Source of the DNA: Hyphomicrobiales bacterium
Lineage (GTDB): Bacteria; Pseudomonadota; Alphaproteobacteria; Rhizobiales; Aestuariivirgaceae
Length of the DNA stretch: 56,732 nucleotides
NCBI GenBank assembly: GCA_016185245.1
Contig: JACPNZ010000050.1
Coordinates: 1 to 56,732 of the forward strand
Direction of reading: 5' to 3'
Shown here: in pieces, positions 1 to 56,732 of the stretch
Layout of the letters: every line of letters starts with the position of its first letter
Position numbering within the stretch: the stretch's first letter is position 1
Translations under genes and position numbers: made by a program
Notes under the pieces: generated by a model
Told to the model about the DNA's origin: nothing
The model's input: the letters and a program-made list of their open reading frames with translations, nothing else
Databases searched by the model: none

Positions 1-112
1 AGCGGTCCCTGGTTAGGAAAGCGTCCGTCGCTCTCCACTTCAGGCCCCGCATCTTCTTCCCCGGTCTTCGACGGCTCGCGAACCGCCCCTCCATGGGAAG
101 GAGACAGGATCG

Positions 113-140
113 AATATACATCATAGGAAAACAGTGTCAA
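113..140 (-). promoter_or_regulatory. Strong sigma-70-like promoter reading leftward
   Basis: On the minus strand a perfect -35 TTGACA (135-140) is followed after 16 bp by TATATT (113-118), close to the -10 consensus. Transcription would start near 105 and leave the window on the left. The downstream transcript has no recognisable product in the 100 bases available. Confidence 0.5.
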
Positions 141-188
141 GAGAGTTCGCACGATTTCTGAAATATTTTCCTGACGGCCGCCGACCGG

Positions 189-241
189 CCCTCATCCGGC
201 GCATGCGCGCCACCTTCTCCCATGTTCCGCACCGGAGAAGG
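189..241. repeat. RIME-like intergenic hairpin repeat
   Basis: The element contains two inverted repeats. The first is GGCGC/GCGCC around 198-211. The second is a perfect 8-bp stem CCTTCTCC (213-220) / GGAGAAGG (234-241). The leading CCCTCATCCGG followed by CACCTTCTCC is the usual start of rhizobial intergenic mosaic elements. Family assignment is from memory of such repeats, not from an alignment. Confidence 0.5.
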
Positions 242-490
242 CACTGGACGACTGGACGACTGGGCGGATGAGGGTGGGGCGAGGCGATGCCGATTGGGGG
301 CTCACTTTCCTCTTCTCCCTTGGGTGAAGCAGGGGCTCGCGCCGGAGGCGGGGGAAGATGAGGGGGTCGGAGCGAGGCGATCGGCGTCCGATCCCTTCAT
401 TCTCCCTCGAGGAGAGGTGTAGCCCATGGGCCGCGGCTAGTGCCGGGGCGAGGGGGCTTGGCGTGGTGATTCAATTTCAATCGGTGAGCC

Positions 491-1228
491 CTAAGCTTTC
501 GTCGCTGCGATGAGGAACTCGCGGTTGCCGTCGCCGCCGGCGATGGGCGAGGGGGCAAGTCCCAGCACGGTCCAGTCCGAGGCTTCGAGAAACGCCGCAA
601 CCTCGCGGCAGACCCTGTCGTGAATGGCGGGATCGCTGACGATGCCGCCTTTGCCAAGGACCTCGCGGCCCGCTTCGAACTGCGGCTTGATGAGGGCCAC
701 GAGGTGTGCACCGGCCCGGGCGAGAGCAAGCGCCGGGGGCAGCGCCAGCTTGAGCGAGATGAAGCTCACATCACAGACAACAAGATCGACGGGCCGGGAG
801 AGATGCATGGCCGCAAGATCGCGGGCGTTGAGGCCTTCGATGCTGGTTACCCTCGGGTTGGCGGCAATTTCGGCGGCAAGCTGGCCGTGGCCCACGTCAA
901 TCGCCGTCACCTGGGCTGCACCCCGCTCCAGCAGCACCTGGGTGAAGCCGCCGGTCGAAGCGCCAAGGTCAAGACAGGAGCGGCTGGCGACGGCTATTCC
1001 GAAGTGATCGAGGCCATGAATGAGCTTGAGGGCGGCGCGCGACACATAGGGGCTGGCCGCATCGTCGGCTTCGATCCCGGCGTCCGCCGCCAGCAGCCGG
1101 GCGGGCCTGGTCTCGACCGCCCCTGCCACTTTGATGGCGCCGCGCCGCACTGCATCCCGGGCCCGGGCCCGTGAAGCATAGAGTCCGCGGATGACCAGCA
1201 ACTCGTCGAGGCGGAGCCTATCCGGCAT
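491..1228 (-). CDS. tlyA: TlyA family rRNA 2'-O-methyltransferase
   Basis: The 245-residue protein matches the TlyA/hemolysin-A family, S-adenosylmethionine-dependent 2'-O-methyltransferases that act on rRNA cytidines. An S4 RNA-binding domain lies at about residues 4-60 (start [12 protein letters not shown], with [11 protein letters not shown]). A FtsJ-like Rossmann domain follows, with SAM motif [16 protein letters not shown] near 85-100 and VVCDVSFIS near 150. Length is normal for the family. The start overlaps the end of xseB by 11 bp, so the two are probably cotranscribed in the order HDAC-like gene, xseB, tlyA. The hemolysin label sometimes given to this family is not supported here. 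Confidence 0.9.
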
Positions 1229-1466
1229 CCAGGGGTTCGGTGCCGGCAGGTGTCCCGTCGGCCTTCAGCGTGATCTTTTCGATCCGCGCCTCGGCGTCCT
1301 TGAGGAGGGCTTCGCAGTGCTTGCGCAGCGCCTCGCCGCGCTCATAGATGGTAATCGACTGTTCGAGATCGACCTTGCCGGATTCCAGCCGGTTGACGAT
1401 CTCCTCGAGCTGGGCCAGGGCCTTCTCGAAGGGGAGGCTGGCGATATCCTTGGTTTCGGCGGCCAT
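1218..1466 (-). CDS. xseB: Exodeoxyribonuclease VII small subunit
   Basis: The 82-residue protein has the XseB fold signature: [20 protein letters not shown], then [19 protein letters not shown]. The small subunits coat the XseA large subunit in the cytoplasmic single-strand DNA exonuclease VII. xseA is not in this window, which is usual because the subunits are often unlinked. The ATG overlaps the stop of the upstream histone-deacetylase-like gene as TGATG, and the end overlaps tlyA, so translational coupling in a three-gene operon is likely. Confidence 0.92.
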
Positions 1467-2431
1467 CAGATGTCGTCTCCCGCGTCGTCGTCCCCGAGCT
1501 CGGCATTGCCGCGCATCAGCGCCTGCACATGGATGCCGGCCGAGGCGGCCAGCGCCTGCAGATCATAGCCGCCTTCGAGAATCGACACAATTCGCCCGCC
1601 GCAGTGGATTTCGGCAGCCTCCATGAGCGCCAGCGTCACCCAGGCGAAATCGGCTTCGCGCAATTGCAGACTGCCCAAGGGATCGCGGGCGTGGGCGTCG
1701 AAGCCAGCCGAGACGATGAGGAAATCGGGGGCGAAGGCATCGAGGGCCGGAAGGATCGCCGAGGCCCAGGCCTGGCGAAACTCGGTACTGCCGTCGCCCG
1801 CCCGCAAGGGGACATTGACGATGTTGCCGACGCCCGTCTCGCGCACCGAGCCGGTACCGGGATAGAGCGGCATCTGGTGGGAGGAGCCATAGAACAGGTC
1901 GGGGTCGGACCAGAATATGTCCTGGGTGCCATTGCCGTGGTGCACATCGAAATCGACCACCGCCACCCGCTCGGCCCCGTGCCGGGCCCGGGCGTAGTGG
2001 GCGGCGATTGCCGCCTGGTTGAACAGGCAGAAGCCCATGGCGCGCCTTGCCTCGGCGTGGTGTCCGGGGGGTCTCAAGGCGCAGAAGGCATTGTCGGCGC
2101 CGCCGCCCATGACCAGATCGACGGCGGCGGTGGCCGCCCCCACGCAGCGCAGTGCCGCTTCCAGGCTGCCGGGAGACATGACCGTGTCGGGATCGAGATA
2201 TTCGAAGCCCTCGTCTGGGGCCATGGCGCGGATGCGCTCCAGGTGCTCGGGCGCATGGGCGCGCAGGATATCCTCGTCGCGTCCGAGCGGCGCCTCGCGG
2301 CGCAGGATCCCGTCGAACAAGTTGGACTCGAGGATGCGGGTAACGGCCCTGATCCGGTCGACCCGCTCGGGGTGGCCCTCGGGTGTGACGTGGGAAAGCG
2401 AGGCGGGATGGGTGAAGAGTGCCGTAACCAT
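1466..2431 (-). CDS. Histone deacetylase / acetylpolyamine amidohydrolase family protein
   Basis: This is a zinc-dependent deacetylase-fold protein of 321 residues. Motifs in order are LRPPGHHAE, the metal-binding [18 protein letters not shown] and LEGGYD, all typical of class II HDAC-like bacterial enzymes. Substrates in bacteria are usually acetylated polyamines or other small amides; which one applies here cannot be read from the sequence. The reading frame extends upstream to 2551, but that part overlaps the divergent tsaC gene. The ATG at 2431 ([12 protein letters not shown]) starts the conserved domain. It is followed by xseB with a TGATG overlap. Confidence 0.88.
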
Positions 2432-2480
2432 GTCCGGCTTGTAGCTGGAGGCGCGGCGGACTGCTATAGACGGCGCCAAC

Positions 2481-3419
2481 ATGCCTGTCGTGAATGACAT
2501 TGCCGGCGCGGTCGAGGCGCTGGAGCGGGGAGACCTCGTCGCCTTTCCCACCGAGACCGTCTATGGCCTCGGTGCCGACGCCGGCAACGACAGGGCGGTG
2601 GCCCGGGTCTATGGGGCGAAGGGCAGGCCTGCCTTCAACCCGCTGATCGTCCATGTGGCGTCGGCCGATCAGGCCTTCGGATTGGGCGAGTTTCCCAAAG
2701 CCGCACGGCAACTGGCGCTGGCCTTCTGGCCCGGGCCCCTGACCATCGTGGTCAACCGCAGGGTCGATTGCCCGGTTTCGCTGCTCGCCTCGGCCGGTCT
2801 CTCCTCGCTCGCCCTCCGGGTTCCCAATCACCCGGTGGCACTGGACCTGCTCAAGGCCTTCGGCCGCCCCATGGTGGGGCCCAGCGCCAATCCCTCCGGC
2901 CGGGTCAGTCCGACCACGGCAGAGCACGTGCGCAAGCATCTGGGCAACAAGGTCGCCGTCATCCTCGACGGCGGGCGTTGCCGGGTGGGGGTGGAATCGA
3001 CCGTGGTGAGTTTTCTGGACGACCACCCCAAGCTCTTGCGCCATGGCGGCCTGCCGCGGGCCGACATCGAGAGGCTGCTGGGTGCTGCGCTCACAATCGA
3101 GACCCGCGCATCCCGACCCCATGCCCCAGGCCAGATCGACAGCCATTATGCGCCGCGCGCCGAGCTGCGTCTCAATGCCGATGGCCCGCGGCCCGGCGAG
3201 GCCTATCTTGGTTTCGGGCCGTTCCACACCCATGGCGCCTGTTCGCTGTCGCCGGCCGGCGACCTGGTCGAGGCCGCCGCCAATTTGTTTCGGCTCTTGC
3301 ACGACATCGACGCCACCGGGGTTGCAGCGATTGCGGTTGCCCCCATACCTCACCACGGGCTGGGCGAGGCGATCAACGACCGGCTGACGCGGGCTGCGGC
3401 ACCGAGGCCCGCGCCATGA
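2481..3419 (+). CDS. tsaC: L-threonylcarbamoyladenylate synthase (Sua5/YrdC type)
   Basis: The 312-residue protein makes threonylcarbamoyl-AMP from threonine, bicarbonate and ATP, the first step of tRNA t6A37 modification. The YrdC domain is clear (FPTETVYGLGADA near 27, then KGRPAFNPLIVHV). The C-terminal Sua5 extension is present after the linker PGQIDSHYAPRAELRL, so this is the long Sua5 form, not the short TsaC form. It diverges from the HDAC-like gene with about 50 bp between start codons. Its stop overlaps the next gene as ATGA. Confidence 0.9.
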   Translation: MPVVNDIAGAVEALERGDLVAFPTETVYGLGADAGNDRAVARVYGAKGRPAFNPLIVHVASADQAFGLGEFPKAARQLALAFWPGPLTIVVNRRVDCPVSLLASAGLSSLALRVPNHPVALDLLKAFGRPMVGPSANPSGRVSPTTAEHVRKHLGNKVAVILDGGRCRVGVESTVVSFLDDHPKLLRHGGLPRADIERLLGAALTIETRASRPHAPGQIDSHYAPRAELRLNADGPRPGEAYLGFGPFHTHGACSLSPAGDLVEAAANLFRLLHDIDATGVAAIAVAPIPHHGLGEAINDRLTRAAAPRPAP

Positions 3420-4825
3420 CCGTCAGACCCAGCCAGACGACGCTCGACCGCCTTGCCGCCGTGGTGGGCGAGGCTTATGCGATTCGCGATCCAGCCGCGA
3501 TGGACGGATATCTGCGCGAATGGCGCGACCTGTGGCATGGCACGTCGCCCATGGTGCTGCGGCCGGCCAATACCGGTGAAGTGTCGCGCCTTCTCGCCAT
3601 CGCCGACGAGACGCTGACGGCGATCGTGCCCCAGTCCGGCAACACCGGCCTGGTTGGCGGCCAGGTTCCTCATCCCGGCAATACCGAGGTGCTGCTGTCG
3701 CTCGACCGGATGACCCGCATCGTTGACGTAGATGCGGCCGACAACACCATGATTGTGGAAGCCGGCGCCACCCTCAAGTCGGTGCAGGATGCAGCGGAAG
3801 CCGCGGCAAGGCTCTTTCCCCTGAGTCTCGCCTCGGAAGGCTCCTGCCGCATCGGCGGCAATCTTTCCAGCAATGCCGGCGGCGTCAATATGCTGGCCTA
3901 CGGCAACGCCCGCGACCTGTGTCTGGGGATCGAGGTGGTGCTGGCGGGCGGCCGGGTGTGGGACGGCATGAAGCGCCTGCGCAAGGACAATTCCGGCTAC
4001 GACCTGAAGAACCTGTTCATTGGCGCCGAGGGGACGCTTGGCGTCATCACCGGTGCCGTGCTCAAGCTTTCCCCCAGGCCCGAGCGCTATGAGACCGGCT
4101 TCATCGCCGTGCCCAGGCCCCAGGCAGCGGTCGAACTTTTGGCCCTGGCGCGGGGGCTGAGCGGCAACCGGGTCGTGGCCTTCGAACTCATTCCCCGCCT
4201 CGGCGTGGAGTTCACCGTCCGCCACATGGGCGCCCGCGATCCTTTGCCGGCACCTTCGCCTTGGTACATTCTGGCCGAGTTGGCCGATGCGCCCGAGGGA
4301 ACCTTCACGGAAATTCTCGGGCTGGCGTTGGAGCGCGGGATTGCCACCGATGCCGTCGTCGCCCAGTCGGGGAGCCAGCGCGAGGCGCTCTGGGCCCTGC
4401 GCGAGAAGCTGTCGGAGTCGCAGAAATTCGAGGGCGGCTCGATCAAGCACGACATCGCCGTGCCGGTCTCCAAGGTGCCGCAGTTCCTGGCCGAGACCGA
4501 AGCGGCACTCAAGCACTTCATGGCGGGTCTGCGCATCGTCGCCTTCGGGCACTTGGGCGACGGCAACATCCACTACAATGTGTCGCAGCCCATCGGCATG
4601 GAGAAGCAGGCCTATCTCGCCGGCTGGGACGCGATGAATGCCGTGGTCTTCGATGTGGTGCTGCGCCTTGGTGGGTCGATCAGCGCCGAACACGGCATCG
4701 GGCAGTTGAAGCGGGCCCACATGCCGCGCATCAAACAGGCGGTGGAACTGGAGATGATGAAGGGCGTGAAACGCCTGCTCGATCCCAAGGGCATCATGAA
4801 CCCCGGCAAGGTATTACCCGATTGA
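3416..4825 (+). CDS. FAD-linked oxidase, D-2-hydroxyacid dehydrogenase type
   Basis: The 469-residue flavoprotein belongs to the GlcD / D-lactate / D-2-hydroxyglutarate dehydrogenase group. The FAD-binding type 4 domain shows PQSGNTGLVGGQVP near residue 70, then EGSCRIGGNLSSNAGG and FIGAEGTLGVITGAVLKLSP. The C-terminal oxidase domain ends with HLGDGNIHYN and GGSISAEHGIGQLKR, the usual metal- and substrate-binding region. The ATG at 3416 overlaps the tsaC stop (ATGA). A longer upstream reading is only the shadow of tsaC. D-2-hydroxyglutarate is the most likely substrate class, but D-lactate is possible. Confidence 0.88.
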   Translation: MTVRPSQTTLDRLAAVVGEAYAIRDPAAMDGYLREWRDLWHGTSPMVLRPANTGEVSRLLAIADETLTAIVPQSGNTGLVGGQVPHPGNTEVLLSLDRMTRIVDVDAADNTMIVEAGATLKSVQDAAEAAARLFPLSLASEGSCRIGGNLSSNAGGVNMLAYGNARDLCLGIEVVLAGGRVWDGMKRLRKDNSGYDLKNLFIGAEGTLGVITGAVLKLSPRPERYETGFIAVPRPQAAVELLALARGLSGNRVVAFELIPRLGVEFTVRHMGARDPLPAPSPWYILAELADAPEGTFTEILGLALERGIATDAVVAQSGSQREALWALREKLSESQKFEGGSIKHDIAVPVSKVPQFLAETEAALKHFMAGLRIVAFGHLGDGNIHYNVSQPIGMEKQAYLAGWDAMNAVVFDVVLRLGGSISAEHGIGQLKRAHMPRIKQAVELEMMKGVKRLLDPKGIMNPGKVLPD

Positions 4826-5259
4826 CCGCCTTCCGCGACATCGAAAATCGAGATGTGCCGGGTGTGGTGGCCCTGTGGCGGACTTGCGGCCTCACCAGGC
4901 CGTGGAACGATCCCGTGCAGGACATTGCCTTTGCGCGGGGCGGACCCGCTTCCACCGTGCTGGTGACGGAGGTCGGTGGCGAGATCGCTGCAACCATCAT
5001 GGTGGGCCACGACGGCCACCGCGGCATGCTCTATTACTTGGCGGTCGATCCGGCAAGACAGCGCCGCGGCCTCGGCCGCGCGGCGGTGCGTGCCGCCGAA
5101 GCCTGGCTGGCCTCGCGGGGCGTGTGGAAGGTCAATCTTCTGGTGCGGCCTGAGAACGCCGCCGTAATGGCCTTCTACGAACGGCTCGGCTACGAGGTGA
5201 ACCCGGTCATGTGCATGGCGCGAAGGATCGCGGGCGACGATCAGCCGGCGAGCTCGTAG
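4822..5259 (+). CDS. GNAT family N-acetyltransferase (YpeA-like)
   Basis: The 145-residue acetyltransferase begins TAFRDIENRDVPGVVALW, followed by CGLTRPWNDP, which is typical of YpeA-like GNAT proteins. The acetyl-CoA loop appears as YLAVDPARQRRGLGRAAV, and the C-terminal strand as NAAVMAFYERLGYE. No ATG fits: the best start is TTG at 4822, overlapping the stop of the dehydrogenase gene (ATTGA), which suggests translational coupling. The acceptor is unknown. The end overlaps the convergent MBL gene by 19 bp. Confidence 0.82.
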   Translation: MTAFRDIENRDVPGVVALWRTCGLTRPWNDPVQDIAFARGGPASTVLVTEVGGEIAATIMVGHDGHRGMLYYLAVDPARQRRGLGRAAVRAAEAWLASRGVWKVNLLVRPENAAVMAFYERLGYEVNPVMCMARRIAGDDQPASS

Positions 5260-6125
5260 ACGCCGTCGCTGACGCGGATTTTTCCCTCGTCCACGAGCTT
5301 TTCGAGATGGGCCCGGACCGACAGCGCCGCAGCACCATGAAGGCGGGGATCGATATCGGCATAGAGTCGCGACACGATTTCGGGAATGCTGCGCAGGCCG
5401 CCGCCGAGACAGGCGAGGATGGCCGCCTCGCGGGCCAGGCGGTGGGCAATGAGCGAGCGCACGTAGGGCAGGGGATCGCGCCGCTCCGGACCATGGGCCG
5501 GCAGGTAGACGCGGTCGTCGCGATGGAACAGCAGGTCGAGTGATTGCATATAGCGCGCCATGTCGCCGTCGGGGGGTGCCACGACGCTGGTCGACCACGA
5601 CATCACATGATCGCCGGTGAACAGCGCCCGCTCCTCCTTCAGCGCAAAGCACATGTGGTTCGACATGTGGCCAGGGGTGAACAGGGCTTCGAGGCTCCAG
5701 CCGGGGCCGGTTACCACGTCGCCATGAGCGAGGCGAAGATCGGGCGTGAAGGCGTGGTCGACGCCGGCGTCGAACCTTGCATGGGTTCCGCCAGTTTGGG
5801 CCACCGGGCCTTCCGCCAGTGTTTTCGCCCCCGTCGCCGCAGCAAGTTTTCCGGCGAGCGCCGAATGGTCGGCATGGGAGTGGGTGACCAGGATATGGCT
5901 CACGGTCTCGCCGCCAAGGGCCACGAGCAGGGCTTCGAGATGGGCGGCATCGTCGGGGCCGGGATCGATCACCGCCACCGTTTTCCGCCCGACGATGAAG
6001 GTCGAGGTGCCGGTGAAGGTGAAAGGGCCGGCGTTGCCGCACAGGACCCGCCGGACTAGCGGCGAGACCTGTTCGGTCTTGCCCGGCTTCGCTTCGAAAC
6101 GGCGGTCGAAGTCAGGTGCGATCAT
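5241..6125 (-). CDS. MBL-fold metallo-hydrolase with C-terminal winged helix
   Basis: The 294-residue protein resembles LACTB2/glyoxalase-II-like beta-lactamase-fold hydrolases. The zinc motif HSHADHSAL follows HILVT at about residue 77, with later ligands in LFTPGHMSNH and FTGDHVM. The last 60-70 residues form the small helical domain common in this subgroup (IPEIVSRLYADIDPRLH, then HLEKLVDEGKI). The substrate is unknown; RNA endonuclease and thioesterase activities both occur in the family. It converges on the GNAT gene with a 19-bp overlap. Confidence 0.82.
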   Translation of the reverse strand: MIAPDFDRRFEAKPGKTEQVSPLVRRVLCGNAGPFTFTGTSTFIVGRKTVAVIDPGPDDAAHLEALLVALGGETVSHILVTHSHADHSALAGKLAAATGAKTLAEGPVAQTGGTHARFDAGVDHAFTPDLRLAHGDVVTGPGWSLEALFTPGHMSNHMCFALKEERALFTGDHVMSWSTSVVAPPDGDMARYMQSLDLLFHRDDRVYLPAHGPERRDPLPYVRSLIAHRLAREAAILACLGGGLRSIPEIVSRLYADIDPRLHGAAALSVRAHLEKLVDEGKIRVSDGVYELAG

Positions 6126-6149
6126 GGCCGGTTGTCAGAGTGCCGTATG

Positions 6150-6159
6150 CCATCTATAC
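6150..6159 (+). promoter_or_regulatory. Possible BioR-type operator before bioY
   Basis: The decamer CCATCTATAC lies 40 bp upstream of bioY and matches 7 of 10 positions of the alphaproteobacterial BioR box TTATCTATAA (core ATCTATA intact). BioR is a GntR-type repressor of biotin uptake and synthesis genes. The outer bases do not match, so this may be only a -10-like element. Confidence 0.3.
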
Positions 6160-6198
6160 CTTTTGGCCGACATTCTTAGCATGGAGGATTGGGAACCG

Positions 6199-6774
6199 AT
6201 GACCACAAATGCAAATCTCCTGGCAAGCCGCCTGTGGCCGGAAACCGGCAGTTCGGGGCTCGCCCGGCAGGCGGTCTTGGCGGTGCTGGGCTCGATCTTT
6301 GTAGCCCTCGCCGCCCAGGTGAGCGTGCCGATGATCCCGGTGCCGATGACCTTGCAGACACTCGCCGTGCTGGCGGTGGGCGGCGCCTATGGCATACGCC
6401 TGGGGGCTGCAACGCTCGCACTCTATGCCATCGAAGGGGCCGTTGGCTTGCCGGTCTTCGCCAATTTCTCCGGCGGCTATTCGGTGATCCTCGGACCGAC
6501 CGGCGGCTATATCGTGGGCTTCATTCTGGCCGCAGCACTGGTTGGCTATCTGGTGGAGAAGGGCTGGGGCATCAACGGGGTGAAACTCACGACCGCCATG
6601 CTGCTGGGGGCTGCCGTCCTCTACGTGCCGGGGCTCCTGTGGCTGGCGAAGTTCACCGGCATGGGCCAGGTATTGCAGTTCGGTCTCATTCCCTTCATTC
6701 CCGGCGACATCGTCAAGGCGGTGCTGGCCGCGGTTGCCTTCCCGGCCGCCCATTCGCTCTTGGACAAGAAGTAA
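6199..6774 (+). CDS. bioY: Biotin transporter BioY (ECF S component)
   Basis: The 191-residue integral membrane protein has the BioY signature QVSVPMIPVPMTLQTLAVL, followed by GLPVFANFSGG and LGPTGGYIVGF, and about six hydrophobic segments. BioY binds biotin and works with an energy-coupling module (BioMN or the shared EcfAAT); no such module lies nearby, and a solitary BioY is common in alphaproteobacteria. ATG 6199 was chosen because GGAGGATT at 6183-6190 sits at correct spacing. The longer upstream reading overlaps the divergent MBL gene. Confidence 0.92.
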   Translation: MTTNANLLASRLWPETGSSGLARQAVLAVLGSIFVALAAQVSVPMIPVPMTLQTLAVLAVGGAYGIRLGAATLALYAIEGAVGLPVFANFSGGYSVILGPTGGYIVGFILAAALVGYLVEKGWGINGVKLTTAMLLGAAVLYVPGLLWLAKFTGMGQVLQFGLIPFIPGDIVKAVLAAVAFPAAHSLLDKK

Positions 6775-6802
6775 GGACAACTGCGACCGGGCCCGCCGCC
6801 GC

Positions 6803-6831
6803 TTGCATAGTCCGATTGGCGCCGGTATAAG
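6803..6831 (+). promoter_or_regulatory. Promoter of tRNA-Pro
   Basis: TTGCAT (6803-6808), a 17-bp spacer and TATAAG (6826-6831) form a good sigma-70-like promoter. The -10 ends 17 bp before the tRNA-Pro 5' end, the spacing expected for a tRNA gene. It may also transcribe the tRNA-Gln gene 35 bp further on. Confidence 0.55.
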
Positions 6832-6848
6832 CGCCGCCGAACTGATGA

Positions 6849-6925
6849 CGGAGTGTAGCGCAGTCTGGTAGCGCACCTGCTTCGGGAGCAGGGGGTCGGA
6901 GGTTCGAATCCTCTCACTCCGACCA
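6849..6925 (+). tRNA. tRNA-Pro (anticodon CGG)
   Basis: The cloverleaf is complete. The acceptor stem pairs CGGAGTG (6849-6855) with CACTCCG (6915-6921). The anticodon arm CCTGC-TTCGGGA-GCAGG gives anticodon CGG. The T arm contains GTTCGAATC. Encoded A plus CCA closes the 3' end at 6925. Confidence 0.95.
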
Positions 6926-6960
6926 TCCCTTCGGGGACCGCTATCATGCGAGCCCACTGC

Positions 6961-7035
6961 TGGGGCGTAGCCAAGCGGTAAGGCAGCGGATTTTGATTCC
7001 GCCATTCGGAGGTTCGATCCCTCCCGCCCCAGCCA
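6961..7035 (+). tRNA. tRNA-Gln (anticodon TTG), island attachment gene
   Basis: The cloverleaf is complete. TGGGGCG (6961-6967) pairs with CGCCCCA (7025-7031). The anticodon arm GCGGA-TTTTGAT-TCCGC gives TTG. The T arm is GGAGG-TTCGATC-CCTCC, with G plus encoded CCA to 7035. The 3' half from 6988 is repeated at 21639-21686, so this gene is the integration site of the adjacent island and its 3' half was restored by the incoming DNA. Confidence 0.95.
6988..7035 (+). repeat. Island attachment repeat, tRNA side (attL)
   Basis: These 48 bases run from the anticodon arm to the CCA end of tRNA-Gln and recur at 21639-21686, same orientation, without gaps and with three substitutions. Homology stops sharply on both sides: before the GGATTTTG in the anticodon arm, and after CCA. 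This is the expected shape of a tyrosine-recombinase attachment duplication. Confidence 0.85.
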
Positions 7036-7073
7036 ATCCCTTCCATTGAAGTGATTGGTATTTCCGCTCCTGC

Positions 7074-7301
7074 TCATTCGATTGTCCTTTCCGGTTTGAT
7101 ACTTTTTTTAGATAGTTTGACAACTCTTGTGCGCCGTCTGTTCACTTCGGCTTCGCGATTCGTGACAACTGCCATGAGCTTCCGGGTGCGGTCTGCCCGA
7201 CGTGAGTAGTGGCGGGCCATCTCGATAGTCTTCTGGCCCAGAATGTCCGCATAACTATGTCGCGCCCACGTATCGATGAGAGAGCAGCAGTTATGCGTCA
7301 T
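7074..7301 (-). pseudogene. Tyrosine recombinase (integrase), C-terminal remnant
   Basis: A 75-codon frame preserves the end of a phage-type integrase. ADILGQKTIEMARHYSRRAD corresponds to the LGH-x-IEMARHYSR block that contains the catalytic Tyr. It is followed by the tail RTRKLMAVVTNREAEVNRRR. The His of the LGH(K) element is Gln here, and everything upstream (core Arg, HxxR box, N-terminal arm-binding domain) is missing. It reads towards tRNA-Gln and lies directly inside the island edge, the usual place for the integrase. It is surely inactive. Confidence 0.82.
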
Positions 7302-7649
7302 TCCACCATCTTTGAGTGGGTGTCGTCATGCATGTAGCTGGGCAGCGTCATAGGCCGCGAGCAAAAATGGCCCCACAATTGCTTGCGGGGCCATATCGGC
7401 GAGGTGCTCGCAGAACGGGCCGCTCCGGGGGGGGTGGGGGGGAAGTGGAGGGTCGCGTCCTTAGCAGGGGGAATGAAGCCCCTCACTGTTGCTATCCTGG
7501 GCGGCAATGCCCATGAATACTGTATCCGATTGCACAGCCGGTGCTGAAAGAATGGGGTCTAGTTTATTCATTGCCGATTCGTGCATCATCTGGGCCGCGG
7601 CAGCTGAGAGACATGATTTGCACTCCCGCTCGAACATTGGGAGAGTTTC
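7302..7649. other. Degenerate DNA between integrase remnant and first island gene
   Basis: No intact gene is visible. On the minus strand a short open stretch at about 7330-7410 encodes EHLADMAPQAIVGPFLLA and ends after YDAAQLHA; it has no start codon and looks like the tail of a lost protein. The remainder, including a G-rich run near 7427-7450, shows nothing I can identify. Confidence 0.35.
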
Positions 7650-7856
7650 ATGTACCAGTCCTCAATTTCACTGATTCAAGATCGCGTCGGAGAAGAGCTG
7701 ACATCGGGTTGCGTGGTTGACGTCTACCGCCTGGCATCAGCAGTCCGTGCCGACTGTCCTGAACTTACTCACAAAGATGTGGTGAAGGCGATCGAATGGG
7801 ATAGAAGGCTGGCGTATCAGTCTCCCCGCAATGCCCATGCTGGCCTAGACCGATAA
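7650..7856 (+). CDS. Hypothetical small protein
   Basis: This 68-residue protein is not recognised. The first 50 residues (MYQSSISLIQDRVGEELTSG, then DVYRLASAVRADCPELTHKD) look like a real helical protein, and a purine-rich TTGGGAGAG precedes the ATG. The last 15 residues (DRRLAYQSPRNAHAGLDR) are of poorer quality, so the gene may be cut short compared with its relatives. It lies in the island with no close neighbour on the same strand. Confidence 0.45.
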   Translation: MYQSSISLIQDRVGEELTSGCVVDVYRLASAVRADCPELTHKDVVKAIEWDRRLAYQSPRNAHAGLDR

Positions 7857-8061
7857 CTGCTTCCCCGCCCAGACCAGCTACCCGGCACAGGGTGGCCCCG
7901 CCGTGTAGCCTCTAACTCGCGGGCGCAGTCAAATAAACATGGAACAAGGCCGATGGGTTCCCCATATCGGACGCATAGACTCGTAGGGCCAGAGCTATTG
8001 GTTCGGGTTGATGCCGTCCCCGCACCTCGCGTTCGGGATATAAACGCAAGGAGAATCCCCA

Positions 8062-8166
8062 ATGAAGTCTACCATGACGCGCTCAGCGCTGGTCATCGGC
8101 GCGCTTGTGCTCTCGGCTGCTGCTGCTCAAGCTGCTACGGCGCCGGCGGTATGTGGCACATCGTAA
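8062..8166 (+). CDS. Short secreted peptide, 34 residues
   Basis: A good ribosome site, AAGGAGA at 8048-8054, precedes ATG 8062 by 7 bp. The peptide is nearly all signal sequence: MKSTMTRSALVIGALVLSAA, then AAQAATAPAVCGTS and stop. After predicted cleavage only about 10 residues remain. It may be the surviving start of a longer exported protein or a genuine small peptide. A strong hairpin (8193-8221) follows 27 bp later and would fit as its terminator, which supports transcription. Confidence 0.4.
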   Translation: MKSTMTRSALVIGALVLSAAAAQAATAPAVCGTS

Positions 8167-8192
8167 CGCCGACTTATTGACTTATGAAAACC

Positions 8193-8221
8193 GCAGCCGG
8201 GAATAATCGGTTCCCGGCTGC
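8193..8221. terminator. Perfect 11-bp hairpin, probable terminator
   Basis: GCAGCCGGGAA (8193-8203) pairs perfectly with TTCCCGGCTGC (8211-8221) around a 7-base loop. On the plus strand no U-run follows; on the minus strand the stem is followed by GGTTTTC. It sits just after the small secreted peptide gene and could stop transcription in either direction. Confidence 0.5.
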
Positions 8222-8313
8222 AACCAACCATACTTGCCGGACACGATTGGTACCAGTCACGACACTCTGTGGCCCGACCTCGCGCTGCCGGTAAACACCA
8301 AAGGGAGAGAAAC

Positions 8314-8688
8314 ATGCGTCTGGTCGCGTTTATCGGTGCAATGGTCGCGGGTTTGGGGCTCCTTGGCACGGTAGGATATGCTGGCGGCGCCGGTCTCGAC
8401 GGGAGGTCGATCAAGCAGCTGTTTCCCGGCTACTTCGAAGCCCAAGTGCAAGGCTATCGGGTGGAATTCACTGGCTCCGGCAATGGCACCCTGCAGGGCA
8501 TTGCCTATGGACGCCAGGATCAGGGCCGCTGGTTTGTGAAGGGCAACAGTCTTTGCGTCTCCTGGAAGCAGTGGACCAAGGGTCAGGCGAAATGCGGTTT
8601 GATCTCCCAGCAGGGCGGCTGGTTTGTGGCGAGCGCCGGGGGCAAAGAGGTGTTGAAGTTTCGCCGGTCGATGCTGGCTCAGCAATAG
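8314..8688 (+). CDS. Small exported protein of unknown function
   Basis: The 124-residue protein has an N-terminal signal sequence (MRLVAFIGAMVAGLGLLG, probable cleavage after GYAGG). Its mature part reads KQLFPGYFEAQVQGYRVEF, then GQGRW-like DQGRWFVKGNSLCVSW, and ends KFRRSMLAQQ. The pattern of a glycine-rich beta scaffold with two Cys and repeated GRW/GGW turns resembles DUF995-like periplasmic proteins of rhizobia, but I cannot confirm the family. AAGGGAGAG before ATG 8314 fixes the start. The longer frame from 8269 has no ribosome site. Confidence 0.65.
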   Translation: MRLVAFIGAMVAGLGLLGTVGYAGGAGLDGRSIKQLFPGYFEAQVQGYRVEFTGSGNGTLQGIAYGRQDQGRWFVKGNSLCVSWKQWTKGQAKCGLISQQGGWFVASAGGKEVLKFRRSMLAQQ

Positions 8689-8922
8689 TAGCCGCGTGAA
8701 GCGATCGGTTTTGTCCTCATCGCCTCCGGACAGCCTTGGATCTGGCACATTCGCGGCCCCGGTGTCGGACGGCCATAGATAAAACCGTCGCGCAATCCGG
8801 CAATTGAGGATCGGGGCTTCTGGCAGAGCTACACCACTGCCGGGGACACGATCCGGCGGATTCTAAAATCCGTGCAGAAACAATCAGATCGGCCGGCGCC
8901 GCTTCGCATCCATCTCGGTTTT

Positions 8923-9063
8923 CTATTTCTTCTTGCCCGCCGAAGAGCCTGCCGTAGGCTTCGGCTGCATCACTCCAAATGAAGTAGCTGTGATTATCGG
9001 CTTGGCTTTTTGCTGCTTCGGCTTCTTCGCTTCACGATTGCTTCTTTGGTGACCTTTAGACAT
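8923..9063 (-). CDS. Small basic protein, 46 residues
   Basis: A Lys/Gln-rich peptide: MSKGHQRSNREAKKPKQQKA, then a short neutral centre and a KKK end. Very similar small proteins of unknown role (MSKGQQRSNREAKKPK type) occur in many rhizobial genomes, as I recall. AGAGGAGA lies at ideal distance before the ATG at 9063. The charge suggests nucleic-acid or ribosome association, but that is only inference. Confidence 0.65.
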   Translation of the reverse strand: MSKGHQRSNREAKKPKQQKAKPIITATSFGVMQPKPTAGSSAGKKK

Positions 9064-9147
9064 ACGAATTCTCCTCTGCCTGGATTTGCGCTAATTGATA
9101 TTCTGCAAGGATGAACCGAGCCATTCAGCTGTCGAAACAGCGGCCCG

Positions 9148-9327
9148 TCATGCAGGGCCAGGCAAAAGCGCGGTTTGCCCGACTATCGGATCGGTCTGGT
9201 TTTTGCCGATGATCGTGATGTTGGCGGCCGCCGAAAGTCCAGCCGGAGTCAAGTTGTAACTGGGTCTGACAAAGCCGCCAGCGGAGAGGAAGATCATCGT
9301 CAGGGCGAAGGTGGCCAGTAATCTCAT
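9148..9327 (-). CDS. Small exported protein, 59 residues
   Basis: A signal sequence (MRLLATFALTMIFLSAGG) is followed by a roughly 40-residue mature part containing NLTPAGLSAAANITIIGKN and ending LLPGPA. The ATG at 9327 has AAGGAGAG at correct spacing, so translation is likely. No family is recognised. It lies in the island between the small basic protein gene and a 485-bp gap. Confidence 0.5.
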   Translation of the reverse strand: MRLLATFALTMIFLSAGGFVRPSYNLTPAGLSAAANITIIGKNQTDPIVGQTALLPGPA

Positions 9328-9812
9328 CGATACTCTCCTTTCAAGAGAGCGCTTTCCAGCCGGCGCCAATGGCGACGGCACACAGATACGCTCGATCGGA
9401 ATGGGGTACGGTCGGACTTGACATCGAGGACCGATGCGCGCTGCCGCTTATGGTCCCAGCCCGGCGGGCCGAAAACTACGCCGCTGCGACCGGCGCCGAA
9501 CACTCAGGTGCAGGGGCAACGTTATCATTGCCGTCCCAGCGCGGCTTGCAATCGGCGGATTTCGGTACCAGGCGGAGTTTTGCGACCTTCGGAACTGCAA
9601 GCAATATACCCATCGCGGTTTCCATTGAGTCCGACGCTGCCCTGGCCCGAGCGGACCAAAGATCGTGCACAAAGATAGCGCAACCGTTCACGGAACCGGA
9701 CACCCCGATCTGCCGTCGCGCCACTTCGAGAATGCCATGAACCGAGTTTGGCTCATATGGGAACGAATGCTGGCTTTACAAGGCGATTTTTTAGCCGACT
9801 GTCAACACCGCG
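9328..9812. other. 485-bp island gap, no gene seen
   Basis: Several overlapping frames are open in both directions, but none has a ribosome site, a plausible amino-acid pattern or a recognisable domain. They overlap each other across strands. I see no repeat or RNA gene in it. Confidence 0.4.
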
Positions 9813-10079
9813 CTATGCGAAGTCCGTGTGTGTCAAGGTATAGGATCCTTCGCGCCGCCTGCCATAGACCATCTCGGCGACCTTGCAGATGCGGTCCCGA
9901 TGACGATCGAAAGCCTCAAGCAGACCCGACTCGCCGGCCAGCGCGCTCCCAGCCAAGCGCCGGATTACATCCTCTTCCACGAAGAATGGCCGTTCGAGGG
10001 CACCGTCATAGCCCGAAAAACGGACACAATGTCTGGTTGCATCATATCTGCGGCTGGGATTGGGAAACTCGATGGTCAT
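9813..10079 (-). CDS. DUF1488 family protein
   Basis: The 88-residue protein starts MTIEFPNPSRRYDATRHCVR and continues with FSGYDGALERPFFVEED, which is the DUF1488 pattern. It ends in AEMVYGRRREGSYTLTHTDF, also typical. Function is unknown; these proteins are abundant in rhizobia, frequently on plasmids and islands. Length is normal (about 85-95 residues). Confidence 0.78.
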   Translation of the reverse strand: MTIEFPNPSRRYDATRHCVRFSGYDGALERPFFVEEDVIRRLAGSALAGESGLLEAFDRHRDRICKVAEMVYGRRREGSYTLTHTDFA

Positions 10080-10144
10080 GCCAAACTATGACACATTCGC
10101 GGCCATGGTGCAGCAAAACCGGACACTGGTCCCAGTTGCAGAAC

Positions 10145-10318
10145 TCACCGCTCCTTAAGCGTGTCTTTGATGCCACCGACGACATTCCGAATTTTGCCTT
10201 CAGCAATCTCCGCCTTGCCCTCCGATTGCAGCTTGGCATCGCCGATTGCCCTTCCCAGCGCCTGCTTCACTGCGCCCTTCACCTGCTTCGCCGAACCGGA
10301 GACCCGATTCTTATCCAT
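10145..10318 (-). CDS. CsbD family stress protein
   Basis: The 57-residue protein begins MDKNRVSGSAKQVKGAVKQA, continues LGRAIGDAKLQSEGKAEIAE and ends KIRNVVGGIKDTLKER. This is the CsbD-like pattern of general-stress, hydrophilin-like small proteins. AGGAGAA lies 9 bp before ATG 10318. Its presence beside the DUF1488 and DUF3309 genes gives this part of the island a stress-response flavour. Exact role is unknown. Confidence 0.85.
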   Translation of the reverse strand: MDKNRVSGSAKQVKGAVKQALGRAIGDAKLQSEGKAEIAEGKIRNVVGGIKDTLKER

Positions 10319-10527
10319 GACAGTATTCTCCTAGGCGTTGTCGATATTGTTGATCCCGGAGGCGAAACACGGTAAAATTCAGCAAATCGTTTCGCGGCCG
10401 AGGTTGGTTAAAGTATGGTGGAACAGCCTGCTGCGGTCTGGTCAAAATCGCTCATAGCCGGGCATTCGGGGCGGTCAATTTTCTGCCGTGCCGCTATGCA
10501 ATTATCCCGACTCCGAAAGGCCACGTC

Positions 10528-11259
10528 ATGGTTATGCTACCCGAGGCCAGATTTGATCCCATAGCCTTTCTCGCCAAGGTTGGCGAGGGCCGGAGCATCA
10601 CCAAGTACGGCAAGGACCAGACTGTGTTCTTCCAGGGAGAGGCGGCGGATGCGGTATTCTACGTCCAGCGCGGCAAGGTCAAGATCACGGTCGTTTCGGA
10701 ACAAGGCAAAGAGGCCGTGGTGGCAATTCTGGATGACGCCAAATTCTTCGGCGAGGGGTGCCTCGCCGGGCAGGCACAACGTATCTCCAGCGCCGCCACA
10801 ATGGCAGCCTCCGTCATCGTGAGGATTGAGAAAGCGGCAATTGTGCGGGTGATCCACGAGGAACCGACATTTTCCGAGATGTTCATCGCTCACCTCCTCA
10901 GCCGTGCCATACGCATCGAGTCGGACCTCGTCGATCAGTTGTTCAATTCAAGCGAGAAACGGCTGGCGCGGCTGCTCCTGTTGTTGGCCAACTTCGGCAA
11001 GGACGGAAAAACCGAGCCGATAATCGCCAAGATCAGCCAGGAGACACTTGCGGAAATGATTGGAACAACGAGGTCGCGCGTAAGCTTCTTCATGAATAAA
11101 TTTCAAATTTCGCAAGTTGGGTTTCATCGACTACGACGACCACATCGTTGTCCACAGCTCATTGCTGAATGTGGTGCTGCACGATCAGTCGTACATCGAG
11201 TCAGCAAAGCAGGAAGCCGAGACGCTGTCGGACGATCGTGCCGAGTAGCTTCCCGATGA
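10528..11259 (+). CDS. Crp/Fnr family regulator with frameshifted C-terminus
   Basis: The 243-residue reading has a cyclic-nucleotide-binding-like domain (residues about 20-130, with GKDQTVFFQGEAADAVFYVQ and AILDDAKFFGEGCLAG). A Crp-type helix-turn-helix follows (ISQETLAEMIGTTRSRVSFF, about 170-190). There is no N-terminal Cys cluster, so it is not an oxygen-sensing FNR. A tandem 7-bp duplication at 11098-11111 shifts the frame at about residue 192. Without it the protein would read FRKLGFIDYDDHIVVHSSLL and stop at 11246-11248 after 237 residues, the normal end for this family. The present tail of about 50 residues looks like random translation. The wing of the DNA-binding domain is therefore lost. 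A sequencing error is possible but less likely for a clean 7-bp repeat. Confidence 0.8.
   Translation: MVMLPEARFDPIAFLAKVGEGRSITKYGKDQTVFFQGEAADAVFYVQRGKVKITVVSEQGKEAVVAILDDAKFFGEGCLAGQAQRISSAATMAASVIVRIEKAAIVRVIHEEPTFSEMFIAHLLSRAIRIESDLVDQLFNSSEKRLARLLLLLANFGKDGKTEPIIAKISQETLAEMIGTTRSRVSFFMNKFQISQVGFHRLRRPHRCPQLIAECGAARSVVHRVSKAGSRDAVGRSCRVASR
11098..11111 (+). repeat. 7-bp tandem duplication causing a frameshift
   Basis: AAATTTC occurs twice in direct succession (11098-11104 and 11105-11111). Removing either copy joins the two halves of the Crp/Fnr gene into one continuous, family-like reading frame. Confidence 0.85.
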
Positions 11260-11387
11260 GTGCTGTGGCGATTGCCGAATTGCCGAACTGGTCGCCGGTG
11301 TGGGCGCCGCCCGTAGCCAACCGATACGGCTTACAAGGTGGTTTTCGGCATGAAGGCAGAAACGGCTCGTTCACCGAGCTTTGCGGA

Positions 11388-11552
11388 TCAGATGCGCCCA
11401 AGCAACATGAGAATGACAACGACGATCAGGATGGTGCCAAGCACGCCTACGCCACTATGACCGAAGCCATAGCCGTAGCCGCCGAAACGGCCGCTGAAGC
11501 CACCGAGAAGGAAGATGATGAGGATGATAACCAGAATTACGCTGAGTGACAT
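11388..11552 (-). CDS. DUF3309 family small membrane protein
   Basis: The 54-residue protein has two hydrophobic segments (MSLSVILVIILIIFLLGGF and ILIVVVILMLLGRI) around a Gly/Tyr-rich loop (GRFGGYGYGFGHSGVGVLG). This is the DUF3309 pattern, common in rhizobia and often linked to stress genes. The ATG at 11552 is preceded by AAGGACGG. On the plus strand the same DNA is open but shows only a low-complexity shadow. Confidence 0.82.
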   Translation of the reverse strand: MSLSVILVIILIIFLLGGFSGRFGGYGYGFGHSGVGVLGTILIVVVILMLLGRI

Positions 11553-11985
11553 GACTGCCGTCCTTTTCCGACGTGCAAATGTGATTGTCCCCGGTCACCC
11601 CTAGTGAAGCCGATCGGTGCGAGAACTATCGCGCCTGCGGCAGCACCTATCAGTGCCGGTTTCAAATTCGATTGCGTGTCGCCTTTCAAAGCAGGCGGGA
11701 ACGCTATTTGCCCGGGATTCGGCGAAAACTTACGGCATCCATAGGGGACGCGCTGAGCAAAACTGCTCATCACGACACCGAATTACGCCGATCGACCGCT
11801 TAACGGGCGTAATTATTCCAGCGAGCCCTCTACCATTTTCCCGTTTCAATGCCATATAGAGGCGGGCCGCGCCGCACTCGCCTTTGCAGCAGGCTGGTTC
11901 ATCGCTGCAGTATCACTCTCTCCGTTTCAAGCGGTGCGCCGTCCCAAAAATCTTCAGGCGGCCAAGCCGCGCCGGAAAGGTACCA
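11553..11985. other. Region upstream of the glucan synthase; protein relic
   Basis: No intact gene is seen. On the minus strand about 11600-11690 encodes SNLKPALIGAAAGAIVLAPI followed by GFTRG. It resembles the start of a small rhizobial membrane protein (NLKPALWGA...GFTWGGW) but has neither a start codon at the right place nor the expected end; I take it as a relic. The rest would hold the promoter of the glucan synthase, but I could not identify a convincing one. Confidence 0.35.
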
Positions 11986-14900
11986 ATGTGGGCGCTCTTT
12001 CGCCGTATTTTCCCGCGCACCCCTACCCCATCTCCGTGGGACAATCAGGAACCTGTGCGCGAAGAGTTGTTCAGCATCGAGCGGCTCGAAGAGCATGCCC
12101 GCAGTCTTGCCGTGGCGCAGACGGTCGAGCCGAAATCGCTCAAGGGCCGGCAACTGGCAGGACGCCTCGCCGACAACGGCGAGGTCCTACTCGGTGCATT
12201 TCGCAGTACGGTTGCCGCGATCGACGAAGGACGCAGCATTACTCCGGCGGCCGAGTGGCTGGTCGACAACTATCACCTGATCGAGAAGCAGATCCGCGAG
12301 ATCCAGTCGGACTTGCCATCGGGCTACTATCGCCAGCTACCAAAACTTTCCGCTGGTCCTTTCGCGGGATATCCGCGGGTGTTCGGCATCGCATGGGGCT
12401 TCGTTGCCCATACCGACAGCCGATTCGATTCCGCCGTGCTGTTGCGTTACCTCCGGGCTTATCAGGAGGTACAGCCACTCACCATTGGCGAATTGTGGGC
12501 GATATCGATCACGCTGCGGATTGTGCTGATCGAGAATTTGCGACGGCTGGCCCAACAGATCGTGCAGGGCCGCGCCGCCCGGCAAATGGCAGATCGTCTC
12601 GCGGATCGCCTGTTGGGCACCAGTGGGCAGGTCGCCGTGCGTTTCGAGCATGCGCTAGATGAGTTTCAGAGCGGAGCATTGCCGGAAGCATTCGCGGTCC
12701 AGCTCGTGCACCGGCTTCGCGACCAGGACCCGGGGATCACCCCCGCTTTGAATTGGCTCGACCGGCGCCTCGCGGCGCAGGAGACGACGGCCGACAAGGT
12801 TGTGCGCGACGTGCACGGGAGGCAAGGTGCTTCCAACGTTTCGGTTCGCAATATCATCACCAGCCTTCGCCTCATTTCCGATGTCGACTGGAAGGATCTC
12901 TTTGAAGCCAGCAGTCTTGTCGATGAAGCCCTCGGCGAAGGCAGTCGCTTCAAGGACATGGATTTTCCGACCCGCAATCTCTATCGCGGCGCCATTGAAC
13001 AGTTGGCGCGGGGGTCGGAGCAAAGCGAAATGGAAATCGCGCGCGCTGCGATCCAGGCCGTCAAGAACGGCCAGCAAGTGGAACCCGCGTCGAATGACGA
13101 GCGCTTGGCCGACCCGGGATATTATCTCCTCGCCGGAGGTCGCGATCGATTCGCGGCAAGGATTGGCTATCGCCGGCCGGTGCGAGCCTGGCTGGCACGG
13201 TTCAACCGCGTCGCCGGCATCAGCGGATATGCGTCCGCCATTGGGCTTGCCACCGCGCTTCTTCTTGCGGTTCCTCTTATGGTTCTCGCGCAATTCGGCG
13301 TCGGTTGGACTGCCTTGAGCCTCCTCGGCATTTTGGGCTTGATCCCGGCAATCGATGCGGCTGTGGCACTGATCAATCGCGCCGTGAGCCTCGGCTTCCA
13401 GCCGAATCTGCTGCCGGCGCTGGAGTTGCGCAACGGCATCCCAGATCATCTGCGGACGCTGGTTGCCGTGCCAACGATGCTCACCAGTGCCGCGGCCATA
13501 GAGGAGCAGGTCGAGCGGCTCGAGATCCATCATCTCGCCAGTCCGGGCGACAATCTGCATTTCGCGTTGCTCTCGGACTGGACCGATGCGGTGGCGGAAC
13601 ATGCCGCGGACGACGACGCGCTCCTCTCTGTGGCGGCGGAGGGCATTGCCCGGCTCAACCAGCGCTATGGCCGGGCGCGCGGAGGTTACCGGTTCCTGTT
13701 GTTGCATCGCCGGAGAGTCTGGGCCGAAAGCGAAGCGCGCTGGATCGGTTGGGAGCGCAAGCGCGGCAAGCTCCATGAACTAAACCGCCTGTTGCGTGGC
13801 GCAACCGACACAAGTTTCATCGATGTCAACCGGGCACCACCGCAACCGCCCGCCAACATCCGCTATGTCGTGACGCTCGATGCCGATACGCGGCTGCCGC
13901 GCGACACGATTCTCCGGCTTATTGGAAAAATGGCGCACCCTTTGAACCGTCCGCGCTTCGATGCGACCGCGGGTCGGGTGGTGGACGGCTACGCCGTGTT
14001 ACAGCCGCGGGTAACGCCGTCCCTGCCTGTAGGCCGCGAAGGCTCACTGTTTCAGCGTATCTTCTCAAGTCTGAGCGGCATCGATCCCTATGCGTCGGCG
14101 GTGTCCGACGTCTACCAGGACATGTTTGGCGAAGGCTCTTATGCTGGCAAGGGCATTTACGACGTCGACGTCTTCGAGGCCTCTCTGGCGGGCCGCGTGC
14201 CACAGTCGACGCTGCTGAGCCACGATCTCTTCGAGGGCGTGTTCGCCAGAGCCGGCCTCGCTTCCGATGTCGAAGTCGTCGAGGAGTACCCCGCGCGCTA
14301 TGACGTGGGCGCGATGCGCCACCACCGCTGGGCGCGCGGTGACTGGCAGCTCTTGCCATGGATCCTGGGACGCATTGCGTCGCCCGTCGGAGCAACCCCG
14401 GCCTTCGGCGCGATACCGGCTATCGGGCGCTGGAAGATGCTCGACAATCTGCGCCGCACCCTATCGGCGCCCTTTGCCATTCTCGCCTTGCTCGCCGGGT
14501 GGGCGATGCCGCTTGAAGCCGCTCTCGTTTGGACCATCTTTGTTGTCTCGACGATTGTGCTGCCGACGATGATCCCCGTCGTTGCCGCGGTTCCGCCGCG
14601 CCGTGCAGGCGTCACCGCCGCCAGCCATATGCGCGCATTGGGCGGTGATTTCCGCCTCGCCCTCACCCTGTCGATGCTCGTCATCGCCTTTCTCGCACAC
14701 CAGGCCTGGCTGATGGGCGATGCGATCGTACGCACCATGCATCGCCTCTTGGTCACCCGCCGCCTGATGCTCGAATGGGTTCCCGCCGCGCAGGCTGCGA
14801 CGGGCCGCAGTCTCGATATTCCGAGCTTCTACCGCCGGATGGCGGGAGCGCTGGTCATCGCGGCCGCAGCAATTCTTGTCGCATTGGTTTCGCGCCACGG

Positions 14901-17900
14901 AACATGGCTTTTGGCCGCGCCGTTCGCAGCGCTCTGGTTCGCCTCGCCCGCCGTAGCCTTGCTGATCAGCTTGCCGCCGCGTCTGGCGGGACAGGTCGCG
15001 GTGGGTGAAGCGGACGCGCGTGCGTTGCGGCTTACGGCGCGTCGCACTTGGCGATTCTTCGAAAGCTTCGTGACCCCCGCCGACAACATGCTGCCACCCG
15101 ATAATTTCCAGGAAGATCCGGTACCAGTGCTGGCGCACCGGACCTCGCCGACCAATCTCGGGCTCTATCTCCTGTCGGTCGCAAGCGCCCGCGATTTCGG
15201 ATGGATCGGCACCGGCGACGCCGTCGCGCGGCTGGAAGCGACATTCGCAACGATGAACGGCCTCGAGCGCTTCCGGGGCCATTTCTACAACTGGTACGAC
15301 ACGCGCGATCGGCGCCCGCTTGATCCGCGTTACGTTTCCGCCGTCGACAGCGGCAATCTGGCGGGGCACCTCATTGCCCTCGCCAATACCTGCCGCGAAT
15401 GGCGTGGTTCGTCACCCGCTGTTCAACCGCGCCTCGACGGGCTGGCCGACGCCATCGATCTCGCGCGCGCGGAAGCGGCCCTCCTGCGCGATGGGCCACG
15501 TACCCAGACGGTGACATGGCACCAGCTCGACAGTGCGCTTGCCGCACTCGCCTCGGATGCGCGGCAGCCGACAGCGGATCCGGGTGGCTTCGCGCAGCAT
15601 CTGGCCGCAGTTTCCAACCAAGCCAATGTCATGGCCGACATCGCCCTCGCGCTGGCGACCGAAAGAGGCGGCGGCACCGGCACGGATTTGCTTTACTGGG
15701 TGCACGCGCTTACCGCATCGATTGACGGGCATCGCCGCGATTTCGCGCTTGGCGCGGACGAAACGGTGGCCTTGGACGCACGTCTTCTCGCACTCGAAAC
15801 GGCTGCGCGGTCGATGGCTATGGCCATGGATTTCGGCTTTTTGCTCGACCCCGACCGCATGCTGTTGTCGATCGGCTATCTGGTGCCGGAAGGCAAGCTC
15901 GACACCAACTGCTACGATCTGCTGGCTTCCGAAGCGAGGCTCGCCAGCTTCTTCGCTATCGCCAAGAGCGACGCTCCAGCCCGCCACTGGTTCCGGCTCG
16001 GCCGCTCGGTCACACCGGTTGCCCATGCCGCAGCTCTGATCTCCTGGTCGGGATCGATGTTCGAATATCTGATGCCTGCGCTGGTCATGCGCGCTCCGGC
16101 CGGGAGTCTTCTCGAACAGACAAGCCGGCTCATCGTGCGCCGCCAGATCGACTATGCTGCGGGACTCAACCTCCCGTGGGGTATTTCGGAGTCCGCCTAT
16201 AACGCCCGCGATCTTGAACTAACCTACCAATATTCGAACTTCGGGGTTCCCGGCCTCGGGCTCAAACGTGGGCTCGCCGAAAACCGCGTTGTTGCGCCCT
16301 ATGCGACAGCCCTTGCTGCCATGGTCGATCCGGCTGCCGCAACCGCCAATTTGAGTCGGCTTGCAGCGGAAGGCGGGCTTGGACGGCATGGCTTCTACGA
16401 GGCGCTTGACTACACAGCGTCCCGCCTGCCCGAGGGCAAAAAAGTGGTCACTGTCAAAGCTTTCATGGCGCATCATCAGGGCATGACCATCGTCGCCATC
16501 GCCGACACTCTTTTCGATGGCAGGATGCGGGCCAGATTCCATGCCGAACCCATTGTGCAGGCAACTGAACTTCTGTTGCAGGAACGCATGCCCCGCGACG
16601 TTTCGGTGGCACGGCCTTGGGCATCGGAAGTGAAATCGGGTGCCAGGGCCCGGGATGCCGAGGCCTCCGGCGGCCGTAGGTTCTCATCGGCAAATCAGGC
16701 GGCACCCCCCACCCACCTGCTCTCGAACGGTCGCTACGCCACGATGGTGACGGCCGCCGGTTCCGGTTACAGCCGTTGGGGTGATCGCGCCCTGACGCGC
16801 TGGCGCGAGGACGCAACATCGGACGACCATGGCTCTTACATCTTCCTGCGAGATGTGCGCAGCGGTGTCGTTTGGTCGGCGGGCTTTCAGCCAAGCGGCG
16901 CGGCGCCCGATGACTACACTGTCGTGTTCAACGAAGATCGCGCCGAGTTCACGCGGCAGGACGGAACGCTGACGACGGTATTGGATATCCTGGTTTCGGC
17001 CGAGGATAATGCCGAGGTCCGCCGCGTCTCGATTTTGAACAGCGGCAGCCGCATGCGGGAAATCGATGTAACGTCCTATGCCGAAGTCGTGCTGGCGCCA
17101 CAGGCCGACGACGTGGCGCACCCCGCCTTTTCCAAGCTCTTCGTCGAGACGGAATATCTCGTGGATGTCGGTGCGATTCTGGCGACACGGCGGAAACGCT
17201 CACCTTCGGACCTGGCAATCTGGGCCGGGCATCTGGCCGTAGTCGACGGCGAAACCGCGGGCCAAGTCGAAATCGAAACCGACAGGGCCCGCTTCCTGGG
17301 CCGTGGCCATGGTATCCGAACCCCCATTTCCATCATGGATGGGCGGGCCCTCTCCAACACGGTGGGCACCGTTCTCGACCCGATTTTTGCATTGCGCCGG
17401 CGGATGCAGATAGCCCCCGGAGCCACGGCGCGCATCGCCTTCTGGACGATGGCGGCTGCGACCCGCGAGGAATTGCTCGACTGTGTCGACAAACACCGGG
17501 ACACCACCGCCTACAGCCGCGCGGCGACGCTTGCCTGGACGCAAGCGCAGGTGCAGCTCCATCATCTCGGCATCACGGCGGGTGATGCCGCTCTCTTCCA
17601 GCGCCTTGCGGGACATGTGATCCATGCTTCGCCTGCACTACGCCCGTCCTCGGACACGATTGTTCGGGGCGGCGGCCCGCAGTCGGGGCTCTGGGCCCTG
17701 GGTATTTCCGGCGATCTGCCGATTGTGCTGTTGCGCATCAGCGATACCGAGAATCTCGATGTCGCCCGCGAACTTCTGCAAGCCCACGAATACTGGCGAC
17801 TGAAGCAGCTCGCTGTCGATCTGGTGATCCTCAACGAACGGCAATCCTCCTATGTGCAGGATCTCCAGATTGCACTTGAAACGCTGGTGCGCACCCTGCA

Positions 17901-20580
17901 GTCCCGGCCGCAGGCGAGCGGAGAAAGCCCTCAGGGTAGCGTCTTCGTGCAGCGTGCCGACCTTATTCCCGGAGAGACGCGGGCGCTTCTTGCCTCCGTG
18001 GCACGGATCGTACTGGTTGCACAACGCGGCAATCTGTTCGATCAACTTGACCGGATCGCGGAAACAAGCTTGGCCGCGAGACCATTGCCAAAGCGTGTTT
18101 TCACCAGTCCGGCGCCGGTGACACCACCGTCGTTGCCGGACCTCGAGTTCTTCAACGGGCTTGGGGGCTTTGCCGATGATGGCAAAGAATATTTGACGAT
18201 TCTCGGACCTGGCCAATCGACGCCGGCACCCTGGATCAATGTCATCGCCAACCCCACTTTTGGTTTTCAGGTGGCGGCGGAAGGCGGTGGCTACAGCTGG
18301 TCCGTCAACAGCCGGGAGCGCCAGCTGACGCCCTGGTCGAACGATCCGGTCACCGATCGTCCTGGCGAGGCATTCTATCTGCGTGACGAGGATACCGGTG
18401 CTTTCTGGAGCCCGACAGCACTTCCCGTCCGAGACGAGTTGGGAGTCTATCTGACCCGTCATGGCCGGGGATACAGCCGCTTCGAGCATGCAGCCCACGG
18501 CATCACCGCCAACCTGCTGCAATATGTGCCGCTCGACGCTTCGATCAAGATATCGCGTTTGGTGCTTCACAATCGTACGACCCGCACCCGCCATCTCAGC
18601 GTAACGGCCTATGTAGAATGGGTACTCGGCCAATCACGCTCGGCATCGCATCCCTTCGTGACGACGGCAATCGATCCCGCGACCGGTGCGATGTTTGCCC
18701 GGAACCCGTGGAACGGGGATTTCGGAACACGCGTTGCATTTGCCGACTTGCGCGGACGTCAGACAGACTGGACCGGCGACCGCCGCGAATTCATTGGGCG
18801 CAATGGAACGCTGAAGGATCCGGCGGCTCTGGCAAATACCGTTGCGCTCTCCAAGATCGTCGGCGCCGGCCTCGACCCTTGCGGCGCCATGCGCACCACA
18901 GTTGAACTCGCGCCCAACGCCAGTGTCGAAGTCGTTTTCTTCCTTGGCGAGGGCAAAAATGCGGACGAGGCGCGATCCCTGATCGACCAATACCGCGCCG
19001 CCAATCTTGATGCGGTGTTGAGCGCCGTCACGCGCCATTGGGACCATGTGCTGGGTGCGGTCCAGGTGAAGACGCCTGACCGGACGATGGACATCATGCT
19101 CAATGGTTGGCTTCTCTATCAGACGCTCGCCTGCCGCATCTGGGCGCGGTCGGGCTTCTACCAGTCGAGCGGGGCTTACGGTTTCCGCGACCAGTTGCAA
19201 GACGGTATGGCGCTCGCCGCCACCCAGCCGATGATAACGCGTGAACATCTCCTCCGAGCGGCGGCACGGCAATTCGTCGAAGGCGATTTCCAGCATTGGT
19301 GGCTTCCGCATTCGGGTCAAGGGGTGCGCACCCGCATCTCCGATGATCGTGCCTGGCTGGCATATGCCGTTAGCCACTATGTTGCCGCAACAGCCGATGC
19401 CGGCGTTCTTGATGAATCCATTCCCTTTCTCGAAGGCCAAAGATTGAACCTTCAAGAACATGACAGTTTCTTCGATCCGGTGGTTTCCGACCAGACCGCG
19501 ACCCTCTTCGAGCATTGCGCCCTGGCGCTTGACCATAGTCTCGCGGTTGGCCGGCACGGCCTGCCATTGATCGGCACCGGCGACTGGAACGACGGCATGA
19601 ACCGCGTCGGCGAAAACGGCGAGGGCGAGAGCGTGTGGCTCGGTTGGTTCCTGTACGCAACACTCATGGCCTTTGCGCCGATAGCCGAAGCGCGCCGCGA
19701 AACGGCCCGCGCGGAACGCTGGCTTACTCACGCGGCAGCATTGCAGTCCTCGCTAGCCGGCGAGGCATGGGACGGCGAGTGGTACCGAAGAGGGTTCTAC
19801 GACGACGGCACCGTGCTCGGCTCCGCTCAGAGCGAGGAATGCCGGATCGACTCCATAGCCCAGTCGTGGGCGGTACTCTCGGGAGCGTCGGAACCGAAAC
19901 GGATGGCGCGCGCCATGGAATCACTCGAGCGCGAACTGATCAATCCCAAGGACAAGCTCGCCCTCTTGTTTACACCACCCTTCGACAAGACGTCACTCGA
20001 TCCCGGTTACATCAAAGGCTATCCGCCGGGCATTCGAGAAAACGGCGGTCAATATACTCACGCTGCCCTGTGGTCGGTGATGGCGTTGGCTGAACTCGGC
20101 CAGGGCGACAGGGCCGGAGCCCTGTTTTCGCTGCTCAACCCAATCAATCATGCGCGCACCAGAGCGGACGTGCACCGCTACAAGGTAGAGCCCTATGTCG
20201 CCGCCGCCGACATCTATGCCGAACCACCTCACATGGGCCGCGGGGGTTGGACGTGGTACACCGGCTCGGCCGGCTGGATGCAGCGGGCCGGTATCGAAAG
20301 CATCCTCGGTTTACGCATGCACGGCTCAGTGCTGCGTATCGATCCGTGCATCCCACACTCCTGGAGTTCTTTCGAAGTCGATCTTCGCTATCGCTCGTCG
20401 CACTACCGGATTCACGTCGCCAATCCCGATGGTGTCAATCGGGATATCGCTGCCGCGCGGATCGACGGAGCACCTCTCATCGAGCTCGAGCGCCCCCTTC
20501 GCCTGGCGATGATTGACGACGGCCTGGTCCATCACGTCCACGTTACGCTTGGATGTCCGCAATTGGCGGCCGTCGCGTGA
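11986..20580 (+). CDS. ndvB: Cyclic beta-1,2-glucan synthase (NdvB/ChvB/Cgs)
   Basis: This intact 2,864-residue inner-membrane enzyme uses UDP-glucose to build and close cyclic beta-1,2-glucans, periplasmic osmolytes needed for host interaction in rhizobia, Agrobacterium and Brucella. An N-terminal region (1-400) precedes membrane segments near 410-470. The GT84 glycosyltransferase domain (about 475-820) has the processive-transferase motifs DAD (632-634) and RHHRW (778-782). More membrane segments follow at about 826-930 and 950-1005. The C-terminal half holds two glycoside-phosphorylase-type beta domains (near 1579 and 2100) and a GH94 catalytic domain with GTGDWNDG at about 2530-2537, which controls ring size. 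ATG 11986 is preferred because GGAAAGG lies upstream and MWALFRRIFP starts the family-like sequence; the longer TTG start at 11884 is less likely. No ndvA exporter gene is near. It lies inside the tRNA-Gln island. Confidence 0.95.
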   Translation: MWALFRRIFPRTPTPSPWDNQEPVREELFSIERLEEHARSLAVAQTVEPKSLKGRQLAGRLADNGEVLLGAFRSTVAAIDEGRSITPAAEWLVDNYHLIEKQIREIQSDLPSGYYRQLPKLSAGPFAGYPRVFGIAWGFVAHTDSRFDSAVLLRYLRAYQEVQPLTIGELWAISITLRIVLIENLRRLAQQIVQGRAARQMADRLADRLLGTSGQVAVRFEHALDEFQSGALPEAFAVQLVHRLRDQDPGITPALNWLDRRLAAQETTADKVVRDVHGRQGASNVSVRNIITSLRLISDVDWKDLFEASSLVDEALGEGSRFKDMDFPTRNLYRGAIEQLARGSEQSEMEIARAAIQAVKNGQQVEPASNDERLADPGYYLLAGGRDRFAARIGYRRPVRAWLARFNRVAGISGYASAIGLATALLLAVPLMVLAQFGVGWTALSLLGILGLIPAIDAAVALINRAVSLGFQPNLLPALELRNGIPDHLRTLVAVPTMLTSAAAIEEQVERLEIHHLASPGDNLHFALLSDWTDAVAEHAADDDALLSVAAEGIARLNQRYGRARGGYRFLLLHRRRVWAESEARWIGWERKRGKLHELNRLLRGATDTSFIDVNRAPPQPPANIRYVVTLDADTRLPRDTILRLIGKMAHPLNRPRFDATAGRVVDGYAVLQPRVTPSLPVGREGSLFQRIFSSLSGIDPYASAVSDVYQDMFGEGSYAGKGIYDVDVFEASLAGRVPQSTLLSHDLFEGVFARAGLASDVEVVEEYPARYDVGAMRHHRWARGDWQLLPWILGRIASPVGATPAFGAIPAIGRWKMLDNLRRTLSAPFAILALLAGWAMPLEAALVWTIFVVSTIVLPTMIPVVAAVPPRRAGVTAASHMRALGGDFRLALTLSMLVIAFLAHQAWLMGDAIVRTMHRLLVTRRLMLEWVPAAQAATGRSLDIPSFYRRMAGALVIAAAAILVALVSRHGTWLLAAPFAALWFASPAVALLISLPPRLAGQVAVGEADARALRLTARRTWRFFESFVTPADNMLPPDNFQEDPVPVLAHRTSPTNLGLYLLSVASARDFGWIGTGDAVARLEATFATMNGLERFRGHFYNWYDTRDRRPLDPRYVSAVDSGNLAGHLIALANTCREWRGSSPAVQPRLDGLADAIDLARAEAALLRDGPRTQTVTWHQLDSALAALASDARQPTADPGGFAQHLAAVSNQANVMADIALALATERGGGTGTDLLYWVHALTASIDGHRRDFALGADETVALDARLLALETAARSMAMAMDFGFLLDPDRMLLSIGYLVPEGKLDTNCYDLLASEARLASFFAIAKSDAPARHWFRLGRSVTPVAHAAALISWSGSMFEYLMPALVMRAPAGSLLEQTSRLIVRRQIDYAAGLNLPWGISESAYNARDLELTYQYSNFGVPGLGLKRGLAENRVVAPYATALAAMVDPAAATANLSRLAAEGGLGRHGFYEALDYTASRLPEGKKVVTVKAFMAHHQGMTIVAIADTLFDGRMRARFHAEPIVQATELLLQERMPRDVSVARPWASEVKSGARARDAEASGGRRFSSANQAAPPTHLLSNGRYATMVTAAGSGYSRWGDRALTRWREDATSDDHGSYIFLRDVRSGVVWSAGFQPSGAAPDDYTVVFNEDRAEFTRQDGTLTTVLDILVSAEDNAEVRRVSILNSGSRMREIDVTSYAEVVLAPQADDVAHPAFSKLFVETEYLVDVGAILATRRKRSPSDLAIWAGHLAVVDGETAGQVEIETDRARFLGRGHGIRTPISIMDGRALSNTVGTVLDPIFALRRRMQIAPGATARIAFWTMAAATREELLDCVDKHRDTTAYSRAATLAWTQAQVQLHHLGITAGDAALFQRLAGHVIHASPALRPSSDTIVRGGGPQSGLWALGISGDLPIVLLRISDTENLDVARELLQAHEYWRLKQLAVDLVILNERQSSYVQDLQIALETLVRTLQSRPQASGESPQGSVFVQRADLIPGETRALLASVARIVLVAQRGNLFDQLDRIAETSLAARPLPKRVFTSPAPVTPPSLPDLEFFNGLGGFADDGKEYLTILGPGQSTPAPWINVIANPTFGFQVAAEGGGYSWSVNSRERQLTPWSNDPVTDRPGEAFYLRDEDTGAFWSPTALPVRDELGVYLTRHGRGYSRFEHAAHGITANLLQYVPLDASIKISRLVLHNRTTRTRHLSVTAYVEWVLGQSRSASHPFVTTAIDPATGAMFARNPWNGDFGTRVAFADLRGRQTDWTGDRREFIGRNGTLKDPAALANTVALSKIVGAGLDPCGAMRTTVELAPNASVEVVFFLGEGKNADEARSLIDQYRAANLDAVLSAVTRHWDHVLGAVQVKTPDRTMDIMLNGWLLYQTLACRIWARSGFYQSSGAYGFRDQLQDGMALAATQPMITREHLLRAAARQFVEGDFQHWWLPHSGQGVRTRISDDRAWLAYAVSHYVAATADAGVLDESIPFLEGQRLNLQEHDSFFDPVVSDQTATLFEHCALALDHSLAVGRHGLPLIGTGDWNDGMNRVGENGEGESVWLGWFLYATLMAFAPIAEARRETARAERWLTHAAALQSSLAGEAWDGEWYRRGFYDDGTVLGSAQSEECRIDSIAQSWAVLSGASEPKRMARAMESLERELINPKDKLALLFTPPFDKTSLDPGYIKGYPPGIRENGGQYTHAALWSVMALAELGQGDRAGALFSLLNPINHARTRADVHRYKVEPYVAAADIYAEPPHMGRGGWTWYTGSAGWMQRAGIESILGLRMHGSVLRIDPCIPHSWSSFEVDLRYRSSHYRIHVANPDGVNRDIAAARIDGAPLIELERPLRLAMIDDGLVHHVHVTLGCPQLAAVA

Positions 20581-20745
20581 GACTCCCAACATCATGAAAT
20601 TCAAGCGATCACAACGACCCATGCCGAGCCCCTCAAAACCGTCGAATTCCCGGTACCGCGCCTCGGCGGTCTGTCAGCGGCCGCCCACAGTGTCACCGGT
20701 TCCGAGCACGACGGCAAATTCGTTGATGGACTATCGGAAGCAACC

Positions 20746-21474
20746 ATGACTATCCAATTCGACTACGGCATACTCGATGCGTTCAATGCACGGTCTCCTT
20801 CCATGGATGAGCGACAGCAGATCTTCGACCTCTGGTGCGAGATCGCGAATTTGGATCAATACGTCCGGAAGTTCGATCACATTCTGAAGTTGTATCGTTT
20901 TGCAAGAGACGAAAGTCGTATCCGCATCGCCGCCGCGAACGAACGGCGCAATGAGATTGCGGGAGTGGGGCGCGACGCACCGGAGGCAAGCGAACTCCTG
21001 GCGCAATGTCGGATACTGGAAAAGGACGCGATGATGTATCGGTCGTGGACCCACATTGCGGCGCGTGACGGCGCAATGACAATCTATCATCTTTGCCACA
21101 GGATGATGACGATTTGGTCGAAGATGCAGTGCTGCAGTCTATTCGACGCGAGTAAGGTCGGGGTTACAAAGGAGCTTGCCGAGCGACAGTTCGCACGTGC
21201 GTTTCCGGCATTTGTGACGATCCGGAATTCCATGACCGGTCTGGCGGACAATGCAGCGCCGCCGCTGCATGTCGACTGCTGTCCCATCGAAACGGCTTAC
21301 TTCAAATCCGATGTGGGTCTGTCGCTATTTTTTGGAGGAAGTCTTGAAGGCGATACATTTCAGGTCGCCTTCGACACCCACATTCACGGCTATGATCTAT
21401 ACGAAGAGTCCCTATACGCACTTCAAGAGCTGCTAAATCTCATCAGGAAGTCATTTATTGACGACAAGAAATAG
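20746..21474 (+). CDS. Hypothetical protein, 242 residues, distal end of island
   Basis: I do not recognise this protein. It is soluble and helical with many Met, Cys and aromatic residues. Distinct stretches are MDERQQIFDLWCEIANLDQY, AFPAFVTIRNSMTGLADNAA and VGLSLFFGGSLEGDTFQVAF. The central pattern of long helices followed by R-N-S/A and a C-terminal beta segment is loosely reminiscent of HEPN-like or DUF-type rhizobial proteins, but this is too weak to name. The frame is open back to the glucan synthase stop (51 further codons) but without a start codon, so ATG 20746 is used. It is the last gene before the right attachment repeat. Confidence 0.6.
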   Translation: MTIQFDYGILDAFNARSPSMDERQQIFDLWCEIANLDQYVRKFDHILKLYRFARDESRIRIAAANERRNEIAGVGRDAPEASELLAQCRILEKDAMMYRSWTHIAARDGAMTIYHLCHRMMTIWSKMQCCSLFDASKVGVTKELAERQFARAFPAFVTIRNSMTGLADNAAPPLHVDCCPIETAYFKSDVGLSLFFGGSLEGDTFQVAFDTHIHGYDLYEESLYALQELLNLIRKSFIDDKK

Positions 21475-21638
21475 TCTGCGAGCGCAGAGATCTGGTGGAG
21501 AAAATCGAACAGTTGAATCCCGTTGGGGGAGTCCCGTCGGGCTTTCAGCATGCGAGTCTGGCGCATGCGCACTGGAATTTCGGCAAGAGGTTTGACACGT
21601 TCGCCGGGATAAGCCGTTGAATTGACCGAATTGGAAGG

Positions 21639-21686
21639 GGATTTTGATTCCGCCATTCGGAAGTCCGATCCCTCCCACCCCAGCCA
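21639..21686 (+). repeat. Island attachment repeat, distal (attR): partial tRNA-Gln
   Basis: This copy matches tRNA-Gln 6988-7035 with a constant offset of 14,651 and three substitutions at 21662, 21665 and 21677, all in the T arm or acceptor strand. They break T-arm pairing, so the copy has drifted free of selection. It contains only the 3' half and cannot make a tRNA. It ends 13 bp before the panB-like gene. Confidence 0.85.
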
Positions 21687-21698
21687 GTCTCCGGCGGC

Positions 21699-22511
21699 TT
21701 ACTTTTTCTTGGTCTCGGCCTTCAGCTGCTTCATGAAGGCGCCGAACTCGCGGTCCTCGATCGGCACCAGGTGCTTGGCTTCCGGATAGGCGCCGGTCTC
21801 GACGTCGCTGCGGTATTCCTTGAAGGCGGCGATGCGCTCTTTCTGCAGCCGGTCGTATTCGGCGCGGAAATTGCGGTAGACCTTGGCGTGGCGGGGCCGG
21901 TGCCCGCGGGTGTAACCCAGCACATCCTCGGCGAAGAGATATTGCGCATCGCCCCCGGTGCCCGCCCCCATCGACAACATGACGAGGGACGTGCGCCGGG
22001 AAATCTCCGCCGCCACCCGGTCCGGCACCACTTCGAGCTCGGCGCCGATGGCGCCTGCCGCCTCGAGCTGTTTGACATGGCGGAAGACATTCATGGCACT
22101 GTCGGCCGTCTTGCCCACCGCCTTGAAGCCGCCGGTCCAGGTCGCCTTGGAGGGAATGAGGCCGACATGGCTGATGATCGGAATGCCCTCGGCCGACAGC
22201 CTGGCGATGGTATCGAGGCTCGCCGCGCAATAGCAGCAGTCGCCGCCCTTCACCACCGCCGCATGGGCGGCGCGCAGATAGTCCTCGTAGGTGCACAGTT
22301 CGCCATAGAGCAGGCCCACCTGGACGAAGCAATTGCCGGCCGCCTCGCGCATCGCCGGCGTCCACACCGGATCGATGATCGATAGCATGTCGATGCCGGC
22401 GGCACTGGCCGCCGCCGCTTCCTCGGGCGTATCGACGAACAGCATGGTGAGCTGCCGCTTGCCCTTCTGGGCCCGGAGATCGGCGACGGTCATGCGCTTG
22501 TTGCGGGACAT
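21699..22511 (-). CDS. Ketopantoate hydroxymethyltransferase (PanB)-like aldolase
   Basis: The 270-residue TIM-barrel protein belongs to the PEP mutase/isocitrate lyase superfamily in the PanB branch. It has ISHVGLIPSK where PanB has GHLGLTPQ, and AELEVVPDRVAAEIS in place of MELVP. The N-terminal metal motif is altered (IIDPVWT instead of VGDSLG). It is therefore probably a catabolic relative, not the pantothenate enzyme. It follows the broken sugar isomerase gene by 10 bp in the same direction, with AGAGGAAG before ATG 22511. A retro-aldol cleavage of a keto acid derived from the local sugar pathway is a reasonable guess. Confidence 0.72.
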   Translation of the reverse strand: MSRNKRMTVADLRAQKGKRQLTMLFVDTPEEAAAASAAGIDMLSIIDPVWTPAMREAAGNCFVQVGLLYGELCTYEDYLRAAHAAVVKGGDCCYCAASLDTIARLSAEGIPIISHVGLIPSKATWTGGFKAVGKTADSAMNVFRHVKQLEAAGAIGAELEVVPDRVAAEISRRTSLVMLSMGAGTGGDAQYLFAEDVLGYTRGHRPRHAKVYRNFRAEYDRLQKERIAAFKEYRSDVETGAYPEAKHLVPIEDREFGAFMKQLKAETKKK

Positions 22512-22521
22512 GGCTTCCTCT

Positions 22522-23481
22522 TCAGATGGGTTGCGGTTGGTAATCGCTGGTGTCCGACGGGGCCACCTTCTTGAGCAGCTCGACCGATTTTTGACGCCTT
22601 CGAGGCGCGACAGCATCACATCCTCATGTTCGATCGACAGCCAGCCGTCATAGCCCACCATGCGCAGCCGGTAGCAGAAATCGCGCCACCAGCCTTCGCC
22701 ATTGCCGTAGCCCAGCGTGATGTAGCTCCAGGCCCGGCCCGGAATATCCATCAGCGAGCCATTCTCCAGCCGGCTTGTCAAGGCGCATACCGGCTTGTTG
22801 ATGAAAGTATCCTTGGCATGGGTATGATGGGTGGCCGCACCCAGCGCATCGATGGCGGCAATCGGATCGGCTCCCATCCACAGGAGATGCGAGGGATCGA
22901 GATTGGCGCCGACGACGGCGCCGATTTCCCGGCGCAGGTGGAGAAGGCTCGGCACGTTGTAGACCAGCTGGTTGCCGTGCAGCTCGACCGCCAGCTTTTT
23001 CACCCCATGCTTCTTGGCATGGGCGGCGAGCTTCGTCCAATAGGGCAGGAGCCGCTCCTCCCATTGGTACTTGAGCATGGTCTGAGTCTCCGGCGGCCAG
23101 GAGGAGACGACCCAGTTCGGCATCCGGTCGCCCTTCGCCCCTTCCGGCAGACCGGACATCAGAACCACCGTTTTGACCCCCAGAGCGCCAGCCAGCCGGA
23201 TGGTGTCGTACAGCGCCTCCGACTGTTTTTTCCTTCGGGGGATGAAGCTGGTTGCCATTGGCATTGAGGGCGATGAGCTCGAGGCCCCGCGATTTGAAGG
23301 CCTTGAGATAATCGCGCCGGGCCGCGGCACTGGCGAGAAGTTCGGCCAGCTTCATATGCGGCGCCGAAGTCCAGTTGGCGGCGTTGATCTCCACCCCTTG
23401 GATGCCGAGCTTGGCCGCCGTATCGAGCATCTCGGCGAAGCCCAAGTGCCCGAGCGAATCCGATACCATTACAATTTTCAT
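22522..23481 (-). pseudogene. Sugar phosphate isomerase/epimerase with two frameshifts
   Basis: The sequence codes for a xylose-isomerase-like TIM-barrel protein of 319 residues if two single-base changes are repaired. The first part (MKIVMVSDSLGHLGFAEMLD to NGNQLHPPKEK) loses frame at an A-run on the minus strand (23226-23231, one base too many). The middle (QSEALYDTIRLAGALGVKTV to SRLEGVK) is in the next frame. A second A-run (22588-22592, one base too few) returns to the first frame for KSVELLKKVAPSDTSDYQPQ. The +1 and -1 compensate, and total length is 960 bp, an exact multiple of three. Both sites are homopolymers, so error in the sequence is a real alternative to gene decay. Confidence 0.82.
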
Positions 23482-23496
23482 GTGCGTGAGTCCCTG

Positions 23497-23659
23497 CTAG
23501 GAATACAATTTGGGTTTGCTGGTGGGCGTCACGCTAACCTTTCCGCCGCCGGCAAGCGAGCGCACCCCGGCTTCGGCGATGAGCGAGGCCGCGTAACCGT
23601 CCCAGGCGCTGGCCCCGGCCGGCCGGCCGGTTGCAATGGACCGGACCCAGGCCTGAAGC
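23497..23659 (-). pseudogene. Gfo/Idh/MocA oxidoreductase, C-terminal fragment
   Basis: Only the last 53 or so residues of an inositol-dehydrogenase-like protein remain. LQAWVRSIATGRPAGASAWD then GYAASLIAEAGVRSLAGGGK align with the end of the intact gene at 25679-26683 (IEDWVRSVAGDSATGPSSWD, GYAATVATGAALEAVTIRRR), and SKPKLYS matches GRPNLYT. Upstream coding sequence ends abruptly near 23660, where a LacI-type gene begins on the other strand. About 280 codons are missing. Confidence 0.8.
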
Positions 23660-24573
23660 TCGAGGCGACCCGCAAGAAGGTGCTGGCAGCCTTCTCCCGC
23701 CTTGGCGGCAACGCCACCGAGACCGCCGCACCCAAGGCCCGCCGCATCGCCTTCCTGTCGGACTCCGGAACGAGCTTCAACCGGACCCTGGAAATGGCGG
23801 TGGAGTCTCATTGCCGCGGCAACGGCGGCGTCGAATGTCCCTTCACCGGCGTCACTACCGCCAAGGTCGATCCGATCAAGTTCGCCAACCCGATCGAGCG
23901 CACCGCCGAAGAGGCCGAAGCCCTGGTGATCGTCGCCCGCGAGGATCTGATGATCAACCGCGCCATCCGGGCGGTGATGGCGCGCAAGGTGCCGGTCGTC
24001 TGCCTGACCACCGACCTTCCGGCCTCCGGCCGCACCGCCTATGTGGGCAGCGACCAGACCCGTGCCGGCGCCACCGCCGCCTATCTGATGGGCCAGGCGG
24101 TGGGCAACCTCGACGGAAAAATCCTGCTGGTCTATTCCGCCCCCTACCGCAGCCAGGAAGAGCGCGAACTGGGTTTCCGCCGGGTGCTGCGGTCGGAATT
24201 TCCCCGCCTCGAAGTCGACGAGCGCGTCAACTCCAACGACGATACCGACTATGTCTATCGCAACGTGGTGCGCTACATCGAAGACCATGGCGCGCCGGCC
24301 GGCATCTACAATGTCGCGGCCGGCAACATCGGCATCGGCCGGGCGCTCGGAGATTTCAATCTGCAGGGCAAGGTGGTGTTCATCGGCCACGAGCTCAATT
24401 TCAATTCGCGCATGCTGCTCGAAACCGGTGTCATGAATTTCGTCATCGGCCACGACGTGGCGGCGGAAGTGGCCCACGCCATCGATTTTGTCACGGCCCT
24501 GCTCGACAAACGTCCGCTACCCGCTCTGGGACACACCCGGGTCCGCATCTACACCAAGTACAGCCGCAATTGA
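23660..24573 (+). pseudogene. LacI family regulator lacking its DNA-binding domain
   Basis: The roughly 300-residue periplasmic-binding-like effector domain is intact: ARRIAFLSDSGTSFNRTLEM, VPVVCLTTDLPASGRTAYVG and a C-terminal GHDVAAEVAHAIDFVTALLD. It begins at EATRKKVLAAFSRLGG, which corresponds to the stretch just after the helix-turn-helix in LacI proteins (compare KPTADKVFRAAQELGF in the intact regulator at 28861). The helix-turn-helix, about the first 35 residues, and any start codon are gone. The upstream open frame is only antisense to other genes. The break coincides with the break of the gfo/idh fragment. Confidence 0.82.
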
Positions 24574-24577
24574 ACGG

Positions 24578-25606
24578 TCAGCCCGCCCGCGCCAGCCTGT
24601 GCAGCCCTGATCCCTCCATCATCCGAGCATGGGCCTGACGCAATGTGTTGGCGGCAAAGCGAAGGCCCTCGATCTGGGTCATGGACGCGTCCTCATGCTC
24701 GATGTTGACGGGCATGCCGGGATCGATCTCTCGCAGCGCGGCGAGGAATTCGGTCCAGAAGCCGACGCCGTTGCCGATGCCGACGGCCACGAAGTCCCAT
24801 GACGAAGTCTCAGGCCAAGCACACAAGCTGTAGCTCCCGCCGAGCCCCAGATAACCTGGCGCACCCTTTTCGACACGGCGGAACCGGTCGTCGAGAACGC
24901 CATTGATCTTCGCCGCCGGGTTGATACGCACGTCCTTGGCGGCGGCATTGTAGATAAGGGCGCCGAGATGGCGAACGACTGCGACCGGATCGCAGCCCTG
25001 CCACATGAGGTGGCTCGGATCCATTTCGGCCCCCACATGGGTGGCGTCGATGGCCTCGGCCAGGCGGATCATGGTCGCGGCATTGTAAACGATGTTGTGG
25101 GGATGCATCTCGATGGCGATTCTAACATCATGTGCCGCAGCGCGCGCCTGAATGTCCTTCCAGAAGGGAATGGCAACGTCGTTCCACTGGTAGTCGCGGG
25201 CATCCATATAGGCGCTGTCCCAGGGCATGATGGTCCAGGCGGGAAGCCTGGCTTCAGGACCCGTGCCGGGTGTGCCCGACATGGTGACGATGCGCTTGAC
25301 GCCGAGCCGGGCAGCAAGCTCGATCGATTGCTTCAGATCGCGCCCGTGCCCCACCGCCGGGTCAGGGTGCAAAGGATTGCCGTTGCAGTTGAGTGCGGTG
25401 AGCTCCATGCCAACTTCGGCGAACTGGCCGAGATAGTCGTCGCGCGCCGTGCGGCTCGACAGGATATCGTTGACCGGCACATGCACCGGCGGCAGGAAAC
25501 CGCCGGAATTGATCTCGGCTCCTTCAAGCCCCATGTTCTTCAGGATACGAAGGGCTTCGGGCAGCGGTTGGTCGTGTAGGCAGGCGGTGTAGGCTCCGAG
25601 TTTCAT
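24578..25606 (-). CDS. Sugar phosphate isomerase/epimerase (xylose-isomerase-like)
   Basis: The 342-residue TIM-barrel protein belongs to the AP-endonuclease-2/IolE/IolI group. Metal-site-like motifs include IAIEMHPHNIVYN, GAEMDPSHLMWQG and VNIEHEDASM. It is related to the broken gene at 22522-23481 (both have NGNPLHP/NGNQLHP, MSG, DPSHLLW/DPSHLMW and IEHED). ATG 25606 is preceded by GAGGGG at proper distance; a TTG two codons earlier is possible. It is followed tail to tail by the truncated LacI gene and is likely cotranscribed with the gfo/idh gene upstream. Probable role: epimerisation or isomerisation of a keto-sugar or keto-inositol. Confidence 0.85.
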   Translation of the reverse strand: MKLGAYTACLHDQPLPEALRILKNMGLEGAEINSGGFLPPVHVPVNDILSSRTARDDYLGQFAEVGMELTALNCNGNPLHPDPAVGHGRDLKQSIELAARLGVKRIVTMSGTPGTGPEARLPAWTIMPWDSAYMDARDYQWNDVAIPFWKDIQARAAAHDVRIAIEMHPHNIVYNAATMIRLAEAIDATHVGAEMDPSHLMWQGCDPVAVVRHLGALIYNAAAKDVRINPAAKINGVLDDRFRRVEKGAPGYLGLGGSYSLCAWPETSSWDFVAVGIGNGVGFWTEFLAALREIDPGMPVNIEHEDASMTQIEGLRFAANTLRQAHARMMEGSGLHRLARAG

Positions 25607-25678
25607 CGGCAATACCCCTCGTGTTTGGCGGGACGCATGCGCCGCCAGCGGTTTGAACTCCAGTGTTTGCCGCTCCCC

Positions 25679-26683
25679 TCAGGTGTAGAGGTTTGGCCGG
25701 CCCGCCATGGTTACGGACACCCGCCGCCGGATCGTCACAGCCTCCAGTGCGGCGCCGGTGGCAACCGTTGCCGCATAGCCGTCCCAAGAGCTGGGCCCGG
25801 TTGCACTGTCGCCCGCAACCGACCTGACCCAGTCTTCAATCTCCCGGTCGAAGGCGGGATTGAAGCGCTCGCGCCAGTCGCCTGGAACGTGGCCGCAGAA
25901 ATTGCCATTGTGCTTCACCACGACCGGGTTGCTCTCGGCAAGCGTGGCAACGCCCGTCTCTCCGACAATCTCGCCGCGAATGTCGTAGCCATAGGCGGCA
26001 TTGACCGAGACTTCGATGTTGGCGACCGCCCCTTCGCTCATTTCCATCTGGATGAGGATGGGATCGCGCAGCGTGCCGCCGCGCGAATTGCGTCGCGGCG
26101 TGGCGACCGTTATGCCTACTACTTCATCGCCCAACAGCCAGCGCGCCACGTCGATGTCGTGTACCGCCGTATCGTGGATGGCCATGTCGCTGGTGTAGCT
26201 CGCGGGCACCGACGGGTTGCGATGGGCGCTGTAGAAGATCAACGGCCTGCCGATCGTGCCGTCGGCCACCAGCTTTCGCAGCGACTGATAGGCGGCATCA
26301 TAGCGGCGCATGAAACCCACCTGGACCAGCCGGCGGCCGCAGGCGACCTCGGCATCGACAATCCGCTGGCAATCCTGCTGGGTGGTCGCAAGCGGTTTCT
26401 CGCAGAACACCGGCTTTCTGGCGGCAATCGCCGCGAGAACATATTCCGCGTGGGTTGAGCCCTTGGACGTGACCAGCACGGCATCGACATCCCTGGCGCC
26501 GATCAGGTCGAGACCTGAGGGATAGACCGCGACTCCCGGCCTCTCCACCGCCATCGCCTGGGCCGCGGAAATGTCCGCATCGCTGACCGCGGTCACCTCG
26601 CACAGGCCCGAAAGCCGCTGCAGGCGCCGCAGGTGCTCCTTGCCAATCATGCCGACACCAACGACGCCAACCCGCACGGCCAT
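25679..26683 (-). CDS. Gfo/Idh/MocA dehydrogenase, inositol 2-dehydrogenase-like
   Basis: The 334-residue NAD(P)-dependent sugar/polyol dehydrogenase starts with a Rossmann motif VGVVGVGMIGKEHL (about 5-18). It carries the family's catalytic EKP at residues 95-97 (VFCEKPLAT). The C-terminal domain has DMAIHDTAVHDIDVARWLLG, with the HD...H pattern of IolG-like enzymes. Length is normal. It sits between two isomerase/epimerase genes in one direction, which suggests oxidation of a cyclic polyol or sugar followed by isomerisation. Confidence 0.87.
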   Translation of the reverse strand: MAVRVGVVGVGMIGKEHLRRLQRLSGLCEVTAVSDADISAAQAMAVERPGVAVYPSGLDLIGARDVDAVLVTSKGSTHAEYVLAAIAARKPVFCEKPLATTQQDCQRIVDAEVACGRRLVQVGFMRRYDAAYQSLRKLVADGTIGRPLIFYSAHRNPSVPASYTSDMAIHDTAVHDIDVARWLLGDEVVGITVATPRRNSRGGTLRDPILIQMEMSEGAVANIEVSVNAAYGYDIRGEIVGETGVATLAESNPVVVKHNGNFCGHVPGDWRERFNPAFDREIEDWVRSVAGDSATGPSSWDGYAATVATGAALEAVTIRRRVSVTMAGRPNLYT

Positions 26684-26709
26684 GGTCCGCCTTCCTCCAG
26701 CGCAGCGCG

Positions 26710-27618
26710 CTATCCCGTCTTCCAGTACTTATCGACGTATTTCTGGATTTCCTCGCGCATGAAGCGCGAGGATTGTTCGGCCCGGTCCTCCCAGGCGAAG
26801 ACGCAAGCCGTCATGATGCCGTCGAACTTCACTTCGGCGAGGGTCTTGAAGAAAATATCCCAATTCACCTCGCCCTGGCCGATATCGAGATGCTGGTGCA
26901 CCGTCACCTTGGCGCCCGGCGGATTGACGATGTAGCGCAGCCCCGACGAGGCCTTGTGATTGAGCGTGTCGGCCACATGTACATGCGCCAGAACGGGCGC
27001 GCAGTCGCGGATCATCTGGGCCATGTCGTCGCCGAAATAGAAGGTGTGGGGGGCGCAGTAGAGGAACTTGACGTTCTTCGAATTGATCATGCGGATCAGA
27101 TCGACGGCCGGGTGCAGCGTCTCCACCCAGTCCTCGGGGTGGGGCTCGACATGGAGGCTGACGCCCTCCGTCTCGAACACGGGCACGAGCTCTTCCATCG
27201 AGCGCCACCAGGCGGCCTCGCTCGATTCGACCGAGTAATGGCCGCCGCAGCAATTGGAGTGGGAGGCGCGGTCGGGCGAGGGCCCGCGGCCGAATTCGGA
27301 ATTGAGAACCTCGCAGTCCATGTCGACGGCGATCTCGATCGCCTTCTTCCAATAGCTGACGGCGATCTTGCGCTCGTCCTCGTGCGGGCTCGCCCAGCGG
27401 TACATGGGCAGGAGCGAGGCGAGCTTCACGCCATGGTCCCTGAGGGCCTTCTTGAACTCCCGGATACGCTCCGGATAGGCCCGCGGACTGACCCACCAGG
27501 CGAGAAAATCGGGCCGCGGCGACAGCTCGATATACTCGTAGCCCATGTCGGCGGCGAGGCGCGGCAACTCGCCGAGCGACAGGTGCCGGTGCATATGGGG
27601 ATCGAGCGCGATCTTCAT
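26710..27618 (-). CDS. Sugar phosphate isomerase/epimerase (IolH/IolE-like)
   Basis: The 302-residue TIM-barrel protein starts MKIALDPHMHRHLSLGELPR and contains LNSEFGRGPSPDRAS, SLHVEPHPEDWVE and VLAHVHVADTLNHKA, which hold likely metal ligands Glu and His. FDGIMTACVFAWEDRA near the end is typical of inositol-catabolic IolH-like members. It is 26 bp upstream of the gfo/idh gene and 23 bp downstream of the desaturase gene, all in one direction, so an operon is likely. Confidence 0.83.
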   Translation of the reverse strand: MKIALDPHMHRHLSLGELPRLAADMGYEYIELSPRPDFLAWWVSPRAYPERIREFKKALRDHGVKLASLLPMYRWASPHEDERKIAVSYWKKAIEIAVDMDCEVLNSEFGRGPSPDRASHSNCCGGHYSVESSEAAWWRSMEELVPVFETEGVSLHVEPHPEDWVETLHPAVDLIRMINSKNVKFLYCAPHTFYFGDDMAQMIRDCAPVLAHVHVADTLNHKASSGLRYIVNPPGAKVTVHQHLDIGQGEVNWDIFFKTLAEVKFDGIMTACVFAWEDRAEQSSRFMREEIQKYVDKYWKTG

Positions 27619-27641
27619 GGTGCGTTAGTCTCCGCCTGTTG

Positions 27642-28727
27642 CTACTCGGCTGGCACGGCCATCTGTTCGAACTCGCGCGCCGCCGCCGGCAACTGGCGCA
27701 CCACGTACCAGGCGGGCTCGCGGCGCTGGCGGATGAGCGCCGGCACCATCTCGCGCCAGGCCGACCACAGGCTCGGATAGGCCGGCGGGCAGTCGGCCTT
27801 GATCATCTGGTGCAATTCGGCGAGCCGGTAGAACGGCACCATCGGGAACATGTGGTGCTCGATATGGTAGTTCATATTGGCATAGAGGAAGTCGAACACC
27901 GGGTTCATGTAGACGGTGCGGGTATTCAGGCGATGATCGCGGACATCCTCGTTGAGCCCGGCATGCTGGGTGAGATTGAAGGCTTGCGAGAAGAAGCCGC
28001 CGTAGAAGCGCGGCAACACCACGAACAGGGCGGGCAGGATGCTCTGGGCGGCGAGACACCAGGCGATCACCGCGGCGATGATCAGGAGATAGAGGCGCGA
28101 CGCCCAGACGACTTTCGCGCGTTCGGTATCCGGCACGAAATGCTTGCCGTCCTCGGTCAAATCGCCCGAGGCGTTGCGCAGCAATCTGGTCAACTGCACA
28201 TAGCCGTCGCGGATGAAGAAGAAGTCGAGGAACTGCGCCACCACATTGGGCGGCCGGGGTGCCGCGATCTCCGGATCCTTGCCGACGATCAGCGTGTGGG
28301 TGTGATGGCGGGTGTGGCTCCAGCGGTAATAGAAGCCCTCGCGCAGCGTCATGAAGGCGCAGAGATGGAAGAACACGTCGTTGAGCCAGCGGGTCTTGAA
28401 CGGCGTGCCATGCGACAGCTCGTGATGGCGATGATCGGCGGCCGAATAGAGCACGCCATAGACGAAGAAGGCCGGCACCGCCCACCAGTGGCCCCAACTT
28501 AGGTAGGCCACGATGCCGGCGGCGATGAGGAGCGCAATCCATAGGCCGAAGAAACGGAGCGCCGGCCCGTCGGCCCGCTTGATCAGGTCCTTGAACTTCC
28601 GCCGGTCGACCGGGCAGGCATACCAGGCCGTTTCGACTTTCTCTTCGAACTCGTCGCCGGTGAGCGAGGTCGCCTCATTGGCGTCATCGCCGCGCAGCGC
28701 GTAGTTTTTCCATGTGAGCGTGGTCAT
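27642..28727 (-). CDS. Membrane di-iron fatty acid desaturase family protein
   Basis: The 361-residue integral membrane protein has all three histidine boxes of the desaturase superfamily: HRHHELSH (99-106), HTRHHTH (138-144) and HIEHH (288-292), plus the extra His in QHAGL (255). Hydrophobic segments lie near 58-95, 205-240 and around the boxes. Start ATG 28727 follows GGGAGAAC; the longer frame to 28820 runs through the divergent promoter. A lipid desaturase is the default reading. Its place at the head of a sugar catabolic operon, divergent from a LacI regulator, suggests that it may act on another substrate, perhaps a hydroxylation that opens the pathway; that is inference. Confidence 0.85.
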   Translation of the reverse strand: MTTLTWKNYALRGDDANEATSLTGDEFEEKVETAWYACPVDRRKFKDLIKRADGPALRFFGLWIALLIAAGIVAYLSWGHWWAVPAFFVYGVLYSAADHRHHELSHGTPFKTRWLNDVFFHLCAFMTLREGFYYRWSHTRHHTHTLIVGKDPEIAAPRPPNVVAQFLDFFFIRDGYVQLTRLLRNASGDLTEDGKHFVPDTERAKVVWASRLYLLIIAAVIAWCLAAQSILPALFVVLPRFYGGFFSQAFNLTQHAGLNEDVRDHRLNTRTVYMNPVFDFLYANMNYHIEHHMFPMVPFYRLAELHQMIKADCPPAYPSLWSAWREMVPALIRQRREPAWYVVRQLPAAAREFEQMAVPAE

Positions 28728-28860
28728 GCCTCGTTCTCCCGCCTGGCAGGCCGCGACACCTATCACGTCAGCCGCCCGGCGAGCCCAAGGGTTCGGCCAT
28801 TTCATTTCAAAAATTGGCATGTTATGTTTCTAATTTCCGAAAGAGTCTCTCAAATCTACC

Positions 28861-29892
28861 ATGCCCCGCCGCCCCACCATCGCCGATCTCGCCCGTACCG
28901 CGGGGGTGAGCATTTCCACCGTCGACCGGGTCATCAATAGCCGCGATCCGGTGCGAAAACCCACGGCCGATAAGGTATTCCGTGCCGCTCAGGAGTTGGG
29001 TTTCTACGCCGCCGGGCTGATCCGCCAAAGGCTCGGCGAGCCGCGGCCACCCCGCCGCCTTGGCTTCCTGCTGCTGCAACGAGACCGCGCTTTCTACCAA
29101 ATTCTGGGAGAGACCCTGGCCGAAGCGTCCCGCGCCTCCGGTCTGGTCCAGGCCAGCCCGCGCATTGTTCACATGAACGACCTCGATCCCGGAGCCGTCG
29201 CCGCCGAGATCGAAGGCCTGGGCGCCGACGCCGATGTTCTGGCCGTGGTTGCCGCCAACCATCCGCGCATTGCTACGGCGATCGTTTCCTTGCATACGCG
29301 CAAGGTGCCGGTCTTCGCCCTCATTTCCGAAATCACCGCAGCCTGCCCCGTGGGTTTCGTCGGCCTCGACAATTTCAAGGTCGGGCGCACCGCCGCCTGG
29401 ACGATCGCCAACATCTGCAGAGGGCCCGGCAAGGTCGGCATCATCGTCGGCAGCCATCGCTTCCGCTGCCAGGACCTTAACGAAATGGGCTTTCGCTCGT
29501 TTTTCCGCGAGCACGCGCCGGACTTCGATCTGCTCGAACCGCTGGCGAGTCTGGAGGATGCCCGCTTTGCCGCCGAGGTGACCCGCGACCTGCTGACGCG
29601 CGCCCCCGATTTGGCCGGCCTCTATGTTGCCGGCGGCGGCGGCAGCGGCGTGCTGGCGGCAGTGCGCGAGACGGAGCACACCGGGCGTCTGATCGTCGTC
29701 GGCCATGACCTCACCCGCCATACCCAGGCTGGGCTGATCGACGGCCAGTTGAAACTGGTGATTTCCCATCCCGTAAAGGCGCTGGCCGCCACCCTGGTGG
29801 GGGCCATGGCCGAGGCAACGCTACAGCCCAAACCCGCGGCACTCCCGGCCCATATTCTCCCCTTTGAAATTCACACGGCAGAAAACTTATGA
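28861..29892 (+). CDS. LacI family transcriptional regulator
   Basis: The 343-residue repressor has a complete N-terminal helix-turn-helix (TIADLARTAGVSISTVDRVI, about 6-25) and a ribose-binding-like effector domain (RRLGFLLLQRDRAFYQILGE; FVGLDNFKVGRTAAWTIANI; GHDLTRHTQAGLIDGQLKLV). It diverges from the desaturase operon across 133 bp and is the only intact regulator of the sugar locus, so it probably controls that operon. I found no clear LacI-type palindrome between the genes. It is related to the truncated regulator at 23660. Confidence 0.88.
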   Translation: MPRRPTIADLARTAGVSISTVDRVINSRDPVRKPTADKVFRAAQELGFYAAGLIRQRLGEPRPPRRLGFLLLQRDRAFYQILGETLAEASRASGLVQASPRIVHMNDLDPGAVAAEIEGLGADADVLAVVAANHPRIATAIVSLHTRKVPVFALISEITAACPVGFVGLDNFKVGRTAAWTIANICRGPGKVGIIVGSHRFRCQDLNEMGFRSFFREHAPDFDLLEPLASLEDARFAAEVTRDLLTRAPDLAGLYVAGGGGSGVLAAVRETEHTGRLIVVGHDLTRHTQAGLIDGQLKLVISHPVKALAATLVGAMAEATLQPKPAALPAHILPFEIHTAENL

Positions 29893-29992
29893 GCTCACGA
29901 GGACCGACGGAGACCGGGCTCGGCTCGCTCAGCCTGCCGCCACGGTCAATTGGCCCGGCGGTCAAGCACGGCGGGCGCTGCCCGGTGGAACT

Positions 29993-30952
29993 TCAGAACT
30001 TGGGCGAAACCCAGCCGGGCGAGCGCAGCGATTGCCCCGCCGCATCGATGATCGCCTGGGCGGCAAGCGCATCGTCAAGCGTCGAGAGCGGTGCCGCACC
30101 GCGCCCCACGCAGTCTTCGACGAAAAAGCGCTGGGCATAGAGAAAGCTGTCCCAGTAGACGCTGTCGTCCCAGCCGGGCTGGGGCTCCTCGTTGTTTTTC
30201 ACATTGTCCCAGGAGGCAACGCCAGAGCCCTCCGCCGCCATCACCTTAACGGTCGCCGTCCACGGCTCGCGGCACATGTCCTCCGTGGCCCATGAGGCCC
30301 AGAGCGTGGCGATGACGCCCGACTTGTAAGCGAGCGTGATGCCAACCTGGTCGTCGGCGCCGCTGTCGAAATAGACGTTTGACGAGACCGCCGACAGACG
30401 TTCAGGCCGGCCGCAGAACAACAGGCTCGCATAGACGAGATGCACCATCATATCGCTGAGCACGATGCCGGGAAGCCCCATGGCCTGGGTCTGGCGCTGG
30501 TTGCACAGCATCCAGAAGCTCTGCAGCCGCCCGAGCTTACCCCGGCCCAGATGATGATGCAGGCGCCGCACCTCCGGCGCATAGATGTAATTGTGCGACG
30601 GCATGCAGACAAGTTTGCCGGCGCCGGCCACATCGCGCAGCCTGGCGATTTCGCCAGTATCGCGGCCCACCGGCTTTTCCACCAGCACATGCTTGCCAGC
30701 CGCCAGCGCCATCAGCGCATAGTCGACATGGGATTGGGGGGTGGACAGCACGAAGACGGCGCCCACCGCCGGATCGGCGACCAGCGCCTCGGCGCTGTCA
30801 TAGGCCTTGACGCCATGGTTCTCGGCGAATTTCCGGCGGTTCGCCGCGGTCGGCGAATAGACGCCGACGAGTTTCGTATCGCGCACGTCGCGCAGTGCTT
30901 CGGCGTGGCGCTCCGCCACGCCGCCGGTGCCGATGAATCCGATGCCGAGCAT
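29993..30952 (-). CDS. Gfo/Idh/MocA family dehydrogenase
   Basis: The 319-residue protein has GIGFIGTGGVAERHAEAL (Rossmann GxGxxA-type) and catalytic EKP at 92-94 (VLVEKPVGRDTG). Its C-terminal domain includes MPSHNYIYAPEVRRLHHHLG. It is diverged from the other Gfo/Idh genes here. The start lies 7 bp after the stop of a truncated ABC-transporter ATPase, so it was once part of a transporter operon. It converges with the LacI gene across 100 bp in which I see no clear terminator. Confidence 0.84.
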   Translation of the reverse strand: MLGIGFIGTGGVAERHAEALRDVRDTKLVGVYSPTAANRRKFAENHGVKAYDSAEALVADPAVGAVFVLSTPQSHVDYALMALAAGKHVLVEKPVGRDTGEIARLRDVAGAGKLVCMPSHNYIYAPEVRRLHHHLGRGKLGRLQSFWMLCNQRQTQAMGLPGIVLSDMMVHLVYASLLFCGRPERLSAVSSNVYFDSGADDQVGITLAYKSGVIATLWASWATEDMCREPWTATVKVMAAEGSGVASWDNVKNNEEPQPGWDDSVYWDSFLYAQRFFVEDCVGRGAAPLSTLDDALAAQAIIDAAGQSLRSPGWVSPKF

Positions 30953-30959
30953 AGGGCCC

Positions 30960-31160
30960 TCACTGGTTCATGATCATGCTGGTGAGTTCGTCGAGTGTGG
31001 TTTCGCTTTTGACCACATTCTTGGCCACCATGCCATGGGCCATGACCACGAAACGGTCGCACACCTGGAAGGCATGGTACAAATTGTGGGTGACGAACAC
31101 GCAGGACGTTCCGCTGTTGGCGATGTCGCGCTGGAAATGCACCACCCCGGCATGGGCTGG
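30960..31160 (-). pseudogene. Sugar ABC transporter ATPase, C-terminal remnant
   Basis: The last 60 or so codons of a CUT2-type (ribose/xylose-like) ATP-binding subunit remain: GTSCVFVTHNLYHAFQVCDR contains the switch His, followed by FVVMAHGMVAKNVVKSETTL and DELTSMIMNQ. Walker A, signature and Walker B are all absent. Upstream of about 31160 the frame changes to unrelated sequence next to modE. The matching permease and binding protein are not in the window, so the sugar locus has lost its own importer. Confidence 0.78.
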
Positions 31161-31241
31161 CCGTTCACTGCAAAACCGATGAAAACACGTCAATACCGCG
31201 ATCCCTCTGGATTTTCCGGCCGGATCGGCCAAACTGGTGTA

Positions 31242-31616
31242 ATGAGCGACGGCCCCGCCTCCCTCAGCATCCGCATCGACCTCGGCGACGACCGCCGGAT
31301 CGGGCCGGGCAAGATCGTGCTTCTGGAAAAGATCAAGGCATTGGGATCGATTTCGGCGGCGGGACGGGCCCTCGACATGTCCTATCGCCGGGCCTGGGAA
31401 CTGGTCGAGGAGCTGAACCGGATGTTTGGCCGCCCGGTGGTCGAATCGCGCAGCGGCGGCAAGCACGGTGGTGGCGCCAGCCTCACCCCCTTCGGCGAAA
31501 GCCTCGTCTCGCGCTACCGGGCCATCGAACGGGCCGCCGCCGCCGCCGCCGGCCCCGAGGTTGCTTCCCTTCTCAACGATTTGCCGCGCCGGCGGCCTCG
31601 ACCGACAAGGCCTTGA
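31242..31616 (+). CDS. modE: ModE-type molybdate-responsive regulator, single domain
   Basis: The 124-residue protein is the winged-helix domain of ModE: GPGKIVLLEKIKALGSISAA, then GRALDMSYRRAWELVEELNR and SRSGGKHGGGASLTPFGESL. The C-terminal molybdate-binding Mop domains of full-length ModE are absent, as in many alphaproteobacterial ModE proteins. How it senses molybdate is therefore unclear. It converges on modC with a 44-bp overlap of coding ends. No obvious ribosome site precedes ATG 31242. A fitting ModE-type operator lies upstream of modA. Confidence 0.85.
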   Translation: MSDGPASLSIRIDLGDDRRIGPGKIVLLEKIKALGSISAAGRALDMSYRRAWELVEELNRMFGRPVVESRSGGKHGGGASLTPFGESLVSRYRAIERAAAAAAGPEVASLLNDLPRRRPRPTRP

Positions 31617-32664
31617 CGATGACATGCACCGCAAGGCCTTCGGCGAGACCGAGAGTAGCGCCGGACTTGCGGGTGACGGCGGCGAGGATCTCCGCTCCGT
31701 GGCAGTCGATCCTGATTGACAGCGAGGTGGGGCCGGCCTGGTGAATGGCGGCGATTACCCCTCGAAAGATGTTGAGGGCGCTGAGCCCCCGGGGCTCCGC
31801 CGTGGCGACGATCACGTCATGGGCCCTGATCCGGACCCTGATCCCGTCACCCGGATTTCCGGCCTTCCCCGGAAGATAGGCCTCGCCGGCGGCGGAGGCG
31901 AGCCGCGTCATGTCGAATTGCGGGTCGTGGGAGACGACCGTCATCTCGATAAGGCTTCCCGCCTCGCGGCGCTGGTCCGGCGGCAGGAGCTCGAGGCGCT
32001 GCAGGATGTCGCCGGCCTCGCCGGCGGCGGCGACCTTGCCGGCGGCGATGACGACGATGTCGGTGGCAAGGCGGGCGACCTCGGCGATCGAATGGCTGAC
32101 ATAGACGATGGGAAGGTTCAGGCCGTCGCGCAGTCGCTCGATGTAGGGCAGGATTTCGGCCTTGCGGGCATCGTCAAGCGAGGCCATCGGCTCGTCCATG
32201 AGCAGAAGCCGGGGCGAGGCGAGAAGGGCGCGGCCCAACGCGACCCGTTGCTTTTCGCCGCCCGACAGCTGCTGCGGCCGGCGATTGAGCAATTGGCCCA
32301 GCCCAAGAAGCTCGGCAATCGGTCCGAGCTCGGCGTGGCGCTGCGCCCTGGGGGTGAACCAGCGCCCAAAGCCGAGGTTCTGCCGCACGCTGAGATGGGG
32401 AAAGAGCCGGCTGTCCTGGAACACGTAGCCGATGCCGCGCCGGTGCGGCGGCAGGGAGGTTCCGGCTTCGCTGTCGAACAGCACCTGGCCGTCGACGGCG
32501 ATACGGCCGTGCTCCGGCTCGATCAGCCCGGCGATGGCATTGACGATCGAGGTCTTGCCCGACCCGGATGCCCCGAAGATGGCGGTAAGGCGACCGTGGG
32601 CGGTGAATTTCACCGCCAGATCGAAGCCGCCGAACTTGTGATCGATGGCCACCGACAGGCTCAT
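31573..32664 (-). CDS. modC: Molybdate ABC transporter ATP-binding protein ModC
   Basis: The 363-residue ATPase has Walker A GASGSGKTS (about 32-40), signature LSGGEKQRVALGRALL and Walker B LLLMDEPMASLDD. A C-terminal TOBE/Mop-like domain (about 285-363; ALNIFRGVIAAIHQAGPTSL, ILAAVTRKSGATLGLAEGLA) is the molybdate-binding extension typical of ModC. The ATG overlaps modB by 4 bp. With ModA and ModB it imports molybdate for molybdenum-cofactor enzymes. Confidence 0.94.
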   Translation of the reverse strand: MSLSVAIDHKFGGFDLAVKFTAHGRLTAIFGASGSGKTSIVNAIAGLIEPEHGRIAVDGQVLFDSEAGTSLPPHRRGIGYVFQDSRLFPHLSVRQNLGFGRWFTPRAQRHAELGPIAELLGLGQLLNRRPQQLSGGEKQRVALGRALLASPRLLLMDEPMASLDDARKAEILPYIERLRDGLNLPIVYVSHSIAEVARLATDIVVIAAGKVAAAGEAGDILQRLELLPPDQRREAGSLIEMTVVSHDPQFDMTRLASAAGEAYLPGKAGNPGDGIRVRIRAHDVIVATAEPRGLSALNIFRGVIAAIHQAGPTSLSIRIDCHGAEILAAVTRKSGATLGLAEGLAVHVIVKALSVEAAGAANR

Positions 32665-33353
32665 GTCGCACTCCGCCGCGCCAGCCGCTCGGAGACCGAT
32701 TCCGACGCAAGCAGCGCCAGAAACGAGATGGCGATGGAGATGGCGGTAAGCCGCAGGGCATTGGGATCGCCGCCCGGCACCTGGGTGTAGCTGTAGATGG
32801 CGGTGGGCAGGGTTTGCGTCTCGCCCGGAATATTGGAGACGAAGGTGATGGTGGCGCCGAATTCGCCCATCGCCTTGGCGAAGCTCAGGATCATGCCGGC
32901 GATGATGCCGGGCAGCGACAGGGGCAGGGTGATGGTGAGAAAGACCCAGAGAGGATTGGCGCCCAGCGTCGCCGCGGCGGCTTCGAGCCGGCGGTCGACC
33001 GCCTCCATCGACAGCCTGATCGCCCGCACCATGAGGGGAAAGCCCATGACGGCGCCGGCCAGCGCCGCCCCCGTCCAGCGAAAGGAGAAGACGATGCCGA
33101 AGCTATCGGCCAGAAACGCGCCGATGGGCCCGTAGCGGCCGAAACTCAGGAGCAGGAGATAGCCGGTCACCACCGGTGGCATGACCAGCGGCAGATGCAC
33201 CAGCCCGTTGAGCAGCGACTTGCCCCAGAAGTGGCCGCGGGCCAGCAGCAGGGCCACGGCGATGCCAGCCGGCAGACTTGCAGTCATCGCCCAGAAGGCC
33301 ACCTTTAGGCTGAGCCGGACGGCGTTCAGTTCATCCGGGGTGAGGGTCGGCAT
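32661..33353 (-). CDS. modB: Molybdate ABC transporter permease ModB
   Basis: The 230-residue inner-membrane permease has about five hydrophobic segments. PLVMPPVVTGYLLLLSFGRY and the EAA loop AVDRRLEAAAATLGANPLWV are typical ModB. KAMGEFGATITFVSNIPGET is the highly characteristic ModB block. It overlaps modC by 4 bp and is separated from modA by 2 bp. Confidence 0.94.
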   Translation of the reverse strand: MPTLTPDELNAVRLSLKVAFWAMTASLPAGIAVALLLARGHFWGKSLLNGLVHLPLVMPPVVTGYLLLLSFGRYGPIGAFLADSFGIVFSFRWTGAALAGAVMGFPLMVRAIRLSMEAVDRRLEAAAATLGANPLWVFLTITLPLSLPGIIAGMILSFAKAMGEFGATITFVSNIPGETQTLPTAIYSYTQVPGGDPNALRLTAISIAISFLALLASESVSERLARRSAT

Positions 33354-33355
33354 GT

Positions 33356-34144
33356 TCAGTTGCTAGCAACCGGCGCCAGGAAGATGAAGCCCTGGGCCTC
33401 GAAGATCGCCTTGGCCTTCGGCGATTGCAGGAATTTCTCGAAGCCGGCGGCGTCGGGGCTTGTCGAGGCGGCGACGATAGCCACGGGATAGACGATGGGC
33501 GGATGGGAATTTGGCGGGAAGGTGCCGACGATCTTGACGGCGGGCTCGGCTCTAGCATCGGTGGCATAGACAATGCCGAGGGCCGCCTCGCCGGTGGCGA
33601 CCAGCTTGAGAGCGGCACGGACGTTCTCGGCCTGGGCGATCCGGCTTTCGACCGACGGCCACACGCCGAGGCTCGCGAGTGCCGCCTTGCCGTATTTGCC
33701 GGCGGGGACCGCTTTCACGTCGGCCATCGCCAGCCTGCCGCCGCCGATGAGGGCAGCGAGTGGAAAGCCGGCGGCGATCGTGGTTTCGACCTTCGAGTCC
33801 TTCGGTGCCACCAGCACGATCTCGTTGCCGAGAAGGTCTACTTCGCTGCCGTCCTTCAGCAGTTTCCTGTCGGCGAGATAGTTCAGCCAGTCGCGGTCGG
33901 CGGAGATGAAAATATCGGCTGGAGCCCCCGCCTCGATCTGCTTGGCCAGCGCTGAGCTTGCCGCGTAGGAGATCGAGACTTCCCTGGAAGTTTCGGCCGT
34001 CCAGGCGGCAGCCACGGCATCGAGGGCAGTCTTGAGGCTGGCGGCCGCGAACACCGTGAGACGCTCGGCGGCACCGGCAGTTGATACAGCCGACGCCATG
34101 GCCGCCGCCACGATCCCGAACACGAATTGCCTGCGCCCCGGCAC
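33356..34144 (-). CDS. modA: Molybdate-binding periplasmic protein ModA
   Basis: The 262-residue protein has an N-terminal signal (MPGRRQFVFGIVAAAMASAV, cleavage near GAA-ER). ModA blocks follow: LTVFAAASLKTALDAVAAAW, SYAASSALAKQIEAGAPADI and FISADRDWLNYLADR. The conserved Ser in AAASL and SSALA would contact molybdate oxygens. GGGAGA precedes ATG 34144, and a ModE-type inverted repeat lies 15 bp upstream of the ATG, so repression when molybdate is plentiful is likely. Confidence 0.94.
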   Translation of the reverse strand: MPGRRQFVFGIVAAAMASAVSTAGAAERLTVFAAASLKTALDAVAAAWTAETSREVSISYAASSALAKQIEAGAPADIFISADRDWLNYLADRKLLKDGSEVDLLGNEIVLVAPKDSKVETTIAAGFPLAALIGGGRLAMADVKAVPAGKYGKAALASLGVWPSVESRIAQAENVRAALKLVATGEAALGIVYATDARAEPAVKIVGTFPPNSHPPIVYPVAIVAASTSPDAAGFEKFLQSPKAKAIFEAQGFIFLAPVASN

Positions 34145-34158
34145 ATGGCTCTCCCTTC

Positions 34159-34180
34159 GTTATAGCCAAACGACTATAAC
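34159..34180. promoter_or_regulatory. ModE-type operator upstream of modABC
   Basis: GTTATAG (34159-34165) and CTATAAC (34174-34180) form a perfect 7-bp inverted repeat with an 8-bp spacer. This resembles ModE boxes, which are palindromes with TAT-rich half sites ending in AAC. It lies 15 bp before the modA start, where binding would block transcription. Supported by the modE gene in the same cluster. Confidence 0.72.
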
Positions 34181-34220
34181 ACTTGCCACAACCTGGCAAG
34201 AGGCGGCCCGGGCTGAGGAG

Positions 34221-34943
34221 TTACAGCTCGCCGCCGAGATAGAGGCGCTGCACCCGGTCGTCCTTGAGGAGATCGGCGGAATTGCCGGAAAGTGCGATGG
34301 CCCCGGTGGTAAGCGCATAGGCGCGCTGCGAAATCCTGAGCGCCATGCGGGAATTCTGTTCGACCAGCAGCACGCTCACCCTTTCGTCGCGGTTGATTGC
34401 GACAATCGAGCGGGCGATGTCCTGGACGAGCTTCGGCGCCACGCCTAGCGAGGGCTCGTCGAGAAGAAGAAGCTTGGGCTTGGCCATCAGCGCCCGGCCG
34501 ATCACCAGCATCTGCTGTTCGCCGCCGCTCATGGTTCCCGCCGCCTGGGAGAAACGCTCCTTGAGGCGCGGGAAGCGGCCGAGCACCATTTCCAGCGAAC
34601 CGGCGATCTCCGCCTTGTCGCTGCGGGTAAAGGCCCCCATCAGCAGATTGTCCCTGACCGTCATGTAGGGGAAAACGCGGCGTCCTTCCGGCACCATGGC
34701 GATGCCGGCCTTGACGATGGCCGAGGGGTCGAGGCCGTCGATCCTCTTGCCCTCATAGTGGATTTCGCCCGAGCGGATTTTGCGCAAGCCGGTGATGGCC
34801 CGCAGGATCGACGACTTGCCCGCCCCGTTGGCGCCGATCAGCGCCACCGTCTCGCCTTCACTGACGGTGAGCGATACGCCCTTCAGGGCATAGACATGGT
34901 CGTAGTAGAGTTCGACGTTAGCGAAGTTGAGGATCTCGCCCAT
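34221..34943 (-). CDS. Branched-chain amino acid type ABC ATPase (LivF)
   Basis: The 240-residue LivF-type ATPase has Walker A GANGAGKSS, signature MSGGEQQMLVIGRALM and Walker B LLLLDEPSLG. The tail GNSADLLKDDRVQRLYLGGE is the usual LivF ending. It is last of five same-strand genes (SBP, LivH, LivM, LivG, LivF). Substrate is not necessarily leucine; the neighbouring racemase-like gene suggests a hydantoin, ureide or amino-acid derivative. Confidence 0.9.
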   Translation of the reverse strand: MGEILNFANVELYYDHVYALKGVSLTVSEGETVALIGANGAGKSSILRAITGLRKIRSGEIHYEGKRIDGLDPSAIVKAGIAMVPEGRRVFPYMTVRDNLLMGAFTRSDKAEIAGSLEMVLGRFPRLKERFSQAAGTMSGGEQQMLVIGRALMAKPKLLLLDEPSLGVAPKLVQDIARSIVAINRDERVSVLLVEQNSRMALRISQRAYALTTGAIALSGNSADLLKDDRVQRLYLGGEL

Positions 34944-34946
34944 GAT

Positions 34947-35726
34947 CTACAGCCCGATCGCTTCGTCTTCGCTGCCGAGATAGGCCTCGATCACGCGCGC
35001 GTTGCTTTGAATTTCAGCGGGCGTTCCCTCGGCGATCATTTCGCCGAAGTTGAGCACCACGATACGGTCGGAGATTTTCATCACCGCCGGCATGTCGTGC
35101 TCGACCAGCAAGACCGTGAGCCCACGGTCGCGCAGGCTCCTGACCATGGCCACCGCCTTCATGGTCTCGTCGTGGTTCATGCCGGCGAAGGGCTCGTCGA
35201 GGAGCAGGATCGAGGGATTGGTGGCCAGGCCGATGGCGATTCCCAGGGCGCGCAAATGGCCGTGCGGCAGATTGCGGGCGATCTCGCCCGACTGCGGCGC
35301 GAGGCCAAGGAACGCCAGGATCTCGTCGGCCGACTGGCCGAAGATATTCTCGTCCTGCCGGGCCAATGCCGAGCCGAGGAAGAAGCCGAAGAGATTGGCC
35401 CGCGAGCGCAGGTGATGGGCGATGATCACGTTGTCGCGCACCGTCATGTTCCTGAAAATGGTGGTTTCCTGGAAGGTGCGGACGACGCCCCGGCGGGCGA
35501 CGATGTGCGGCGCCAGGTTGGAGATGCGCTGGCCCTTGAAGCGGACCTCGCCGGCACTGGGCTTGAGAAACGAGGAAATCAGCTTGAACAGGGTCGATTT
35601 GCCGGCCCCGTTGGGGCCGATCACCGACAGGATCTCGCGGTCGCGCACATCGAAAGTCACGTTGTTGACGGCAACGAGTCCGCCGAAGCGCTTGGTGATG
35701 CCGGAAATTTCCAGAAGCTCCGCCAT
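34947..35726 (-). CDS. Branched-chain amino acid type ABC ATPase (LivG)
   Basis: The 259-residue LivG-type ATPase has Walker A GPNGAGKST and Walker B SILLLDEPFAGMN. The signature region reads LPHGHLRALGIAIGLA, where most LivG proteins have L(S/A)YGxQRxLEIA. The usual Gln after His/Gln is Leu here, an unusual change at a residue involved in nucleotide contact. Everything else, including the long LivG insert after Walker A, looks normal. It is separated from livF-like and livM-like genes by 2-3 bp. Confidence 0.9.
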   Translation of the reverse strand: MAELLEISGITKRFGGLVAVNNVTFDVRDREILSVIGPNGAGKSTLFKLISSFLKPSAGEVRFKGQRISNLAPHIVARRGVVRTFQETTIFRNMTVRDNVIIAHHLRSRANLFGFFLGSALARQDENIFGQSADEILAFLGLAPQSGEIARNLPHGHLRALGIAIGLATNPSILLLDEPFAGMNHDETMKAVAMVRSLRDRGLTVLLVEHDMPAVMKISDRIVVLNFGEMIAEGTPAEIQSNARVIEAYLGSEDEAIGL

Positions 35727-35728
35727 GG

Positions 35729-36709
35729 TTAAACCTTCCGCCGCAAAATCAAGCCGAGGCTAAGGAGGCCGTTGGGCAGGACCAATATGAGCACGATCAT
35801 CACGCTGGAGTAGATCAGCAGCTGGAACCGGCCAGCTTCGAACAGCAGGTCCCAGCCGAAATAGAGAACCAGAGTGCCAAGCATCGGCCCGAACACATAG
35901 CCGAGGCCGCCGAGGAAGCAGTTGAGCATGAAGTTGACCGAGTCGGTCACCGTGAAGCTCGACGGATAGATCGACTGCGATATGGCCACGAAGATGACGC
36001 CGCCGACGCCGCCGAGAAACGACGAGATGGCATAGGCGATGAGGCGCAGATAGACGATGTTGACGCCGATCGAGGACGCGAGCTCCTCGTTCTGCTGCAA
36101 CGACTGGCACAGCCGGCCGATGCGCGAATGCACGATCCGGTACATGGCGGCGAAACACAGCACCATCAGGGTGACAGCGAGCAGGTAGAAGGCCAGCCGC
36201 GGATTTTCCAAGCTGGCGAAGTCGGGAATAATTGTGAGACCGAAGATCGACACGGCACCCGGCAGCGGAATGCTGGTCATGCCGGTAGCCCCGCCGGTAA
36301 CCGGCAAAGCCAGCGCCAGAAGCCGGGCCACCTCGGTGAATACCAGCGTCACCATGGCGAAATAGACCCCGCGCAGCCGGAGGATCGGCAGGCCCACCAG
36401 AATGCTGACCCCGGCGCACAACAGGCCGGCGGCCGGAATGGTCAGCCAGAACGACCAGCCATAGTCGACGACCAGGATCGCCGAGGCATAGCCGCCGAGC
36501 AGCGAATAGGCGCCCTGACCGATGTTGATGCGGCCGATGTAGAAGGTGAGCCAGACCCCGGCGCTGGCGATGCTGAGCAGGGCAACGGAGGTGAGGGTGT
36601 AGTAAAAGTCTGTACGTCCGGTGACGGTGATCATCACCGGCACGGCCACGAAGACGGCGAAGAGAAACACCACCACCGAGAGTATCTTGACTGGCGGGCT
36701 CATGGGCAA
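35729..36709 (-). CDS. Branched-chain amino acid type ABC permease (LivM)
   Basis: The 326-residue inner-membrane protein has eight to ten hydrophobic segments. GAYSLLGGYASAILVVDYGW, LPILRLRGVYFAMVTLVFTE and SRIGRLCQSLQQNEELASSI (the EAA-like loop) are typical LivM. FLGGLGYVFGPMLGTLVLYF near the end is also standard. It ends 2 bp before the LivG gene and starts 1 bp after the LivH gene stop, so the genes are tightly coupled. Confidence 0.9.
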   Translation of the reverse strand: MPMSPPVKILSVVVFLFAVFVAVPVMITVTGRTDFYYTLTSVALLSIASAGVWLTFYIGRINIGQGAYSLLGGYASAILVVDYGWSFWLTIPAAGLLCAGVSILVGLPILRLRGVYFAMVTLVFTEVARLLALALPVTGGATGMTSIPLPGAVSIFGLTIIPDFASLENPRLAFYLLAVTLMVLCFAAMYRIVHSRIGRLCQSLQQNEELASSIGVNIVYLRLIAYAISSFLGGVGGVIFVAISQSIYPSSFTVTDSVNFMLNCFLGGLGYVFGPMLGTLVLYFGWDLLFEAGRFQLLIYSSVMIVLILVLPNGLLSLGLILRRKV

Positions 36710-36710
36710 C

Positions 36711-37577
36711 TCAACCCCACGGCTTGCCCATCAGGCCATTGGGCCGGATGCTGAGAAACACCATGAGGGCGGCGAAGATCACCAGATAGGTGACATCGCC
36801 AAATTCGCGCAGCACCGTGAGGCCGACCGACTCCAGCATGCCGAGGATGAAGCCGCCGGCAATGGCGCCGCCCACCACGCCGGCGCCGCCGATCATCACC
36901 ATCAAGAAGGCCTTGATCGAAATGGGGCCGCCGATGCCGCTATTGATGCCGGTGATGGCGACCAGGAGACCGCCGACGATCCCTGCCAGCATGGCGCCGA
37001 GGGCGAAGCCGATCATGGTATAGCGGTCGACTTCGACCCCCATCAGTTGGGCCGCCACCCGGTCCTGGGCCAGCGCCCGCATCGCCCGCCCAGGCCGGCT
37101 GTATTTCATATAGAGGATGAAGCCGGCGATGAAGGCGATGGCGAGGATGCCGACCACCATCCGGTCATAGGGCATGATCAGGTTGCCGTCGTTGTAGACG
37201 CCCTTGACGATCTTCGGTACGCCGCGCTGCTTTTCGCCGAACAGCAGAAGGATCACGGCATCGAGGAAGAAGGCCGTCGCCGCCGCCAGCAGCATGGTGC
37301 TTTCCTCGCGCAGGCTTCGCTTGATCACCGTGCGAAAGAGAAACCGCTCGAACAGCGCCCCGACGATGGCGAGCGTAACCCCCGAGGAGATCAACGCCAC
37401 GACGAAGGGCAGGCCGAGCTTGCCGTAAATCGTGTAGCTGATAAAGCCGCCCAGCACATACATCTGGCCATGGGCGAAGTTCAGCACGTTCATCAGGGCG
37501 AAGATCAGCGTCAAGCCGAGCGCGATCAATGCGTATTGGGCGCCAAGATAAAATCCGTTGACGATGACCTGTTCCAT
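36711..37577 (-). CDS. Branched-chain amino acid type ABC permease (LivH)
   Basis: The 288-residue membrane protein begins MEQVIVNGFYLGAQYALIAL and continues GLTLIFALMNVLNFAHGQMY, the LivH N-terminal signature. The EAA-like loop SRPGRAMRALAQDRVAAQLM is present, and the C-terminal IRPNGLMGKPWG is typical. It lies 62 bp downstream of the binding-protein gene, room for an RNA processing or attenuation site often found after binding-protein genes. Confidence 0.9.
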   Translation of the reverse strand: MEQVIVNGFYLGAQYALIALGLTLIFALMNVLNFAHGQMYVLGGFISYTIYGKLGLPFVVALISSGVTLAIVGALFERFLFRTVIKRSLREESTMLLAAATAFFLDAVILLLFGEKQRGVPKIVKGVYNDGNLIMPYDRMVVGILAIAFIAGFILYMKYSRPGRAMRALAQDRVAAQLMGVEVDRYTMIGFALGAMLAGIVGGLLVAITGINSGIGGPISIKAFLMVMIGGAGVVGGAIAGGFILGMLESVGLTVLREFGDVTYLVIFAALMVFLSIRPNGLMGKPWG

Positions 37578-37639
37578 GGCTGCACCGATGAGCGGGGCCC
37601 GGACCGCGCCGGGCCCCTGTTGATGCCGCTTGCCGGCGC

Positions 37640-38833
37640 CTAGTCGACGGTTCCGACGAACAGCGTCTCGAACTTGCCGTCCTTGTAGACGTTGACGACC
37701 ATCGGCACCGCGACCTGGCGCTTCTGGCCGAACGACGTGGTGCCGACATAGGAAAGCTTGGCGTCGCCCTTCATGTAGGGGTTGGCGGCCGAGAAGCTGT
37801 CCATGGTCTTCTTGAACGCCTCGACATCGTTGATCGCCGCCGGATCGGCCTTCAGCGTCTCGATGATGTATTCGAGCGCGTAAACCTTGGTATTCGACTC
37901 GTCGTTGTATTCGCCGAACATCTTGGTGTAGCGGTCGACGAATTCCTTCATCGTGTCGGAAGCGATCTCCGGTGTTGAAGCACCGCCCACCGAGATGAAG
38001 CCGTTGGCCAGTTCACCGGCACCTTCCTCGAGCACCTTGGCATCCTGGGCCGTCTCGGTGGAGATGAGACCCGTATAACCCAATTCGCGGGCCGCCCGGA
38101 TGAGCAGCGGCGCGTTGGCCGGAGCCACGCCCGAAAGCACCAGCAGGTCGGGTTTCAACTGCACGATCGGCGTCAGCACCGGGGTGAAGTCGCGCGTGTC
38201 GTTCTGGTAGGTGTCCTTGTCGGCCACCACCTCGAGTCCCAGGGCCTTGGCGGCGGCAACCCCGCCGTCGCGCTGGCTCAGCGGATCGGACTCGTTGGCG
38301 GCGACGAAGGCGACTTTCTTGACGCCCTTGTTTTCCTTGAGATACTTGTAGATCGCCGGGCCCGACTGATAGTTGGCGATCATGCCGAGCACGGCATTGG
38401 AGGCGGGCTTGGTGTAGAGCGACTTGGGGAAGGCGTAGGGGAAGTAGATGATGCCGTTTTTCTCGGCGACCGGGCGCACGGCGGCCGCACCGTCGTCGAC
38501 ATTGGGTCCGACGACATAGCGGATGCCCGCCTGGGCCATCTTTTCCATGCCTTCGATGGCCCGCTTCGGGTCCTTCTGGTCGTCGAAGGTGACGATCTCG
38601 ATGTCGTAGGTCTTGTCGCCGATCTTGACGCCGCCGGTCTCGTTCAGCCAGGCGGCGCGCGTCTGCATGGAGCGGACGTTGGACGTGCCCCAGGCGGCGG
38701 CGGGGCCGCTGGTGACGCCGACAAATCCGATTTTCAGCTTTTCGTTGGCGAGCGCCGGCGAGGCGACGGCCACCGCCATGATGGCAACGGCGCCCAAGAG
38801 GGCCCGGCGGCTAAGCGATGAAATGAGGGTCAT
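37640..38833 (-). CDS. Branched-chain amino acid type ABC substrate-binding protein
   Basis: The 397-residue periplasmic binding protein has a signal peptide (MTLISSLSRRALLGAVAIMA, cleavage about PALA-NE). A type I binding fold follows (KIGFVGVTSGPAAAWGTSNV; YVVGPNVDDGAAAVRPVAEK; VAFVAANESDPLSQRDGGVA). ATG 38833 is preceded by AGGAGA; the longer frame to 38911 has no ribosome site. It heads the transporter operon and diverges from the racemase gene across 203 bp containing a TGTATACA palindrome. The ligand cannot be deduced from sequence alone. Confidence 0.9.
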   Translation of the reverse strand: MTLISSLSRRALLGAVAIMAVAVASPALANEKLKIGFVGVTSGPAAAWGTSNVRSMQTRAAWLNETGGVKIGDKTYDIEIVTFDDQKDPKRAIEGMEKMAQAGIRYVVGPNVDDGAAAVRPVAEKNGIIYFPYAFPKSLYTKPASNAVLGMIANYQSGPAIYKYLKENKGVKKVAFVAANESDPLSQRDGGVAAAKALGLEVVADKDTYQNDTRDFTPVLTPIVQLKPDLLVLSGVAPANAPLLIRAARELGYTGLISTETAQDAKVLEEGAGELANGFISVGGASTPEIASDTMKEFVDRYTKMFGEYNDESNTKVYALEYIIETLKADPAAINDVEAFKKTMDSFSAANPYMKGDAKLSYVGTTSFGQKRQVAVPMVVNVYKDGKFETLFVGTVD

Positions 38834-38967
38834 TGTGGTCTCCTGGTGATTTGCGTTCTTCCCGACTGCAAGGACGGGCCGGCCGCTGCGAGCGCGGCTT
38901 CTGTGTGTCATCCGTCAATTTCTAGGATGGACGGATTTCCAAATTTATGCAATAGAAAAAACAACTG

Positions 38968-38975
38968 TGTATACA
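38968..38975. promoter_or_regulatory. TGTATACA palindrome, candidate GntR operator
   Basis: A perfect 8-bp palindrome lies between the divergent transporter and racemase genes, in an A/T-rich stretch. FCD/FadR-type GntR regulators often bind short boxes of the form TGTATACA, and such a regulator is encoded at 39782-40513. The link is inference; a single short palindrome can occur by chance. Confidence 0.4.
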
Positions 38976-39036
38976 AATCCTGTTTTTCAGGCAAAGCTTG
39001 CCGCAAAAATAGGCCGGGCAAAGCTCAGAGGGTTTC

Positions 39037-39798
39037 ATGCGGATAAGGGTCATCAATCCCAATACCACCCAGTCGATGACAGAGACGATCGCCGCCGCGG
39101 CCCGGGCCGTCGCCAGCCCCGGCACCGAGATCGTCGCGGCCACTTCGCGCTCGGGTGCGGCCTCGATCGAGGGCCACTATGACGAAGCCATGAGTGTCCT
39201 GGGCCTCATCGACGAGATCAACGACGGTCCACCCTGCGATGCCCATGTCATCGCCTGTTTCGGCGATCCCGGCCTGCTTGCCGCCCGCGAGGTGACCGCC
39301 GCACCGGTCATCGGCATTGCCGAGGCGGCGATGCATGCGGCAAGTTTCGTGGCCACCGGCTTTTCGGTCGTCACCACGCTCGAACGTACCCGCGTCATCG
39401 CCGAGCATCTCGTCCACAACTATGGCATGGAACGCCACTGCCGGCGGGTGCGTGCCACCGACATTCCCGTGCTGGAGCTGGAAGATCCGCTCTCCAACGC
39501 CCGCGCCACGATTCTTGAGGAGTGCGAGAAGGCAATTTCCGAGGACAAGGCCGGCGCCATCGTGCTGGGTTGCGCCGGCATGGCCGATCTCGCCCAGTTT
39601 CTCGAGCGCAGGCTCGGCGTGCCGGTGATCGACGGCGTGGCGGCGGCGGTGAAGTTCGCCGAGGCCCTGGTGGGCATGGGGCTCAGCACCAGCAAGCGCG
39701 GCGATCTGGCATTTCCGTTGCCCAAACTCTATCGCGGCAAGCTCGCCGACTACGCTCCTACCGATCGCTCGATCACCCCCTCTAGACAGCGGGCTTGA
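39037..39798 (+). CDS. Asp/Glu/hydantoin racemase family protein (HyuE/allantoin racemase-like)
   Basis: The 253-residue protein begins MRIRVINPNTTQSMTETIAA, the hallmark of hydantoin and allantoin racemases. The two catalytic Cys are present: C74 in IACFGDPGL and C179 in VLGCAGM, the pair used for proton transfer in cofactor-independent racemases. Length is normal. It diverges from a Liv-type transporter and converges with a GntR regulator (17-bp overlap). The likely substrate is a 5-substituted hydantoin or allantoin. No hydantoinase lies in the window, so the step after racemisation must be encoded elsewhere. Confidence 0.85.
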   Translation: MRIRVINPNTTQSMTETIAAAARAVASPGTEIVAATSRSGAASIEGHYDEAMSVLGLIDEINDGPPCDAHVIACFGDPGLLAAREVTAAPVIGIAEAAMHAASFVATGFSVVTTLERTRVIAEHLVHNYGMERHCRRVRATDIPVLELEDPLSNARATILEECEKAISEDKAGAIVLGCAGMADLAQFLERRLGVPVIDGVAAAVKFAEALVGMGLSTSKRGDLAFPLPKLYRGKLADYAPTDRSITPSRQRA

Positions 39799-40513
39799 AC
39801 AGGGACTTGAAATCGACCCGCGCGTGCTGGTCGGACAGTTCGATCTGGGCTTCGATATGCTGCAGGTGGTGCACCATGTACTGCACCGCCTTTTTGGCGT
39901 CGCGCCGCTTGATTGCCTGGGCGATCTCGAGGTGCTCGCCGTGCGAGCAGGAAACCGCGCCGGGCGATTCGTAAAGCGCAATGATCAGCGAGGTGCGCGA
40001 TACGAGCTCAGTGAGGAAGCCGGCGAGCACGGCATTGCCCGCCAGCATCGCAAGCTGCCGGTGAAAATCGCCGGAGAGCTTCACCCGCCCCTGCTTGTTG
40101 CCGCTTTCGAAGGCCAGGCGTTCGGTCTTGGCGAGTTTGAGAAGCTTGCCGATCCCCTCGTCGCTGGCGCCCGCCACCACCCGCTCGACCAGGACGCTTT
40201 CGATGGCCCGGCGCGCATCGAAGACCTCGCGGGCCTCCTCGGCCGACGGCTTGGCCACCGAGGCGCCCTTGTTGGGCACCAGATCGACGAGGCGCGCATG
40301 GGCGAGCTTCTGCAATACCTTGCGGATCACCGTGCGGCTGACGCCGAAAGCCGTGGCCAGCTCCTCTTCCTGCAGCGCCGTTCCGGGCGCTATCTGGTGG
40401 TCGATAATGGCGGCGTAGATCTCGCGATAGATGCGCTCGTCCGACTGGCCGTGGCGCTTGGGCGCGGCTCCGCCGTTTGCGGATTGCTTTTCGACACTCG
40501 ACTTGCGCGCCAT
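39782..40513 (-). CDS. GntR family regulator, FCD (FadR) type
   Basis: The 243-residue regulator has an N-terminal winged helix (IYREIYAAIIDHQIAPGTAL; ATAFGVSRTVIRKVLQKLAH, about 28-85). An all-helical FCD effector domain follows, with metal-site residues in LSGDFHRQLAML and SHGEHLEIAQAI. ATG 40513 (MARKSSVEKQ) is preferred to an ATG 12 bp upstream. It lies 92 bp downstream of mtkB on the same strand and overlaps the end of the convergent racemase gene by 17 bp, so it could control the transporter/racemase pair, the mtk genes, or both. Confidence 0.86.
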   Translation of the reverse strand: MARKSSVEKQSANGGAAPKRHGQSDERIYREIYAAIIDHQIAPGTALQEEELATAFGVSRTVIRKVLQKLAHARLVDLVPNKGASVAKPSAEEAREVFDARRAIESVLVERVVAGASDEGIGKLLKLAKTERLAFESGNKQGRVKLSGDFHRQLAMLAGNAVLAGFLTELVSRTSLIIALYESPGAVSCSHGEHLEIAQAIKRRDAKKAVQYMVHHLQHIEAQIELSDQHARVDFKSLFKPAV

Positions 40514-40605
40514 GCTGCCAACCATCCCGGACCCGGAGATTTGCAGAATTGCCGCGTCAAGCCAACTGCAAACTGGACGGCGCAACCGGCGTCATGCCGC
40601 CGCTA

Positions 40606-41496
40606 TCAGGCGGCGCGGCGCAGGATCGTCTCGACGGTTACACCGATTTCCGCCGGTGTGGGGGCAATCGCCACGCCGACCTCGCGGAGGATTTCCACCT
40701 TTTCCGAGGCGCTCTCGCCGAAGGCCTGGATGATAGCGCCGGCATGGCCCATCTTGCGGCCCTTGGGAGCGGAGAGCCCGGCCACATAGGCGATGACCGG
40801 CTTCCTCATGTGATCGCGGATGAATTCGGCCGCTTCCGCTTCCTGCGGTCCGCCGATCTCGCCGATCATCACGACCGCCTCGGTTTGGGGATCGGCCTCG
40901 AAGAGTTCGAGGATGTCTCTGAAGGAGGAGCCGTTGATCGGATCGCCGCCGATGCCGACGCTGGTCGAGACGCCGACGCCGAGGTCCATCATCTGGGCTG
41001 CCGCCTCATAGCCAAGCGTGCCCGAGCGCCCGACGATGCCGACCTTGCCGGGAAGATAGATATTGCCTGGCATGATGCCGAGGAGCGCTTTGCCGGGCGA
41101 GATGACGCCGGCGCAGTTGGGGCCGATGAGGCACATGCGGTTTTCCGCCCGGTAGCGCCGCATGTAGCGCTTGACCTTGATCATGTCCTGGGCCGGAATG
41201 CCGTCGGTGATGGCGACACAGGTGCGGATGCCGGCATCGGCCGCCTCCATGATCGAATCGGCGGCAAAGGGCGGCGGCACAAAGACGATCGAGGCGGTGG
41301 CACCGGTTTTCTCGACCGCCTCCTTCATGGTGTCGAATACCGGGACGCCGTGCACCGACGAGTTGCCCTTGCCGGGAGTGACGCCGCCGACGATGTTGGT
41401 GCCGTAGTCGATCATTTCCTTGGCGTGGAACGAGCCGATCTTGCCGGTGATGCCCTGGACCAGAACGGCGGTGGCGCGGTCGAGAAGGATGGTCAT
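40606..41496 (-). CDS. mtkB: Malate-CoA ligase alpha subunit
   Basis: The 296-residue protein is of the succinyl-CoA synthetase alpha type, with CoA-binding [18 protein letters not shown] near 15. The phosphohistidine loop [12 protein letters not shown] is present near 243-254. Adjacency to sgaA and a start overlapping mtkA by 4 bp favour malate-CoA ligase (malate thiokinase) over succinyl-CoA synthetase. The enzyme makes malyl-CoA, which malyl-CoA lyase splits to glyoxylate and acetyl-CoA in the serine cycle. Confidence 0.85.
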
Positions 41497-42692
41497 GCGT
41501 TCACCACGGCTTTGATATGGGAGGACTTGTCGTTCTTCCAGGCGGCGACGGTGCGGTTTGCCGCTTCGGCCAGCGTGTTGGCACGGATGATGGGAAGGCC
41601 GGAGCGGGCGAGGATCTTACGGCCCTCCTCCACATGGGTGCCGGCCAGGCGCACGATCACCGGCACTTTGACCGGATTTTTCTCAAGCGCCTGCACGACA
41701 CCCTCCGCCACCCAGTCGCAGCGGTTGATGCCGGCGAAGATGTTGACCAGGATCGCCTCGACATTGGCGTCCGAGGTCACGAGCTTGAAGGCCTTGGCGA
41801 CGCGCTCCGGTGTAGCACCTCCGCCGATGTCGAGGAAATTGGCGGGCTCGCCACCGGCCAGCTTGATCATGTCCATGGTCGCCATGGCGAGGCCGGCGCC
41901 ATTGACGATGCAGCCGATGTTGCCGGTCAAACCCACATAGGCAAGGCCGCGGTCGGCAGCACGGGTCTCTCGCGCGTCCTCCTGGGACTTGTCGCGGAGC
42001 TCGGCAATCGCCGGATGACGGAAGAGGGCATTGTCGTCGAAGGTCATCTTGGCGTCGAGGGCGATCACCTCGTCAGCATCGGTGACGATCAGCGGATTGA
42101 TCTCGACCATGGTGGCATCGAGTTCCTCGAAGGCCCGGTAGCAGCCCATGATGACACTGACCGCATGCTGGATCTGGGCCGGCGTCAGGCCGAGGGCGAA
42201 GGCGATCTCGCGGGCCTGGAAGGCCTGCATGCCGACGGCCGGCTCGACGCTGACCCGGATGATCGACTTCGGCTGCTCGACGGCAATGTCCTCGATCTCC
42301 ATGCCGCCGGCGGCGGAAGCGACCACCATGACCCGTTCGGATTTGCGATCAAGCACGAAGCCCAGATAGAGTTCGCGGGCGATCGACACCCCACCCTCGA
42401 CATAAAGCCGGTAGACGATCTTGCCGGCGGGCCCCGACTGGTGGGTCACCAGCTTCTTGCCGAGAAGCTCGTCGGCGGCATCGGAGACCTCGTCCTCGCT
42501 GCGGCACAGCCTGACGCCGCCCGCCTTGCCGCGGCCGCCGGTGTGGACCTGGGCCTTGACCACCCACAGCTTGCCGCCGATCTCGCGGGCCCGGTAGGCC
42601 GCCTGCTCGGGCGAGTAGGCGAGCGCGCCTTTAGGGATCGGCACGCCGAACTTGGCCAGGATTTCCTTGGCCTGATATTCGTGAATGTCCAT
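41493..42692 (-). CDS. mtkA: Malate-CoA ligase beta subunit
   Basis: The 399-residue ATP-grasp protein starts [35 protein letters not shown] and [20 protein letters not shown] are standard for succinyl/malyl-CoA ligase beta chains. [20 protein letters not shown] and [20 protein letters not shown] follow. The family resembles sucC, so assignment to malate depends on the sgaA neighbour and general resemblance to methylotroph MtkA. It lies 12 bp downstream of sgaA. Confidence 0.85.
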
Positions 42693-42704
42693 GGCTTTCC
42701 CCCC

Positions 42705-43898
42705 TCAGGCAGCTTTCTTCAGCGCCGCGGCAGCACCGGTCTCGCGGTAGTATTCGGAAGCCGCGGCAACCCCCGACCCGGCGGCGACCGGAATGCCAAG
42801 ATCGCGCATCGCCATTTCCGACCCGGCGAGTGCCATCAGGCACATGAGCTCGTTGAGATCGCCCAGGTGCCCGATGCGGAACGCCCGGCCCGCCAGTTTG
42901 TTGAGGCCGACGCCGAGAGAGAGACCATAACGGTTATAGGCATGCTTCACCAGCGCACCGGAGTCATAGCCCTCCGGGATAACGATGGCGCTCACCGTGT
43001 TGGAGTGCCATTTGGGCGCCCTGGCGCAGAGCGAGAGGCCCCAGGCGGTGACGGCGCGGCGCACGCCTTCGGCCAGGCGGTGATGGCGGGCGAAGACATT
43101 GTCCAGACCCTCGGCCAGCAGCAGGTCGACGGCGGCCCGCAAGGCGCGCAGCATGTGGATGGGCGGCGTATAGGGGAAGTAGCCGTCCCGGTTGGTCTTG
43201 ATCATGTCGTCGAAATCGAAATAGCAGCGCTTCATCTGGGCCGATTTGCGCAAGGCCAGCGCCTTCGGCGACACGGCGAGAATGGCAAGCCCGGCCGGCA
43301 TCATAAAGCCCTTCTGGGAACCCGAGACGCAGATGTCGACGCCCCACTCGTCCATGCGGAAATCGATCGAGGCGAGCGAGCTCACCGCGTCGACGAAGAG
43401 GAGGGCGGGATGGCCCGCCTCGTCCATGGCCTGGCGCACCGCGGCGACATCGCTGGTGACGCCGGTTGCGGTCTCGTTGTGGGTGACCAGCACCGCCTTG
43501 TAGGCGTGGGCCCGGTCGGACTTGAGCTTCTCGGCGAAGATATCGACCGGCACACCCTCGCCCCACGGCACATCGACCACATCGGCGTCGAGTCCGTGAC
43601 GCAAGCACATCTCGGCCCACAGCAGCGAAAACTGTCCGAAGCGGGCGATCAACACCTTGTCGCCGGGAGAGAGCGTGTTGGTCATCGCCGCCTCCCAGCC
43701 GCCGGTGCCGGAGGCCGGGAACAGAAACACTTGGGCCTCGCGGGTCTTGAAGACCTTCTTCACATCCTCGAACAGGGGGAGCGTGAAGGAGGGAAGGTCG
43801 GGGGCGCGCTGGTCCTCCATGGCGATATCCATGGCAAGCCGCACCGCCTGCGGAACATTGGTTGGCCCCGGAATGAACAGACCCTTGATGCCCGGCAT
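42705..43898 (-). CDS. sgaA: Serine-glyoxylate aminotransferase
   Basis: The 397-residue PLP enzyme of fold type I begins MPGIKGLFIPGPTNVPQAVR. It has FPASGTGGWEAAMTNTLSPG near 60-80 and the PLP lysine K196 in SGSQKGFMMPAG. KWHSNTVSAIVIPEGYDSGA and FRIGHLGDLNELM are typical of serine-glyoxylate/alanine-glyoxylate transaminases. It converts glyoxylate plus serine to glycine plus hydroxypyruvate. AGGGGA before ATG 43898 sets the start. With mtkA and mtkB it forms a three-gene unit as in serine-cycle operons, but hpr, mtdA, ppc and mcl are not adjacent. Confidence 0.88.
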   Translation of the reverse strand: MPGIKGLFIPGPTNVPQAVRLAMDIAMEDQRAPDLPSFTLPLFEDVKKVFKTREAQVFLFPASGTGGWEAAMTNTLSPGDKVLIARFGQFSLLWAEMCLRHGLDADVVDVPWGEGVPVDIFAEKLKSDRAHAYKAVLVTHNETATGVTSDVAAVRQAMDEAGHPALLFVDAVSSLASIDFRMDEWGVDICVSGSQKGFMMPAGLAILAVSPKALALRKSAQMKRCYFDFDDMIKTNRDGYFPYTPPIHMLRALRAAVDLLLAEGLDNVFARHHRLAEGVRRAVTAWGLSLCARAPKWHSNTVSAIVIPEGYDSGALVKHAYNRYGLSLGVGLNKLAGRAFRIGHLGDLNELMCLMALAGSEMAMRDLGIPVAAGSGVAAASEYYRETGAAAALKKAA

Positions 43899-44010
43899 AT
43901 TTTTCCCCTGATTGGCGCCGGGAGCATCCCGGACTGAGGAAATGTCTATAGCTGGGTAGGGTCGCGCGCGAAACACTCCGAATACTGGTCTTTCGGCATC
44001 CAGAAGAATG

Positions 44011-44020
44011 GGATATATCC
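44011..44020. promoter_or_regulatory. GGATATATCC palindrome between sgaA and the NarL-type gene
   Basis: A perfect 10-bp palindrome lies in the middle of the A/T-rich 188-bp divergent region, followed by ACTCTTTAAAGTAGT-like sequence. It is a possible operator for the adjacent regulator or for the GntR protein. No motif match to a known family is claimed. Confidence 0.3.
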
Positions 44021-44086
44021 TACTCTTTAAAGTAGTATTAAACCACAATATTGCCATCTCCTCAACTTTCGGGTAGGTTATCTGCC

Positions 44087-44710
44087 ATGAGACAGCCCGT
44101 CGATCTCATCCTCGGCGATCCCAATCCCCTGATGCTGCAGGCGCTTTCGGAAATCTTCGAACGCGACCGGCGGTTCACCCTGATCGCCACCAGCAAGACC
44201 GCCGAGGGCTTCCTCGAAACCTGTCTGAGAATGCCGGTTGCCGTCGGAGTTATCGACTGGATCCTGCCGCAGCTCGGTGCCGAGCGCCTTCTGGCCATTC
44301 TGCGCGACCGGCCGAACCCGCCGCGCCTCATCGTCTATGCCTCCTCGGCCGATCCCGAGATGCCGCGCCGGGCGCTTGCCGCAGGTGCCGCCGGTTTCTG
44401 CACCCGCAGCACGCCGCCCGAGCAGTTGCTCGATCTGGTAGCCACCGTTGCCGCCGGCCGCATGGTCTTTCCCTTCCTCGATGTCCGTGACCTGAAGCGC
44501 GATCCGCGCGACAGCCTCACGGCCCGCGAGAAAGCGATGATGGCGGCACTCGCCCGCGGCCGCACCAATACCGAGCTGGCAAGCGAGCTCGGCATCTCGA
44601 TCAACACGGTGAAATTTCACCTGCGCAATCTCTATGACAAGCTGGGCCTCAGGAACCGCTCCCAGGCGATAGCCTTCTTCTATTCGAGCGACGCCCCGCC
44701 CGGCGGCTGA
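44087..44710 (+). CDS. NarL/FixJ-type response regulator
   Basis: The 207-residue protein has an N-terminal receiver domain with likely phospho-acceptor D57 (VIDWILP), and a C-terminal LuxR helix-turn-helix (DSLTAREKAMMAALARGRTN; LASELGISINTVKFHLRNLY). The receiver is atypical: the usual acidic pair is reduced to D11 (GDPNP), and the conserved Lys after the GAAGF block is Arg107 (CTRST). Phosphorylation-independent action is therefore possible. It diverges from sgaA-mtkAB and may regulate them. No histidine kinase lies nearby. The end overlaps the convergent MBL gene by 31 bp. Confidence 0.84.
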   Translation: MRQPVDLILGDPNPLMLQALSEIFERDRRFTLIATSKTAEGFLETCLRMPVAVGVIDWILPQLGAERLLAILRDRPNPPRLIVYASSADPEMPRRALAAGAAGFCTRSTPPEQLLDLVATVAAGRMVFPFLDVRDLKRDPRDSLTAREKAMMAALARGRTNTELASELGISINTVKFHLRNLYDKLGLRNRSQAIAFFYSSDAPPGG

Positions 44711-45462
44711 AGTCCCGTGGCGAGATGACAGCCGGCGCCACGGCGGCCCCGCAGATAGTCGTCGATCAGCTGGCGGTAGCGCACCGGTCCGAAGCTTGGA
44801 AAATGGCCGCCATGAACGACGCTGACCGCGAGCGGCCGCAGCCTTTCGAGCGTTGCCTCGTAGTCCGCCCCGTTCGAATGATAGACATCGTCGATCAATG
44901 GCCCGTCATAGATGATGTCGCTCGACAGGAAGATGCCGGTTGAGCGCTCGAAGAGGCCAATGCCGCCCGGCGAATGGCCCGGCGTATGGATCGCCTCGAA
45001 GTGCCGGTCGCCGAGATCGACGCTGTCGCCGTCGTCGAGAAGCCGTCCGGCGCTGGCCGGCTTCACCTGATAGCGCGTCTGGTCCCAACCGACTGGCAGG
45101 GCATCGAACATCTCGTCGGTCGCATAGCGGTCGGCGAGGGTCCAGTCATTGCGGGGCTCGGCGAGGATGTGAGCTTCGGCAGGGTGCACCGCGCAGCCGG
45201 GAAATTCGTGATGGCTGCCGATATGATCGAAATGGGTGTGGCTGGCGATGCAGGTGAGGGCTCGCTCGCTCACCAGCGGGACATGGACCCGCAGACTGAA
45301 GTGCCCGAGACCGGAATCGAACAAGAGGTCGCGGTCGCGGCCCCGCACATGCCACATGTTGCAGCGGTAGAAGGGCTTGATCCACGGCTCGTGAATGAGG
45401 GTGACGTCGTCGGCGAGGCGGATCGTCTCGTACCAATGGGCGGCGTCGATGCGGTGCTCCAT
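44680..45462 (-). CDS. MBL-fold metallo-hydrolase
   Basis: The 260-residue protein has the metallo-beta-lactamase motif SHTHFDHIGSHHEF near residue 75 and later ligands in AIHTPGHSPGGIGLF and FLSSDIIYDG. YRCNMWHVRGRDRDLLFDSG near the start is characteristic of a subgroup of small hydrolases of unknown substrate. It ends the polyamine-type transporter gene row: the transporter ATPase stop lies 3 bp upstream of its start. Hydrolysis of an ester or lactone form of the imported compound is one possibility. Confidence 0.8.
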   Translation of the reverse strand: MEHRIDAAHWYETIRLADDVTLIHEPWIKPFYRCNMWHVRGRDRDLLFDSGLGHFSLRVHVPLVSERALTCIASHTHFDHIGSHHEFPGCAVHPAEAHILAEPRNDWTLADRYATDEMFDALPVGWDQTRYQVKPASAGRLLDDGDSVDLGDRHFEAIHTPGHSPGGIGLFERSTGIFLSSDIIYDGPLIDDVYHSNGADYEATLERLRPLAVSVVHGGHFPSFGPVRYRQLIDDYLRGRRGAGCHLATGLQPPGGASLE

Positions 45463-45465
45463 CGC

Positions 45466-46503
45466 CTAGTCCTTGAGGATCACGATGCCTGCCGGAACAA
45501 ACTCGACAAGGATCGGCTGGCCGGGGCGGAAATTGCTCTCGGCCGGCAAGCGCGCCACAACCGCGATCTCCGGTGCCGCGGCAGGCGCCAGGGTCACCCG
45601 CTTGAAACTGCCCTGATAGACCACATCGGTGACGACCGCGGCAATCGCATCGGGGGTCGATGAGAGGCGGACATGCTCGGGCCGGATCGCCAGCCGCACC
45701 GGCGTTCCGGCGGCGAGCCCCGTTGCCGGAAAATGTCCCAGGGGCGTTTCGACGCGCCCTTCGCCGGAGACGTGGCCGGGAATGAGCGTGCTTTCGCCCA
45801 TGAAGGTGGCGGTGAAGCGGGTTGCCGGCCGGCCGTAGACGCGCTCCGGCGGGCCCTGGTCCTCGATGCGGCCGTGGTTCATCACCACCACATGGTCGGC
45901 CAGCGCCATGGCCTCTTCCTGGTCGTGGGTGACATGGACGAAAGCGGTTCCCACTTTGCGCTGGATCGATTTCAGCTCGTCCTGCATCTGGCGCCGGAGC
46001 TTGAGATCAAGGGCGCCGAGCGGCTCATCGAGCAGCAGCACGGCGGGCTCGACCACCAGGGCCCGGGCCAGGGCGACCCGCTGGCGCTGGCCGCCCGAAA
46101 GCTCATGGGGCTTCTTGTCGAAGGCCTCGGCCAGGCCGACGACCGCCAGCATGTCGCGGGCCTGCTTGACCCGCACGGACCGGCCTATACCCTTCATGCG
46201 CAGCCCGAAGCCCACATTGCTGCCAACACTCATGTGGGGGAACAGCGCATAGTCCTGAAACACCGTAGCCGTCGGGCGCCTGGCCGGCGGCAGGGCGGTG
46301 CAGTCGACACCGCGGATTGTCACCAGGCCAGAGCTGGGCTGAAGAAAACCACCGAGGATCGACAGGAGTGTGGTCTTTCCCGATCCCGAGGGTCCGAGCA
46401 GCACCGTGTAGCTGCCGGCTTCGACGCCGAGCGCCACATTGTTGAGCACCTTTGCCGCGCCGAACCGGTGGCAGAGCCGCTCGACGGCGAGGAGGGCGGT
46501 CAT
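45466..46503 (-). CDS. Polyamine-type ABC transporter ATPase (PotA-like)
   Basis: The 345-residue ATPase has Walker A GPSGSGKTT, signature LSGGQRQRVALARALV and Walker B VLLLDEPLGALD. PTATVFQDYALFPHMSVGSN is typical of the MOI/CUT1-like class, and a C-terminal TOBE domain (about 265-345; RPEHVRLSS) is present. The ATG at 46503 overlaps the permease stop by 4 bp. The longer frame upstream is antisense-like shadow of the permease. Putrescine, spermidine or a related cation is the likely cargo class. Confidence 0.88.
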   Translation of the reverse strand: MTALLAVERLCHRFGAAKVLNNVALGVEAGSYTVLLGPSGSGKTTLLSILGGFLQPSSGLVTIRGVDCTALPPARRPTATVFQDYALFPHMSVGSNVGFGLRMKGIGRSVRVKQARDMLAVVGLAEAFDKKPHELSGGQRQRVALARALVVEPAVLLLDEPLGALDLKLRRQMQDELKSIQRKVGTAFVHVTHDQEEAMALADHVVVMNHGRIEDQGPPERVYGRPATRFTATFMGESTLIPGHVSGEGRVETPLGHFPATGLAAGTPVRLAIRPEHVRLSSTPDAIAAVVTDVVYQGSFKRVTLAPAAAPEIAVVARLPAESNFRPGQPILVEFVPAGIVILKD

Positions 46504-47273
46504 TGCGGCCGCCTGCGGAAGGCGGTGAGTTCGAAGACAATGGCGAGCACGATCGAAATGCCGAATACCATGGAGCCTACCGCATTGGTCTTGGGATTGA
46601 GGCCGGCCCGCAACAGGTTCCAGATTTCGACCGGAAGCGTCGTATCGAAGCGGGTGAGCAGGAAGGAGATGACGAATTCGTCCCACGAGAAGGTCATCGA
46701 CAGGAAGAAGCTGGCAAACAGCGCCGGCCACAGCATGGGGGCGGTGACCAGCGCCAGCACCTGCCATTCGGCCGCACCGAGATCGCGGGCGGCGCGCTCG
46801 ATATTGGCCTGGTGCTCGCCCATCTGGCTGTAGACGATGGCAAAGCACAGCGGCAGGTTGATGACCACATGACCGACGCCGGCGGCGATCAGCGACTTTG
46901 GTACGCCAAGGGCGTTGAAGAAGACAAGGAGGCCCATGCCGATGATGAGATAACTCACGGTGAGCGGCAGGGTGATGAGGCCGCGCAGCAGGACGCCGCC
47001 CGGAAGCTCGAAGCGCGCCAGGCCCCAGGCGGCGAGGAAGCCGAGAAGCGTTGCGAGCCCCGAGGTCGTGACCGCGACGACGAAGGAGTTGCCAAGTGCC
47101 GAGGTGAGCCGCGGGTCGTTCAGCACCGCCTCGTACCAGCGCAGCGACGGGCCGTTGAACGGCGGGATGGGAAACAGCGTGCCCTGGAACGAGAACAGCA
47201 CCAGCACCAGCACCGGCAGGAAAATGAAGGCGTAGATGGCGCCGGCGTAGACGACTGCGACAGCCCGCACCAT
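46500..47273 (-). CDS. Polyamine-type ABC permease (PotC-like)
   Basis: The 257-residue permease has about six hydrophobic segments. FSFQGTLFPIPPFNGPSLRW near the start and the EAA loop NIERAARDLGAAEWQVLALV are typical of PotC. FSWDEFVISFLLTRFDTTLP is the well-conserved PotC block. Both ends overlap neighbours by 1-4 bp (TGATG with the PotB-like gene, ATGA with the ATPase gene), showing translational coupling. Confidence 0.88.
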   Translation of the reverse strand: MVRAVAVVYAGAIYAFIFLPVLVLVLFSFQGTLFPIPPFNGPSLRWYEAVLNDPRLTSALGNSFVVAVTTSGLATLLGFLAAWGLARFELPGGVLLRGLITLPLTVSYLIIGMGLLVFFNALGVPKSLIAAGVGHVVINLPLCFAIVYSQMGEHQANIERAARDLGAAEWQVLALVTAPMLWPALFASFFLSMTFSWDEFVISFLLTRFDTTLPVEIWNLLRAGLNPKTNAVGSMVFGISIVLAIVFELTAFRRRPQ

Positions 47274-48109
47274 CAGGCCCTCTCGATCTTCAGCCAGCGG
47301 GCGCAGGCGACATAGGCGATGGAGACTACAACCATGAGAATGATCGACAAGGCCGAGGCCAGCGGAAAATCGCCGCGCCGGCCGATCTGCATCATGATGA
47401 GCTGCGGCATCAGGAGCTCGTTGTTGCCGCCGAGAATTTGCGGCGTGATGTAGTCGCCGATGGCCAGCACGAAGGTCAGGAAGGCGCCGACCATGATGCC
47501 CGGCAATGTCAGCGGCAGGACCACATGCAGGAAGGCCCTGACCGGCCCCGCACCCAAATCGGCGGCGGCCTTGCGATAGTTGGGCGAGAGCTGCTTCAAA
47601 TTGGCGTAGATCGTGAGCGTCAGCAGCATGACGAAGAAATGGCTGAAGCCGATGATCGTCGCCAGCCGCGTGTTGGCGATCTGTGCGGGCTCGGCAAGGA
47701 GGCCGAGGCGGATAAGTGTGTCGTTGACGATGCCCTTTTCGGCGAGCACCAGGAGCCAGCTGTAGGAGCGCACCACATAGGAGGTCCAGAACGGCAGGAC
47801 CGCCAGCATCAAGGCCAGCCTCTGCCAGCGCTCCGGCACCAGGGTGGCCAGAATCCAGGCGAAGGGATAGGCGAGTACGATCGAGACGGCGGTGACGAGG
47901 AGAGTGACCTCGAGCGAATTGGTAAGCGCCCGCCAGTAGCTCGGATTGGCGAAGAACTGGGTATAGTTCGCCGCGCTAAAGCCGCCCGCCTCCTGGGGAT
48001 GGAGGCTGATGACCGCCATGACGAGGAAGGGTGCGACAAAGAACAGGAGCGTCCACGCCAGGGCCGGCGTGATGCTGGCCCAGCCGGCCCTGACGGCGGA
48101 CAGGCTCAC
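47273..48109 (-). CDS. Polyamine-type ABC permease (PotB-like)
   Basis: The 278-residue membrane permease has LAVLPFWTSYVVRSYSWLLV (PotB signature), the EAA loop NYRKAAADLGAGPVRAFLHV and FVLAIGDYITPQILGGNNEL. Two GTG starts are possible: 48109, overlapping the binding-protein stop as GTGA, and 48133, preceded by CAGGAT. I prefer 48109 because every other junction in this operon is a short overlap. In either case the gene is coupled to the binding-protein gene. Confidence 0.86.
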   Translation of the reverse strand: MSLSAVRAGWASITPALAWTLLFFVAPFLVMAVISLHPQEAGGFSAANYTQFFANPSYWRALTNSLEVTLLVTAVSIVLAYPFAWILATLVPERWQRLALMLAVLPFWTSYVVRSYSWLLVLAEKGIVNDTLIRLGLLAEPAQIANTRLATIIGFSHFFVMLLTLTIYANLKQLSPNYRKAAADLGAGPVRAFLHVVLPLTLPGIMVGAFLTFVLAIGDYITPQILGGNNELLMPQLIMMQIGRRGDFPLASALSIILMVVVSIAYVACARWLKIERA

Positions 48110-49176
48110 TTCGCCTGGATCATTTCGGTCCACAGATCCTGCATCTTCTTGTCGAGCGCCTCGCTGGGGGCGGGATAGCCCTGGGCGCGCTTGAGGAAGT
48201 CCGGCTGTTCGGCAAAGCGCAGGATCCTCTTCTGGTCATCGCTGAGCGATGCCTTGGTATTGGCCGGCATTCCCCAGTAGCACGACGAGGTGGCCAGACG
48301 TGCCTGGCCCTCGGGGCTCAGCACATACTGGATGAACTTGAGCGCCAGGTCCTTTTTCTTGCTGTCCTTGAACATGGCAAGCGACTGGGACCACAGGACC
48401 GCCCCTTCCTTGGGGATGGAGAAGTCGAGATCGGGGTTTTCCTTGGCGATGCCGGCGGTCACCCATTCGCCGCCGCCGACCAGGATATCGGCCTCGCCGG
48501 TCGCCAGGGCCGTCTGGCTCGCCACCACATCGGTCACCGCCTTGGCATTGGCCTTCATCTTGAACAGCACGTCGCGGATCGCCGGCAGATCGGCTTCCGT
48601 CAGGTCCGCCGTCTTCTTGCCGATCGCCATCGCTGCCATGCCGATGACCGGCAGGTAATAGTCATAAATGGCGATGCGGCCCTTGTACTTGTCGCCGGTC
48701 AGGACCGCCAGCGACTGCATGTCGGCGGCATCGACCTTGGCCTTGTTGTAGCCCACGGTGTTGTAGCCGAATTTCTCGGTGATGCCGTAGCGCTTGCCGC
48801 CGAACATGGTGGCGGCATCCATCTTCACTTCCGGGAACAGGTCGGCGAGGGGCAATTTGTCCTCGGGCAGCGGCTCGAACAGGCCGCGATCGACGCCGCG
48901 GCGGACGTCGATCGAATCGATCACCATCACATCCCAGTCGCCGGGTTTCGACTGCTCGACGATGGCGAGCCCGGCGCCGGTGCCCTCGAACTCCTTGACG
49001 TTGACCTTGGCGCCGTTCGCCTCCTCGAAGGGCTTGAGCAGATTGGGATCGGAATGATCGCACCAAACCAGGGCGTTGAGCTCCTCGGCCGCACCGGCCG
49101 GGGCGGCAAGACCAATGGCCGCAAGTGCGATGAAAGATGCGCCGGCGAGGCGGCGGGTGAAGGCCGCGAGTGTCAT
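48106..49176 (-). CDS. Polyamine-type ABC substrate-binding protein (PotD-like)
   Basis: The 356-residue periplasmic protein has a signal peptide (TRRLAGASFIALAAIGLAAP, cleavage about AGAA-EE). A type II binding fold of the PotD/PotF family follows: FEEANGAKVNVKEFEGTGAG, WDVMVIDSIDVRRGVDRGLF and a C-terminal FIQYVLSPEGQARLATSSCY. The start 49176 follows GGGAGGA. It is the first gene of a transporter operon and diverges from the TetR gene across 85 bp containing an inverted repeat. Confidence 0.88.
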   Translation of the reverse strand: MTLAAFTRRLAGASFIALAAIGLAAPAGAAEELNALVWCDHSDPNLLKPFEEANGAKVNVKEFEGTGAGLAIVEQSKPGDWDVMVIDSIDVRRGVDRGLFEPLPEDKLPLADLFPEVKMDAATMFGGKRYGITEKFGYNTVGYNKAKVDAADMQSLAVLTGDKYKGRIAIYDYYLPVIGMAAMAIGKKTADLTEADLPAIRDVLFKMKANAKAVTDVVASQTALATGEADILVGGGEWVTAGIAKENPDLDFSIPKEGAVLWSQSLAMFKDSKKKDLALKFIQYVLSPEGQARLATSSCYWGMPANTKASLSDDQKRILRFAEQPDFLKRAQGYPAPSEALDKKMQDLWTEMIQAK

Positions 49177-49207
49177 GGTGAGTTCCTCCCTGTCGACTTG
49201 CAGCGAA

Positions 49208-49237
49208 AATTGAACCGATTTTATATTTGAGTCAATT
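49208..49237. promoter_or_regulatory. Inverted repeat, candidate TetR operator
   Basis: AATTGA (49208-49213) and TCAATT (49232-49237) form 6-bp arms around an A/T-rich 18-bp centre in the short divergent region between the PotD-like and TetR genes. TetR regulators commonly bind such sites and repress both directions. The arms are short, so this is tentative. Confidence 0.35.
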
Positions 49238-49261
49238 CCACAAATCTGCCAAATTTCCCCC

Positions 49262-49876
49262 ATGACAGGTTTGCGCGCCCGGCAGAAGGCCGACCGCCAC
49301 GAGAGGATACTCGAGGCCGCCGCCGAGCTGTTCCGGGCCCACGGCTACGAGGCCGCCACGATCGAGGCCATCGCCCAGGCGGCGGAAGTGTCGATCGGCA
49401 CCATCTACAACTATTACCGGAACAAGGGCGACTTGCTGGTCGCCATCGTGGCGATGGAAGTGCATGAGGTGCTGAATGCCGGCGAGGCGGTGATCGCCCG
49501 CCCGCCGCGCAGCGCCGAAAAGGCGGTCGACGCGCTGATCGGCAACTATATCGAGCATTCGCTGGTCTATCTGAGCAAGGAAATGTGGCGCCAGGCCATG
49601 GCGATCTCGACCCAACAACCGTCGAGCCCCTTCGGCACCACCTATGGCGCGCTCGACGTGAAACTCGCCCGCCAGACCTGCGACCTGGTCGAGAAACTGC
49701 AGTCCCTCGATCTCATTCGGGCCGATGTCGATGCCACCGCCGTCGGCGAGGTCATCTTCAACAACACCAACATGATGTGCATGATCTTCGTCAAGATCGA
49801 GGCGATGACGGTGGCGGCCCTTCGCGCCAGGCTGCGCCGCCAGAACCGCGCCATCATCGAGCCGATCCGGCAGTGA
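49262..49876 (+). CDS. TetR family transcriptional regulator
   Basis: The 204-residue regulator has an N-terminal TetR helix-turn-helix (HERILEAAAELFRAHGYEAA; IAQAAEVSIGTIYNYYRNKG, about 14-60). The ligand domain (YIEHSLVYLSKEMWRQAMAI; FNNTNMMCMIFVKIEAMTVA) is unassigned. It diverges from the polyamine-type transporter and lies 27 bp before the amidase gene on the same strand, so it may control both. Ligand unknown. Confidence 0.87.
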   Translation: MTGLRARQKADRHERILEAAAELFRAHGYEAATIEAIAQAAEVSIGTIYNYYRNKGDLLVAIVAMEVHEVLNAGEAVIARPPRSAEKAVDALIGNYIEHSLVYLSKEMWRQAMAISTQQPSSPFGTTYGALDVKLARQTCDLVEKLQSLDLIRADVDATAVGEVIFNNTNMMCMIFVKIEAMTVAALRARLRRQNRAIIEPIRQ

Positions 49877-49903
49877 TACGCGCCGGCGGAAGGGGAGCCT
49901 GAC

Positions 49904-50824
49904 ATGACCGTCCATCGCTTCCAACCGAACCTGTTCCACAACACCATCGGTAGCCATGCGCCCGCACTGGTGGTAGCCGACGGCGACACGGTTGTGACCG
50001 CAACTCTCGATGCCCATGGCTTCGACCGTGACGGCCGCAAGCGGGGCGACAGGCCCAATCCGATGACCGGCCCCTTCTTCGTCACCGGGGCCGAACCGGG
50101 CGACGTTCTGGCCGTCGCCATCGACCGCATCATGCTGGTGCGGCCCACCGGCTGGACCTTCCGGGGCCTGAGCCCCACCGTCGTCGATCCCGCCGCGGTG
50201 CCGCGCTTTGCCAAGCGCGACAAGGCCGACTGGATCATCGATGCGACGGCGGGCGAAGCCCGCCTCGCCGATCCGCCGGCCGCACTTGCACGCTGGACGA
50301 CACCGCTCGCTCCGATGATCGGCTGCTTTGGCGTGGCGCCGGCCTTGGGCCAGGCCCTGTCGACGGCGACCAGCGGCCCCTATGGCGGCAACATGGACTA
50401 CCGGCGGCTCGGCGCCGGGGTCGAGATCATGTTCCCGGTGGCGGCACCGGGCGCCCTGTTCTTCCTCGGCGACGTGCACGCCGACCAGGGCTGCGGCGAG
50501 ATCACCGGTACCGGGATCGAAACGGCGGCCGAAGTGCAGTTCACCGTGAAGGTGATCAAGACGAAGCGCATCGGCTGGCCGCGCGGCCGCACCGCGGACA
50601 GTATCTTCACCATCGGCAACGCCCGCCCGCTTGACCAGGCCCTGCAGCATGCCACCACCGAAATGCTCGACTGGCTGATCGAGGATTATGACCTCGACGA
50701 AACGACCGCCAGCCAGGTCATGGGCCAGACGGTGCGCTATGACGTCGCCAACATCTTCAACCCGGCCTATTCGGTGGCCTGCCGGATCGGCAGCGAGGCG
50801 CTGAAGGGTTTGCCGAAGCGATAG
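49904..50824 (+). CDS. Acetamidase/formamidase family amidohydrolase
   Basis: The 306-residue protein belongs to the FmdA/AmdA family: NPMTGPFFVTGAEPGDVLAV, then FRGLSPTVVDP, APMIGCFGVAPALGQALSTA, GPYGGNMDYRRLGAGVEIMF and FFLGDVHADQGCGEITGTGI. These blocks hold the metal and substrate residues of the family, which hydrolyses short aliphatic amides to acid plus ammonia. It is shorter than typical acetamidases (about 400), nearer the formamidase-like short subgroup. It lies between a TetR gene and a Liv-type importer, so the imported compound is probably an amide or is converted to one. Confidence 0.85.
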   Translation: MTVHRFQPNLFHNTIGSHAPALVVADGDTVVTATLDAHGFDRDGRKRGDRPNPMTGPFFVTGAEPGDVLAVAIDRIMLVRPTGWTFRGLSPTVVDPAAVPRFAKRDKADWIIDATAGEARLADPPAALARWTTPLAPMIGCFGVAPALGQALSTATSGPYGGNMDYRRLGAGVEIMFPVAAPGALFFLGDVHADQGCGEITGTGIETAAEVQFTVKVIKTKRIGWPRGRTADSIFTIGNARPLDQALQHATTEMLDWLIEDYDLDETTASQVMGQTVRYDVANIFNPAYSVACRIGSEALKGLPKR

Positions 50825-50842
50825 ATAGCGAGGGGGGATTGA

Positions 50843-50870
50843 CTTGAGCGCCGTCCGGTGCCGGTATTCT
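50843..50870 (+). promoter_or_regulatory. Possible promoter of the second Liv-type transporter
   Basis: CTTGAG (50843-50848), a 16-bp spacer and TATTCT (50865-50870) lie 39 bp before the binding-protein ATG. The match to alphaproteobacterial CTTGAC-N17-TATAAT-type promoters is partial. Read-through from the amidase gene is also possible. Confidence 0.3.
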
Positions 50871-50908
50871 CGCAGGGAATGCCAGGCCAAAACAGGAGGG
50901 ATACGTCC

Positions 50909-52207
50909 ATGACCGACAAGCTCATTCTGCCGAAGAAGAAAGGCCTCAACCGCCGGACAGTGCTCAAGACCATGGGCATGGCGGGCAGCGCCATGGCCGC
51001 CCCCGGCTTCGTCCGCTATGCCCAGGCGGCGTCCTCCTCGCCGATCAAGATCGGCTTCCAGGTGCACCGTACCGGCATCGGTGCCGCCTATGGCCACTGG
51101 TACGAGCGCGTGACCACCGCTGCCGCCGCCCTGATCAACGAGCAGGGCGGCATCGGCGGCCGCCCCATCGAGATTGTCGCCGAGGATGATGGCACCGATC
51201 CGGGCCGCGGCGCCCAGGTGGTCGAAAAATTCGCCACCCAGTACCAGGTGGACGTGGCCTTCGGTACGCTCTTCAGCCATGTGGTGATGGGTTCCGCACC
51301 GCGGGCGGGCGAATTGAAGCTTCCATACTACGTGGTCTCCGAGGGCTACCATGTGGCCTCGGGCAAGCTCAACCGCTACACCTTCCAGCCGGGCATCACC
51401 GACGTGAAGAGCCAGGTCATATCGCTGGCGCCATGGATTTCCAAGAATCTCGGCAAGAAAGTCACCATGATCTATCCGGACTTCGCCTTCGGCTACGATC
51501 ACCGCGACTATTTCTCGGCGGCGATCAAGGGCCAAGGCGGCGAGGTGGTGCAGTTGATCCCCATTCCGCCGACCGAATCCTCCTTCACCCGCTACTTCCC
51601 GCAGATTCCCGCCGGCACCGAGGTGATCTATCACGTGATGGTGGGCCCGGCGGTCCTGACCTTCGTCAAGGAGCTCGGCGAGTATTTCGGCTCACAGCAT
51701 CCTGCACTCTTCGGCTTCATCGACAGCCTCGAGGCGGTCGATTTCAAGAGTCCCGGCCTCGAATTCCTCGACGGCTCCTATCTGTGGGAGGCCTATCCGC
51801 GCTTTGCTGGAGCCTCACCCAAGCCGCACGACACCTTCTACCGCCAAAAGGTCGGCGTCGATGCCTATGGCGCCAGCACTTCCGATCCAGCCGACATCTC
51901 GACTTTCTCGCACATGTTCGGCTGCTGGGAGACACTCTATGTTATCAAGGCGGCGATGGAGGCTGCGGGCTATCAGGGGGCTGCCGACAAGGGCAAGCTC
52001 ATCGAGGCGACCGAGGCGATGACCAAGCTCGCCGAGGGCAACGAACATCCCCAGGGTGAAAAGCTGTTCAACGGCAAGATTCACCAGTCCTTCGGCCACC
52101 AGAACATCACCCGGATCAAGAGCGGTGTTGCCGACGTGGTCTATCGCACCAGCATCGAGGAAGGCCTTTACGAACCGGAGGCGGATTACACCAAGATGGC
52201 GCTGTAG
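50909..52207 (+). CDS. Liv-type ABC substrate-binding protein with Tat-like signal
   Basis: The 432-residue protein starts at ATG 50909 after AGGAGGG. Its leader contains NRRTVLKTMGMAGSAMAAPG and ends near AQA-AS. The twin Arg followed by a moderate hydrophobic stretch suggests Tat export. The mature part is a type I periplasmic binding fold: KIGFQVHRTGIGAAYGHWYE, GGIGGRPIEIVAEDDGTDPG and MIYPDFAFGYDHRDYFSAAI. It belongs to the amide/urea/branched-chain group and heads a complete importer operon. Confidence 0.87.
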   Translation: MTDKLILPKKKGLNRRTVLKTMGMAGSAMAAPGFVRYAQAASSSPIKIGFQVHRTGIGAAYGHWYERVTTAAAALINEQGGIGGRPIEIVAEDDGTDPGRGAQVVEKFATQYQVDVAFGTLFSHVVMGSAPRAGELKLPYYVVSEGYHVASGKLNRYTFQPGITDVKSQVISLAPWISKNLGKKVTMIYPDFAFGYDHRDYFSAAIKGQGGEVVQLIPIPPTESSFTRYFPQIPAGTEVIYHVMVGPAVLTFVKELGEYFGSQHPALFGFIDSLEAVDFKSPGLEFLDGSYLWEAYPRFAGASPKPHDTFYRQKVGVDAYGASTSDPADISTFSHMFGCWETLYVIKAAMEAAGYQGAADKGKLIEATEAMTKLAEGNEHPQGEKLFNGKIHQSFGHQNITRIKSGVADVVYRTSIEEGLYEPEADYTKMAL

Positions 52208-52217
52208 ACAGCAGCGC

Positions 52218-53099
52218 TTGTCCTTCTTCCCGCATCTCCTTCTGGCCGTTCTCGAAGGTGCCGTCGCCGCCGCGACCCTGGCGCTGACGGCGCTGGGCCT
52301 GTCGCTGGTGTTCGGCGTGATGCGGGTGGTCAACGTCGCCCATGGCGAGTTCTACATGCTGGGCGCCATGGTCGCCTGGTGGCTGTCGCAACTGGTGCCG
52401 GCTCACCCGCTCCTGGGTTTCCTGCTGGCGCTGATCGGCGCGCCACTGGCCGTGGGGGCCGTCGCCTTCGCCACCGAACGGCTGGTGCTGCGCCGCATCG
52501 GCTACGATCCGGAGGCGACCATCGTTGCCACCATCGGCCTTATGTTCCTCATCCAGCAGCTGGCGCTCAGCGTCTTCGGCGCCGACGCCAAGCCGGTCAA
52601 CGCGCCCTTCACCTACCGCATTGTGTTCCCGTGGTTCGGCTATTCGGGCTACAAGCTGTTCGTCGTGGCGGCCTCGGCGGTGTTGCTTCTGTGTGTCTGG
52701 TGGGTCATGTCGCGCACCCGCTTCGGCCTCATCATGCGGGTGACCCAGTTCGACCGCGAGACGGCGACGGCCTTCGGCATTCCGGTGGGGCGCGTTTATT
52801 CCGCCGTGTTCGTCGCCGGGGCGGCGATCGTCGCCATCGCCGCCGTTCTGCTGGTGCCGATCCAGCAGGCCCACTACCTGATGGGCCTCGATCCCTTGCT
52901 GATGAGTTTCATCGTGGTGATCATCGGCGGCCTCGGATCGCTGAAGGGCAGCGTCATCGCCGCCCTGGCGATCGGCCTCCTTGGCGGCATCGTCTCGGTG
53001 TTCTTCTCGCCGACCTTTGCCGCGATCATCGCCACCCTGCTCGTCGCCTTCATCCTGGTGATCCGCCCGCAAGGCTTTTTCGGAGCGCCGGCGCGGTGA
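52218..53099 (+). CDS. Liv-type ABC permease (LivH)
   Basis: The 293-residue permease has AATLALTALGLSLVFGVMRV then VNVAHGEFYMLGAM, the LivH signature, and an EAA-like loop SRTRFGLIMRVTQFDRETAT. VIRPQGFFGAPAR ends the protein in typical fashion. No ATG is available after the binding-protein stop; TTG 52218 (TTG TCC TTC TTC) is the best start, 10 bp after that stop, with translational coupling likely. The longer upstream frame runs through the binding-protein gene in another frame. Confidence 0.84.
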   Translation: MSFFPHLLLAVLEGAVAAATLALTALGLSLVFGVMRVVNVAHGEFYMLGAMVAWWLSQLVPAHPLLGFLLALIGAPLAVGAVAFATERLVLRRIGYDPEATIVATIGLMFLIQQLALSVFGADAKPVNAPFTYRIVFPWFGYSGYKLFVVAASAVLLLCVWWVMSRTRFGLIMRVTQFDRETATAFGIPVGRVYSAVFVAGAAIVAIAAVLLVPIQQAHYLMGLDPLLMSFIVVIIGGLGSLKGSVIAALAIGLLGGIVSVFFSPTFAAIIATLLVAFILVIRPQGFFGAPAR

Positions 53100-54055
53100 A
53101 GGGCGATGGGGCAAGGATCGCTCTCCTCCATGGCGCGGTCCTGGCGCTCTTGTTTCTCGCCCAGTTCGTCGCCGGCGATTATGTACAGCTGAGCCTGACC
53201 CGCATCATGGTTCTGGCGATCTATGCCATGGGCTACAATCTGCTCTACGGCTATACTGGGCTCCTCAGCCTCGGCCACGCCATGTTCTTCGCCACCGGCC
53301 TCTATGTGGCGGCGATCGGCACGACGCGAATTGGCCTCGGCGTGCCTGAGGTCTTTCTTCTCGCGATCGCGATCGGCGCCCTGGTGTCGCTGGCGATCGG
53401 CGGGCTCGCTCTCAGGGCTTCGGGTGTTGCCTTCATGATCGTGACGCTGATGTTCTCCCAGGCCGCCTTCCTGACAATCCTCTACTTCGGCGAATACACC
53501 CGCGGCGACGAGGGTATCGTCATCGCCGATTCGATCCGCCGCTTCGGCTTTCTGGGCATGACGGTCGATCTCGCCAGTGCCACGCTCCGCTACAACCTGG
53601 CGCTGGCCCTGCTGGCCATCGCCATGGGCGTGTGCCTGGCGATCGTACGCTCGCCCTTGGGCCATGTGCTGATTGCCATCCGCGAGAACGAGAGCCGTGC
53701 GACCATGCTGGGCTACGACGTGACGCGTTACAAGCTCTTCGCCGTCGTCGTGTCGGGCACTCTGTCGGCCACCGCGGGGGCGGCCTATGCGCTGATGTTC
53801 GCCTATGCCGGATCGACGCTGGCCTCGATCCAGTATTCGATCCATCCGCTCTTGTGGACGCTGCTCGGTGGCGCCGCGACGGTGCTGGGCCCGCTCGCCG
53901 GAACGGCGGTCATGTACGCGGTGGTCGACATCGCCAGCGGCTTCACCACGGCCAATCTGCTGGCAGTCGGCGTGGTGCTGATCCTCCTGGTGCTGTTCTT
54001 TCGCAAGGGCCTGCTCGGAACCGTGCGCCAACGCTGGCTGCCGTGGCTGCCATGA
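53096..54055 (+). CDS. Liv-type ABC permease (LivM)
   Basis: The 319-residue membrane protein has YAMGYNLLYGYTGLLSLGHA (LivM signature), LRASGVAFMIVTLMFSQAAF and the loop SPLGHVLIAIRENESRATML. LLGGAATVLGPLAGTAVMYA near the end is standard. The GTG start at 53096 overlaps the LivH stop as GTGA; the preceding open frame belongs to the other gene in a shifted frame. It is coupled to LivG by an ATGA overlap. Confidence 0.88.
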   Translation: MKGDGARIALLHGAVLALLFLAQFVAGDYVQLSLTRIMVLAIYAMGYNLLYGYTGLLSLGHAMFFATGLYVAAIGTTRIGLGVPEVFLLAIAIGALVSLAIGGLALRASGVAFMIVTLMFSQAAFLTILYFGEYTRGDEGIVIADSIRRFGFLGMTVDLASATLRYNLALALLAIAMGVCLAIVRSPLGHVLIAIRENESRATMLGYDVTRYKLFAVVVSGTLSATAGAAYALMFAYAGSTLASIQYSIHPLLWTLLGGAATVLGPLAGTAVMYAVVDIASGFTTANLLAVGVVLILLVLFFRKGLLGTVRQRWLPWLP

Positions 54056-54741
54056 GCCTGCTCGAAACAAGAGGCCTCACCCGGAGCTTCGGCGGACTGA
54101 CCGCCGTCGACAAGGTGGACTTCGCCGTCGAGCCCGGCGAGATCCGCGCCGTCATCGGTCCCAACGGAGCCGGCAAGACCACTTTCGTCAATCTGATCTC
54201 CGGGCGGATTGCGCCGCAGACCGGCAGGATTCTCTTCGCGGGCGAGGACATCACGGCATTGCCGGCCTTCCGGCGAGTGCGCAAGGGCATCGCCTATACG
54301 TTCCAGATCACCAGCATCTTCGGCAATCTACCGGTTCACGAGAACGTCGCCCTGGCGGCGCGCGCCGGAAAGGGCAACGCCACCGAATGCCTCACTCGCG
54401 TCGGTCTCGAAACCCGCAGCGGCCAGGTGGCGGGAACCCTTGCCTATGGCCACCAGCGCCTGCTCGAAGTGGCCATGGGCCTGGCGCTCAAACCCCGACT
54501 TCTCATTCTCGACGAGCCGACGCAAGGGTTGTCCGATGGCGAGATCGCCGGCTTCGTGAAACTCGTCCGCGCCATCGCCAGCGAGACGACCGTGCTGCTG
54601 ATCGAGCACAACATGCCGGTGGTGATGGAACTGGCGGAGCGCATCACCGTCATGCATCGAGGCAGCGTGCTGGCCGAGGGAACGCCCGCCGCGATCCGCG
54701 CCGACCCGCAAGTGCAGAGCGTCTATCTGGGAACCGCCTGA
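54052..54741 (+). CDS. Liv-type ABC ATPase (LivG)
   Basis: The 229-residue ATPase has Walker A GPNGAGKTT, signature LAYGHQRLLEVAMGLA and Walker B LILDEPTQGLSDGE. It is shorter than usual LivG (about 250) because the insert between Walker A and the signature is compact (RAGKGNATECLTRVGLETRS). It starts within the LivM stop (ATGA) and ends overlapping the LivF start (TGATG). Confidence 0.9.
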   Translation: MSLLETRGLTRSFGGLTAVDKVDFAVEPGEIRAVIGPNGAGKTTFVNLISGRIAPQTGRILFAGEDITALPAFRRVRKGIAYTFQITSIFGNLPVHENVALAARAGKGNATECLTRVGLETRSGQVAGTLAYGHQRLLEVAMGLALKPRLLILDEPTQGLSDGEIAGFVKLVRAIASETTVLLIEHNMPVVMELAERITVMHRGSVLAEGTPAAIRADPQVQSVYLGTA

Positions 54742-55439
54742 TGCTCGATGTCCGCGCCATCGACTGCTACTACGGCGAGGCCAAGGCCCTGCACCAGTTT
54801 TCGCTGCGTCTCGAAACCGGCGAAATTCTCTGTCTCCTCGGCCGCAACGGGGCCGGCAAGACCACCGCACTGAAGGCGATCATGGGGCTGGTGCCGGTGC
54901 GCCGCGGAAGCATCGTTTTCGACGGCACCGATCTCACGAAACTTGCGTCCCATGAGGTGCCGCGGCTCGGCATCGGCTATGTGCCGCAAGGGCGCCGGCT
55001 GTTCTCGGAGCTCACCGTCGAAGACAATTTGCGGGTTGGCCTGATGACCCGCAACTCCGGCGCTGCCGTGCGCCAGCACGTGCTCGAACTCTTCCCGGTG
55101 CTCGGCGAGCGCCTCGGCCAGCGCGCCGGCACCATGAGCGGCGGCGAACAGCAGATGCTGGCCATGGCGCGGGCGCTCTGCATAGCACCCAAGCTGCTGC
55201 TCCTTGACGAACCGACCGAGGGCCTGAGCCCGGCGATGATCGCCCTTATCCGCCGGTCGATCGTCGAGCTCAAGACACACGGCGTGACAACCATTCTGGT
55301 CGAGCAGCGGGTCGATGCGGTGCTGCCCATCGCCGACCGTGTCGCCTTCGTCGAGAATGGCCGGGTGACGGCGGTCATGGCCGTGGCCGAACTTGCCGCC
55401 GATCGCCACATGATCGACCGCTATGTGGGGCTGGGTTAA
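54741..55439 (+). CDS. Liv-type ABC ATPase (LivF)
   Basis: The 232-residue ATPase has Walker A GRNGAGKTT, signature MSGGEQQMLAMARALC and Walker B LLLLDEPTEGLSP. GIGYVPQGRRLFSELTVEDN is the LivF Q-loop region. It completes a five-gene importer (binding protein, LivH, LivM, LivG, LivF) and converges with the amidohydrolase gene across 16 bp. Confidence 0.9.
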   Translation: MLDVRAIDCYYGEAKALHQFSLRLETGEILCLLGRNGAGKTTALKAIMGLVPVRRGSIVFDGTDLTKLASHEVPRLGIGYVPQGRRLFSELTVEDNLRVGLMTRNSGAAVRQHVLELFPVLGERLGQRAGTMSGGEQQMLAMARALCIAPKLLLLDEPTEGLSPAMIALIRRSIVELKTHGVTTILVEQRVDAVLPIADRVAFVENGRVTAVMAVAELAADRHMIDRYVGLG

Positions 55440-55455
55440 TTGCTCGGACCGGCGG

Positions 55456-56658
55456 TCAATGGCCGCCGCCGCCGGCAGCCGCCGGCGCCTTCACCAGTTC
55501 CGGCACTTTTTCGGCGGGTGGTGTATTGCGCGAGCGTTGCGACCTGACCAGCCCGTCGATCACCGTCATGCCGACGCCAGGAAGGTTGCCCTGGGCAATC
55601 GAGGCCAGCATGTCCTTGCCCGGCGCGTGCTGGGCCCGGTCGATGAGGGCGAAGTCGGCCGATCGTCCCGCCTCGATGAGCCCGCAATCGAGCCCGCGCA
55701 TGCGCGCCGTGTTGCCGGTGGCGAAACAGATGACCGTCTCGGCCGGAACATTGCCGAGGCTCGACAGCATGGCGATCATGCGCAGGATGCCGAGGGGCTG
55801 GACGCCGGAGCCAGCGGGTGAATCGGTGCCGAGAATGACGCGCTCCGGCTGCTTCAGTTCGAAGGCGGTGCGCATGGCGAGGAGGCCGGCCCGCTCGTTG
55901 CCGTTGTGGACGATCTCGATGCCGCGCCGGCATTGCTCGCACAGGCAGGTGATCTGGTCGTCGGGAAGGGCGGTGTGGCCGCCATTGATATGGCCGATGA
56001 TGTCGGCGTCGGCTTCCAGCACCACGTCCTTGTCGATGAGGCCGGAGCCGGGGATCGACGGCCCGCCGGTGTGGATGGTCGACTGGATGCCGTATTTCCG
56101 CGCCCAGGCCACCATCTGCTTGGCCTTGTCGCCGGCCTTGACCGAGCCGAGGCCCACTTCGCCCAGGAGCTTGACCCCGGCCTCGGCCAGATCCTTGAAG
56201 TCCTGTTCCTCCATGCCGTCTTCGATGACCGGAGCGCCGGCATGGACCTTGACGCCCGAGGGGCGAAAATTCTCGTACCAGCGCTGCGAAGCGATCGCCA
56301 GGGCCTTGAGGCCGACGATGTCCTTGGGCCTTCCTGGCAGATGAACCTCGCCGGCCGAGATCATGCTGGTGACGCCGCCATGGAGGCACGAGTCGATCCA
56401 GTTGATCTGCTGCTGGCGCGGCGTGTAGTCGCCGATCACCGGGTGCACATGGCTGTCGATGAGGCCGGGAGCGAGGGCGGTTCCCCTGGCGTCGATCAGC
56501 GTGTCCGGGTGGCCCACGTCGAGGTCGCGCTCGCGGCCCACCCCGGCGATCTTGCCATCGAGGGCGACGAGGCAGTCGCCATCGAGGAGCGGCTTCTCCA
56601 CCATGCCGGACAGGATGAGGCCGATGTTGCGGATGACCAGCTTGCTTGCGGCATTCAT
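55456..56658 (-). CDS. Enamidase-like amidohydrolase
   Basis: The 400-residue metal-dependent amidohydrolase has HVH metal ligands (H70, H72 in GLIDSHVHP), a likely bridging E167 (GEVGLG), H196 (IHTGG), H223 (GHINGG) and D279 (LGTDSPAGSG). A Glu in place of carbamylated Lys, with the blocks GGVTSMISAGEVHLPGRPKD and RSRNTPPA, recalls the enamidase of Eubacterium barkeri, which opens 6-oxo-tetrahydronicotinate in nicotinate fermentation. That resemblance is from memory. Here it more probably hydrolyses a related cyclic enamide or lactam. It converges on a Liv-type importer and shares the neighbourhood with an acetamidase/formamidase gene. The 74 bases upstream hold nothing else that I can identify. 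Confidence 0.8.
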   Translation of the reverse strand: MNAASKLVIRNIGLILSGMVEKPLLDGDCLVALDGKIAGVGRERDLDVGHPDTLIDARGTALAPGLIDSHVHPVIGDYTPRQQQINWIDSCLHGGVTSMISAGEVHLPGRPKDIVGLKALAIASQRWYENFRPSGVKVHAGAPVIEDGMEEQDFKDLAEAGVKLLGEVGLGSVKAGDKAKQMVAWARKYGIQSTIHTGGPSIPGSGLIDKDVVLEADADIIGHINGGHTALPDDQITCLCEQCRRGIEIVHNGNERAGLLAMRTAFELKQPERVILGTDSPAGSGVQPLGILRMIAMLSSLGNVPAETVICFATGNTARMRGLDCGLIEAGRSADFALIDRAQHAPGKDMLASIAQGNLPGVGMTVIDGLVRSQRSRNTPPAEKVPELVKAPAAAGGGGH

Positions 56659-56732
56659 GGCCGGATGCTCCCTGCAGCGTGGGTGAAACTATGCGCGTCG
56701 ATTGCGCGGTTTGGCAAGTTTCCCGCCACGGC

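Follow-up and report, generated by a model that had tools for sequence, protein, structure and literature searches.

The window analysed here is the whole stretch of 56,732 nucleotides from a 140,613-bp contig of a draft Hyphomicrobiales assembly (58 contigs, 3.5 Mb). A complete tRNA-Gln gene in this window is followed by the remnant of a tyrosine integrase, a series of small genes, a very large gene of the cyclic beta-1,2-glucan synthase (Cgs) type and a second copy of the 3' part of the tRNA gene, beyond which a PanB-like gene is encoded (Table 1). A complete tRNA gene with a cognate 3' fragment downstream, in the same orientation and reaching the 3' end, is among the Islander criteria for a tDNA island, and this arrangement is present here. 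The resulting element spans positions 7036–21686 and measures 14,651 bp, in agreement with the 14.65 kb of the original prediction, which was made from the sequence alone.

Table 1. Features of the tRNA-Gln locus, in positions of the window (G013 and G004 are two other genomes of the genus).
Feature	Position	Strand	Basis
tRNA-Gln (TTG), proposed regenerated target gene; last 48 nt are attL	6961..7035	+	ARAGORN; repeat
attL, left attachment copy, anticodon region to CCA end	6988..7035	+	Repeat comparison, pattern search, repeat finder
Tyrosine integrase C-terminal relic, reads towards tRNA-Gln	7074..7319	-	Similarity to G013 and G004
68-aa ORF	7650..7856	+	No family match
124-aa ORF, signal-peptide-like N-terminus (by eye)	8314..8688	+	No family match
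46-aa basic ORF	8923..9063	-	Short similar stretches (20–30 aa) in 3 of 100 other loci
DUF1488 protein, 88 aa	9813..10079	-	PF07369, E 2e-18
CsbD-like protein, 57 aa	10145..10318	-	PF05532, E 1.9e-16
Crp/Fnr-type regulator, apparently frame-broken near C-terminal end	10528..11259	+	PF00027, PF13545; frames by eye
DUF3309 small protein, 54 aa	11388..11552	-	PF11752, E 4.4e-9
Cyclic beta-1,2-glucan synthase (Cgs/NdvB/ChvB type), 2898-aa mechanical ORF, stop-free	11884..20580	+	Pfam GH94 and glucoamylase domains; PDB 8rf0
242-aa ORF	20746..21474	+	No family match; 0 of 36 other genus genomes
attR, right attachment copy, displaced 3' part of tRNA-Gln, 3 substitutions	21639..21686	+	Repeat comparison, pattern search, repeat finder
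PanB-like (ketopantoate hydroxymethyltransferase family), first gene outside island, stop codon 12 bp from repeat	21699..22517	-	PF02548

Direct comparison, a repeat finder and a pattern search all confirmed that the 3' half of tRNA-Gln recurs downstream without a gap and with sharp ends, as the two copies were identical at 45 of 48 bases and only scattered matches were found beyond the repeat ends. The pair was the top repeat family of the repeat finder, which with its looser ends reported 57 nt at 89% and a spacing of 14,651. The best other direct-strand 48-mer on the contig reached 29/48, while the reverse complement and a reversed-sequence control peaked at 26/48. A pattern search of the assembly, with two free positions and up to three mismatches, found sequences of this type at these two places only and none in the reversed control. 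The right copy is located 12 bp past the stop codon of the PanB-like gene, so that, as judged from this frame, it is not part of a conserved protein domain. The same pattern was present in 31 of the 37 genus genomes including this one, and in all 30 others the tRNA copy agreed with attL at both attR-variant positions included in the pattern, indicating that attR is the drifted copy. The copy at 21.6 kb would thus be the one released from selection, as expected for a displaced fragment.

The integrase C-terminus that had been placed just inside the left end, reading towards the tRNA, was recovered as a minus-strand open frame with its stop codon 38 bp from the tRNA-Gln 3' end. Over 65 aa the relic is 52% identical to the C-terminal end of a G013 integrase (357 aa, PF00589), and among the 37 genus genomes the 81-aa query matched only itself, G013 and G004. 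These two matches carry its identification as an integrase, since no Pfam integrase model matched the relic on its own. About the C-terminal quarter of the protein is left and the N-terminal part is gone, with frames upstream interrupted by stops and no further integrase pieces in the island edges searched (best other match E 0.82). The Arg of the G013 integrase RHT motif, which we take to be the catalytic Arg of tyrosine recombinases, is aligned with Thr in the relic. No relaxase, conjugation or phage structural families were found in the island ORFs scanned, and the reduced integrase together with this lack of transfer and packaging families does not fit a mobile element that is still active, be it an ICE, IME, prophage or satellite. 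A phage origin of the integrase was also considered and rejected, as the search returned a single distant viral contig at 25% identity.

The one full-length match to the relic in the genus, the G013 integrase, adjoins a tRNA-Phe gene, with its stop codon 72 bp from the tRNA 3' end and an exact 50-bp repeat (the last 48 tRNA-Phe bases plus 2) 16,046 bp downstream. The GC content of this element is 0.592 in comparison to 0.629 and 0.637 outside, and it is phage-like, with genes for portal, protease, capsid, terminase and tape-measure proteins and for a replication initiator. At 16 kb (about 55.0–71.1 kb of G013:C8, loci L102 / L236) it is small for a full prophage and is possibly a capsid-forming satellite. 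The G013 element and the island have the same attachment geometry, with a 48-nt tRNA span, and related integrases, whereas none of the portal, protease, capsid, terminase or tape-measure genes of the 16-kb element was recognised among the scanned ORFs of the island. That a small satellite of the G013 kind lost its phage genes and turned into a permanent carrier of an envelope-stress cassette around Cgs is conceivable but very unlikely.

Integrase matches at E ≤1e-40 were found in 14 of 297 genomes of the order. Eight of these adjoin a tRNA 3' end and all eight read towards it (Arg cct twice, Phe three times, Met twice and Gln ctg once), with 74–130 bp between the tRNA 3' end and the end of the aligned integrase part; five of the other six had no tRNA in the approximately 1.5 kb of flank examined and the sixth had a tRNA-His about 1.1 kb off. 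G004 possesses a relic of the same integrase type directly behind tRNA-Gln, and a second tRNA-Gln fragment was not found on its 39.8-kb contig. Site-specific integration into tRNA-Gln, as the original prediction had proposed, is well supported by the displaced fragment, the integrase relic and the geometry of the G013 element. An origin of the second fragment by chance or as a duplication by-product, unrelated to integration, would be in keeping with a non-functional integrase and with the empty site not having been seen, but we regard it as scarcely credible in view of 45/48 identities against a background maximum of 29/48, the same 48-nt span in the G013 element and an integrase relic in the canonical position.

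The corresponding site was located in 30 of the 36 other genus genomes, comprising 29 with the tRNA called and one (G033) with a cut tRNA; G005, G006, G008, G021, G022 and G029 dropped out of the empty-site search, and at least 500 bp (0.5 to 70 kb) could be read in 27. An empty site, in which tRNA-Gln leads to the right-flank PanB-like gene, was seen in none of these 27 relatives, and the right boundary is for this reason placed by the repeat alone. Behind tRNA-Gln in the 27 relatives (E up to 0.001), island proteins had two matches only, the integrase relic of G004 and, in G032, a weak one to Crp at a distance of 24.8 kb. A second tRNA-Gln fragment was not found in the stretches read. The outcome that would have contradicted an island, namely relatives all carrying the 7.0–21.7 kb genes in the same place, was thus not observed in this set.

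On the left, 19 of the 22 relatives compared have a bioY homologue in the locus of tRNA-Pro or tRNA-Gln, and DNA similarity stopped by the metallo-hydrolase gene, about two genes from tRNA-Gln, apart from one 0.5-kb similar stretch in G031. On the right, a comparison of contig ORFs of at least 120 aa identified only four with ≥52% identity over 100 aa behind tRNA-Gln in relatives, all located right of 62 kb and forming no shared block. PanB-like genes at 40–65% identity occur elsewhere in at least 22 of the 36 other genus genomes. The region behind tRNA-Gln is highly variable in the genus, as no linked ORF group was shared by more than 8 of 29 genomes compared, some of which had little sequence, and the group reaching eight was a transporter-type gene (type assigned by eye) that matches in many places.

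This variability could be interpreted as the 14.65 kb being one unit of a larger variable block, with tRNA-Gln serving as an integration hotspot, the genes beyond 21.7 kb being acquired too and the true chromosomal right flank lying further on. The DNA behind tRNA-Gln does differ widely among the genus members read, nothing behind tRNA-Gln in relatives is syntenic with the part of the contig (C33) beyond 21.7 kb, and recombinase genes or relics occupy the same spot in G033 and G004. We nevertheless consider a larger block unlikely, as the assembly contains a single tRNA-Gln 3' fragment besides the gene, the GC content of the right flank is ordinary, and the loss of similarity after about two genes on the left as well suggests that synteny loss is general in the genus.

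Several other features of this site were recorded in the genus. In G033:C62 (L075, 15765-15806 on), tRNA-Gln breaks off in the anticodon region, its first 42 nt being followed by DNA that opens with a resolvase of 199 aa (PF00239) and an ORF of 428 aa; the 3' half of the tRNA was not found elsewhere in this 99% complete assembly, which reflects either an assembly gap or a split essential tRNA. The gene block directly behind tRNA-Gln in G011 and G012 lies about 3.2 kb further off in G034 (L078 vs L073, L081), and this offset suggests another insertion at the same tRNA-Gln. The tRNA-Pro gene at 6849-6925 is on the same strand as tRNA-Gln here and on the opposite strand in 18/18 relatives with both genes called, which points to a small inversion in this lineage.

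The glucan synthase of the island aligned almost end to end with the solved cyclic beta-1,2-glucan synthases 8rf0 and 8rf9, with residues 53–2846 corresponding to residues 20–2804 of 8rf0; its true start may lie further in than that of the mechanical ORF. No NCBIfam model matched, and its assignment as a Cgs follows from a protein of about 2800 aa with glucoamylase-like and GH94 domains that is collinear with the solved enzymes. The product would probably be an osmoprotective, envelope-modifying periplasmic glucan. Cgs matches were found in 20 of 37 genus genomes, with this one and fragments counted, as well as in 3 of a further 24 genomes of the order. The original view that everything between the repeats is accessory holds for the location of these genes, with the qualification that Cgs as a gene is this widespread in the genus and that 11 of the 15 genus copies in the tree described next are of another lineage.

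A query-anchored tree of 97 Cgs sequences (residues 561–2130), which included 15 of the 20 matching genus genomes and left out G003, G007, G008, G026 and G029, placed the island Cgs together with those of G010, G027 and G021 in one group with a support of 1.0. The neighbours of this group of four are Methylocystis, Rhodoblastus and Xanthobacter-type sequences, and a separate group is formed by 11 other Cgs of the genus. Support is low at the nodes immediately surrounding the four (0.588 and 0.058) and reaches 0.995 for the 14 sequences around them. Plasmid-borne relatives reach 70.7% identity (Methylocystis). Based on these relationships horizontal movement of this Cgs type is likely, and the gene either came with the island or was already present in the four-species group. 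A survey for comparable Cgs islands at tRNAs elsewhere did not extend the case, as a tRNA was present in 3 of 80 Cgs loci and a displaced fragment in none, many of these loci being cut short by contig ends.

Base composition varied within the island, where overall GC content was 0.602 in comparison to 0.563 without the glucan synthase and 0.628 for the glucan synthase itself, with 0.663 in the left flank and 0.634 in the right part of the contig. The 4.85-kb left part of the island had a GC content of 0.568, just under the lowest (0.570) of 229 equal right-hand windows, which overlap and are not independent (mean 0.634, sd 0.025); elsewhere on the contig, individual 1-kb windows reach the same or a lower value around 117, 124 and 132 kb. 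GC3 values were 0.630 for the Crp-like gene, 0.620 for the 242-aa ORF and 0.717 for the glucan synthase, in comparison to a mean of 0.751 (sd 0.104) for 94 long non-overlapping ORFs outside, a contrast that is suggestive only. The low GC content of the island edges speaks for an island, and that of the glucan synthase, which is hardly different from the right flank, speaks against it.

The contrast between the edges (0.563) and Cgs (0.628) may also indicate a composite, in which the element provided only the low-GC edges (7.0–11.9 and 20.6–21.7 kb) and Cgs was inserted or replaced element genes later. Cgs is absent throughout G013, the genome whose phage-like element carries the related integrase, and a weak inverted pair of 24 nt (79% complementary, 10911-10934 / 20759-20782) brackets the gene. 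Such a composite is a tentative possibility that we do not favour, as no strong direct or inverted repeat other than the attachment pair surrounds Cgs, no transposase family was found in the island ORFs scanned and the edges may simply have decayed.

The small CsbD, DUF1488 and DUF3309 genes belong to families often tied to stress, and the C-terminal residues of the Crp/Fnr-type regulator seem by eye to run on in another frame. A defence role for the 242-aa ORF was rejected, with no PADLOC, PHROG, Pfam, NCBIfam or plasmid match. The idea of a Crp-CsbD-DUF cassette travelling with Cgs as a general unit was also abandoned, as companion genes are rare near Cgs elsewhere: tblastn over 100 loci, 88 of which hold Cgs, detected DUF1488 in nine, CsbD in three, the 46-aa ORF in three and DUF3309 in one, and the island-type Crp and the 242-aa ORF in none. 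In 11 of 80 loci (L140, L147, L151, L169, L174, L175, L179, L191, L193, L195 and L209), a Crp/Fnr regulator of the type found on the Pseudomonas aeruginosa element pKLC102 was encoded no more than 5 kb from the glucan synthase, with 12 matches in 603 kb near Cgs vs 4 Crp matches, counting both query types, in the more distant 514 kb. This suggests a recurring regulator-synthase pairing, and the island's own Crp is of another type.

In summary, the unique repeat, the integrase relic, the G013 geometry and the position of 8 of 14 integrase kin beside a tRNA lead us to conclude with high confidence that the locus is an aged, immobile tDNA island at tRNA-Gln whose Cgs cargo has persisted. An integrative element with a tyrosine integrase, and an attachment site carrying the last 48 nt of the tRNA-Gln gene, would have recombined with the chromosomal tRNA-Gln(TTG), the crossover presumably falling in the anticodon region. 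The element's own copy would have regenerated the tRNA at the left end, while the original 3' part of the host gene was pushed 14.65 kb away and came to differ by three substitutions. The element would then have become fixed as its integrase was reduced and the RHT-motif Arg replaced, leaving as cargo the full-length Cgs, the small CsbD, DUF1488 and DUF3309 genes and the apparently broken Crp/Fnr regulator. The order of these events is our reconstruction from what was observed directly, namely the repeats, the relic, the relative of the same geometry, the identity of the cargo and the position of Cgs in the tree.

The locus is a clean example of an island integrated at a tRNA gene, the mechanism of which is illustrated by a relative from the genus. 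It adds evidence that islands and plasmids carry Cgs from one bacterium to another, so that presence of the gene need not reflect ancestry; no general view is changed by it. The Islander report (PMC4383910) describes exactly such a signature, and 2083 of its 3919 islands have an anticodon-centred site. The present island resembles these in its tRNA gene with a same-orientation displaced 3' fragment, the position of its integrase relic inside the island beside the tRNA, its attachment span starting in the anticodon region and its 14,651 bp, within the 2–200 kb length range, but differs in that its integrase is a relic and the island is no longer mobile. A Cgs is similarly found in putative transferred regions of clinical Herbaspirillum seropedicae, likewise as an acquired large gene, with tRNA attachment not described in the part of that report consulted (PMC6679464). 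The chvB glucan synthase has been reported on pKLC102, a mobile island/plasmid of P. aeruginosa (NC_019202.1; PMC4696338), which shares with the present island a full-length Cgs (55% identical) and a Crp/Fnr gene about 1.3 kb from it. It differs in being 103.5 kb long and typed as conjugative, and its Crp/Fnr is 21% identical to that of the island. The locus is thus an ordinary kind of genomic island, and Cgs on mobile islands was already known from pKLC102.
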